Source: Tannerellaceae bacterium
GTDB lineage: Bacteria; Bacteroidota; Bacteroidia; Bacteroidales; Tannerellaceae
Direction of reading: 5' to 3'
Assembly (NCBI GenBank): GCA_031266215.1
Contig: JAISBL010000010.1
Coordinates: forward strand, 1-38,856
DNA: 38,856 bases
Made by a program: the position numbers and the translations under genes. Positions 1 to 38,856 of the stretch are shown piece after piece. The stretch's first letter is position 1. Each line of letters opens with the position of its first letter. Below the pieces are notes generated by a model that saw nothing but the letters and a program-made list of their open reading frames with translations, ran no database searches and was not told the origin of the DNA.

Positions 1-61
1 AATTACCTTCAGTTCATTCTACTTGTTGCCAATAGCTAAAACATCAAAGAATACACCTTAG

Positions 62-2152
<2,091 letters not shown>

Positions 2153-3973
2153 ATGAACGCCAACGCCATCCGCCACCCTGATATGGGGGCCCTTCTGAGG
2201 GAAGTGGACGACTTCGTCCCTTCGCACGGCCGGAAGGCCCCATGTATAGGAATATCCGCCAACCGGAAGGAAGGCGCCTCGTCTGTAGCCGCAGACTACG
2301 TCAGCTCGGTTCTACAGGCCGGAGGCGTGCCGGTTATCATCCCCGTCGTTAATGACACAGAGGCCCTGAGCGTTATTGTCGACGGGCTTGACGGGCTGCT
2401 CGTAACCGGGGGCGGAGACCTCAACCCGCTTTTCACCGGCGAGGAGCCCCTGCCGGCGCTGGGGCAGACAGACAGCCTCCGGGACGAATACGACCTTATA
2501 CTCATACGCCTGGCCTTCAACCGTGGGTTGCCCATACTTGGGATATGCCGCGGGCACCAGGTCGTTAACGCCGTCTTCGGCGGCAGTCTCTATCAGGACA
2601 TATACTCGCAGCACGCAGCATGGCAGCAACAGGGGATCATCAAACACAGTCAGGACCTGTCGCGCGAACTTCCCTCGCACTCCGTAGAGCTGACCGGTAA
2701 CGGCAGCCGCCTGTACAGCATAATGGGAGACGGCAGGCTGGCGGTCAACTCCTTCCACCACCAGGCAGTGAAGAATCCGGCCCCTGGATTCATCGCCACC
2801 GCCTTCTCGCCCGACGGCATCAACGAGGCCACCGAACATCCGCACTATCCTGTAATGAGCGTCCAGTGGCACCCCGAATCGATGGCCGCCGCCGGAGACG
2901 AGCGGATGCAGGGCATCTTCCACCACCACGTGGAAGAGTCCGCCCTCTTCCTTCGCGCCAAAGACCTGCACCGGACGGCGCTCACAATAGACCTGCATAC
3001 CGACGCCCCGATGGCCTACGCCGGCGACTTTGACCTTGGCAGGAGGATATGCGGAACGTTCAACGAACCCTTCACCGAAGGCCGTGTCAGCCTCCCGCTA
3101 ATGGAACAGGGCCGGATAGACGCCGCTTTCATGGTGGCCTATATCCCACAGTGCGAACTTACCGACGCAGCCCGCCTTGAAGCGTATGATTACGCCCTCG
3201 ACCGCCTCGCACAGGTCACCCGCCAGGCCGTCCTGCACCCCTCCCGCACAGGTATCGCCCGCACTCCGCAGGACATACTACGGCTCAGGGGCGAGGGGAA
3301 GAAAGCCCTCCTCCTGGGCGTCGAGAACGGATATGCCATAGGCAGGGACCTCGAACGGCTGGAGGCCTTCAAACGCCTTGGCGTCTGCTATATCACCCTT
3401 TGCCATGAGGGATATAATGACATCTGCGACTCTTCTTACGGCACTCCTGAGTGGAGCGGGCTCAGTTACTTCGGACGCGAGGTAGTCGCCGCCATGAACC
3501 GCCTGGGTATCATGATAGACGTCTCGCACGCGGCAGAAACCACCTTTTACGACGTGCTCGAACTGAGCAGTGTCCCGGTCATAGCCTCGCACTCCTCCGC
3601 CTACGCCCTCTGCGACCACCCGCGTAACCTTACCGACGCCCAGATACGGGCTATATCCGAACGCGGAGGCATTGTGAATATCTGCCTTTATGCCGGCTTC
3701 CTCCGCCGTGGGGCAGGTATGGACGACGCTTCCATAGACGACGCCGTCAGGCATATCGACCATGCCGTCTCCATAGCCGGCCCTGCGCACGTGGGTATCG
3801 GCTCCGACTTTGACGGCGGCGGGGGCGTAAACGGCTGCCGGGCGGCCAACGAACTGATACACCTCACCACCCGCCTCATCAGGGCCGGATACTCCGAAGA
3901 TGACATCGCCGCTATATGGGGGGGGAACCTTCTCAGGGTAATGACCGCCGTTCAATCTCCCCTGACGACCTGA
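2153..3973 (+). CDS. Fusion of class I glutamine amidotransferase (peptidase C26-like) and membrane dipeptidase (M19)
   Basis: A 606-residue protein with two hydrolase domains. Residues about 30-255 resemble gamma-glutamyl-GABA hydrolase (PuuD/C26): nucleophile Cys132 in GICRGHQ, and His240 and Glu242 in QWHPE complete a triad. Residues about 270-600 resemble renal/membrane dipeptidase (M19): HxD metal ligands at His282 and Asp284 in DLHTDAP, the glutamate in LGVENG, histidines in DVSHAAE and ASHSS, and the late aspartate in GIGSDFDGG. Both active sites look complete. No signal peptide is seen, so it is probably cytoplasmic despite the family name. The start codon follows the gyrB stop with no gap. 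A plausible combined job is release of glutamate from gamma-glutamyl compounds and cleavage of the resulting dipeptides; this is inferred from the families. Confidence 0.88.
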   Translation: MNANAIRHPDMGALLREVDDFVPSHGRKAPCIGISANRKEGASSVAADYVSSVLQAGGVPVIIPVVNDTEALSVIVDGLDGLLVTGGGDLNPLFTGEEPLPALGQTDSLRDEYDLILIRLAFNRGLPILGICRGHQVVNAVFGGSLYQDIYSQHAAWQQQGIIKHSQDLSRELPSHSVELTGNGSRLYSIMGDGRLAVNSFHHQAVKNPAPGFIATAFSPDGINEATEHPHYPVMSVQWHPESMAAAGDERMQGIFHHHVEESALFLRAKDLHRTALTIDLHTDAPMAYAGDFDLGRRICGTFNEPFTEGRVSLPLMEQGRIDAAFMVAYIPQCELTDAARLEAYDYALDRLAQVTRQAVLHPSRTGIARTPQDILRLRGEGKKALLLGVENGYAIGRDLERLEAFKRLGVCYITLCHEGYNDICDSSYGTPEWSGLSYFGREVVAAMNRLGIMIDVSHAAETTFYDVLELSSVPVIASHSSAYALCDHPRNLTDAQIRAISERGGIVNICLYAGFLRRGAGMDDASIDDAVRHIDHAVSIAGPAHVGIGSDFDGGGGVNGCRAANELIHLTTRLIRAGYSEDDIAAIWGGNLLRVMTAVQSPLTT

Positions 3974-3974
3974 T

Positions 3975-4619
3975 ATGCCCGGCCCTAAGTATTACGTGGT
4001 ATGGAAAGGGCTTAACCCGGGGATATACGACTCCTGGGATGCCTGCCGCCTGCAGGTGGAGGGGCAGCGTGGGGCCAGGTACAAGAGCTTCGCCTCACGC
4101 AGCGAGGCTCTTGAGGCTTTTGAAAAGGGGCATGAGGCTTACCTCGGCAAAAGTCACAACCCGTGGCATAAGGCCGCTGCGCCCGCCCCTCATGCAGCGG
4201 GCCGTGGAGGGCTTCCTGTAAAGGAGAGCCTCGCCGTAGACGCCGCCTGCAGCGGTAATCCGGGCGATATGGAGTACCGGGGCGTATATACGGCTACGGG
4301 CGAAGAGATATTCCACATCGGCCCCCTGAAACAGGGTACCAATAACGTGGGTGAGTTCCTGGCCCTCGTGCACGGACTGGCCCTGCTGAAGCAGAAAAAC
4401 AGCAGCCTGCCCGTTTACTCCGACAGCGTAAACGCCATTAAGTGGGTGAAGGAAAAGAAATGCAGAACCCTTCTGAAACGTTCCGAGGTCAACCGGCCTG
4501 TCTTCGACCTTATCGACAGGGCCCTGAAATGGCTTGGGGAGAATGACTGGGACACCCCTGTACTTAAGTGGGAAACCTCCCTATGGGGGGAGATACCGGC
4601 CGACTTCGGCCGCAAATGA
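3975..4619 (+). CDS. Ribonuclease H with N-terminal viroplasmin-like domain
   Basis: A 214-residue protein that should cut the RNA strand of RNA-DNA hybrids. Residues about 4-60 form the small viroplasmin-like RNA/DNA-hybrid binding domain (KYYVVWKG, then YKSFASRSEALEAF). Residues about 80-214 are the RNase HI fold: first acidic residue in VDAACSGNPG, Glu in NNVGEFLALVHG, Asp in VYSDSVNAIKWV and a final acidic site in EIPADFGRK. This architecture is common in Bacteroidota and in eukaryotic RNase H1. It starts one base after the dipeptidase fusion and is followed within 6 bases by recO, so it belongs to the gyrB operon, a grouping that fits DNA maintenance. Confidence 0.9.
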   Translation: MPGPKYYVVWKGLNPGIYDSWDACRLQVEGQRGARYKSFASRSEALEAFEKGHEAYLGKSHNPWHKAAAPAPHAAGRGGLPVKESLAVDAACSGNPGDMEYRGVYTATGEEIFHIGPLKQGTNNVGEFLALVHGLALLKQKNSSLPVYSDSVNAIKWVKEKKCRTLLKRSEVNRPVFDLIDRALKWLGENDWDTPVLKWETSLWGEIPADFGRK

Positions 4620-4625
4620 CCGGCG

Positions 4626-5351
4626 ATGCTTATCAAGACCAATGGCATCGTGCTGCACACCATCCCGTACAGCGACACCCGGATCATCGCCCACCTGTAC
4701 ACCGAGGCCGCCGGGCGCCTGTCGTGTATAGCCACCCGCACATCAGGCCGGCGGAATACCCTGTCTGCCGCTGTCTTTATGCCGCTGTCAGTCATCGAGG
4801 CGGTGATTGACGACCGTCCGGGCCGGGACCTGGCGAGGCTGCGTGATGCAAGGATCGTCTGTCCGCTGCCCGGACTGCTCGCCGATGTGGTGAAAAGCTC
4901 CCTGGCGCTCTTCCTGGCCGAGGTTCTCTTCCGTATGCTGAGGGAAGAAGGGGCCGACGCCGGCCTTTTCGCCTTCCTCACTCATTCGATAAGGTTGCTC
5001 GACGGTGTAGAGGAAGGGGTAGCCAACTTCCACCTTGTCTTCCTGCTTCGCCTGCTCGATCATCTGGGCATCTATCCTAATGCCGACTCTTACTCCGAGG
5101 GTGCGTGGTTCGACATGCAGAACGGCGTCTTCGTCTCCCGTCCGCCCCTTCACCGGCATTTCCTCGACACAGACGAGAGCCGCATCTTCGCCAGCCTGCT
5201 TCGCATCAGCTACGGGAACATGTCTCTCTACTCCTTTTCGCGCGCCGACCGCGCTCTTATCCTCCGGAAGATCATCTCCTACTACCGTCTCCACATACCC
5301 GGCGCCCCCGACATCATCTCCCTCCCCATCCTCCAAACTCTTTTTGACTGA
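4626..5351 (+). CDS. recO: DNA repair protein RecO
   Basis: RecO, of the RecFOR pathway, helps load RecA on SSB-coated gaps. The 241-residue protein begins with the typical OB-fold N-terminus (MLIKTNGIVLHTIPYSDT, residues 1-80), followed by an alpha-helical C-terminal domain (ALFLAEVLFRMLRE; HLVFLLRLLDHLGIYP). No zinc-finger cysteines are present, as in many Bacteroidota RecO proteins. Last gene of the gyrB-dipeptidase-RNase H-recO run; downstream is a long gene-free stretch that starts with a stem-loop. Confidence 0.92.
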   Translation: MLIKTNGIVLHTIPYSDTRIIAHLYTEAAGRLSCIATRTSGRRNTLSAAVFMPLSVIEAVIDDRPGRDLARLRDARIVCPLPGLLADVVKSSLALFLAEVLFRMLREEGADAGLFAFLTHSIRLLDGVEEGVANFHLVFLLRLLDHLGIYPNADSYSEGAWFDMQNGVFVSRPPLHRHFLDTDESRIFASLLRISYGNMSLYSFSRADRALILRKIISYYRLHIPGAPDIISLPILQTLFD

Positions 5352-5961
5352 TCCCTCAACGCCTTATGCCTGCGGTGTGAAAGAGAGTGCTTCCGTCGCA
5401 TAAGGTTACTCACATTAAATCCCTAAGGACTTAAAGTCTTTAAGTCTGTGAGTCTTTCAGACTGCACGGCAACAGGCAGTGGCGGCAATGTAAAACGCGC
5501 CCGTGCACTGTCCTTCAATACCGGCTGACGCCGGAGGACTTTACCGGGTAACCGGTGTCTCTTTACCGGGCAATCAGGCGACTGACTTCAGGGCCTGCGG
5601 ACTCACTTATACGCTACCGACGCCGGAAGGCGTCTGAGATGGGTAACCCCGCGCAAGCCCTTCATCAGGGCGCAGCTCGGGGTAAGCTAATCGCCAATGG
5701 AGGAACTGCGAAGTCAGTTCAACTTTCGCAACTGTGGAAAAACACCCCGGTTGAACAGCTACGCAGTTCGGCAGGCGGGGGGCTGTCTGTCCCCGTGCTG
5801 CGCCTTCGGCTGGCGCGAGAAGGCTTCCCTGTAAAACGCGCCCGTGGCGCCGTCAGCGCGCACCGAAAACTCACCCGGACGTATCTGGTGATCTCACGCA
5901 GGCGTGTGATGATACTTTCGCTTTCCTTCTCCCGGACTCAGGTCTATACTTATGAGGAGTT
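5352..5961. other. Gene-free stretch with dispersed hairpin repeats
   Basis: No credible gene. The stretch holds a stem-loop just after recO (CCTTATGC at 5362-5369 pairing with GCATAAGG at 5398-5405), a near-perfect palindrome at 5428-5446 (GACTTAAAG / CTTTAAGTC), two copies of the module TGTAAAACGCGCCCGTG (5489-5505 and 5830-5846), the hairpin GACGCC-GGAA-GGCGTC at 5619-5634, and a further imperfect hairpin at 5645-5683 whose inner stem is GCCCT/AGGGC. Several of these modules recur at 30620-30680, 37490-37630 and 38580-38740. Confidence 0.7.
5619..5634. repeat. Dispersed GACGCC-GGAA-GGCGTC hairpin repeat, copy 1
   Basis: Perfect 6-bp stem closed by a GGAA tetraloop (GNRA type if transcribed), followed by TGAGATGGGTAACCCCGCGC. 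The same core and flank recur at 37514, 37578 and, with changes, near 38638 and 38705. Confidence 0.75.
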
Positions 5962-6214
5962 AACAAGCATACTTGTGGGGAATCAACAAGGTACCTTGTG
6001 GGGAGCCAACAAGCATACTTGTGGGGAATCAACAAGGCTCCTTGTGGGGAGTCAACAAGCATACTTGTGGGGAATCAACAAGGTACCTTGTGGGGAATCA
6101 ACAAGCATACTTGTGGGGAATCAACAAGGTACCTTGTGGGGAGCCAACAAGCGTACTTGTGGGGAATCAACAAGGTACCTTGTGGGGAGCCAACAAGGCT
6201 CCTTGTAGGAAAGT
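5962..6214. repeat. Tandem array of 11 units of 23 bp, each a palindrome
   Basis: Eleven head-to-tail 23-bp units with the shape ACAAG-nnnn-CTTGT followed by GGGGAnYC. The inner bases fall into three types: CATA or CGTA (odd positions 1, 3, 5, 7, 9), GTAC (2, 6, 8, 10) and GCTC (4 and the degenerate 11th). The GTAC form, ACAAGGTACCTTGT, is a perfect 14-bp palindrome. Types alternate almost strictly, so the higher-order period is 46 bp. The unit length is not a multiple of three and the array has no stop in several frames, so the open frames across it are by-products of the repeat. Confidence 0.9.
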
Positions 6215-6289
6215 TATAAGGAAGGGTGAGTATGTAACACGCAGAGAAGAGGTACAGAAAAAACCGCAGACTTTGTTTTTTTCAGAGCA

Positions 6290-6485
6290 ATGCCGCCTGC
6301 TGAAAACTGAGTGACCACTTTAGCAAGATAGTCGGCCCCCTCGGAGAGCATGGGGGCGACAACCATAACGACCGAAGGTTTGTTACTGATGACGGTCAGC
6401 GCCCTCGTCTCCACGCCGTCGGGGCCGACGAAGAAAACATCCGGAGAAGGGTATCCGCCCAGGGATTCGTTTCGCTCCGAAAGAT
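6290..6485 (-). pseudogene. Possible relic of a coding sequence downstream of korB
   Basis: On the minus strand a stretch of about 60 codons reads like ordinary protein (PDVFFVGPDGVETRAL, then NKPSVVMVVAPMLSEGADYL) but has no ATG, no family-like N-terminus and runs into unrelated sequence near 6290. It resembles in style the C-terminal part of DoxX/thioredoxin-type Bacteroidota membrane proteins, but I cannot name it with confidence. It lies beyond the korB terminator. It could equally be a chance open frame in GC-rich DNA. Confidence 0.3.
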
Positions 6486-6506
6486 TATGACGCGGGAGGG
6501 GGGATA

Positions 6507-6537
6507 GAAAAAGAGACCGGCGTTTATCCGGTCTCTT
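6507..6537 (-). terminator. Rho-independent terminator of korAB
   Basis: Read on the minus strand, a 9-bp perfect stem AGAGACCGG/CCGGTCTCT (6528-6536 with 6512-6520) with a 7-base loop is followed by a run of T. It lies 12 bases past the korB stop. Confidence 0.85.
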
Positions 6538-6548
6538 GTGTCAGTGTC

Positions 6549-7565
6549 TTATTTCACTTCCCATACCTCACCCTTCATCAGCAGGTCGTGAAGCCGCCGG
6601 GTGGGGTTCTTCGCCCTCACGGCAGCTATCTGCTGCTCTACGGAGCGGTCGTATACGGGGGCTTCCACGTCGCGGATGACACCCAGGGCTACAGGCATGT
6701 CTTCGCCACCCATAAGGGAGAGCATCAGGTGTAGCGTGATGTCGGCTTCATGGGCGTTGTGGACTAAGATGTCTTCCGGTGTATAGCCGTCCTGCCCTAT
6801 TGTTACGGCTTTCAGCTTAAGGCCTTCGAGTACAAGTCCGTGTTCATTGTCCCTGCCGAAGAGCATCTTCTCACCGTGGCGGAGGAATATGGTGCGCTCC
6901 TGGCGGTGGTCTTTGTCGGTTATCTTTTTATGGATACCGTCGTTGAAGATGACGCAGTTGACGAGAACTTCCACTACCGACGTGCCTTTGTGGCCGGCGG
7001 AGGCGGAGATGACTTCCGTGGTGTTCTTAAGGTCTACGTCAATTGTGCGTGCAAAAAAGTTCCCGCGCGCTCCGAGGGCGAGTTCGGCCGGGATAAAGGG
7101 GTCTTCCACCGTTCCGTACGGAGAGCTTTTCGTTACCATCCCCCGGTCCGACGTGGGTGAGTACTGTCCTTTCGTGAGGCCGTATATCTTGTTGTTGAAC
7201 AGTACGATGTTGATGTCCACATTGCGGCGGACGGCGTGTATGAAATGGTTCCCGCCGATGGCGAGGCAGTCTCCGTCACCGGTCATAAGCCATACGCTGA
7301 GCGCGGGATTGGCTGTTTTTACACCGGTGGCAATAGCTGCCCCGCGGCCGTGGATGGTGTGGAAACCGTACGAGTTCATATAGTAGGGCAGGCGCGAGGA
7401 GCATCCTATGCCTGAGATGACGGCTATGTTTTCGGGGGGCGTTCCCTGTTCGGCCATTGCCTTGTGCACGCAGTTCAATACGGCGTGGTCGCCGCATCCG
7501 GGGCACCAGCGAACGTACTGGTCGCTTTTATAATCCTTTGGCTGGTATTTTGTTTCTGCTTCCAT
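6549..7565 (-). CDS. korB: 2-oxoacid:ferredoxin oxidoreductase, beta subunit (probably 2-oxoglutarate)
   Basis: Thiamine-diphosphate subunit of the oxygen-sensitive enzyme that turns a 2-oxoacid and CoA into acyl-CoA, CO2 and reduced ferredoxin. The 338-residue protein has the N-terminal CPGCGDHAVL motif and the TPP/Mg site GDGDCLAIGGNHFIHA followed by INIVLFNNKIYGLTKGQ. It lacks a 4Fe-4S ferredoxin domain, as expected for the two-subunit type. It follows korA with 3 bases between them. Assignment to 2-oxoglutarate rather than pyruvate rests on the two-gene layout and general similarity; the substrate is not proven by the sequence. Confidence 0.9.
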   Translation of the reverse strand: MEAETKYQPKDYKSDQYVRWCPGCGDHAVLNCVHKAMAEQGTPPENIAVISGIGCSSRLPYYMNSYGFHTIHGRGAAIATGVKTANPALSVWLMTGDGDCLAIGGNHFIHAVRRNVDINIVLFNNKIYGLTKGQYSPTSDRGMVTKSSPYGTVEDPFIPAELALGARGNFFARTIDVDLKNTTEVISASAGHKGTSVVEVLVNCVIFNDGIHKKITDKDHRQERTIFLRHGEKMLFGRDNEHGLVLEGLKLKAVTIGQDGYTPEDILVHNAHEADITLHLMLSLMGGEDMPVALGVIRDVEAPVYDRSVEQQIAAVRAKNPTRRLHDLLMKGEVWEVK

Positions 7566-7568
7566 GAT

Positions 7569-9422
7569 TCAGTCCTCCAATAGTTTGGTAAATTCTTCGA
7601 CAAGGCGCGCTACTACGAACGGCTGCCCTTTGATACGGTTGAACCTGTAGGGGTTGAAACCCGGCACTTTGCTGCGCAGGTAGTTGGCAAACTGTCCGTT
7701 GTTCTGTTCGGCTACTACTACTTTGGGGTACTTTGCCAGTACTTCGGCGGTATTGGCGGGCAGCGGACTGATGAACCTGAAGTGCGCCAGGGCTACTTTC
7801 CTGCCGTTCTCATGCATTGTTTCCATTGCTTCGCAGAGGTGCCCGAAGGTTCCGCCCCAGCCGACCAGCAGCAGGTCGGCATCGGCGTCTCCCATTACTT
7901 CGAGGCGTGGTATGAAGGAGGCGATCCCGTCAATCTTTGCCTGCCGTGTCTCCACCATTTTCTGATGGTTAAACGGCTCGGTAGAGATGGCGCTGGTATC
8001 GTAGTCCTTCTCCAGCCCTCCTATGCGGTGCTCAAAGCCCGGCGTTCCGGGTATCGCCCAATAGCGGACCAGTGTTTCGGGGTCCCGCCGGTAGGCTTTC
8101 CAGGGTTTATCGTCATTGTATAGTGAGACATACCGTGGTTTGATGCCCGGGTAGGTATCCAGGTCGGGGATGCGCCATGCCGAGGAGCCGTTTGCGATAA
8201 ACGAATCGGTCAGCAGGATCACCGGCGTCATGTGCTCGACGGCCAGTTTGCCTGCCCAGAAGGCGGCGTCGAAGCAGTCGGTAGGCGTCGAGGCGGCAAT
8301 AACCACGGCAGGGCTTTCTCCGTTACGCCCGTACAGGGCCTGCAAAAGGTCAGTCTGCTCGCTTTTGGTAGGCAGACCTGTGGAGGGGCCTCCCCTTTGC
8401 ACGTCGATGACGACCAGGGGCAGTTCGGCTATAACGGCCAGCCCGATGGCCTCGCTCTTCAACGCCAGTCCGGGGCCTGAAGTAGACGTCACTGCCAGCG
8501 ATCCGGCAAAGCTGGCGCCGATGGCGGTGCATATGCCGGCTATCTCGTCTTCGAACTGCAGGGCTTTTACGCCCAGTTCCTTACGGGCGGCTAATTCCTG
8601 CAATATGTCTGTAGCCGGCGTAATGGGATAGCTCCCGAGGAAGAGTTGCAGACCGGCTTTTTCGGCGGCGGCAATCAGTCCGTAGGCAGTGGCTTTGTTT
8701 CCGTTGATATCGGTATAAAAGCCAGGGGCGGCTTTTTTACTTTCGATACGATAGGTGGAGACGGAGGCGTGGATGTTATTCCCGTAATTATAGCCATCGG
8801 TCAGGGCCTTTATATTGGCCTGGGCGATGGCAGGCTTCTTCGCAAACTTATTCTGAAGTTTGTGCATCGCCTCGTCCAGCGGGCGTTCAAAGAGCCAGCA
8901 AACCAATCCAAGGGCGAACATGTTTTTGCAGCGCACGGCCGACTTGTTGTCAAGTCCGTACTCTGTCAGTCCGTCTTTTACCATAGTCGAGATGGGAGCG
9001 GCGACGAGTTGTATCCCCGTCAGGCCGAGTTCAGCGAAGGGGTCGTCGGTTGTAAACTGCGCCTTTTCCAGATCGTTTTTCCGGAAAGAGTCTGTGTCGA
9101 CAATAACAATAGCTCGAGGTTTCAGATAGTTGACGTTTACTTTCAGGGCTGCCGGATTCATGGCAACCAGTACATCGGCTTTATCACCGGGGGTGAAGAC
9201 TTTACGGGATCCCAGATGTACCTGAAACCCCGACACTCCGCTTAATGAGCCTTGCGGAGCGCGAATCTCTGCCGGGAAGTCGGGGAAGGTAGATATTTCG
9301 TTTCCCAGGACGGCCGACAGGTTGGAAAAGATGGTCCCGGTAAGTTGCATACCATCTCCCGAATCTCCGGAGAAGCGGACTACAACCTTTTCCAGGGTAA
9401 CTACTTTAGTTTGTTCTGTCAT
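7569..9422 (-). CDS. korA: 2-oxoacid:ferredoxin oxidoreductase, fused gamma-alpha subunit
   Basis: Partner of KorB. The 617-residue protein has an N-terminal gamma domain (residues about 10-190, beginning VVRFSGDSGDGMQLTG) that binds CoA or helps electron transfer in the family. It is fused to the alpha pyrimidine-binding domain (residues about 220-610), which has AYGLIAAAEKAGLQLFLGSYPITPATDILQ-like sequence and STSGPGLALKSEAIG. This gamma-alpha fusion is typical of Bacteroidota and other anaerobes. The enzyme supplies succinyl-CoA and reduced ferredoxin. A weak -7-like TACTTTTA (minus strand, 9485-9492) lies upstream. Confidence 0.92.
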   Translation of the reverse strand: MTEQTKVVTLEKVVVRFSGDSGDGMQLTGTIFSNLSAVLGNEISTFPDFPAEIRAPQGSLSGVSGFQVHLGSRKVFTPGDKADVLVAMNPAALKVNVNYLKPRAIVIVDTDSFRKNDLEKAQFTTDDPFAELGLTGIQLVAAPISTMVKDGLTEYGLDNKSAVRCKNMFALGLVCWLFERPLDEAMHKLQNKFAKKPAIAQANIKALTDGYNYGNNIHASVSTYRIESKKAAPGFYTDINGNKATAYGLIAAAEKAGLQLFLGSYPITPATDILQELAARKELGVKALQFEDEIAGICTAIGASFAGSLAVTSTSGPGLALKSEAIGLAVIAELPLVVIDVQRGGPSTGLPTKSEQTDLLQALYGRNGESPAVVIAASTPTDCFDAAFWAGKLAVEHMTPVILLTDSFIANGSSAWRIPDLDTYPGIKPRYVSLYNDDKPWKAYRRDPETLVRYWAIPGTPGFEHRIGGLEKDYDTSAISTEPFNHQKMVETRQAKIDGIASFIPRLEVMGDADADLLLVGWGGTFGHLCEAMETMHENGRKVALAHFRFISPLPANTAEVLAKYPKVVVAEQNNGQFANYLRSKVPGFNPYRFNRIKGQPFVVARLVEEFTKLLED

Positions 9423-9552
9423 AAGTAAATAAAGTGATAAAATGTAGGTAATCTTCGAATATTAATAAAAGCGTTTTCAGTGCGTAAAAGTAGTAATAAT
9501 CAGGAATTATCACCAGGGATTTCAGGTATTTTATAGTAGCAGCCCCGTCGGC

Positions 9553-10812
9553 TTATACATGGCTTCTTCCCGCTTCACGCAGTGTCTTACTGCTCATTAA
9601 CGGAATAGTCAGCAGTGTTATAATGATACCTGTTCCGATAAGCAGTACGTTTATTGAAACGCTGTCTGCAACCGGGCCAAAGACAAGCATACCCAACGGC
9701 ATCATAGTGCTGGAGACCATACTGAAAACCGAAAAAACCCTCCCCATAAACGCCTGCTCTACGGTAGTTTGTAATAAGACCATAAACGGCGTATTCCAGA
9801 GCGGGAACGACAGGCCCATCGTTGCCATAATTACAAGGTACAGTCCGAAATAAGGTGCTATCCCTAATCCTACGGCCAGCAAACCGCATAACGCGCAGGA
9901 AAGCGACATGGTATAGATACGGTTCCTGAAGCCGCCCCATGTTCCTATCAGGATACCTCCAAGCATCACTCCGGCGGAAAAGGTGATTTCTATCGCGGAG
10001 AGGCGCCATACATCGTTACCGAAGTTTCTGGTTACCTGTAAGGGGGTTAAAAATGCAGAGGGAGCGAAGAAAAAGAGAAATGCCGCCGTAATGACTATCA
10101 TGCGTAAGACATAGCCCTGCTTCTTTATATATCGCAGTCCTTCGCGGAGGTCATGCAGATAGGCGACTCCTTTTTGCTCTCCTGCTTCCGTTGGAGGTTT
10201 TTCTGTCTGCGGCGTTTTGACAAGGAAGGCAACTATGCTGATACCAATAGCGGCGGTAACTACATCAAGGAAAAACAACATCTCCAACGAAGCGAAAGAC
10301 ATTAACGCGCCGCTTATCATGGGTGTTGTCAATGCAATAAATGACTGTATGCTGGTCTGCAATCCGTTTATCCGGGTCAACTGTTCCTGCGGGACGATTT
10401 GCGGGATGAAGGCGCCGATCGCCGGCGTCTGCACTCCCTGCCCTAAGGAACGGATAACCGTACAAATCAGAAGTATCCCAACGTGTTCGAGCCCCGACAT
10501 AATCAAAACCGCTACAACCAGGCTGGCAAACGCTATTGAGCCGTCGGCTATATTGATAATATACTTCCGGTTAAACCTGTCCGCCCAGACTCCGCCAAAT
10601 GGTGAAATAAAAAACATGGGCAGGAATCCGGCAATCGTAAAGAGGGTCATCATGGTTCCGGACTGGGTTTTAAGGGTGATATGCCATATAATAGCGTATT
10701 GCACCACCATAGTGCCGAACATGGATAAAGCTTGTCCGATCACAAATAATGCCGTATTCTTTTTCCAGCTAATGCTATTCCCTGCATTCATGGCTCTGAT
10801 GCTTTCTTTCAT
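9553..10812 (-). CDS. MFS transporter, drug-efflux-like
   Basis: A 419-residue inner-membrane protein with about 12 hydrophobic segments and the MFS loop 2-3 signature FGGVWADRFNRKYI. Overall it resembles the macrolide-efflux/EntS-like branch of the superfamily (ALFVIGQALSMFGTMVVQYAIIW at the N-terminus; QAFMGRVFSVFSMVSS near TM10). A substrate cannot be read from the sequence. It lies on the same strand 108 bases after aroK. An internal ATG seven codons in (10791) is an alternative start. Confidence 0.85.
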   Translation of the reverse strand: MKESIRAMNAGNSISWKKNTALFVIGQALSMFGTMVVQYAIIWHITLKTQSGTMMTLFTIAGFLPMFFISPFGGVWADRFNRKYIINIADGSIAFASLVVAVLIMSGLEHVGILLICTVIRSLGQGVQTPAIGAFIPQIVPQEQLTRINGLQTSIQSFIALTTPMISGALMSFASLEMLFFLDVVTAAIGISIVAFLVKTPQTEKPPTEAGEQKGVAYLHDLREGLRYIKKQGYVLRMIVITAAFLFFFAPSAFLTPLQVTRNFGNDVWRLSAIEITFSAGVMLGGILIGTWGGFRNRIYTMSLSCALCGLLAVGLGIAPYFGLYLVIMATMGLSFPLWNTPFMVLLQTTVEQAFMGRVFSVFSMVSSTMMPLGMLVFGPVADSVSINVLLIGTGIIITLLTIPLMSSKTLREAGRSHV

Positions 10813-10920
10813 TTGCTTTAATTTTCATTCTGGCGCAGTCTGTTTTCACTCATCTGTTCATAGAAGCTGGCGCATGCGATCCCACAGTTCCGGGTTACAG
10901 GGTCAAATGTCGCTGATATA

Positions 10921-11448
10921 TCACTGCAACAAGACTTTTTCTAATACCTGCGCCGATCTGTGTATGTCGTTTTCGGTATCCATTGTTTCGACGTCGAAAA
11001 CAATAGTTGCCTGCATATAATATGGCGTTCTTTTCAGCAGATTTTCAGACACAAAAGAGAGCAGGTCGGCGCCGCTGCGGCCATTCAGCACCGGGCGTGT
11101 GTGTTTCACCGGCGATAGTCGTTTAACCAGTTCTGCGGGCGATACTTTCACGTATACTGTTTTCCCTGCCTCGTTCATAAATGTCATATTATTATGGAAA
11201 CAGGGTGTTCCACCCCCGGTTGAGATCAATACGTTTTCAAACGTGGCTACTTCACGTAGTATATTGCATTCAATTTTCCGAAAGGCTTCTTCTCCTTTTT
11301 CCGCAAATATCCGGCTGACTGTCTTATAGTAACGAGCTTCTATGTAGGCATCCAGATCAACAAAAGAAAGATTCATCCGTTTAGACAGTTCTTTGCCTAT
11401 TGTTGTCTTCCCTGCTCCCATATAGCCTATCAGAAAGATACGTTTCAT
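10921..11448 (-). CDS. aroK: Shikimate kinase
   Basis: Phosphorylates shikimate to shikimate-3-phosphate with ATP, in the chorismate pathway. The 175-residue protein has the Walker A motif GYMGAGKTT at residues 8-16, the shikimate-binding DLDAYIE, the EEAFRKIE motif with its arginine, the STGGGT loop, and the lid region HTRPVL. Full family length. It begins 6 bases after the DUF6261-like gene, so the two are probably cotranscribed. Confidence 0.95.
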   Translation of the reverse strand: MKRIFLIGYMGAGKTTIGKELSKRMNLSFVDLDAYIEARYYKTVSRIFAEKGEEAFRKIECNILREVATFENVLISTGGGTPCFHNNMTFMNEAGKTVYVKVSPAELVKRLSPVKHTRPVLNGRSGADLLSFVSENLLKRTPYYMQATIVFDVETMDTENDIHRSAQVLEKVLLQ

Positions 11449-11454
11449 TTTCTT

Positions 11455-12225
11455 CTAATTTTCGTCACCATCTGCGTCATCTCTTTTTGAGCGCCGCAGA
11501 GCAATAGAGTCCAGCATGTCTGTAGTGTACATATTTATATTGTCTATTATTGTGCCAAGCTCATCTATGACTTGTTTCTCCTTCGTAATTTCATGGCTGA
11601 CCAGATAGACGGCGTTGACAAACTTTACTACTTCAAAAAAAGCCTGATCTACCTGTGGGCGGAGCTGTTTCAGCTTATCCTTCATACTTCTCTGGTGTCG
11701 CTTCATTGAGCGTTCGTTATAAAGTGAGCGGAAACTTTCGTTGGCGGTTTTCAAAAGTTCAAGAGGCCTTATCAAATCCAAATGTTCAAGGGCCTTGAAG
11801 CGTGTTTCGTTTTCTTCCATCTCTTTAACAAAGGAATCAATCAGTATGGTGTTCTCCTGAAAGGACTTGCGATGCGCATTCCGGTAAGGTTCCAGCACCT
11901 CGTCCAGGTTTATTCCCGCTGTTTTCAGTTGGGGATCAGGGTTATACTTCATATTTTCTATAAATCGTTTGATAAAGAAAAACAACTCGTCACGCTTCTG
12001 GTCGGCAGCCTGTATATCCTTTGTTTCTTCAAAGGCTCTGTTCCGTGTAAATGCCTCATCTTCTTTACGAAACAATTTTTCGTATGCCAGGCGGTGGTCC
12101 TCCATATTGTAATTTTTAGCAATGATGGGCGTAATAGTTTTTAACACATTTACATGGTAATTGTAGTGCTCTGAATTACGCACAAGACGAAAGCTTGGCC
12201 TTGTGATTTCTTTAATCTTTTTCAT
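11455..12225 (-). CDS. Conserved protein of unknown function, probably DUF6261
   Basis: A 256-residue, mostly alpha-helical, charged protein without signal peptide or membrane segments. Its beginning (MKKIKEITRPSFRLVRNSEH) and the following pattern of RDELFFFIKRF and AHRKSFQENT resemble the Bacteroidales family DUF6261, which has no established function. I chose ATG at 12225 because it gives the family-like start; the frame also holds an ATG 14 codons upstream at 12267. It precedes aroK in an apparent operon. Confidence 0.65.
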   Translation of the reverse strand: MKKIKEITRPSFRLVRNSEHYNYHVNVLKTITPIIAKNYNMEDHRLAYEKLFRKEDEAFTRNRAFEETKDIQAADQKRDELFFFIKRFIENMKYNPDPQLKTAGINLDEVLEPYRNAHRKSFQENTILIDSFVKEMEENETRFKALEHLDLIRPLELLKTANESFRSLYNERSMKRHQRSMKDKLKQLRPQVDQAFFEVVKFVNAVYLVSHEITKEKQVIDELGTIIDNINMYTTDMLDSIALRRSKRDDADGDEN

Positions 12226-12572
12226 ATTTATTAGTAGATTATCTATGATTTTATATTCGTTGCTCAAAAATTATCATTATCCATTTCATTATTATTTTCT
12301 GCGGCCGCAAATTATTAATTATTATTGACAGTCCAACTCTCTTCGCGCAAAATTTGAATAGGTTTATAATTTTTTAATTCACTCGTTGTCGGAATAATCA
12401 AGTTTTGAAATTAATATGGCATTCCGAATATGAAGAAAAATTACGTATATACAAACAATGTGTTAAATTATTCAGAATATCAGCAAAAAAATCTATACAT
12501 CGGAAAATAGTTCGACTAGATTTCAGAGGGCATATATTCATATTTTTTTACTGTAAATTCCACTAAAAATCA
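12226..12572. other. AT-rich intergenic region
   Basis: About 350 bases, strongly AT-rich, between the DUF6261-like gene and the alkylation-repair gene, both on the minus strand. It must hold the promoter for the DUF6261-like/aroK genes, but I find no TAnnTTTG match I would defend. No hairpin, repeat or small gene could be supported. Confidence 0.5.
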
Positions 12573-13307
12573 CTACTCGCCATTCTGTTTATCTCTATTT
12601 ACAACTTTACCTTTGCGAAGAAAGTACTGCCGCTCGTTTTCAGGATAATGTTCAATTGCATAGCGGAGGGTAGTGCGTGACATTTTTTCACTATTCCGCT
12701 CTATGAAATCAGTGAGTGCCTCCCTGTCTCGTTTCCCTACCTCGCGGAGCATCCATCCGACAGCTTTATGAATCAAGTCGTGTCTATGATGAAGCAGTTG
12801 CTCTGCCAAAGCAAAAGTGTCGATGAATTCGTGATTCCGGATAAACATCAGTGTTGAGACAATGGCAATGCGTTGTTCCCATAAAGAAGAGCTTTTAGCT
12901 AATTCATACAAGATAGATCGGTCTTTATCAAGTAGATAAACTCCTATAACATGTGGGTAAGCCACATCTACCAAGTCCCAATTATTGACATAGCAGGTAT
13001 TTTTCAGGAAAAAATCGAACAAGAGAGTTCGCTCTTTGGGGTCAGCTTTTTTGAATTGTTCAACGCCGATTAGTAATGCGCAGAGACGGGCCTCGTGATA
13101 TTTGCTCGAAATAAGTTTTTGTAACTCAGGCAGCGGCGTATATTTATTTTCCTTTACAACGTCTCGTGTGATCGGCGCTGTAATTCCCATGAAGACATCC
13201 CCTTCGGCATACTCACCGGGGCCGGTCTTAAAAAAACGCTGCAGAAACCGGGCTTTTTTAGCGTCTGAAACGGAAAACAGTTCGCTGAGTATATGTTCCG
13301 CTGTCAT
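12573..13307 (-). CDS. DNA alkylation repair protein (AlkD-like glycosylase)
   Basis: HEAT-like-repeat DNA glycosylase family that removes bulky or cationic alkylated bases. The 244-residue protein shows the family's helical repeats, with FFKTGPGEYAEGDVFMGI near residue 26-43 and the conserved NNWDLVD followed by LLDKDRSIL; WMLREVGKRD lies in the C-terminal third. Its start overlaps the end of the upstream dehydrogenase gene by 4 bases (ATGA), suggesting translational coupling. Confidence 0.88.
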   Translation of the reverse strand: MTAEHILSELFSVSDAKKARFLQRFFKTGPGEYAEGDVFMGITAPITRDVVKENKYTPLPELQKLISSKYHEARLCALLIGVEQFKKADPKERTLLFDFFLKNTCYVNNWDLVDVAYPHVIGVYLLDKDRSILYELAKSSSLWEQRIAIVSTLMFIRNHEFIDTFALAEQLLHHRHDLIHKAVGWMLREVGKRDREALTDFIERNSEKMSRTTLRYAIEHYPENERQYFLRKGKVVNRDKQNGE

Positions 13308-14263
13308 GGTTTAAGTATTTGCGCGATGGGACGGTCCTTTTCGATGAAACCGATAACGTTATTGCAAACTGCTTTAATCATATCATAACGGGTAGCCAGC
13401 GTCTGGGTACCTATATGTGGAGTCAAAACAACGTTTTCGAGTTCCAGCAATTCAGGTAGCGGATAATCTCCAAATTCAAAAACATCAAGTCCGGCTCCAC
13501 GTATGACTCCATCAGATAAAGCTTTAATGAGAGCGAGTTCGTCCACTAGCGGGCCTCTGGCGGTATTGATGAGGATGGCAGAGGGTTTCATTTGCGATAA
13601 TGCCTTTTGATCGATAATATGATATGTTTCCTGCGAAAAAGGCGCATTAATCGAAAGGAAGTCGGATTGCGTTAATAATTCATCAAAACTGACATATATA
13701 ACATTTAGTTTCGTTTCTTCTTCCATATCAAGCTGCCGGCGATTGTGATAAATAACATTCATACCACAGGCGCGCGCCCGTTTACAAAGAGCTTTGCCTA
13801 TGCGTCCCATACCCAGAATACCCAGAGTACTATCTGTAATTCGATCACCAAGATTTTGAATCAGAGATACTTTCATTTTGTTGTCCTCCTTGCGCAACTT
13901 GCGGTCACATTCTGTAATCCGACGTGCTACGTCAATGATCAGTCCCAGTGCCAGATTCGCGGTAGGAGCTATAACAGGGCCTGGTGTATTAGCAACAGTT
14001 ATCCCTTTTTGCAATGCATAGCTAACATCAATGTTATCATAACCTACAGCATAATTAGCTATGAGCTTCAAATTAGCAGCTCGGTCTATCAAAGGTTTGT
14101 CAACAAGGAAGTCAAATATGGGGCATAGCACATCATAGTCAGGAATACGTTCAAAAACTTCGCCATACGTAAAACTCCTTCCTTCAGGAAAGATAACTTC
14201 ATAGCGCTTTTCCAGTTCGGCAAAGCCATCACGAAGCATATTATAGGTCATCAAAATCTTCAT
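13304..14263 (-). CDS. D-isomer-specific 2-hydroxyacid dehydrogenase
   Basis: NAD(P)-dependent oxidoreductase of the D-2-hydroxyacid dehydrogenase family, 319 residues. The Rossmann motif is in LGILGMGRIGKALCKRA; catalytic residues of the family are present as Arg in NTARGPLVDE, Glu in the LDVFEFGDYPLP region and His in LTPHIGTQT. Substrate (glyoxylate, hydroxypyruvate, lactate-like or other) cannot be decided from sequence. First gene of a two-gene unit with the alkylation repair gene, behind a good promoter at 14292-14322. Confidence 0.9.
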   Translation of the reverse strand: MKILMTYNMLRDGFAELEKRYEVIFPEGRSFTYGEVFERIPDYDVLCPIFDFLVDKPLIDRAANLKLIANYAVGYDNIDVSYALQKGITVANTPGPVIAPTANLALGLIIDVARRITECDRKLRKEDNKMKVSLIQNLGDRITDSTLGILGMGRIGKALCKRARACGMNVIYHNRRQLDMEEETKLNVIYVSFDELLTQSDFLSINAPFSQETYHIIDQKALSQMKPSAILINTARGPLVDELALIKALSDGVIRGAGLDVFEFGDYPLPELLELENVVLTPHIGTQTLATRYDMIKAVCNNVIGFIEKDRPIAQILKP

Positions 14264-14291
14264 AACTAAAATATTTAATTTTTCTCGGCCT

Positions 14292-14322
14292 CAAAAATAA
14301 ACAAAGCCTTAGTCATAGCAAA
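14292..14322 (-). promoter_or_regulatory. Bacteroidota-type promoter of the dehydrogenase/alkylation-repair unit
   Basis: On the minus strand, TTTG (14319-14322), 19 bases, then TATTTTTG (14292-14299). Both boxes and the spacing fit the consensus TTTG / N19-21 / TAnnTTTG. It lies 29 bases before the start codon. Confidence 0.7.
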
Positions 14323-14359
14323 AAGAAACAACAAGCAAAATGACAAACACAGGAGACAA

Positions 14360-14391
14360 ATTGTGTAATTCGGAAATCCGGCTTACTTTTG
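14360..14391 (+). promoter_or_regulatory. Bacteroidota-type promoter of the spmAB-to-deoC run
   Basis: ATTG (14360-14363), 20 bases, then TACTTTTG (14384-14391). The -7 box is a full match and the -33 box is three of four. It lies about 64 bases before the fused spm gene and diverges from the promoter at 14292-14322. Confidence 0.6.
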
Positions 14392-14454
14392 TTTCCACAA
14401 CGATTTGCTGATTATTATGGATTTGCAAGCAGTAATTTATAAAATGAGAATAGT

Positions 14455-15687
14455 ATGGTATTAAACTATATCTGGATAGCCTTTTTCCTGACTGCTTTCA
14501 TAGTTGCTTTAGGAAAACTACTTATAGGAGGGGATACTACTGTATTCACAAACATTATAAACGCATCATTCGAGTCTGCCAAATTAGGATTTGAAATATC
14601 CCTTGGGCTAACCGGCATCCTGACGCTTTGGCTGGGCATAATGAAAATAGGCGAGAAGGGTGGTATTATCCAGGTTTTTTCACGCTTATGCTCACCTGTT
14701 TTCAGAAAGCTTTTCCCAGACATCCCGGCCGGGCATCCGGTTACAGGTTCTATTTTTATGAATATATCCGCCAATTTATTAGGTCTCGATAATGCCGCCA
14801 CTCCTATGGGGTTGAAAACGATGCAGCAATTGCAGGAACTCAATCCCCAAAAGAGTCAGGCAAGTAATTCAATGATAATGTTTCTTTGTATCAATGCATC
14901 AGGACTTACGCTTATTCCAATTACTATCATGATGTATCGTATTCAACTTGGAGCAGCTAATCCATCAGATGTTTTTTTGCCTATCCTGTTAGCTACATTT
15001 TCGTCCACTTTAGTCGCCATCCTTGCTGTATGCATTAAACAACGGATCAATATATTTCAGAAGAGCCTGCTTATATTCTTTATAGGACTGGGATTGTTCA
15101 TCGGAGGATTAGCATGGCTTTTCACATCAATGGAAGAAGAAAAAGTATCTCTCTATTCGACCCTATTTGCCAATACGCTATTGTTTGCCATTATTTGCGG
15201 ATTTATCGTAAGTGGAATACGAAAAAAAATAAATGTATATGACAGCTTTATCGAAGGGGCCAAAGAAGGATTCAGCACGGCTATAACAATTATTCCATAC
15301 CTTATAGCCATCTTAGTTGCCATAGCTGTATTCCGTGCATCGGGAGCAATGGACATTATCATTGAAGGCATCAAAATAGGTGTAACTTCTATAGGGTTAG
15401 ATGCTGAATTTGTAGGCGGACTCCCTACCCTGCTAATGAAACCATTGAGCGGAAGCGGGGCGCGCGGAATGATGATAGATGCCATGAATACGTATGGGGC
15501 CGATTCTTTCGTAGGCCGGTTAGCCTGTATTGCGCAAGGGTCTACAGATACTACCTTTTACGTAATTGCTCTTTATTACGGCAGTATTAGCATACGCAAC
15601 ACACGATACACCGTGCAATGTTCGCTTCTGGCAGACTTGGCAAGTGCTATCGCTGCAATTGTGTTCGCATATATATTCTTTTTTTAA
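14455..15687 (+). CDS. SpmA-SpmB fusion, nucleoside-recognition/Gate-domain membrane protein
   Basis: A 410-residue polytopic membrane protein in which the two spore-maturation proteins of Firmicutes are joined. The N-terminal half is SpmA-like (FTNIINASFESAKLGFEI; SANLLGLDNAATPMGLKTM), the C-terminal half SpmB-like (YDSFIEGAKEGFSTAI; KPLSGSGARGMMIDAM; TDTTFYVIALYYGS). Both halves carry the Gate (nucleoside-recognition) signature. Bacteroidota do not sporulate, so the role must differ; transport of a small molecule is a reasonable guess only. First gene of a plus-strand run; ybeY follows 9 bases later. Confidence 0.85.
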   Translation: MVLNYIWIAFFLTAFIVALGKLLIGGDTTVFTNIINASFESAKLGFEISLGLTGILTLWLGIMKIGEKGGIIQVFSRLCSPVFRKLFPDIPAGHPVTGSIFMNISANLLGLDNAATPMGLKTMQQLQELNPQKSQASNSMIMFLCINASGLTLIPITIMMYRIQLGAANPSDVFLPILLATFSSTLVAILAVCIKQRINIFQKSLLIFFIGLGLFIGGLAWLFTSMEEEKVSLYSTLFANTLLFAIICGFIVSGIRKKINVYDSFIEGAKEGFSTAITIIPYLIAILVAIAVFRASGAMDIIIEGIKIGVTSIGLDAEFVGGLPTLLMKPLSGSGARGMMIDAMNTYGADSFVGRLACIAQGSTDTTFYVIALYYGSISIRNTRYTVQCSLLADLASAIAAIVFAYIFFF

Positions 15688-15696
15688 TATACAAAC

Positions 15697-16137
15697 ATGG
15701 CTATTACGTATCATACAGAAAATGGTCAAACACCTTCGATCAAAAGACGAATTGTAAATCAATGGATCAAATCGGTAGCTAAAGTCTACGACAAGGAAAT
15801 TGGCGAGATCACATACATTTTTTGCTCGGAAGAACAGATATTAGATATAAACAAGCAGTATCTGAATCATGATTATTATACTGATATAATAACCTTCGAT
15901 TATTCCGAAGGCAACGTTATATCAGGAGACATCTTCATATCACCTGATACCATAAAAAGCAATGCTGAAACTTTGGGCGCTCCATATATGGAAGAGCTTC
16001 ACCGCATCCTTATTCATGGCATCCTACACTTATGCGGTATAAACGATAAAGGACCCGGGAAACGTGAAATAATGGAAACAAACGAAAACGAAGCACTTTC
16101 GATTCTATCGAAAGAAGTCTATAAAAGCATAAAATAA
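15697..16137 (+). CDS. ybeY: Endoribonuclease YbeY, 16S rRNA maturation factor
   Basis: Zinc-dependent single-strand RNase involved in 16S rRNA 3' maturation and ribosome quality control. The 146-residue protein carries YYTDIITFDY in the middle and the zinc motif HGILHLCGINDK (H-G-x-L-H-L-x-G with a variant third position) in the C-terminal third. The usual third histidine of HxxxHxxxxxH is not present: the motif reads H, then H, then D in place of H within GINDKGPGK, as occurs in other Bacteroidota copies as far as I recall. mnmG starts 2 bases after it. Confidence 0.9.
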   Translation: MAITYHTENGQTPSIKRRIVNQWIKSVAKVYDKEIGEITYIFCSEEQILDINKQYLNHDYYTDIITFDYSEGNVISGDIFISPDTIKSNAETLGAPYMEELHRILIHGILHLCGINDKGPGKREIMETNENEALSILSKEVYKSIK

Positions 16138-16139
16138 GG

Positions 16140-18017
16140 ATGAATTTCTTTTACGATATTATAGTGGTCGGAGCCGGGCATGCAGGATGTGAAGCCGCCG
16201 CCGCCGCTGCAAATTTAGGTTCAAAAACACTCCTCATAACAATGGATATGGACAAGATTGCGCAGATGAGTTGCAATCCTGCCGTAGGAGGCATTGCCAA
16301 AGGGCAAATCGTTCGCGAAATAGACGCGATGGGTGGACATATGGGGATTGTGACAGACCTCAGCTCCATTCAATTCCGTATGTTGAACCGCAGCAAAGGG
16401 CCTGCAATGTGGAGTCCCCGGTCACAAAGCGACCGCATACGCTTCACTGAAACATGGAAAAACATCTTAGAAAATCAGGAGAATCTTCACATTTGGCAGG
16501 ACACTGTAAGTGAATTAAGCGTAGAAAAAAATGAGGTGTCGGGTGTAAAAACGAGAATGGGAGTAAGTTTTCGTTCAAAATGCGTTGTGTTAACCAATGG
16601 CACTTTCCTTAACGGACTTCTGCATATAGGGCGTACCCAATTAAATGGCGGACGTATTGCAGAGCCGGCAGTGAAAGGGGTAACAGAACAATTGGTATCG
16701 CTCGGGATAAAAACAGACCGCATGAAAACCGGCACGCCAGTGCGTATAGACGGAAGAAGTGTGCATTTTGAAGACCTGACAGAGCAACCTGGCGAAAAGG
16801 ATTTCCACAAGTTTTCATACCTGGATTTTGCCCCACAAATGCTAAAGCAATTGAGCTGCTGGACACTTTTTACGAATGAAACTTGTCACGAAATACTGCG
16901 CAAGGGGCTTCCAGAATCGCCGCTATACAACGGACAAATAAAGAGCATCGGGCCCCGTTACTGTCCAAGCATTGAAACAAAAATAGTAACCTTTGCCGAT
17001 AAAGCCCGCCATCAATTGTTTCTCGAGCCGGAAGGAGAGAATACGCAGGAATACTATCTGAATGGCTTTTCGTCTTCTCTCCCTTTAAACATACAGTTGC
17101 AAGCATTGCAAGCTATCCCTGCTTTCCGGGATATTCATATATATCGTCCCGGATATGCCATTGAATACGATTTCTTCGATCCCACGCAATTACAACATAA
17201 TCTGGAAACAAAACAAATCAAGAATCTCTTTTTTGCAGGACAAATTAATGGAACAACCGGATACGAAGAAGCCGGAGGACAAGGGTTGATGGCAGGAATT
17301 AATGCGCATATAAACTGTCATGGAGGAGAACCGTTTGTGTTAGGAAGAGATGAGGCTTATATAGGCGTATTGATAGACGACCTTGTCTCCAAAGGGGTTG
17401 ATGAGCCTTATCGCATGTTCACCTCCCGCGCCGAGTATAGAACACTTCTTCGGCAAGACGATGCAGACATGCGTTTAACTGCTAAATCCTATGCCATAGG
17501 ACTAGCCCAACAAGATCGTTATCATTTACTGGAAGAGAAAAAAAACTATAGAGACCGGATTATTTCATTTATAGAAAACCATTCCATAAAGCCCCAGGAA
17601 GTGAATGGCAGGCTGGAAGCGGCGGGAACAACTCCACTTGCACATGGATGCAAACTAATTGATTTGCTACTTCGACCACAACTATCGCTGGAAAGTTTGG
17701 CCGGTTTTACTCCTCCACTTCAGGCAGAATTAAATCAACTCCCGACAAGCAGAAAAGGAGAAATAATAGAAGCGACGGAAATACTCTTGAAATACAATGG
17801 ATACATTAAGAGAGAACGGTTGATTGCAAAAAAGATAAGCCGCCTGGAAAACATTCGAATCAAAGACAAATTTGACTATAACAGCATACAATCTCTTTCT
17901 ATCGAGGCGCGCCAAAAGCTGACAAAAATAAACCCTGAAACTCTTGCGCAAGCGAGCCGAATGCCTGGAATTTCGCCGAACGACATCAATATATTATTGG
18001 TTCTATTGGGGAGGTGA
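16140..18017 (+). CDS. mnmG: tRNA uridine-5-carboxymethylaminomethyl modification enzyme MnmG
   Basis: FAD-dependent subunit that, with MnmE, modifies U34 of certain tRNAs. The 625-residue protein has the dinucleotide motif VVGAGHAGCEAA at residues 9-20, the signature CNPAVGGIAKGQIVREIDAM, the second family signature GPRYCPSIETKIV, FAGQINGTTGYEEAGGQG and the SRAEYRTLLRQDDAD region with a helical C-terminus. Normal length. mnmG is often near the origin of replication, which fits the parS site immediately downstream. Confidence 0.97.
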   Translation: MNFFYDIIVVGAGHAGCEAAAAAANLGSKTLLITMDMDKIAQMSCNPAVGGIAKGQIVREIDAMGGHMGIVTDLSSIQFRMLNRSKGPAMWSPRSQSDRIRFTETWKNILENQENLHIWQDTVSELSVEKNEVSGVKTRMGVSFRSKCVVLTNGTFLNGLLHIGRTQLNGGRIAEPAVKGVTEQLVSLGIKTDRMKTGTPVRIDGRSVHFEDLTEQPGEKDFHKFSYLDFAPQMLKQLSCWTLFTNETCHEILRKGLPESPLYNGQIKSIGPRYCPSIETKIVTFADKARHQLFLEPEGENTQEYYLNGFSSSLPLNIQLQALQAIPAFRDIHIYRPGYAIEYDFFDPTQLQHNLETKQIKNLFFAGQINGTTGYEEAGGQGLMAGINAHINCHGGEPFVLGRDEAYIGVLIDDLVSKGVDEPYRMFTSRAEYRTLLRQDDADMRLTAKSYAIGLAQQDRYHLLEEKKNYRDRIISFIENHSIKPQEVNGRLEAAGTTPLAHGCKLIDLLLRPQLSLESLAGFTPPLQAELNQLPTSRKGEIIEATEILLKYNGYIKRERLIAKKISRLENIRIKDKFDYNSIQSLSIEARQKLTKINPETLAQASRMPGISPNDINILLVLLGR

Positions 18018-18023
18018 TTTAAT

Positions 18024-18039
18024 TGTTCCACGTGAAACA
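18024..18039. promoter_or_regulatory. parS: parS site (ParB-binding centromere site)
   Basis: TGTTCCACGTGAAACA, identical to the well-known 16-bp parS sequence first defined in Bacillus subtilis. It lies in the 39-base gap between mnmG and uvrC, close after the mnmG stop. ParB binds such sites near the origin and spreads to form the partition complex. No parA or parB lies in the window. Confidence 0.88.
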
Positions 18040-18056
18040 ACGAAGAAAAGACGAAC

Positions 18057-19892
18057 ATGGACAAGGGAAATAATGTAGAAAGTTCAAAAAATGAAATAGA
18101 GACTTATTTGTCTTCTATCATTTCTATCATTCCAGAAAAGCCGGGATGCTATCAATATATGGATGAAAAAGGCGCTATCATATATGTAGGAAAGGCCAAA
18201 AATCTAAAAAAACGAGTCTCTTCATACTTCAGCCAAACGCATGATAACATAAAGACTAATATGCTTGTCAAGCGCATACGCGACATAAAATATATAATTG
18301 TAAATAATGAAGAAGATGCCTTACATCTGGAGAATAGCCTTATAAAACAGCATCGCCCTCGTTATAACGTGCTATTGAAAGACGACAAAACCTACCCTTC
18401 TATTGTTGTTAAGAACGAATATTTCCCCCGTGTTTTTCAAACAAGAAACATATTGAGGGACGGTTCGCAATATTATGGCCCCTACTCCTCTGTTTATATT
18501 GCCAAAATAATGCTGCAAATGATCAAGGATATTTATCCTATCAGAGCGTGTAATTATCCTCTCGCACCGGAAAATATTGCTAAGGGGCGTTATAAAGTAT
18601 GCCTCCAATATCATATAAAAAAGTGCAAAGGTCCATGTGAAGGATTGCAGTCGCTGGAAGAATATCAAAATAATATTACTCAGGTAAAAGAAATATTGAA
18701 GGGGAATATATCCAAAATCAGTAAAACTTTGTATGAACTTATGCATAAATGCGCAGAAGAAATGCACTTTGAAGAAGCTCAAATAATAAAGGAAAAATAT
18801 GATGTTGTTGAAAATTACAGAGCAAAATCAACTGTAGTTCCCCCTATGCTTACAAATATAGATGTATTTTCTTTCACTGAGAATGAACATTCGGCATACA
18901 TTAATTATATGCATGTGGGAAATGGAGCTATTGTGCAGGCCTACACATTTGAATATAAAAAGAGGCTTGATGAACCAAAAGAAGAACTCTTAGGGCTAGG
19001 AATAATAGAAATGAGAGAGCGCTTTAATAGTACTGCGCAGGAAATTATAGTGCCATTCCTGCCAAACATAGAATTGACAGGGAAAGCAGTGTTATTCATC
19101 CCGCAAAAAGGAGATAAAAGAAAATTGCTTGAGCTATCTGAACAGAATGTAAAACAATACAAAATAGACAGGCTCAAACATGCCGAAAAGCTAAATCCGG
19201 AACAACGCACAACACGTATCCTCACCAACATACAAAAGGATTTACACATGAATGTTTTGCCAATGCACATAGAATGTTTTGATAATTCCAACATACAAGG
19301 AACAACTCCGGTAGCAGCATGTGTGGTGTTCAAAAAAGGAAAACCTGCCAAAAGAGACTACCGACACTTCCATATAAAAACGGTTGAAGGGCCTGATGAT
19401 TTCGCCTCAATGATAGAAGTTGTAACCCGCCGGTACACCCGACTGCTAGAAGAAAAGCAAGAGCTTCCACAACTTATCATAATAGATGGAGGAAAAGGGC
19501 AACTGAATGCAGCGACAAAAGTGTTGAGAGAACTCGGGCTGCTAGACAGGATAACAATAATAGGACTGGCAAAACGTCTGGAAGAAATATTTTTCCCCGG
19601 GGACTCTATCCCTATCATCCTGGATAAAACATCGGAGACTTTGAAAGTTATCCAGCACCTGAGGGACGAAGCTCACCGCTTCGGCATCACTTTTCACAGA
19701 CATATGCGAAGCAAGAAACAAATAGCATCAAGACTGGATACAATCAAAGGTATTGGCGAAAAAACAAAAACATTACTTTTGCAAGAGTATAAAAGCGTGA
19801 AGCGCATAAGAGAGGTTCCGTTCGACGAACTAAAAAAAATCATTGGAGAAACAAAAGCAAGGTCAATATTAAATGAATTAAATAAGGAATGA
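18057..19892 (+). CDS. uvrC: Excinuclease ABC subunit C
   Basis: Dual-incision nuclease of nucleotide excision repair. The 611-residue protein starts with the GIY-YIG nuclease domain (PGCYQYMDEKGAIIYVGKAK, residues about 28-47), then the UVR (UvrB-binding) motif near residue 235 (FEEAQIIKEKY), the RNase H-like second nuclease (HIECFDNSNIQG; IIDGGKGQLNAA) and C-terminal helix-hairpin-helix repeats (LDTIKGIGEKTKTLLL). Clearly AT-richer than gyrB or polA. Its 3' end overlaps dtd by 4 bases. Confidence 0.96.
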   Translation: MDKGNNVESSKNEIETYLSSIISIIPEKPGCYQYMDEKGAIIYVGKAKNLKKRVSSYFSQTHDNIKTNMLVKRIRDIKYIIVNNEEDALHLENSLIKQHRPRYNVLLKDDKTYPSIVVKNEYFPRVFQTRNILRDGSQYYGPYSSVYIAKIMLQMIKDIYPIRACNYPLAPENIAKGRYKVCLQYHIKKCKGPCEGLQSLEEYQNNITQVKEILKGNISKISKTLYELMHKCAEEMHFEEAQIIKEKYDVVENYRAKSTVVPPMLTNIDVFSFTENEHSAYINYMHVGNGAIVQAYTFEYKKRLDEPKEELLGLGIIEMRERFNSTAQEIIVPFLPNIELTGKAVLFIPQKGDKRKLLELSEQNVKQYKIDRLKHAEKLNPEQRTTRILTNIQKDLHMNVLPMHIECFDNSNIQGTTPVAACVVFKKGKPAKRDYRHFHIKTVEGPDDFASMIEVVTRRYTRLLEEKQELPQLIIIDGGKGQLNAATKVLRELGLLDRITIIGLAKRLEEIFFPGDSIPIILDKTSETLKVIQHLRDEAHRFGITFHRHMRSKKQIASRLDTIKGIGEKTKTLLLQEYKSVKRIREVPFDELKKIIGETKARSILNELNKE

Positions 19893-20341
19893 GAACAGTT
19901 ATACAACGAGTAAAGAAAGCTTCCGTATGTGTCGATGGAGAAATCATATCCCAGATTAGAAAAGGTCTGCTCGTGTTTGTTGGAATTGAAGATCGCGACA
20001 CAAAAGATGATATAGAATGGCTTACAAAAAAAATAACAAGCCTCCGAATATTCGACGATGATGAAGGAGTGATGAATCGCTCCGTAATTGAGTCAAATGG
20101 AGAGATATTAATCGTAAGTCAGTTCACACTCCATGCTTCAGTCAAAAAAGGGAGCCGTCCATCCTATATAAGATCATCTAATCCTCTGATAGCCACACCG
20201 TTATATGATTTATTCTGTCGGAAAACAGGTTCACTGCTCGGAAAAAGTGTTGCCACAGGCATATTTGGAGCAGATATGAAGGTAGAACTAATAAATGACG
20301 GGCCGGTCACCATCTGGATTGACTCACAAAACAAAGAATAA
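19889..20341 (+). CDS. dtd: D-aminoacyl-tRNA deacylase
   Basis: Removes D-amino acids (and mischarged glycine) from tRNA. The 150-residue protein has MRTVIQRVKKASVCVDG at the start, the catalytic SQFTLHASVKKGSRPSY region and the cross-subunit Gly-Pro motif in NDGPVTIWIDS, though the order GP is embedded as NDGPVT in the usual place. The ATG overlaps the uvrC stop by 4 bases. Confidence 0.95.
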   Translation: MRTVIQRVKKASVCVDGEIISQIRKGLLVFVGIEDRDTKDDIEWLTKKITSLRIFDDDEGVMNRSVIESNGEILIVSQFTLHASVKKGSRPSYIRSSNPLIATPLYDLFCRKTGSLLGKSVATGIFGADMKVELINDGPVTIWIDSQNKE

Positions 20342-20364
20342 GTCACAATGTCAGCGTTGGCTAA

Positions 20365-20399
20365 ATTGAAGTGGCGACAACAGTCTGTCCCACTTCAAT
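20365..20399. other. Stem-loop between dtd and the MazG-like gene
   Basis: Perfect 10-bp inverted repeat ATTGAAGTGG (20365-20374) and CCACTTCAAT (20390-20399) with a 15-base loop. No run of T follows, so it is not a standard terminator; it may be an RNA-stability or processing element between two cotranscribed genes. Confidence 0.6.
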
Positions 20400-20440
20400 G
20401 GCGCACAGATGGAGGCAATCAACTATCAGGAATAAAAAAC

Positions 20441-20791
20441 ATGGAAAATATGAATACAATAACAATACAGGAAGCTCAGAAAGCCGTTGACGAATGGATA
20501 AGAAGCTACGGGAAGCGTTATTTCAATGAGCTTACAAACATGGCCATACTGACGGAAGAAATGGGCGAGCTGGCCCGGATAATAGCCCGCAGGTACGGGG
20601 AACAGTCGTTCAAAGAGAGCGACAAGGATTACGATCTGGCAGACGAAATGGCCGACATCCTCTGGGTTCTCATTTGCCTTGCAAACCAAACAGGCACGGA
20701 CCTGACCAGGGCATTCCGCAAAACATGGAAAAGAAAACAAGCAGAGATAAAGAACGACATATTAATAACGATAAATTATGAGCATGAATAA
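20441..20791 (+). CDS. MazG-like nucleotide pyrophosphohydrolase
   Basis: All-alpha NTP pyrophosphohydrolase family, about 116 residues. It carries the EEMGELARII (ExxE) and DLADEMADILWVLICLAN (ExxD) metal-binding helices. ATG at 20441 gives the usual length. The frame is open further upstream to 20348, but that would run through the stem-loop at 20365-20399 and adds residues unlike the family. ATG at 20450 is another option. Overlaps the start of deoC by 14 bases. Confidence 0.88.
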   Translation: MENMNTITIQEAQKAVDEWIRSYGKRYFNELTNMAILTEEMGELARIIARRYGEQSFKESDKDYDLADEMADILWVLICLANQTGTDLTRAFRKTWKRKQAEIKNDILITINYEHE

Positions 20792-21647
20792 GTATCAGGA
20801 AGCATTCGACAAATTCGAACCAATAGGAAGCAAAGCGGAAGTCGCAGAAAAAGTATGCAAGATAGTGACGGAAGAAGCCGGAAAGAACTTCACGCCCGAA
20901 GCGCTTAAATTCATCCACGGCTGCATCGACCTCACTTCGCTCTCGGCCCTTGACAGCAGGGAAAGTATATGGAAAATGGTCAACTCGGTTAATGATTTTG
21001 AAGGAAGCCGGCCCGACATCCCCAATGTAGCTGCCATCTGCACCTATCCACTATTCACCGAGACAGTAAAACAGGCACTGACAGCCAGGGAAGTGAAGAT
21101 AGCAACCGTAACAGGCGGATTCCCTGCGTCGCAAACCTATCAGGAAATAAAGGTGGCAGAAACGGCTATGGCTATAATGAACGGAGCCGACGAAATAGAT
21201 ACTGTACTGAATTTAGGCTATTTAGCCGAAGAAAACTACCAGGATGCAGCCGAAGAAATCCAGGAGATAAAAGCAAGCGCCCGTGAGGCTAAACTAAAGG
21301 TAATAATTGAATCCGGAGCGATTTCAACAATAGACAACATAATGAAAGCAACTGTCATTGCGATTTATGCCGGTGCAGATTATGTCAAAACGTCCACAGG
21401 AAAGGAGTTTCCGGGAGCAACGCCCGAAGCAGTGTACACGATCTGCCGCATAATAAAGCAATATCATTCGATGACAAACAACAAGATTGGTATAAAAATA
21501 TCGGGGGGAGTGCGTAAAGCGGAAGACGCAATCAGCTATTACACAATAGTTAAGCACGTACTGGGGAAAGAATGGCTACACAAAGATCACTTCCGGATAG
21601 GGGCAAGCAGCCTTGCCGGCGACATAATCAGGCATATAGGAGAATGA
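20778..21647 (+). CDS. deoC: Deoxyribose-phosphate aldolase
   Basis: Class I aldolase that splits 2-deoxyribose-5-phosphate into acetaldehyde and glyceraldehyde-3-phosphate in deoxynucleoside catabolism. The 289-residue protein belongs to the longer form. The Schiff-base lysine is in YVKTSTGKEFPGAT and the second catalytic lysine in IGIKISGGVRKAED. ATG at 20784 is an alternative start. It converges on the polyprenyl synthase gene with only 2 bases between stop codons, and I see no terminator in that gap. Confidence 0.95.
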   Translation: MSMNKYQEAFDKFEPIGSKAEVAEKVCKIVTEEAGKNFTPEALKFIHGCIDLTSLSALDSRESIWKMVNSVNDFEGSRPDIPNVAAICTYPLFTETVKQALTAREVKIATVTGGFPASQTYQEIKVAETAMAIMNGADEIDTVLNLGYLAEENYQDAAEEIQEIKASAREAKLKVIIESGAISTIDNIMKATVIAIYAGADYVKTSTGKEFPGATPEAVYTICRIIKQYHSMTNNKIGIKISGGVRKAEDAISYYTIVKHVLGKEWLHKDHFRIGASSLAGDIIRHIGE

Positions 21648-21649
21648 CA

Positions 21650-22624
21650 TCATTTTGCCCTGTCGATAATACAGTCAGCCAACAGGAATAAACTGTTACG
21701 GGACTCAGAATCAGGTAATTTGCGAATAATTTCAATAGCTTTGTCATGATAATACATCATCCGTGATCGTGCATAACCAATTCCCCCGCCCTTTTTGGCA
21801 AAAGCTATCAACTCGCTGACGTGTTGCGGAGTAAAATCCTTGTCCGCCACGATCTTCTGATAATAGGCTCTTTCCGCATTGTCTTCATTATTAAGTGCAT
21901 ACAATAAAGGGAGGGTCACTTTTCCGTCTAAAATATCGTTACCCGTAGGCTTACCTATATTACTGTCGGGATAATAATCAAAGACATCGTCCCTGATCTG
22001 GAAGCAATAACCAAGGTATTCTCCGAACAGGCGACAGTGGCTAATCTGCTCTTCGGTAGCGCCTGCTGAGATAGCGCCTATTTCTGCGCACGCAGACAAA
22101 AGGAATGCAGTCTTTTTTTTAATCACTTGCAAATAAGAACACTCATCAAGGATAACCTCCTCTGCCACTTCTATTTGCCTAATTTCGCCTTCGGCCAGTT
22201 CTCGCCCGACCTTTGAAACGATAGACATAATACGCACATTACCAGTCTGTACCGACCGTATCAGGGCAGAAGAAAGCAGATAATCGCCAACAAGAACGGA
22301 GACGCGGTTATCAAAGAAAGCATTGAGCGAAGGCAATCCCCTTCGCTCCTTTGATTTATCAACAACATCATCGTGAATCAGGGACGCTGTATGCAGCAAT
22401 TCCAACAAAACGGCCGAGTTGACAGTAGTATCGGTAACGCCTCCGCAAGCTTTTGCAGCCAGGATCACAAGCAGAGGACGCATATGCTTGCCGGTGGACT
22501 GCATTATCTTATCAATTGCCTGCTGAAGCCTTGGGGTTGAACTTGACAAAGAATACAAAAAATCATCGCCAAACCGGCGATATTCATCTATAATCGGCTG
22601 TTTTATTGCTTCTAATTCATTCAT
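21650..22624 (-). CDS. Polyprenyl diphosphate synthase
   Basis: Trans-prenyl chain-elongating enzyme (IspB/octaprenyl-type family) that makes the side chain of respiratory quinones; 324 residues. First aspartate-rich motif LIHDDVVDKSKERRG and second motif QIRDDVFDYYPD are both present, as is GKHMRPLLV near the start. Chain length cannot be read from the sequence with certainty. A -7 element lies 22 bases before the start codon. Confidence 0.92.
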   Translation of the reverse strand: MNELEAIKQPIIDEYRRFGDDFLYSLSSSTPRLQQAIDKIMQSTGKHMRPLLVILAAKACGGVTDTTVNSAVLLELLHTASLIHDDVVDKSKERRGLPSLNAFFDNRVSVLVGDYLLSSALIRSVQTGNVRIMSIVSKVGRELAEGEIRQIEVAEEVILDECSYLQVIKKKTAFLLSACAEIGAISAGATEEQISHCRLFGEYLGYCFQIRDDVFDYYPDSNIGKPTGNDILDGKVTLPLLYALNNEDNAERAYYQKIVADKDFTPQHVSELIAFAKKGGGIGYARSRMMYYHDKAIEIIRKLPDSESRNSLFLLADCIIDRAK

Positions 22625-22646
22625 AAATCAAAAAATTAAGACCCGG

Positions 22647-22654
22647 CAAAAGTA
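22647..22654 (-). promoter_or_regulatory. candidate -7 element of the polyprenyl synthase gene
   Basis: TACTTTTG on the minus strand, a full match to TAnnTTTG, 22 bases upstream of the start codon. The -33 region has no clear TTTG. Confidence 0.45.
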
Positions 22655-22732
22655 AGAAAAACTATAAAGTGAGGTAAGAGTGGATGGTAAAAAGTTGTTC
22701 CGCCTACCGGTGCGTGGAGCTTTGAGGAATGA

Positions 22733-22855
22733 CCGCAGGCAGATAGAAAATAAATCTCTCTTTCAAAATCGCCGGTTCATTGTAAAAAATCTCTCTCCTC
22801 CGGAAAGTTTTGTCATATCACACAGATATTTGCATACAATATAAATAAATACATA
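22733..22855 (+). repeat. Short copy of the shared leader module (copy A)
   Basis: From CGCAGGCAGATAG onward, this stretch matches the first part of the long leaders at 27391 and 30666: the blocks TTCAAAATCGCCG, TTCATTGTAAAAA and ATATTTGCAT recur in order and at similar spacing. It lies upstream of the Gfo/Idh gene and probably includes its promoter. The match fades after about 22855. Confidence 0.75.
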
Positions 22856-23021
22856 TAGCACTTTGTCTAAAGAATCGTTATTTTTGTAGCAACAGTATGC
22901 AGAAAATGATTTTTCACAAGCCTACTGTGGAAAGCCTCCCATTCTCACTACAACACGAATCAATTGCATCAAAATATATTTTCCCAGATTATAAGTTTCA
23001 TTATTTAAAAATTCATCTATT

Positions 23022-24536
23022 ATGGCAAATTACAAAGGAAAAGACAAAAACCCGATGAACTTCTCAAGAAGAGAATTTATTGGAACTATGGCAGCCACGG
23101 CAGCATTTACGATCATACCCAGGCATGTGCTCGGCGGCACAGGGTATACTGCTCCAAGCGATATGGTGAACCTGGCGGGTATCGGCTTCGGCAGCCAGGG
23201 GGGAGGCGATATTCAGAATATTGCAACACCAGACGTACCCATCAAACCGAAGATGGGCTTTCAGGGTATGCTGATGCAGCCCTATGCAGGCATCCGCCCG
23301 CAGCGCGGCGGCCCCGGAGGAGGAAGAGCGCCTGCCGGAGGTGTAGCCAATTCTGACTCTCCCATACAAATGGGAGCGGCCGGCGGCGGGGAAACTTTCA
23401 AGCATGCCAACATCTATGCTCTGTGCGACGTTGACCACGACTACGCAGGTCATATCTTTGCCGGCTATCCCAAGGCAAAACAATATTATGATTTCAGAGA
23501 AATGATCGACAAGGAAAAAGAAATAGACGCAGTTCTCATCGGAACGCCCGACCATTCGCATGCCGCTATTGCGGCTTATGCCATGAACGCAGGGAAACAT
23601 GTGTTTGTGGAAAAACCGATGGCCAAGACGATCTACGAAGTCCGCTTCCTGCGCGACCTGGCTAAAAAGACCGGAGTCGTTACCCAGATGGGTAATCAGG
23701 GGCACAATGTGGAAGGCACAATGCAGACCGTTGAATGGATCAGGGCCGGTGTCATCGGCAACGTCCGCGAAGTACACATGTGGTCTAACCGCCCGGTATG
23801 GAAGCAGGGATACTTCCCACGCCCCGAAGCGGCTCCTGTCCCGGCCGGTCTTAAGTACGACCTCTGGCTTGGCCCGGCCCCCGAAAAACCTTATAACGCC
23901 GAATGTCTGCATTTTGCATGGCGCGGTCTTTGGGATTACGGTACGGGTGCTATGGGTGACATGGGCGCACATACCTTCGATGCCCCTATCTGGGCGCTCG
24001 ACCTCGGTTTGCCGACCAGGATACAGGCTACCACGACACCGTTCAATGCCGACTACCTCCCGTTGTCAGAATATGTAGAATACGAATTCCCGGCCCGCGG
24101 CAGCATGCCCCCGGTAAAGGTCACCTGGAGCGACGGCGGTATAAAGCCTGCACGCCCGGCCGCGCTCGAAGCCAACCGCTCGCTCAGGGAATGTCTGTAT
24201 ATCGGCGACAAGGGGATGATCATGCACGGTACGCACGGCGCATTGCCCGAACTGATACCAAACAACCCTGACTTCAGGGCGCCTGCAAAGACCCTTCCGC
24301 GTCCGAAGAGTATATATGTCGATTTCATTGAGGCTATCAAAGAAGGGCGCAAGGCTGCCAATGACTTCGAAATAGCCTCGAAGCTGACGGAAATCATGCT
24401 CCTCACCAATATTGCCGTCGTATCCCAGCAGATGAACATCACACTGGAATACGATGCGGCGAATATGAAGATTACCAATCTGGAAGAAGCCAATAACTAC
24501 TTCCACTATGAATACCGTAATGGTTGGAAACTTTAA
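23022..24536 (+). CDS. Tat-exported Gfo/Idh/MocA family oxidoreductase
   Basis: A 504-residue NAD(P)-dependent sugar-oxidoreductase-like protein. The twin-arginine signal is plain: SRREFIG followed by a hydrophobic stretch (residues about 14-40). The Rossmann part begins with LAGIGFGSQG, and the family motif EKPMAKTIYEVRFLRDLAKK follows. A Gly/Pro/Arg-rich insertion (around QRGGPGGGRAPAGG, near residues 90-110) interrupts the nucleotide-binding fold after the first strand; this is unusual. Secreted Gfo/Idh proteins of this type are common in Bacteroidota and Planctomycetes, and often pair with a TIM-barrel isomerase, as here (next gene 22 bases downstream). Substrate unknown. Confidence 0.88.
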   Translation: MANYKGKDKNPMNFSRREFIGTMAATAAFTIIPRHVLGGTGYTAPSDMVNLAGIGFGSQGGGDIQNIATPDVPIKPKMGFQGMLMQPYAGIRPQRGGPGGGRAPAGGVANSDSPIQMGAAGGGETFKHANIYALCDVDHDYAGHIFAGYPKAKQYYDFREMIDKEKEIDAVLIGTPDHSHAAIAAYAMNAGKHVFVEKPMAKTIYEVRFLRDLAKKTGVVTQMGNQGHNVEGTMQTVEWIRAGVIGNVREVHMWSNRPVWKQGYFPRPEAAPVPAGLKYDLWLGPAPEKPYNAECLHFAWRGLWDYGTGAMGDMGAHTFDAPIWALDLGLPTRIQATTTPFNADYLPLSEYVEYEFPARGSMPPVKVTWSDGGIKPARPAALEANRSLRECLYIGDKGMIMHGTHGALPELIPNNPDFRAPAKTLPRPKSIYVDFIEAIKEGRKAANDFEIASKLTEIMLLTNIAVVSQQMNITLEYDAANMKITNLEEANNYFHYEYRNGWKL

Positions 24537-24558
24537 TTTCAAAAATCATATACATGTT

Positions 24559-25659
24559 ATGAACAACGTAAAAAACTTCATTCAGACAAGGCGTGCGTTC
24601 CTTGGAACTTCCGCCGCCCTGGCCGGCATCACGATCCTCCCATCCGGGATATCTTCCTGTAAACCGGCTGCCACGCCCGCCGCAACCGACGGCAAGCCCA
24701 CTTCTAACTTCGGGGGAGTACAAATCGGCGCTATCACATATAGCTGGCGCGACATGCCTGCCGGGTTGGAAAACATCATCAGCTATTGCATTGAATCAGG
24801 CATCAACTCCATTGAGTTGATGAGCGGCGATCTGGAAGATTATCTGGGCGCTCCCAAAAACCCGATGCAGGATGCCATACGCCAGTGGATGCAACAACAA
24901 CGCGCGGCAGCACCGCCGCCTCCGGCACCGGCTGGAAACGCACCGCAGGGACCTCCGGCAGGACAACAGCGCCCCCGCATGCAATTGCCGCCCGAACTGC
25001 AGGCCGGCATCGATAAATATAATGAAGATATCAAAGGCTGGCGCCTGTCCGTAGACATGAACAGGGTGGCTTCCGCCAAACAACTGCTCGACGACGCGGG
25101 CATAGAGGCTCATATTGTAAAGTTCTCCCCGGGCAACTGGGAAGACGACCTGATCGACTACGCTTTCAAGGTAGCCAAAGCAATGGGGGCCAGGGGTGTC
25201 ACAGAAGAAATAGGCGAAGAGGCTGTGAAGAAAATGGCCCCGGTGGCCGAACGGAACGGTATGTATGCCATCTTCCACAACCACATGCAGTTTGCCGACG
25301 TGCCGTCATTCAGTTACGACCCCTTTATCGCTGTTTCCGAAGCGGTTCGCTTCAACTTTGATGCGGGACACTTCTTCGGCTCGACAGGCATTCACCCGAA
25401 TGAAATGATAAAAACATATCATGATAAGATTTTCTCTATCCACATCAAGGACAAGACCGGCCCGACGGCGGAAAAACCCAATACAAACCAGGTATGGGGG
25501 CAGGGCGAAATGCCGCTTGCCGATGTCCTGCTGCTGCTGAAACAGGAAAAATGGCCGATCTATTGCGATATTGAACTTGAATATCCGGTAAATCCCTGGT
25601 CAACTTCTGTCAAAGAGGTGCGAACCTGTGTGCAATACGCGAGAAACATACTTATCTGA
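24559..25659 (+). CDS. Exported sugar phosphate isomerase/epimerase-like protein (TIM barrel)
   Basis: A 366-residue xylose-isomerase-like TIM-barrel protein. ATG at 24559 gives a twin-arginine signal (TRRAFLG) that ends in a lipobox-like ISSC at residues about 29-32, so it may be a Tat-exported lipoprotein. Barrel motifs include ITYSWRDMPAGLENIISYC, FHNHMQF, FNFDAGHFFGSTG and IHIKDKTG, then DIELEYP. A Pro/Ala/Gln-rich insertion (APPPPAPAGNAPQGPP and neighbours, residues about 120-150) sits in the barrel. It probably acts with the upstream oxidoreductase on a sugar in the periplasm. An in-frame upstream start (24508) would overlap the previous gene and destroy the signal. Confidence 0.85.
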   Translation: MNNVKNFIQTRRAFLGTSAALAGITILPSGISSCKPAATPAATDGKPTSNFGGVQIGAITYSWRDMPAGLENIISYCIESGINSIELMSGDLEDYLGAPKNPMQDAIRQWMQQQRAAAPPPPAPAGNAPQGPPAGQQRPRMQLPPELQAGIDKYNEDIKGWRLSVDMNRVASAKQLLDDAGIEAHIVKFSPGNWEDDLIDYAFKVAKAMGARGVTEEIGEEAVKKMAPVAERNGMYAIFHNHMQFADVPSFSYDPFIAVSEAVRFNFDAGHFFGSTGIHPNEMIKTYHDKIFSIHIKDKTGPTAEKPNTNQVWGQGEMPLADVLLLLKQEKWPIYCDIELEYPVNPWSTSVKEVRTCVQYARNILI

Positions 25660-25668
25660 ACCTATAAC

Positions 25669-25737
25669 GGGACGGCATAAGGGTGTAAAAGAATCTTGTG
25701 ATGCGGATTCTTATATGAATACATCCTTCGCCGTCCC
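25669..25737 (+). terminator. Long imperfect hairpin, probable end of the Gfo/Idh unit
   Basis: Three nested arms in register: GGGACGGC/GCCGTCCC outermost, AGGGTGTA/TACATCCT in the middle and AAGAATC/GATTCTT inside, with a loop of about 10 bases. It starts 10 bases after the stop codon. Only a weak T-run (CTTTT, about 10 bases later) follows, so a role in RNA stability is an alternative to termination. Confidence 0.65.
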
Positions 25738-25821
25738 GTCTATGATCTTTTACCGGCTTTAGCTTAGCCAATAAAACGTACAGCGGGGTACATGCCTGCA
25801 TCCATTAAATATTTTATCCAC

Positions 25822-26760
25822 ATGAAAGAAAAAATAATAAGCATAGCAATAATAGCAGTCCTTGCCGTCATTGCAGTAGCATGCAATGACAAGGAAACTG
25901 CAGAAGAGCCCGGCAATAATGGTGTCAGGGAAGGAACCGCTGAGGAAGGTACTATTACCGGGTTGCCCGGGAGACTGTCCTATTATCCGGATTATCAGAT
26001 GTGGGGTATCGAATATGTGTATCCGGGCTCAATAGACGCCATTGATATATACCTTATAAAAGACGGCATTGATGGCGAACTGCCTGTATACACGTCAGTA
26101 TCAGTCACGTTCAGCGGTGATTATTCTCTGACAGAGCTTAGGTATCACATTGCGACATCAACAGTCTATTATCTCACCAATTTAAAATATAAAACCGAAG
26201 AAGATTTCACAGGAGAAGGCAGACCCGTTAGCGGTTTAACCGGGAGGCTGTCTTATTATCTGAGTTATCAGATGTGGGGTATCGAATATGCGTACCCGGG
26301 CTCGATAGACGCCGTAGATATATATCTCATAAAAGACGGCATTGATGATGAACTGCCTGTATACACGTCAGTACCAGTCACGTTCAGCGGAGACTCTTAC
26401 CCGACAAATATCTGGTTACCGTGGGCTGCCGGAACAACAGTCTACTATCTAAGCAATTTAAAATATGAGCAGGAAGGCCTTCCCGAAGGATATCCCATGG
26501 GTGAAGGCACTCACATTGCCGAATTAACAGGGAGATTATTTTATAGTTCGTATTATAAGATGTGGGTTGCCGAATATGCATATCCGGGCACAATAGACAG
26601 TGTAGATTACTATCTCATAATAGACGGTATTGACGACCTTCCCACAGATGCAACAATATCCGTCACATACAGTGGTGATTATTATCCGTCAGGGATTGAG
26701 TCGGCTGTTGCGGGAAGAACTATCTATTATATTACCAATTTTAAATATAAAAAGATATGA
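25822..26760 (+). CDS. Lipoprotein with three tandem repeats of about 85-95 residues
   Basis: Not a family I can name. The 312-residue protein has a lipoprotein signal (MKEKIISIAIIAVLAVIAVAC) followed by a short acidic linker. Three repeats follow, each starting near LTGRLSYY, with MWGIEYAYPGSID, YLIKDGIDDELP, VTFSGDYYP and VYYLTNLKYK as shared blocks (residues about 45-130, 130-225 and 230-312). Repeats 1 and 2 are much closer to each other than to repeat 3. The alternation of hydrophobic and polar residues suggests small beta domains. ATG at 25822 is chosen because it gives the signal peptide. The next start codon overlaps its stop (ATGA). Confidence 0.75.
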   Translation: MKEKIISIAIIAVLAVIAVACNDKETAEEPGNNGVREGTAEEGTITGLPGRLSYYPDYQMWGIEYVYPGSIDAIDIYLIKDGIDGELPVYTSVSVTFSGDYSLTELRYHIATSTVYYLTNLKYKTEEDFTGEGRPVSGLTGRLSYYLSYQMWGIEYAYPGSIDAVDIYLIKDGIDDELPVYTSVPVTFSGDSYPTNIWLPWAAGTTVYYLSNLKYEQEGLPEGYPMGEGTHIAELTGRLFYSSYYKMWVAEYAYPGTIDSVDYYLIIDGIDDLPTDATISVTYSGDYYPSGIESAVAGRTIYYITNFKYKKI

Positions 26761-27330
26761 AAACTTTTCTATCGGTTCTCCTTTGTGCCTTGATGTTGTG
26801 GAGCTGTAATAAAGATGAAAGTATGGAGGGAGTATCCTATACTTAATAGTCCGGCGATTCCTGCGGTATATTTGAATTTCGTAAATCCCGGGGGAGAAAA
26901 TCTGGTGGAAGGCATGCCGGTTGTTAACGAGGGTCAGATAGCTACCCAACACCTTTTGAAAGTGTATATAAAGGGAGAAGGCATAGATGAAACAAAGAAT
27001 TATGGCCTGGATTGTAGTATCAGGATGATTATTCCGGAGAATTATCCCCATGATCTGTACTATGAGGATGTGGATTTTCTGAAGATACATTTCGCACCGT
27101 TTTGGAAGGTACAACCCTGGATGGAAGGCCATCCCGGTACTTATTATATAAGGTGCGAGTTGAGTTGCAACTATTTGTTCGGTACTTTTAATGATCAGAT
27201 ACTGGAAATGACTGTTCAGCGCGCATCTAAAGGTATGGACGCCATTTCGAATGTATTATTCAACGGGAAGGAACAATTTGTCTTAGATCCTCCCGGCTGG
27301 CCGAACTTCTATCAAATTATTGTGGAATAA
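26757..27330 (+). pseudogene. Small lipoprotein gene with an apparent frameshift
   Basis: ATG at 26757 opens a convincing lipoprotein signal (MKTFLSVLLCALMLWSC, then NKDESMEG) that reaches a TAA at about 26842. The rest of the protein continues in another frame to 27330 (PAVYLNFVNPGGENLVEGMP through NFYQIIVE). Total length is one base over a multiple of three. The joined product would be about 190 residues, the same size and layout as the lipoproteins at 29313 and 29961: short linker after the Cys, a F-x-(D/N)-x-x-G-x-(D/N)-x-(L/V) block, and an FG-x-(N/F)(D)-type block near the C-terminus. Either a decayed gene, a phase-variable switch or a sequencing error. The start overlaps the previous stop. 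Confidence 0.7.
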
Positions 27331-27347
27331 AGAAGCCGGTTCAATAG

Positions 27348-27388
27348 GATCAGCCTCTCCGGGAAACCGGGGAGGCTGATCTTTTTTG
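27348..27388 (+). terminator. Rho-independent terminator of the first lipoprotein unit
   Basis: GATCAGCCTC (27348-27357) pairs with GAGGCTGATC (27372-27381), extended inward by CCGG pairs around a GAAA loop, and is followed by TTTTTT. Nearly the same design as the terminator at 30564-30606. Confidence 0.88.
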
Positions 27389-27390
27389 CG

Positions 27391-27800
27391 TCCGGGGCAG
27401 AGACAGTCCAATGGTCGCAGGCAGATAGGAAACAAATCTTTTTTTCAAAATCGCCGATTCATTGTAAAAAAGCTCATTTTTTAGAAAATCCTGTCACACT
27501 ATTATGTATATTTGCATCTATATAAATACATATGCTTTATGAAAAAGCCTTCAGTTCCATCAACACGGTTTACGGCTGATGTGGCATGAGTAATCCACCG
27601 CAGGAATTATAAATGACCTCCATTCGTTAAGAATGCTTCTATCTGTGTAGCACTGTTGTTGATTTTGTTTGCAGGATGAATAGCCTTTAGTCTTTTTAAT
27701 CATAATCATGTAATTGCCGCAAAGGACGGCAGATTGAAATTAACAGAGAAATATAGCATCAGATTTTTGTACATCAACCTTTTAATTCACAATTCTGAAA
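27391..27800 (+). repeat. Long leader/promoter repeat, copy B (before the C10 protease)
   Basis: About 410 bases nearly identical to 30666-31075. In order it holds: CGGGGCAGAGACAGTCCAAT, the TTCAAAATCGCCG and TTCATTGTAAAAA blocks shared with 22733-22855, a -7-like TATATTTG at 27507-27514, a short frame beginning MKKPSVP, a lipoprotein-signal-like stretch ending in a stop (about 27630-27680), and a small hairpin TGCCG/CGGCA. Between 27801 and 27888 the sequence is unique and leads to the protease start. No intact gene is present. Confidence 0.85.
27507..27514 (+). promoter_or_regulatory. candidate -7 element in leader copy B
   Basis: TATATTTG matches TAnnTTTG; conserved in copy C (30782-30789). 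No clear TTTG at -33. It would give a leader of about 370 bases ahead of the C10 protease. Confidence 0.45.
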
Positions 27801-27888
27801 CGAGCATGTAAAAACTGTTTACACCAAAGGCGATAAATAAAACATACTGCAAGTTTCATACCTGACATTAATTAAACATTTTACCAGT

Positions 27889-29301
27889 ATGAAAACACAT
27901 CATTTTATTTTTTCATGTATCCTTGCGACATCCGCTTTTTTCTTCGGATGCCAGCAGGAAGTCTCCCCGCTCTTACCGGAGGGGGAAAATGACGGCAACC
28001 CGGGCGCCCAGAGTGAATCGTTGCTGATTGATCCGGCGATAACGGAACTTTCCGAAATCCATGCGCAAAATGTAGCCAGACTGTTCCGGCAAAAAAGCAT
28101 CGAAACAAAAGCCGGCGGCGTGACCCTTACCACAACTACAGAGACCGTAACACCGATCCTCGATGAGGAAGGCGATCCCCTGATGTATGTAATAAACTTT
28201 GCAGATAACGGCGGTTTCACCATCGTAAGCGCCACAAAGAGCTATTACCCTATACTGGCTTATGCAGATGAAGGTCACTTTGACTGTCCGGAAGTTTTAC
28301 CCGGCGGCATAGATATATGGGTTACCGAGAGAAAGGAAGAGATTTTATATTGTAAGGAAAATGAAGCTTCCCTTGACACCAGTTTCAAACTTATGTGGAG
28401 CGAATATGAAATGCAAGCGGAAGCGCCACCTATGACAAGAGCTGAAATTAGTGATGCTACAAGTGCACTTCTCTCAGCATGGACCGCCAACGGTTACTCC
28501 GTTGTTCCTTTATCCGCAGCAGACGCTGTGATTCCATCAAATTATTACACCAATTTCACAAACTTAGTCAATACAAACGCAAACCCTCAATACGCGAGTT
28601 GGGCATTCGTTATATATAAAAGGTCTAACTCGGAGTACACAAAAGGCCCTTTGCTCGGTAATATTGCCTGGCATCAAGGCAATGGCTTCAATAATTTAAT
28701 ACCAGGCCAGCCTGTGCCTGCGGCGGGATGCGTCAATATTGCCCTGGCACAAATTATGTATTATCATCAGTATCCAGGTTCATACAACTGGAGCGCTATG
28801 AGTCCTACCACAGGAAATCCAGCCGCACAGGCATTAATAAGGGATTTATATTCGGCTACAGGAGGAAATGGCGGCGCAACTATTAGCCAGGCCAAAAGCG
28901 CCCTGAGTTCCTTTGGTTATACCTATACCCAGCAAGATCATAATAGCACAACGATAATTCAGAATATAAATACGAATCGTCCCGTATATATGAGAGGAAC
29001 CGATAGTAATGGAAATGGTGGGCATGCCTGGGTATGTGACGGCTATAAAACTACGTCACCGAAAATAGACTTTCTGTTGGCGTTTGTTCCTAACGGCCCT
29101 GTTCAATATGATACTTATGGGCCTTATTCATATACTAGTACTACTACTATATATTATTTTAATCATAATTGGGGATGGGGTAGTGGGCCTGAAACACAAA
29201 ATGGATGGTTTAGCGGAGAAACTATCCAAACAACTATGAACGGAGGACCTTATAACCCAACAGTGGATAGAAAAGAGTTGATTAATATTGCACCTAATTA
29301 A
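27889..29301 (+). CDS. C10 family (streptopain-like) cysteine protease, lipoprotein
   Basis: A 470-residue secreted protease. The signal peptide ends in a lipobox-like FFFGC (Cys21), so it is probably anchored to the outer membrane. Residues about 50-200 form the Spi-type inhibitory propeptide (IHAQNVARLFRQK; FADNGGFTIVSATKSYYPIL). The catalytic part carries the nucleophile Cys281 in PAAGCVNIALAQIMYYHQYP, the His379 in GGHAWVCDGY and the oxyanion-region NHNWGWGSG. All expected catalytic elements are present. No T9SS sorting domain is visible. It heads a unit with two paralogous small lipoproteins. Bacteroides C10 proteases are often next to staphostatin-like inhibitors; whether the downstream genes are such inhibitors is open. 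Confidence 0.9.
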   Translation: MKTHHFIFSCILATSAFFFGCQQEVSPLLPEGENDGNPGAQSESLLIDPAITELSEIHAQNVARLFRQKSIETKAGGVTLTTTTETVTPILDEEGDPLMYVINFADNGGFTIVSATKSYYPILAYADEGHFDCPEVLPGGIDIWVTERKEEILYCKENEASLDTSFKLMWSEYEMQAEAPPMTRAEISDATSALLSAWTANGYSVVPLSAADAVIPSNYYTNFTNLVNTNANPQYASWAFVIYKRSNSEYTKGPLLGNIAWHQGNGFNNLIPGQPVPAAGCVNIALAQIMYYHQYPGSYNWSAMSPTTGNPAAQALIRDLYSATGGNGGATISQAKSALSSFGYTYTQQDHNSTTIIQNINTNRPVYMRGTDSNGNGGHAWVCDGYKTTSPKIDFLLAFVPNGPVQYDTYGPYSYTSTTTIYYFNHNWGWGSGPETQNGWFSGETIQTTMNGGPYNPTVDRKELINIAPN

Positions 29302-29312
29302 AAGATACACGT

Positions 29313-29909
29313 ATGATGAAGTATTTAAAAATATTATCAGGCGCCCTGCTGATCGCGCTAACGGGCGGATGTGGCGATAGTAATGAGGAACCATTGGATG
29401 GTTACCTGGGGGCTCCGGGTCTGGGTATATGTTTTACAGATTCCAAAGGGCAGGATATTCTGACGGGGATTCCTACGATAACGTGGGTGACTCCGACAGT
29501 GATATACCATGGAGATTTTATATCAAGCGATGTATGCTTTATGAAAAAACTGTTCATAAACGATGAAGAAATATCTGTGGTGGAGAAAGACCCTATGGGA
29601 CTGGTATCTGAAGAATTAACAGGTGGACACTATAAAGCCCTTGGTATTGCATTTGGATATCTCTGGAGGGAAATAAACGACGCATCCAACAATACCGTTT
29701 ATACTGTCAGGAGCGAGATTGTTTGTTCGTACATCTTCGGGAACGACGAGGCGCACATCCTGACCGGGGTATTGGACCGGGGGGGTACTGGAGGACTCTA
29801 TGGGTTCCATAAATGCTGGTTTGACGGCGTAGAAGCTTCGCCTACATATTTTGAATGGGATGAAAGCATACAGAGACCAAATTACTTCATCGTCCGGGTG
29901 GACAGATAA
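29313..29909 (+). CDS. Small lipoprotein, paralog of the next gene
   Basis: Not a family I can name. The 198-residue protein has a lipoprotein signal (YLKILSGALLIALTGGC) and a short acidic linker, then ICFTDSKGQDILTGIP, FINDEEISV and a conserved C-terminal block FGNDEAHIL ... WFDGVEASPTYFEWD ending in FIVRVDR. It is clearly paralogous to the gene at 29961 and more distantly to the frameshifted gene at 26757. It begins 11 bases after the C10 protease. ATG at 29316 is an alternative start. A role as an inhibitor or chaperone of the protease is possible, by position only. Confidence 0.75.
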   Translation: MMKYLKILSGALLIALTGGCGDSNEEPLDGYLGAPGLGICFTDSKGQDILTGIPTITWVTPTVIYHGDFISSDVCFMKKLFINDEEISVVEKDPMGLVSEELTGGHYKALGIAFGYLWREINDASNNTVYTVRSEIVCSYIFGNDEAHILTGVLDRGGTGGLYGFHKCWFDGVEASPTYFEWDESIQRPNYFIVRVDR

Positions 29910-29960
29910 GGCGGCCTTTTTGGGATTTGATTAATATTACACATAATTAAAGAGACACGT

Positions 29961-30536
29961 GTGGCGAAACATTTAAAAATATTATCAGCCGCCCTGCTGA
30001 TCGCGCTCGCGGGCGGATGCGACAATAATGAGGAACCTATAAGGGGTATAGTAGGGCCCGTGAGTCTGAGAATATGTTTTATAGATTCCGAAGGTCAGGA
30101 TCTTCTGACAGGGATTACTTCGGTAGGGTGGAATGCCTCGACAGTGAAAGACAATGGACCTTTTGTAGCGGATAATAGTGACCTTAATATAGAAAAAACG
30201 TTCATAAACGACAGAGAAATACAGGTGCCGGTCATACATGTGGGACTGGGATATGGATATGCAGGTCTACCCTATAAAAACATTTCATTTGCTATTGATC
30301 ACGACTATCTCGTTTCTGAGGATATTTCTACGGGCCGGTGGGAGATCGTTTTTCCGTATATGTTCGGGAACGACGAGGTGCACACCCTGACGGTGGAATT
30401 GGACGTGACTCCGGGGGGATACCGCTGGTATAAGAAATTATGGTTTGACGGCGTAGAAGCTTCGCCTGCCTATTATGAATGGGACACAGGCGCTGATAAG
30501 AAACCAATGGCCTTCATCGTCCGGGTGGACAGATAG
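29961..30536 (+). CDS. Small lipoprotein, tandem duplicate, GTG start
   Basis: A 191-residue lipoprotein that repeats the gene at 29313: signal HLKILSAALLIALAGGC, ICFIDSEGQDLLTGI, FINDREIQV, FGNDEVHTL, WFDGVEASPAYYEWD and the identical ending FIVRVDR. The start codon is GTG where the neighbour has ATG; the upstream bases (ACACGTGTGG against ACACGTATGA) show that the duplication includes the ribosome-binding region. The middle part diverges strongly between the two while both ends are conserved. Last gene before the terminator at 30564. Confidence 0.72.
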   Translation: MAKHLKILSAALLIALAGGCDNNEEPIRGIVGPVSLRICFIDSEGQDLLTGITSVGWNASTVKDNGPFVADNSDLNIEKTFINDREIQVPVIHVGLGYGYAGLPYKNISFAIDHDYLVSEDISTGRWEIVFPYMFGNDEVHTLTVELDVTPGGYRWYKKLWFDGVEASPAYYEWDTGADKKPMAFIVRVDR

Positions 30537-30563
30537 GGCGGCCCTTTGGGTAGATAAGACTGG

Positions 30564-30606
30564 GATCATCCTCTCCGGGAAACCGGGGAGGATGATCTTT
30601 TTTTTG
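30564..30606 (+). terminator. Rho-independent terminator of the C10 protease unit
   Basis: GATCATCCTC (30564-30573) pairs with GAGGATGATC (30588-30597), with inner CCGG pairs around GAAA, then a run of eight or more T. Sister of the terminator at 27348-27388, with compensating changes in the stem (CAGCC/GGCTG there, CATCC/GGATG here). Confidence 0.9.
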
Positions 30607-30665
30607 CGTGCGTCCAAGGGTACTGCCTCCGCCGGGAAATACCGCGCAAGTCCTTAAGGGCGCAG

Positions 30666-31075
30666 TCCGGGGCAGAGACAGTCCAATGCCGCAGGCAGAT
30701 AGGAAACAAATTCTTTTTTTCAAAATCGCCGATTCATTGTAAAAAAGCTCTTTTTTTAGAAAATCCTGTCACACTCTTATGTATATTTGCATCTATATAA
30801 ACAGATATGCTTTATGAAAAAGCCTTCAGTTCCATTAACGCGGTGTACGGCTGATGTAGCGTTAGCAATCCTCCGCAGGAATTATGAATAATCTCCATTC
30901 GTTAAAAATGCTTCTATCTGTGTAGCGCTGTTGTTGATTTTATTTGCAGGATGAATAACCTTTAGTCTTTTTAATCATAACCATGTAATTGCCGCAAAGG
31001 ACGGCAGATTGAAATGAACAGAGAAATACAACATTAGATTTTTGTACATCAACCTTTTAATTCACAATTCTGAAA
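30666..31075 (+). repeat. Long leader/promoter repeat, copy C (before the lipoprotein-matrixin unit)
   Basis: Same length as and nearly identical to 27391-27800, with TATATTTG at 30782-30789 and the same order of blocks. Just upstream (about 30607-30665) copy C has some 60 bases of dispersed-repeat sequence (CCGCGCAAGTCCTTAAGGGC and neighbours) that copy B lacks; the copy B junction looks like a deletion between short TCC-containing repeats. The sequence from 31076 to 31158 is unique. Confidence 0.85.
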
Positions 31076-31158
31076 TGTGCCGCTTGTTCTTTGTCTTTAG
31101 TTTTGAATTATTAATCGAAATCATCTTTTTATGGGTGATTTCACAGATATATTTACGT

Positions 31159-31971
31159 ATGAAAAAGTTATTAATTCTGTTAACGCTGTTTATGGCCGGG
31201 TGCATCACGAATGATCCGCCTGCTATCAATCCACCTGCTATCAATCCACCTGCTATCGATCCGCCTACGATTGATCCGCCTGCATTTGATCCACCTGCAT
31301 TTGATCCGGCTTATGAAGATCCCTCCATTTATACGGCGAATCCTAGTGAAGCCTTCTTTTTACCCGGAAAAGTGTTTCAATTGGAAAGCATCCTTGATAT
31401 TGAATCAAATACCGTAAGGGAATTAACAACAGGAGATAACCCCGACAGCTATTCGATGCTTTTCAACTCCGACAGTACGGCAAACGGCAAAATCATGAAC
31501 ACAGAGATGCAGGTCAGCCTTTTCCGTCCATTCTTCCACCTGTCCGGGGAACAAGAGGACAACGAGGAAGCGCAGTTGTTCGCTCAGATAGCTTCCGGGA
31601 TTACAGGCTGTTGGTATAACTTTGAGGGTAACGTGATGAAATTCTATAACAAAGAAAACAAGAACTGTCTTGTGTTTAAATTTAAAAGCGTCCGTGATAA
31701 AACGGGATCAATTAGTTACGACTCCCTACTGAAAAGATGGGCAATACATGGCAGGGACTACCTCACCGGTGAAGGTCATATTTTCTATGATAGCGGCGAC
31801 GAGTACTTCCCTGACGATATCCCCGATGAATTAAAAAAGATGGGGCAAATGGTGAAATTCAGTGGTGATGTCACGCGTGTTCCATGCATTGAAACCGACA
31901 GGGGTTGCGTTGCAACAACAATCTCCTATTATTTAATCAGCTTATCTTCTTTAGAAAAATTACCTTTGTAA
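31159..31971 (+). CDS. Lipoprotein with a proline-rich pentapeptide tether, upstream of the metalloprotease
   Basis: Not a family I can name. The 270-residue protein starts with MKKLLILLTLFMAGC, a clean lipoprotein signal. Directly after the Cys, eight imperfect five-residue repeats of type (N/D)PPA(I/F) (bases 31210-31322) form a stiff tether. The remaining 210 residues (SEAFFLPGKVFQLESILDI onward) look like a soluble, mostly beta domain, with a Cys pair near the C-terminus (PCIETDRGC). ATG at 31159 is chosen for the signal peptide, although the frame is open to 31042. It ends 13 bases before the matrixin gene. By position it could be a potempin-like guard inhibitor; this is unproven. Confidence 0.72.
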   Translation: MKKLLILLTLFMAGCITNDPPAINPPAINPPAIDPPTIDPPAFDPPAFDPAYEDPSIYTANPSEAFFLPGKVFQLESILDIESNTVRELTTGDNPDSYSMLFNSDSTANGKIMNTEMQVSLFRPFFHLSGEQEDNEEAQLFAQIASGITGCWYNFEGNVMKFYNKENKNCLVFKFKSVRDKTGSISYDSLLKRWAIHGRDYLTGEGHIFYDSGDEYFPDDIPDELKKMGQMVKFSGDVTRVPCIETDRGCVATTISYYLISLSSLEKLPL

Positions 31972-31984
31972 AACATTAATCATT

Positions 31985-33193
31985 ATGAAAACAATCATTA
32001 TTTGCAAAAAACTGCTTTTCATTGCGTTATTATTTGTAAGCGCAAATGCATATACTCAAGTATTGTTCGATAATATAGATGCCTCAACAACAAGGTCAAG
32101 CGTATTAGGACCTAAATGGGATAAAATATCTCTGACATATTATGTTAACCATACGAATGCACCTGGATTAAGCAATAGTATAAGAGAAAGTATAATACAA
32201 GCCGCTTTTCAAAAATGGGCGGATGTCAGTTATTTTACATTCACGAAAACAACAAACAGCAGTATAGCAGATATTACATTGCGTTTTGCTTTTGTTGACG
32301 GGAATAGCTATGGTACTATTCCTGGTAACCACTTAGCTTATGTACCTGTCTCCACTGGAATTACGACTATGTCATATATAGAATTAATATATGATAAAGA
32401 TGAAAATTGGGCAAATGGAGGGTCTTCCGGGATCAATATGAATAGTGTAACTTTACATGAGATTGGTCATGCATTGGGACTTGGACATTCAGATGTACTT
32501 GATGCCGTTATGTATAGTAAATATAATTCAAATAAGATAAATCTGACACAAGACGACATTGATGGAATCCAGGCTTTATATCCTACTCCTCCTGTTACTT
32601 CATTTACATTCAGTTCATACACAAATACAGGACTTGGGGTATCCTCCTGCCCAAGTGAAATGTTTTGGATTTACCCAACCATTCCGATCCCACTAGGCAG
32701 TGTGTTACAAGGTGAATGGCAGGTTACAGGATGCGCGATCGCAAGTTCAGGGACAACAGGACTTCGCATAACGGCTCCTTCCGGTATTTATGCCGATTTC
32801 ACAGTAAAATACCGCTATCAAACAAATTCAGGCTGGAGTACCTGGACAACCCTGTATGGCACTACCCGGAACTGTGCAGCCGGAGAAGACCCATATAGAA
32901 TTGGCGCCAGTAATACCGGTGATGTCAGTATATCTCAGAACCAAAGCAGCACAGTAATATATATCCAATTGAATCAAACCGGACAAACGAGCCTTAGCTC
33001 AGCTTCGGCAGGCAGTTCGTCAAATATAATCAGGCTGTATAATAATCAGGGAATCCTTGTACGCAACTTCACAAGCTCTGAAGAAAATATTGAAATCAAT
33101 ACATCCGATTTGCCTAATGGAATCTATTACCTGCATGTTTTCCACGACAACTCAGGAAATCCATACACAGGCGCTTTGCTTATAAATCATTAA
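31985..33193 (+). CDS. Karilysin-like matrixin metalloprotease (M10) with T9SS C-terminal domain
   Basis: A 402-residue secreted zinc protease. Signal peptide residues 1-22 (ends SANA). A very short propeptide follows, with Asp29 in VLFDN, then the catalytic domain from about GPKWDKISLTYYV. The zinc motif HEIGHALGLGHS places His158, Glu159, His162 and His168; the Met-turn is Met176 in AVMYSK. The pattern YDKDENWANGG before the zinc motif is as in matrix metalloproteinases and in karilysin of Tannerella forsythia. Residues about 205-330 are a Cys-containing beta region. The C-terminal 70 residues (IIRLYNNQGILVRNF; DLPNGIYYLHVF) are a type A T9SS sorting domain. The protein ends LLINH, not KLIKK. 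Confidence 0.88.
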   Translation: MKTIIICKKLLFIALLFVSANAYTQVLFDNIDASTTRSSVLGPKWDKISLTYYVNHTNAPGLSNSIRESIIQAAFQKWADVSYFTFTKTTNSSIADITLRFAFVDGNSYGTIPGNHLAYVPVSTGITTMSYIELIYDKDENWANGGSSGINMNSVTLHEIGHALGLGHSDVLDAVMYSKYNSNKINLTQDDIDGIQALYPTPPVTSFTFSSYTNTGLGVSSCPSEMFWIYPTIPIPLGSVLQGEWQVTGCAIASSGTTGLRITAPSGIYADFTVKYRYQTNSGWSTWTTLYGTTRNCAAGEDPYRIGASNTGDVSISQNQSSTVIYIQLNQTGQTSLSSASAGSSSNIIRLYNNQGILVRNFTSSEENIEINTSDLPNGIYYLHVFHDNSGNPYTGALLINH

Positions 33194-33347
33194 CCGGTCG
33201 GCCCGAAGGTGGCGGCAGGAGATCATTAAGGCGGGGAGGGGCGCGAAAGCTGTTTCTTCCTGCTTTTGTTTTGTATTATCCTGTGAGGGAGGCGGTTTTT
33301 TTCTACATTTACCGCCCATTAAGCTTATCTAAACTCATACATCAACA

Positions 33348-36134
33348 ATGAAACTCTTCCTTATCGACGCATACGCACTTATTTACAGGTCGTACTATGC
33401 ATTCATAAAAGCCCCCCGGATCAACTCAAAAGGAATGAACACATCAGCCATCTTCGGCTTTATCAACGGGCTCGAAGACGTGCTGAAGAGGGAAAACCCG
33501 ACACACGTAGCCGTGGGCTTCGACCCCGACGGACCCACCTTCCGCCACGAGATATACGAGCAATACAAGGCACACAGGGAAAAAACGCCCGAAGTCATAC
33601 GCGAATCGGTACCCATCATAAAGGAAATAATCAGGGCGTACAACATACCCATTGTCGAAGTAGCACGCTACGAGGCCGACGACGTTATCGGCACGATAGC
33701 CGGGCAGGCTGAACGGCAGGGGTTCGACGTCTACATGGTGACGCCCGACAAAGACTACGGCCAGCTCGTGACCGACCATATATTCGTCTACCGACCCAAA
33801 TTCGGAGGCGGATACGAGACGATGGGCGTCAGGGAGGTTACTGAAAAATTCGACATCGCCTCGGTCGGACAGGTGACCGACCTGCTCGGACTTATGGGAG
33901 ACCTCTCCGACAACATCCCCGGATGCCCCGGAGTGGGCGAGAAGACAGCCGCCAGGCTCCTCCGGGAATTCGGCTCCGTAGAAAACCTCCTCGCAAACAC
34001 CAACAGGCTCAAGGGAGTCCTTAAAACCAAAATAGAAGAAAACGCCGAACAAATACGGTTCTCCAGGTACCTGGCAACCATCATAACAGACGTCCCGCTC
34101 ACGTTCCAGGCCGAAAACTGCACCGTCAGCAAACCGAACAGGGAAAAGCTCATAGAAATATACACCGGGCTCGAGTTCCGAAACTTTATAAACAAACTGG
34201 CAGGCGCCGAAAGCAAGCCCGCAGCCAAAGCCCCTCCCGTGCAGGGAACGCTCTTCGCCCAGTTTGAGGTGGAAGAAGAAGCGCCCGCCCCGGCAGCAGA
34301 AAGCGTCGAAAGCGCCGACCTCGACAACCTCGCGTCCACGCCCCATACCTACCACATCGCCGCCGGCGAAGAAGAATGTGCCAGGCTGGCAGACTACCTC
34401 GGCAGGCAGGAAGCCTTCGCCTTCGACACCGAGACCGACGGCCTCGACCCGCTCACGGCCCGGCTCGTCGGCATGTCCTTCGCCGTCGCCCCCGGCGAAG
34501 CCTGGTACGTCCCCGTGCCCCCCGGCGACGAGGAGGCCGCGGCCGTGATAAGCCACTTCTCCCCTACCCTCCTCAACCCCGCGATAATGAAGATCGGGCA
34601 AAACATAAAATTCGACATCCTCGTCCTCCGCAAGTACGGCGTCCGCGTAGCCGGCCCACTCTTCGACACCATGATAGCCCACTACCTCCTCAACCCCGAA
34701 CTCCGCCACGGGATGGATTATCTGGCCGAGACATACCTCAGGTACCGGACGATACACATCACCGAACTCATTGGCCCCAAAGGGAAAAAACAGATCACCA
34801 TGCGCGACGTGCCGCTCGACGACATCGCCCGGTACGCCGCCGAAGACGCCGACGTGACAATAAAACTCCGGCGCCTCTTCGGGCCTGAGCTCCAAAAGCA
34901 GGGCGTCGAAGCACTCTTCCGCGACATGGAGGCCCCCCTCATATACGTCCTCAGCGACATGGAGGCGGCCGGCGTAAAGCTCGACACGACCGCGCTCAGG
35001 CAGTCTTCGGAAACGCTCACGACGGAGCTCATCAGGCTCGAAAAAGAAATATACGCGCTCGCCGGGGCGGAGTTCAACATCAACTCGGTAAAGCAGGTGG
35101 GCGAAATACTCTACGAACGGCTCAGGATAGACGACAGGGCCAAAAAAACAAAAACCGGCAATTACAGCACCAGCGAAGATATACTGGAGAAGCTCCGCCC
35201 GAAACATCCCATTATAGGCAAACTGCTTGAATACAGGGGTATAAAAAAGCTCCTCAGCACTTATATCGACGCCCTCCCGGCGCTGGTCAACCCGCAGACG
35301 GGCAGGATACATACTTCCTTCAACCAGACCGTCACCTCCACGGGGCGGCTCAGTTCCACCAGCCCCAACCTCCAGAACATACCCATCCGCGACGAGATGG
35401 GCCGCGAGATACGCAAGGCTTTCATCCCCGAAAGCGACGACTGTATCTTCTTCTCCGCCGACTATTCGCAGATCGAACTGCGCATCATGGCCCACCTCAG
35501 CGGGGACGAGAACATGATCCGGGCCTTCCACAGCGGCGAAGACATTCACTCGGCCACCGCCGCCAGGATATATAATATAAGCATCAGTGAGGTGAGCAAA
35601 GACATGCGGCGCAAGGCCAAGACGGCTAACTTCGGCATCATCTACGGCATATCGGTCTTCGGCCTCGCCGAGCGGCTCAACATCCCGCGCAGCGAAGCCA
35701 AAGAGCTTATCGACGGATACTTCGTCACTTACCCGCGCGTGCGCCAATACATGGACCGTAGCATCCTGGCGGCCAGGGAGAAGGGGTATGTCGAAACCAT
35801 CTTCCGACGCAAGCGTTACCTGCCCGACATATATTCGGCCAACGCCATCGTGAGGGGCTACGCCGAGCGCAACGCCATAAACGCTCCCATACAGGGAAGC
35901 GCCGCCGACATAATAAAAATGGCCATGATACGCATCCACCAGCGCTTCGAAGCCGGCCGCCTGAGAAGTAAGATGCTCCTTCAGGTGCATGACGAACTGA
36001 ACTTCAACGTCTGCAAAAGCGAAGCCGCGGAGGTTCGCCGGATAGTGATAGAAGAGATGGAGAACGTCATCTCCCTCCGCGTCCCTCTGGTAGCCGACTA
36101 CGGCGAAGGCCGCAACTGGTTCGAAGCACACTGA
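33348..36134 (+). CDS. polA: DNA polymerase I
   Basis: Replication/repair polymerase of 928 residues. The 5'-3' exonuclease domain is N-terminal (LFLIDAYALIYRSYYAF; EADDVIGTIA; TPDKDYGQLV). The 3'-5' exonuclease has an intact DxE site in FAFDTETDGLDP near residue 361. The polymerase domain has motif A DYSQIELRIMAHLSGD near residue 705, motif B RRKAKTANFGIIYGIS and motif C LQVHDELNF near residue 880. The ending GRNWFEAH is normal for the family. GC-rich with strong C/G third positions. The reading frame continues open past the single TGA stop through the 21-bp array downstream (see findings). Confidence 0.97.
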   Translation: MKLFLIDAYALIYRSYYAFIKAPRINSKGMNTSAIFGFINGLEDVLKRENPTHVAVGFDPDGPTFRHEIYEQYKAHREKTPEVIRESVPIIKEIIRAYNIPIVEVARYEADDVIGTIAGQAERQGFDVYMVTPDKDYGQLVTDHIFVYRPKFGGGYETMGVREVTEKFDIASVGQVTDLLGLMGDLSDNIPGCPGVGEKTAARLLREFGSVENLLANTNRLKGVLKTKIEENAEQIRFSRYLATIITDVPLTFQAENCTVSKPNREKLIEIYTGLEFRNFINKLAGAESKPAAKAPPVQGTLFAQFEVEEEAPAPAAESVESADLDNLASTPHTYHIAAGEEECARLADYLGRQEAFAFDTETDGLDPLTARLVGMSFAVAPGEAWYVPVPPGDEEAAAVISHFSPTLLNPAIMKIGQNIKFDILVLRKYGVRVAGPLFDTMIAHYLLNPELRHGMDYLAETYLRYRTIHITELIGPKGKKQITMRDVPLDDIARYAAEDADVTIKLRRLFGPELQKQGVEALFRDMEAPLIYVLSDMEAAGVKLDTTALRQSSETLTTELIRLEKEIYALAGAEFNINSVKQVGEILYERLRIDDRAKKTKTGNYSTSEDILEKLRPKHPIIGKLLEYRGIKKLLSTYIDALPALVNPQTGRIHTSFNQTVTSTGRLSSTSPNLQNIPIRDEMGREIRKAFIPESDDCIFFSADYSQIELRIMAHLSGDENMIRAFHSGEDIHSATAARIYNISISEVSKDMRRKAKTANFGIIYGISVFGLAERLNIPRSEAKELIDGYFVTYPRVRQYMDRSILAAREKGYVETIFRRKRYLPDIYSANAIVRGYAERNAINAPIQGSAADIIKMAMIRIHQRFEAGRLRSKMLLQVHDELNFNVCKSEAAEVRRIVIEEMENVISLRVPLVADYGEGRNWFEAH

Positions 36135-36191
36135 TCCCCTACCCTCTTAAACACGACCCCATACCCGCAAAACACGGGTGAAAACGCCCTG

Positions 36192-36569
36192 GCGATCGCC
36201 CCGAAAGACATAGCGATCGCCCCGAAAGACATAGCGATTGCCCAAAAAGACATAGCGATCGGCCCAAAAGACATAGCGATCGCCCAAAAAGACATAGCGA
36301 TTGCCCAAAAAGACATAGCGATTGGCTCAAAAGACATAGCGATCGCCACAAAAGACATAGCGATCGCCCCGAAAGACATAGCGATTGGCTCAAAAGACAT
36401 AGCGATTGGTCCGAAAGACATAGCGATCGGCCCGAAAGACATAGCGATTGGCCCGAAAGACATAGCGATCGGCCCGAAAGACATAGCGATTGGCTCAAAA
36501 GACATAGCGATCGCCACAAAAGACACAGCGATCGCCACAAAAGACACAGCGATTCAACGAAAAGAATAT
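36192..36569. repeat. Tandem array of 17 full 21-bp units plus a degenerate 18th
   Basis: Units start with GCGAT and follow the pattern GCGAT(C/T)G-S-C-n-C-R-AAAGACATA; the last two full units end in CACA. Several units contain GCGATCGC. Because the unit is 21 bases, every frame without a stop stays open: plus-strand heptads read AIAPKDI, minus-strand heptads read MSFGPIA. No ribosome-binding site or family-like start supports a separate gene. Variation sits mainly at the C/T after GCGAT and the two bases after it. Confidence 0.92.
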
Positions 36570-36628
36570 TTCAATTGGGTGTTTGGATTTTTATAATAAA
36601 ATACATGTTTTTCTCCGGCAATCCTTTT

Positions 36629-36636
36629 TACCTTTG
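36629..36636 (+). promoter_or_regulatory. candidate -7 element before the unknown gene at 36701
   Basis: TACCTTTG, a full match to TAnnTTTG, 65 bases before the start codon. No good -33 TTTG. Confidence 0.45.
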
Positions 36637-36641
36637 TCACA

Positions 36642-36659
36642 GTCTTTTTACAAAAAGAC
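36642..36659 (+). other. Stem-loop in the leader of the gene at 36701
   Basis: GTCTTTTT (36642-36649) and AAAAAGAC (36652-36659) are a perfect inverted repeat with two bases between them. It would lie at the very start of the transcript if the -7 element at 36629 is used; a role in RNA stability is possible. Confidence 0.5.
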
Positions 36660-36700
36660 CTATTTATAAACTAATCTATTAACGCTTTAAAAAAATTATT

Positions 36701-37354
36701 ATGAACAAGCACAGTTTATCAGAATTGCCCGACAAAGAGTTTTTGGATCATGCAAACTCAATTTACGACAACTGTTCGCAGCACAGCATGACGTGGAATA
36801 TGGACTCTTCGCAAATGGAAGAGTTTAATACATTTCTGACGATTGCCAATAATGCATACAAGGCAAATTCAGACCCCAGTTCCCGCAACAGCATTACATC
36901 AATGGAGAAAAAGAGGGCCTTCGCCGATCTGAAACACAGGCTGTCCATCTTTGTAAACTACATTGAAAGCAACCTTAATGTTCCCGACGAAGCTCTTGCC
37001 TACATGAAACTCCGCCCCCGTGTCCAAACCGGACGCCAGCCCATACCTGCGCCCACGGAAGCTCCAATTGTAGAGGTAAGACAACAGCATGACGAGGTAA
37101 CGGTATACGTAACCCGCAAGGAATACGGACAGCCGACAGATGGCGTACAGCTCAAACCATACCACGGCTTTAAACTCCGCTGGAAGTTTGAGGACGAAGA
37201 GGACATGCACATAGAACTTTTCACCCGCCTGCACTACACCATCTACCTTGAACGTAAGGACGAGACCCGCCGCATCATCCTGGCCGTGGCATGGGTCAAC
37301 CCCCGCCTTCAGGAAGGTCCCTGGTCGGAAGACATGACAGTAATAATTATATGA
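36701..37354 (+). CDS. Protein of unknown function
   Basis: A 217-residue protein I do not recognise. No signal peptide or membrane segment. Residues 1-105 look helical (EFLDHANSIYD; MEEFNTFLTIANNAYKA; KRAFADLKHRLSIFVNYIES). A Pro-rich linker (RQPIPAPTEAP) follows, then a beta-rich C-terminal part (VTVYVTRKEYGQPTDGVQLK; GFKLRWKFEDEEDMHIELFT; RRIILAVAWVNPRLQEGPWS) that could be a small immunoglobulin- or Fn3-like domain. It has its own promoter and a strong terminator, so it is probably a single-gene unit. Confidence 0.75.
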   Translation: MNKHSLSELPDKEFLDHANSIYDNCSQHSMTWNMDSSQMEEFNTFLTIANNAYKANSDPSSRNSITSMEKKRAFADLKHRLSIFVNYIESNLNVPDEALAYMKLRPRVQTGRQPIPAPTEAPIVEVRQQHDEVTVYVTRKEYGQPTDGVQLKPYHGFKLRWKFEDEEDMHIELFTRLHYTIYLERKDETRRIILAVAWVNPRLQEGPWSEDMTVIII

Positions 37355-37367
37355 CTTGATTCTTTCA

Positions 37368-37431
37368 GACGGCCGGCAAAGCAAACAACAAGGGTTAATA
37401 TAATAACCAAAACCTGCCGGCCGTCATTTTT
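37368..37431 (+). terminator. Probable terminator of the gene at 36701
   Basis: GACGGCCGGCA (37368-37378) pairs perfectly over 11 bases with TGCCGGCCGTC (37415-37425), followed by A and TTTTT. The large loop contains a second inverted repeat GGTTA/TAACC (37393-37397 and 37404-37408). The loop is longer than usual for an intrinsic terminator. Confidence 0.65.
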
Positions 37432-37485
37432 CCCCCTCCCCTGCCCCGCAATCTCCCAATATAACACCACCGTTACACCGCCACA

Positions 37486-37630
37486 CGCATGAGTGAGAAC
37501 TACGGTGTGTCCCGACGCCGGAAGGCGTCTGAGATGAGTAACCACACAAGCACTTAAGGACTTACAGATACGGTGCCGACGCCGGAAGGCGTATGAGATT
37601 GGTAACCCCGCGCCGAAGACGCAGCACGGG
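37486..37630. repeat. Dispersed-repeat mosaic, two hairpin cores
   Basis: Contains GAGTGAGAACTACGGTGT, the hairpin GACGCC-GGAA-GGCGTC at 37514-37529, the module AAGCACTTAAGGACTTACAG at 37548, a second hairpin core at 37578-37593 (last base changed) and GGTAACCCCGCGC with a closing CGGGGCAGAC. The same modules in related order lie at 38600-38740, and parts lie at 5600-5690 and 30620-30680. Confidence 0.8.
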
Positions 37631-37718
37631 GCAGACTGCCCACTACAACAGAACTGTGTAACAGTTCAATCTCCCGACGTCTCCAGACTGTGCCGGGCGT
37701 GGGTCGAATACTGACTGT

Positions 37719-38339
37719 TCAGATATCCTCCCTGTCATTCTGTTTGTCCCATTCCTCAAATGCGGTCTGGTCAATCTCATATACTTTATCCTCGTACCAC
37801 CTGCCACCGTCCGTGCCAAGATAGCCGCCCACAAGCTCCAATGCCATGAACGGCTCTATTGCTGTGCCGTCCGGCAGGGTCAGGTTAAAGCAGCTTGCAG
37901 CCCTGAAGCCGAAACGCGGATAATAGTCGGGGTGCCCCATGATGATGACTGCACCGAAACCAAGCTCGCAGGCGCGGGCGAGGCTGTGGCGGATAATCCC
38001 GCCGCCCAGGCCCCGGCAATGCAACTCCGGTTTGACGCTCACCGGACCGAAAGTCAGCGTGTTCAGTACGCTCCCGTCCGGCCTTATGACTTTGCTCCTG
38101 GTGAACATGATGCTGGCTACAATTTCGCCACCACTCTCACCTATAAAATCAAGTTCAGGTACAAACGCCGCCACATCACGCATTACGTGCGCTAGGTAAT
38201 GCTCGTTTGGTCGCTCCGGTTTGCTCCCGTCATGGAACGTGAATGTCTTGAAAGCCGCCAGCGTAAGACGCTCGACGGCGGTATAGTCCTCTGGTTTTTC
38301 CAGTCGTATGTTCATCTGTGAATCGTCATATTTACTCAT
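37719..38339 (-). CDS. GNAT family N-acetyltransferase (YhbS-like)
   Basis: Acetyl-CoA-dependent acyltransferase of about 206 residues. The acetyl-CoA loop is in CRGLGGGIIRHSLARACELGF, preceded by FGPVSVKPE, and YYPRFGFRAAS is the typical GNAT C-terminal motif. Substrate unknown. I chose ATG at 38339 (MSKYDDSQ); the frame is open to 38459, but a full -7 element (TACTTTTG, minus, 38439-38446) lies inside that extension, and the extra residues do not look like the family. ATG at 38315 (MNIRLEKPED) is also possible and gives a canonical GNAT start. Confidence 0.85.
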   Translation of the reverse strand: MSKYDDSQMNIRLEKPEDYTAVERLTLAAFKTFTFHDGSKPERPNEHYLAHVMRDVAAFVPELDFIGESGGEIVASIMFTRSKVIRPDGSVLNTLTFGPVSVKPELHCRGLGGGIIRHSLARACELGFGAVIIMGHPDYYPRFGFRAASCFNLTLPDGTAIEPFMALELVGGYLGTDGGRWYEDKVYEIDQTAFEEWDKQNDREDI

Positions 38340-38438
38340 AAACCTGTACTCTCCTTCTTTTTCCCACGCCAGGCGCAACATCGCCCGCATATCTGTTTTT
38401 ACTGTTGCATACCATTGCTCTAAAATTTTTACTGCCCG

Positions 38439-38446
38439 CAAAAGTA
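38439..38446 (-). promoter_or_regulatory. candidate -7 element of the acetyltransferase gene
   Basis: TACTTTTG on the minus strand, a full TAnnTTTG match about 100 bases before the chosen start. It lies within the open upstream extension of the frame and so argues for the shorter protein. Confidence 0.45.
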
Positions 38447-38529
38447 ACACTCTTTTCATTGTCCGGGCATTTTACCGACAGGATAACCCGTTTCAATCCC
38501 CCCTTCCGAAACGCCTATAGATGCAATCA

Positions 38530-38740
38530 ATGTTTCCCGCAGGGAACGGAGTCCGGCAGTTCGCTATAAGGAGTCGGCCCTGTAAAACGAACCCGCGACG
38601 CCTTCACACCCCTGAGTGAGAACACCGGTGTTATAACGATGCCGAAGGCGTCAAAGGCCGGTAAGCACGCGCAAGCACTTAAGGACTTACAGATACGGCA
38701 CCTACTCCGGAAGGCGTCTGAGATGGGTAACCCCGCGCCT
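38530..38740. repeat. Dispersed-repeat mosaic near the right end
   Basis: Modules: TTCCC-GCA-GGGAA hairpin (about 38534-38546), TGTAAAACGAACCCGCGACG (38581), GAGTGAGAACACCGGTGT, a shortened hairpin GATGCC-GAA-GGCGTC (38638-38652), AAGCACTTAAGGACTTACAG (38673) and CTCCGGAAGGCGTCTGAGAT (38705), followed by GGGTAACCCCGCGC. No gene in 38460-38800 apart from this. Confidence 0.78.
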
Positions 38741-38788
38741 TTAGATTTGCACTTGGGAATTGATTAACAGTTTTTAGGGTTGATATCT

Positions 38789-38796
38789 TACTTTTG
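38789..38796 (+). promoter_or_regulatory. candidate -7 element at the right edge
   Basis: TACTTTTG, a full match to TAnnTTTG, directly before ATG at 38801. If used, the transcript would begin at or near that ATG. Confidence 0.4.
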
Positions 38797-38800
38797 TTGT

Positions 38801-38856
38801 ATGAAAGAAGGAATTAACCGATACTTAAAAGTAAACTATAACTTCGGCAAGAGCAT
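38801..38856 (+). CDS. Possible start of a gene cut by the window edge
   Basis: ATG followed by 18 codons without a stop (MKEGINRYLKVNYNFGKS) to the end of the window. Too short to identify. The -7 element only four bases upstream would make the message leaderless from this ATG, so the true start may lie further on. Confidence 0.35.
   Translation, partial: MKEGINRYLKVNYNFGKS

Follow-up and report, generated by a model that had tools for sequence, protein, structure and literature searches.

The window, by which we mean the whole stretch of 38,856 nucleotides analyzed here, comes from a draft genome (2.7 Mb, 87% complete) of the Tannerellaceae, the family that also contains Tannerella. It probably encodes a two-step safety module like that of karilysin and potempin A: a matrixin with a built-in zymogen lock and, encoded directly upstream, a lipoprotein that guards it. 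Four sets of observations underlie this reading: the anatomy of the two genes, the register of a propeptide motif, the homology of an inhibitor domain and the conservation of the gene pair. From them we infer how the module would work. The matrixin would be secreted by the T9SS and made as a zymogen, in which a 14-residue tail would place an LFDN motif across the active site, with Asp29 occupying the catalytic zinc. Cleavage near Ser38-Ser39 would liberate the active enzyme, and the upstream lipoprotein, anchored in the membrane, would use its PotA-like C-terminal domain to block matrixin activated near the cell. By sequence the enzyme is an aspartate-switch-type matrixin and, by its C-terminus, not a KLIKK protease. 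We class the pair as a divergent variant of the karilysin/potempin system, with a presumptive inhibitor; because that inhibitor has two domains, the variant would be a new one.

The matrixin and its propeptide

The open reading frame at 31985-33193 is intact. Its coordinates, strand and length are as given in the preliminary description, as is the numbering of Asp29, His158, His162 and His168 (LFDN begins at residue 27 and HEIGH at residue 158). The gene and its parts are as follows:

31985..33193, + strand: karilysin-like matrixin, 402 aa, comprising signal peptide, mini-propeptide, catalytic domain, middle region and T9SS type A sorting domain
32057..32098, + strand: mini-propeptide Gln25-Ser38, 14 residues (alignment with karilysin)
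32063..32074, + strand: LFDN motif, candidate aspartate switch, with the Asp29 codon at 32069-32071 (motif search, alignments)
32099..32593, + strand: catalytic domain, residues 39-203 (PF00413 covers residues 44-199)
32456..32488, + strand: zinc-binding motif HEIGHALGLGH, His158/162/168 (motif search, alignment)
32510-32512, + strand: Met-turn, Met176 (alignment)
32594..32944, + strand: middle region, residues 204-320 (alignment)
32987..33190, + strand: T9SS type A sorting domain, residues 335-402, C-terminus LLINH (Pfam/NCBIfam)

The matrixin domain is recognized by Pfam (PF00413, E 2.6e-32, 112.3 bits against a curated cut-off of 24) and is the sole PF00413 match in the host genome. The sequence HExxHxxGxxH at residues 158-168, together with the Met-turn at Met176, places the protein among the matrixins (peptidase family M10). 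The best PDB match to the catalytic domain is animal MMP-1 (E 1.7e-24), ranking above karilysin (2e-22), to which the catalytic domain is 36% identical. MMP-1 has a cysteine-switch prodomain of ~80 residues and a hemopexin domain; the window matrixin shows neither.

Of particular interest is the short segment in front of the catalytic domain. The preliminary description had counted about 15 residues here, including LFDN; alignment with karilysin gives 14 (Gln25-Ser38). Under the A-x-A rule for signal peptidase a cut after Ala22 is also possible, which would yield a propeptide of 16 residues. In a phmmer search, residues 26-202 of the window protein match prokarilysin (4r3v) over positions 4-181; another search, with residues 25-203, pairs 3-178 of that query with 5-181. 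Both results are ranges only; in a residue-level alignment with Tannerella karilysin, Asp29 falls on Asp. The propeptide is thus short and carries L-[YF]-D-N in register, as in aspartate-switch MMPs, and one of the two points on which the preliminary description had staked its proposal, the register of LFDN with the karilysin propeptide, holds. In karilysin (4r3v zymogen, 2xs4 mature, 8b2q), too, the propeptide has 14 residues and carries Q-x-L-[YF]-D-N in the same register; the two proteins also share a matrixin domain with HExxHxxGxxH, a C-terminal extension and a PotA-type gene upstream. According to PMC6949598, the karilysin pro-segment has 14 residues and an aspartate switch blocks the active site; the preliminary description had stated both.

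Given the amino-acid make-up of the 6155 residues of 13 window ORFs, the chance of L[YF]D[NH] is 2.6e-5 for a single given place and 3.4e-4 when any of 13 places is allowed; within those 6155 residues the motif occurs 0 times. It is present in eight karilysin-type copies, which represent seven distinct segments (the G352 and G466 propeptides are the same): LFDN in the window, LYDN in G407, G352, G466, G193 and G820, LYDH in G467 and KYDN in G704. Upstream genes were examined for these eight copies; the seven matrixins found to have a PotA-like gene there all carry the motif, and G820, which has no such gene, carries it too. The residues behind the motif vary among copies, and this fits constraint on the Asp segment alone.

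The same variability can be read another way: the short N-terminal segment might be a remnant or linker that confers no zymogen latency, leaving control solely to the upstream lipoprotein inhibitor. Such a segment need not be conserved between LFDN and the catalytic domain, and it is not; the spacing from Asp29 to Trp45 is one residue shorter than in karilysin, and no model supports contact with the zinc. However, free drift hardly explains why the Asp is kept in all eight copies (seven segments), down to 36–37% catalytic-domain identity to the window (G704 excluded), and we regard a mere remnant as improbable. An AlphaFold2 model of the zymogen, built from two sequences, is unusable (pLDDT 30.9), and it is accordingly from the motif and its register that we infer, on good grounds, zinc binding by Asp29 and the latency that would follow from it.

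Other possible latency motifs occur in the phylum. Of twelve loci read from a phylum-wide search, 10 have a frame containing the zinc motif; two of those 10 carry the Asp motif (G820, and G704 before its stop). Two Bacteroidota matrixins (G803 and G721, loci L099 and L100) share the matrixin domain, but behind a long prodomain they have an animal-like RCGxxD cysteine motif (RCGFPD and RCGTLD, respectively) rather than the Asp. Cysteine- and Asp-type latency motifs hence coexist in one phylum. G626 and G859 show Cys-Pro near the matrixin domain; G718 has almost no prosegment.

The window matrixin departs from karilysin in three respects. The first is the structural-zinc site, whose ligands (His/Asp/His/His) are a typical feature of MMPs that karilysin shares, although PF00413 does not require them. 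The Tannerella segments HGDG, LAHAF and HLHF align to GNSY, LAYVP and ELIY in the window matrixin, from which the His/Asp/His/His set is missing in this alignment; the G407 copy is also without the ligands. A nearby His, three residues before the aligned Tyr, is absent from G407, and the alignment of the loop is uncertain. As far as this loop alignment can be read, the site has probably been lost, which would make the window enzyme an atypical matrixin. The ligands are kept in Tannerella, G193, G704 and G820, and are missing also from the more distant G626, G718 and G660.

The second is the middle region, which the preliminary description had taken to differ from that of karilysin. It is indeed shorter, but it is not wholly different: residues 237-399 align with the karilysin C-terminal extension at 26% identity, with an E of 1e-9 when 15 loci, a small set, were searched. 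Residues 209-402, which include the sorting domain, most resemble the C-terminal part of a protein of a different kind in G144 (L003:703-2085; 31%, E 3.3e-23), so the tail is common to different catalytic parts. The G144 protein is 460 aa long, bears a CHAYAWH motif and ends LMINH.

The third is the C-terminus itself, LLINH in place of KLIKK. The T9SS domain that had been proposed is present, scoring above the curated cut-offs of both PF18962 (29.8 against 27) and TIGR04183 (26.5 against 23). PorV is detected in the host genome (422 bits against a cut-off of 90), where two of four sorting-domain matches pass the cut-off. Karilysin is T9SS-dependent according to PMC4404884. Elsewhere in the host genome, contig C72 encodes a 744-aa protein with a T9SS domain (L091:760-2994) that by eye resembles a trypsin-like serine protease.

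The upstream lipoprotein and the gene pair

Beyond what the preliminary description covered, the analysis brought out the probable loss of structural-zinc ligands described above, a tandem-repeat lipoprotein (see below) and a candidate inhibitor gene immediately upstream of the matrixin:

31159..31971, + strand: two-domain potempin-like lipoprotein, 270 aa, with a lipobox-like MAGC ending at Cys15; its stop lies 13 bp before the matrixin start
31213..31308, + strand: Pro-rich stalk of NPPAI/DPPAF units (translation)
31321..31668, + strand: extra N-terminal domain, which shares 29% identity with a single-domain lipoprotein encoded on contig C3 of the host genome
31675..31968, + strand: C-terminal PotA-like domain (phmmer, BLASTP, profile, hhalign)

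Four comparisons point to PotA. A phmmer search of 177,635 PDB sequences returned three PotA chains as the sole hits below 0.01 (E 9.4e-4). BLASTP against the G352 protein gave 30% identity over 94 residues (E 4e-8, for a single comparison). A profile built without window sequences, from five PotA-like proteins, found 31159-31971 among 866 ORFs at E 8.8e-7, the best ORF of one shuffled copy reaching 0.066. Finally, hhalign of the C-terminal domain against PotA gave E 4e-9 with 96% probability. A single-sequence search with the PotA-like protein of G193 matched six of 393 genomes and missed the window lipoprotein, a measure of how far the latter has diverged; in three genomes where that search gave weak PotA-like hits (G284, G204 and G090), tblastn with the window proteins found nothing.

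Potempins are known as small proteins of one domain. Potempin A (8b2m, 8b2n, 8b2q) and the window lipoprotein share a lipoprotein signal and a position upstream of a karilysin-like gene, and the window C-terminal domain is 30% identical to potempin A; however, potempin A has 118 aa, whereas the window protein has 270 aa and includes a Pro-rich stalk and a further domain at the N-terminal side. Because of this length and second domain we call it potempin-like rather than a plain potempin. A model of the inhibitor is unusable (pLDDT 34.2). Two PDB profile searches with the extra N-terminal domain gave only hits of E 0.33 or worse, and it has no Pfam match. Kinship with PotE/PotB, the other potempin fold, found no support in these profile searches. 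The single-domain relative on contig C3 gave a META hit at E 0.075, below cut-off.

The arrangement of the two genes has a precedent. KLIKK protease genes of T. forsythia are directly preceded by genes for lipoprotein inhibitors (potempins) in all strains studied but two, and the lipoproteins are described as specific inhibitors (PMC7296668). The window matrixin, like a KLIKK protease gene, has a PotA-like gene directly upstream, with a gap of 13 bp. The same holds for seven of the eight genomes with the propeptide motif (the window, G407, G352, G466, G467, G193 and G704), in which the adjacent, same-strand pair spans at least three families by label (f1, f92 and f128). Three of these genomes (G352, G466 and G467) we term Tannerella, because all three have the same genus label and genes for both karilysin and PotA: in G466 and G467 the PotA gene lies directly upstream of karilysin with a 1-bp gap, and the PotA of G352 matches the PDB sequence of T. 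forsythia PotA at 117 of 118 positions. The eighth genome, G820, has a 242-aa lipoprotein upstream, and the PotA profile finds no hit in the 12 kb around. We found no report of a karilysin/potempin-type pair outside Tannerella in literature that included the accessible text of PMC4404884, PMC7296668, PMC6949598 and PMC12587646, which is a weak absence given that the primary papers on prokarilysin (2015) and the potempins (2023) were not part of it.

Might the lipoprotein be an unrelated surface or binding protein that retains an OB-like domain and does not inhibit the window matrixin? Its extra N-terminal domain is absent from PotA, its similarity to PotA is just 30%, and the host genome encodes a paralogue, 58% identical, with no adjoining matrixin. 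Against this stands the conserved order: a neighbor in the same orientation as a karilysin-type gene in seven of eight genomes, from at least three families, makes a role unconnected with the matrixin unlikely. We therefore keep to the reading of the lipoprotein as a putative inhibitor. The paralogue (L092:3108-3950, − strand, contig C94) is itself a two-domain potempin-like protein; near it, on the opposite strand, lie a CHAYAWH-motif protein and a sorting-domain frame. A further PotA-like lipoprotein without an adjoining matrixin is found in G112 (L086:3166-3537), followed by another small lipoprotein.

The pair at 31159-33193 has a G+C content of 43% (inhibitor gene) and 39% (matrixin gene), compared with 57.5% for DNA polymerase I (33348-36134) and 48% for the window; by this contrast it was possibly acquired. 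Assignment to a mobile element was considered and rejected: the inhibitor matched no phage record, and 14 plasmid records match the matrixin, of which none covers 80% of the query.

Distribution and possible decay of karilysin-type matrixins

A search for homologues in other Bacteroidales, which the preliminary description had called for, shows the type to be rare. Among 393 genomes sampled from the order, three have a karilysin-type matrixin (G000, G352 and G193) by our own reading of the 34 matches above the Pfam cut-off. The family sample gave five of 123 above cut-off (one without the zinc motif), the class sample two of 287 at E 1e-15, and the phylum sample 70 of 395 with some match at E 1e-3, mostly partial. 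G820 and G704 belong to the same class as the window and to a different order.

Four of the eight matrixin genes examined are broken in their assemblies; those of the window, G466, G467 and G820 are intact. In G352 the gene is split between frames, and in G193 and G704 it contains an in-frame stop. The copy in the congener G407 (L031:4998-5645) has lost the zinc motif and has no start codon before the signal peptide, yet keeps the propeptide and the C-terminal end. It is possible that the breaks are errors of draft assembly. Beside all four broken genes the inhibitor frame is open (with an uncertain start in G407). An inhibitor that outlasts its protease would fit immunity, although four cases prove nothing.

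In a tree of the catalytic domain from 13 sequences, the window and G407 form a pair (0.996) that shares a long branch; its further placement is weak, and the tree does not unite the carriers of the motif. G311 and G251, having no frame with HExxHxxGxxH, were left out.

Tandem potempin-like repeats and a possible wider role

A second lipoprotein of the window also has PotA-like domains, and it lies in the neighborhood of a protease of another class:

25822..26760, + strand: lipoprotein with three tandem PotA-like repeats, at 25945-26202, 26203-26481 and 26482-26757 (profile)
27889..29301, + strand: C10 (streptopain-like) cysteine protease with I69 pro-domain (Pfam)

Repeats 2 and 3 are 71% and 54% identical to repeat 1. 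As a single sequence the lipoprotein has weak PDB hits, to PotA chains only (E 0.04); a profile of its three repeats hits PotA only (E 2.4e-4). Conversely, the PotA profile matches it at E 8.8e-7 in sum, the best single repeat scoring 0.02. No Pfam family matches above cut-off. When the host genome was searched with a profile that included its own PotA-like domains, those five domains, in three proteins, were recovered, and none other at E 0.01. In contrast to the single domain of potempin A, this protein thus has three in tandem. It lies 1.1 kb before the C10 protease, and since another ORF intervenes, its pairing with that protease is a guess.

Together, single, fused and tandem-repeat forms raise a broader idea, which we advance tentatively and hold to be somewhat doubtful: that potempins are modular, anchored guards across the Bacteroidia, facing different classes of protease, with orphans persisting after decay of the protease or in its absence. 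If this is true, orphan potempin-like copies would fit immunity against the enzymes of neighbors or of a host. The fused and triple forms would enlarge an inhibitor family whose known members are small and have a single domain.

Descriptions of karilysin make it a virulence factor in a gum pathogen; potempins are described as guards of such proteases. The combination of zymogen lock and inhibitor guard may extend beyond a single oral pathogen: its presence in an uncultured genus of the Tannerellaceae, and partly also elsewhere in the Bacteroidia, points to a role that predates gum disease. The window matrixin and its relatives also provide independent natural variants for tests of the aspartate switch.

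The C10 protease has further lipoproteins around it. Two similar ones, of 198 and 191 aa and with no Pfam match, follow it (27889-30536, + strand, for the three genes), and a 171-aa ORF at 26815 appears by eye to belong to the same family. These lipoproteins are possible inhibitors or partners.
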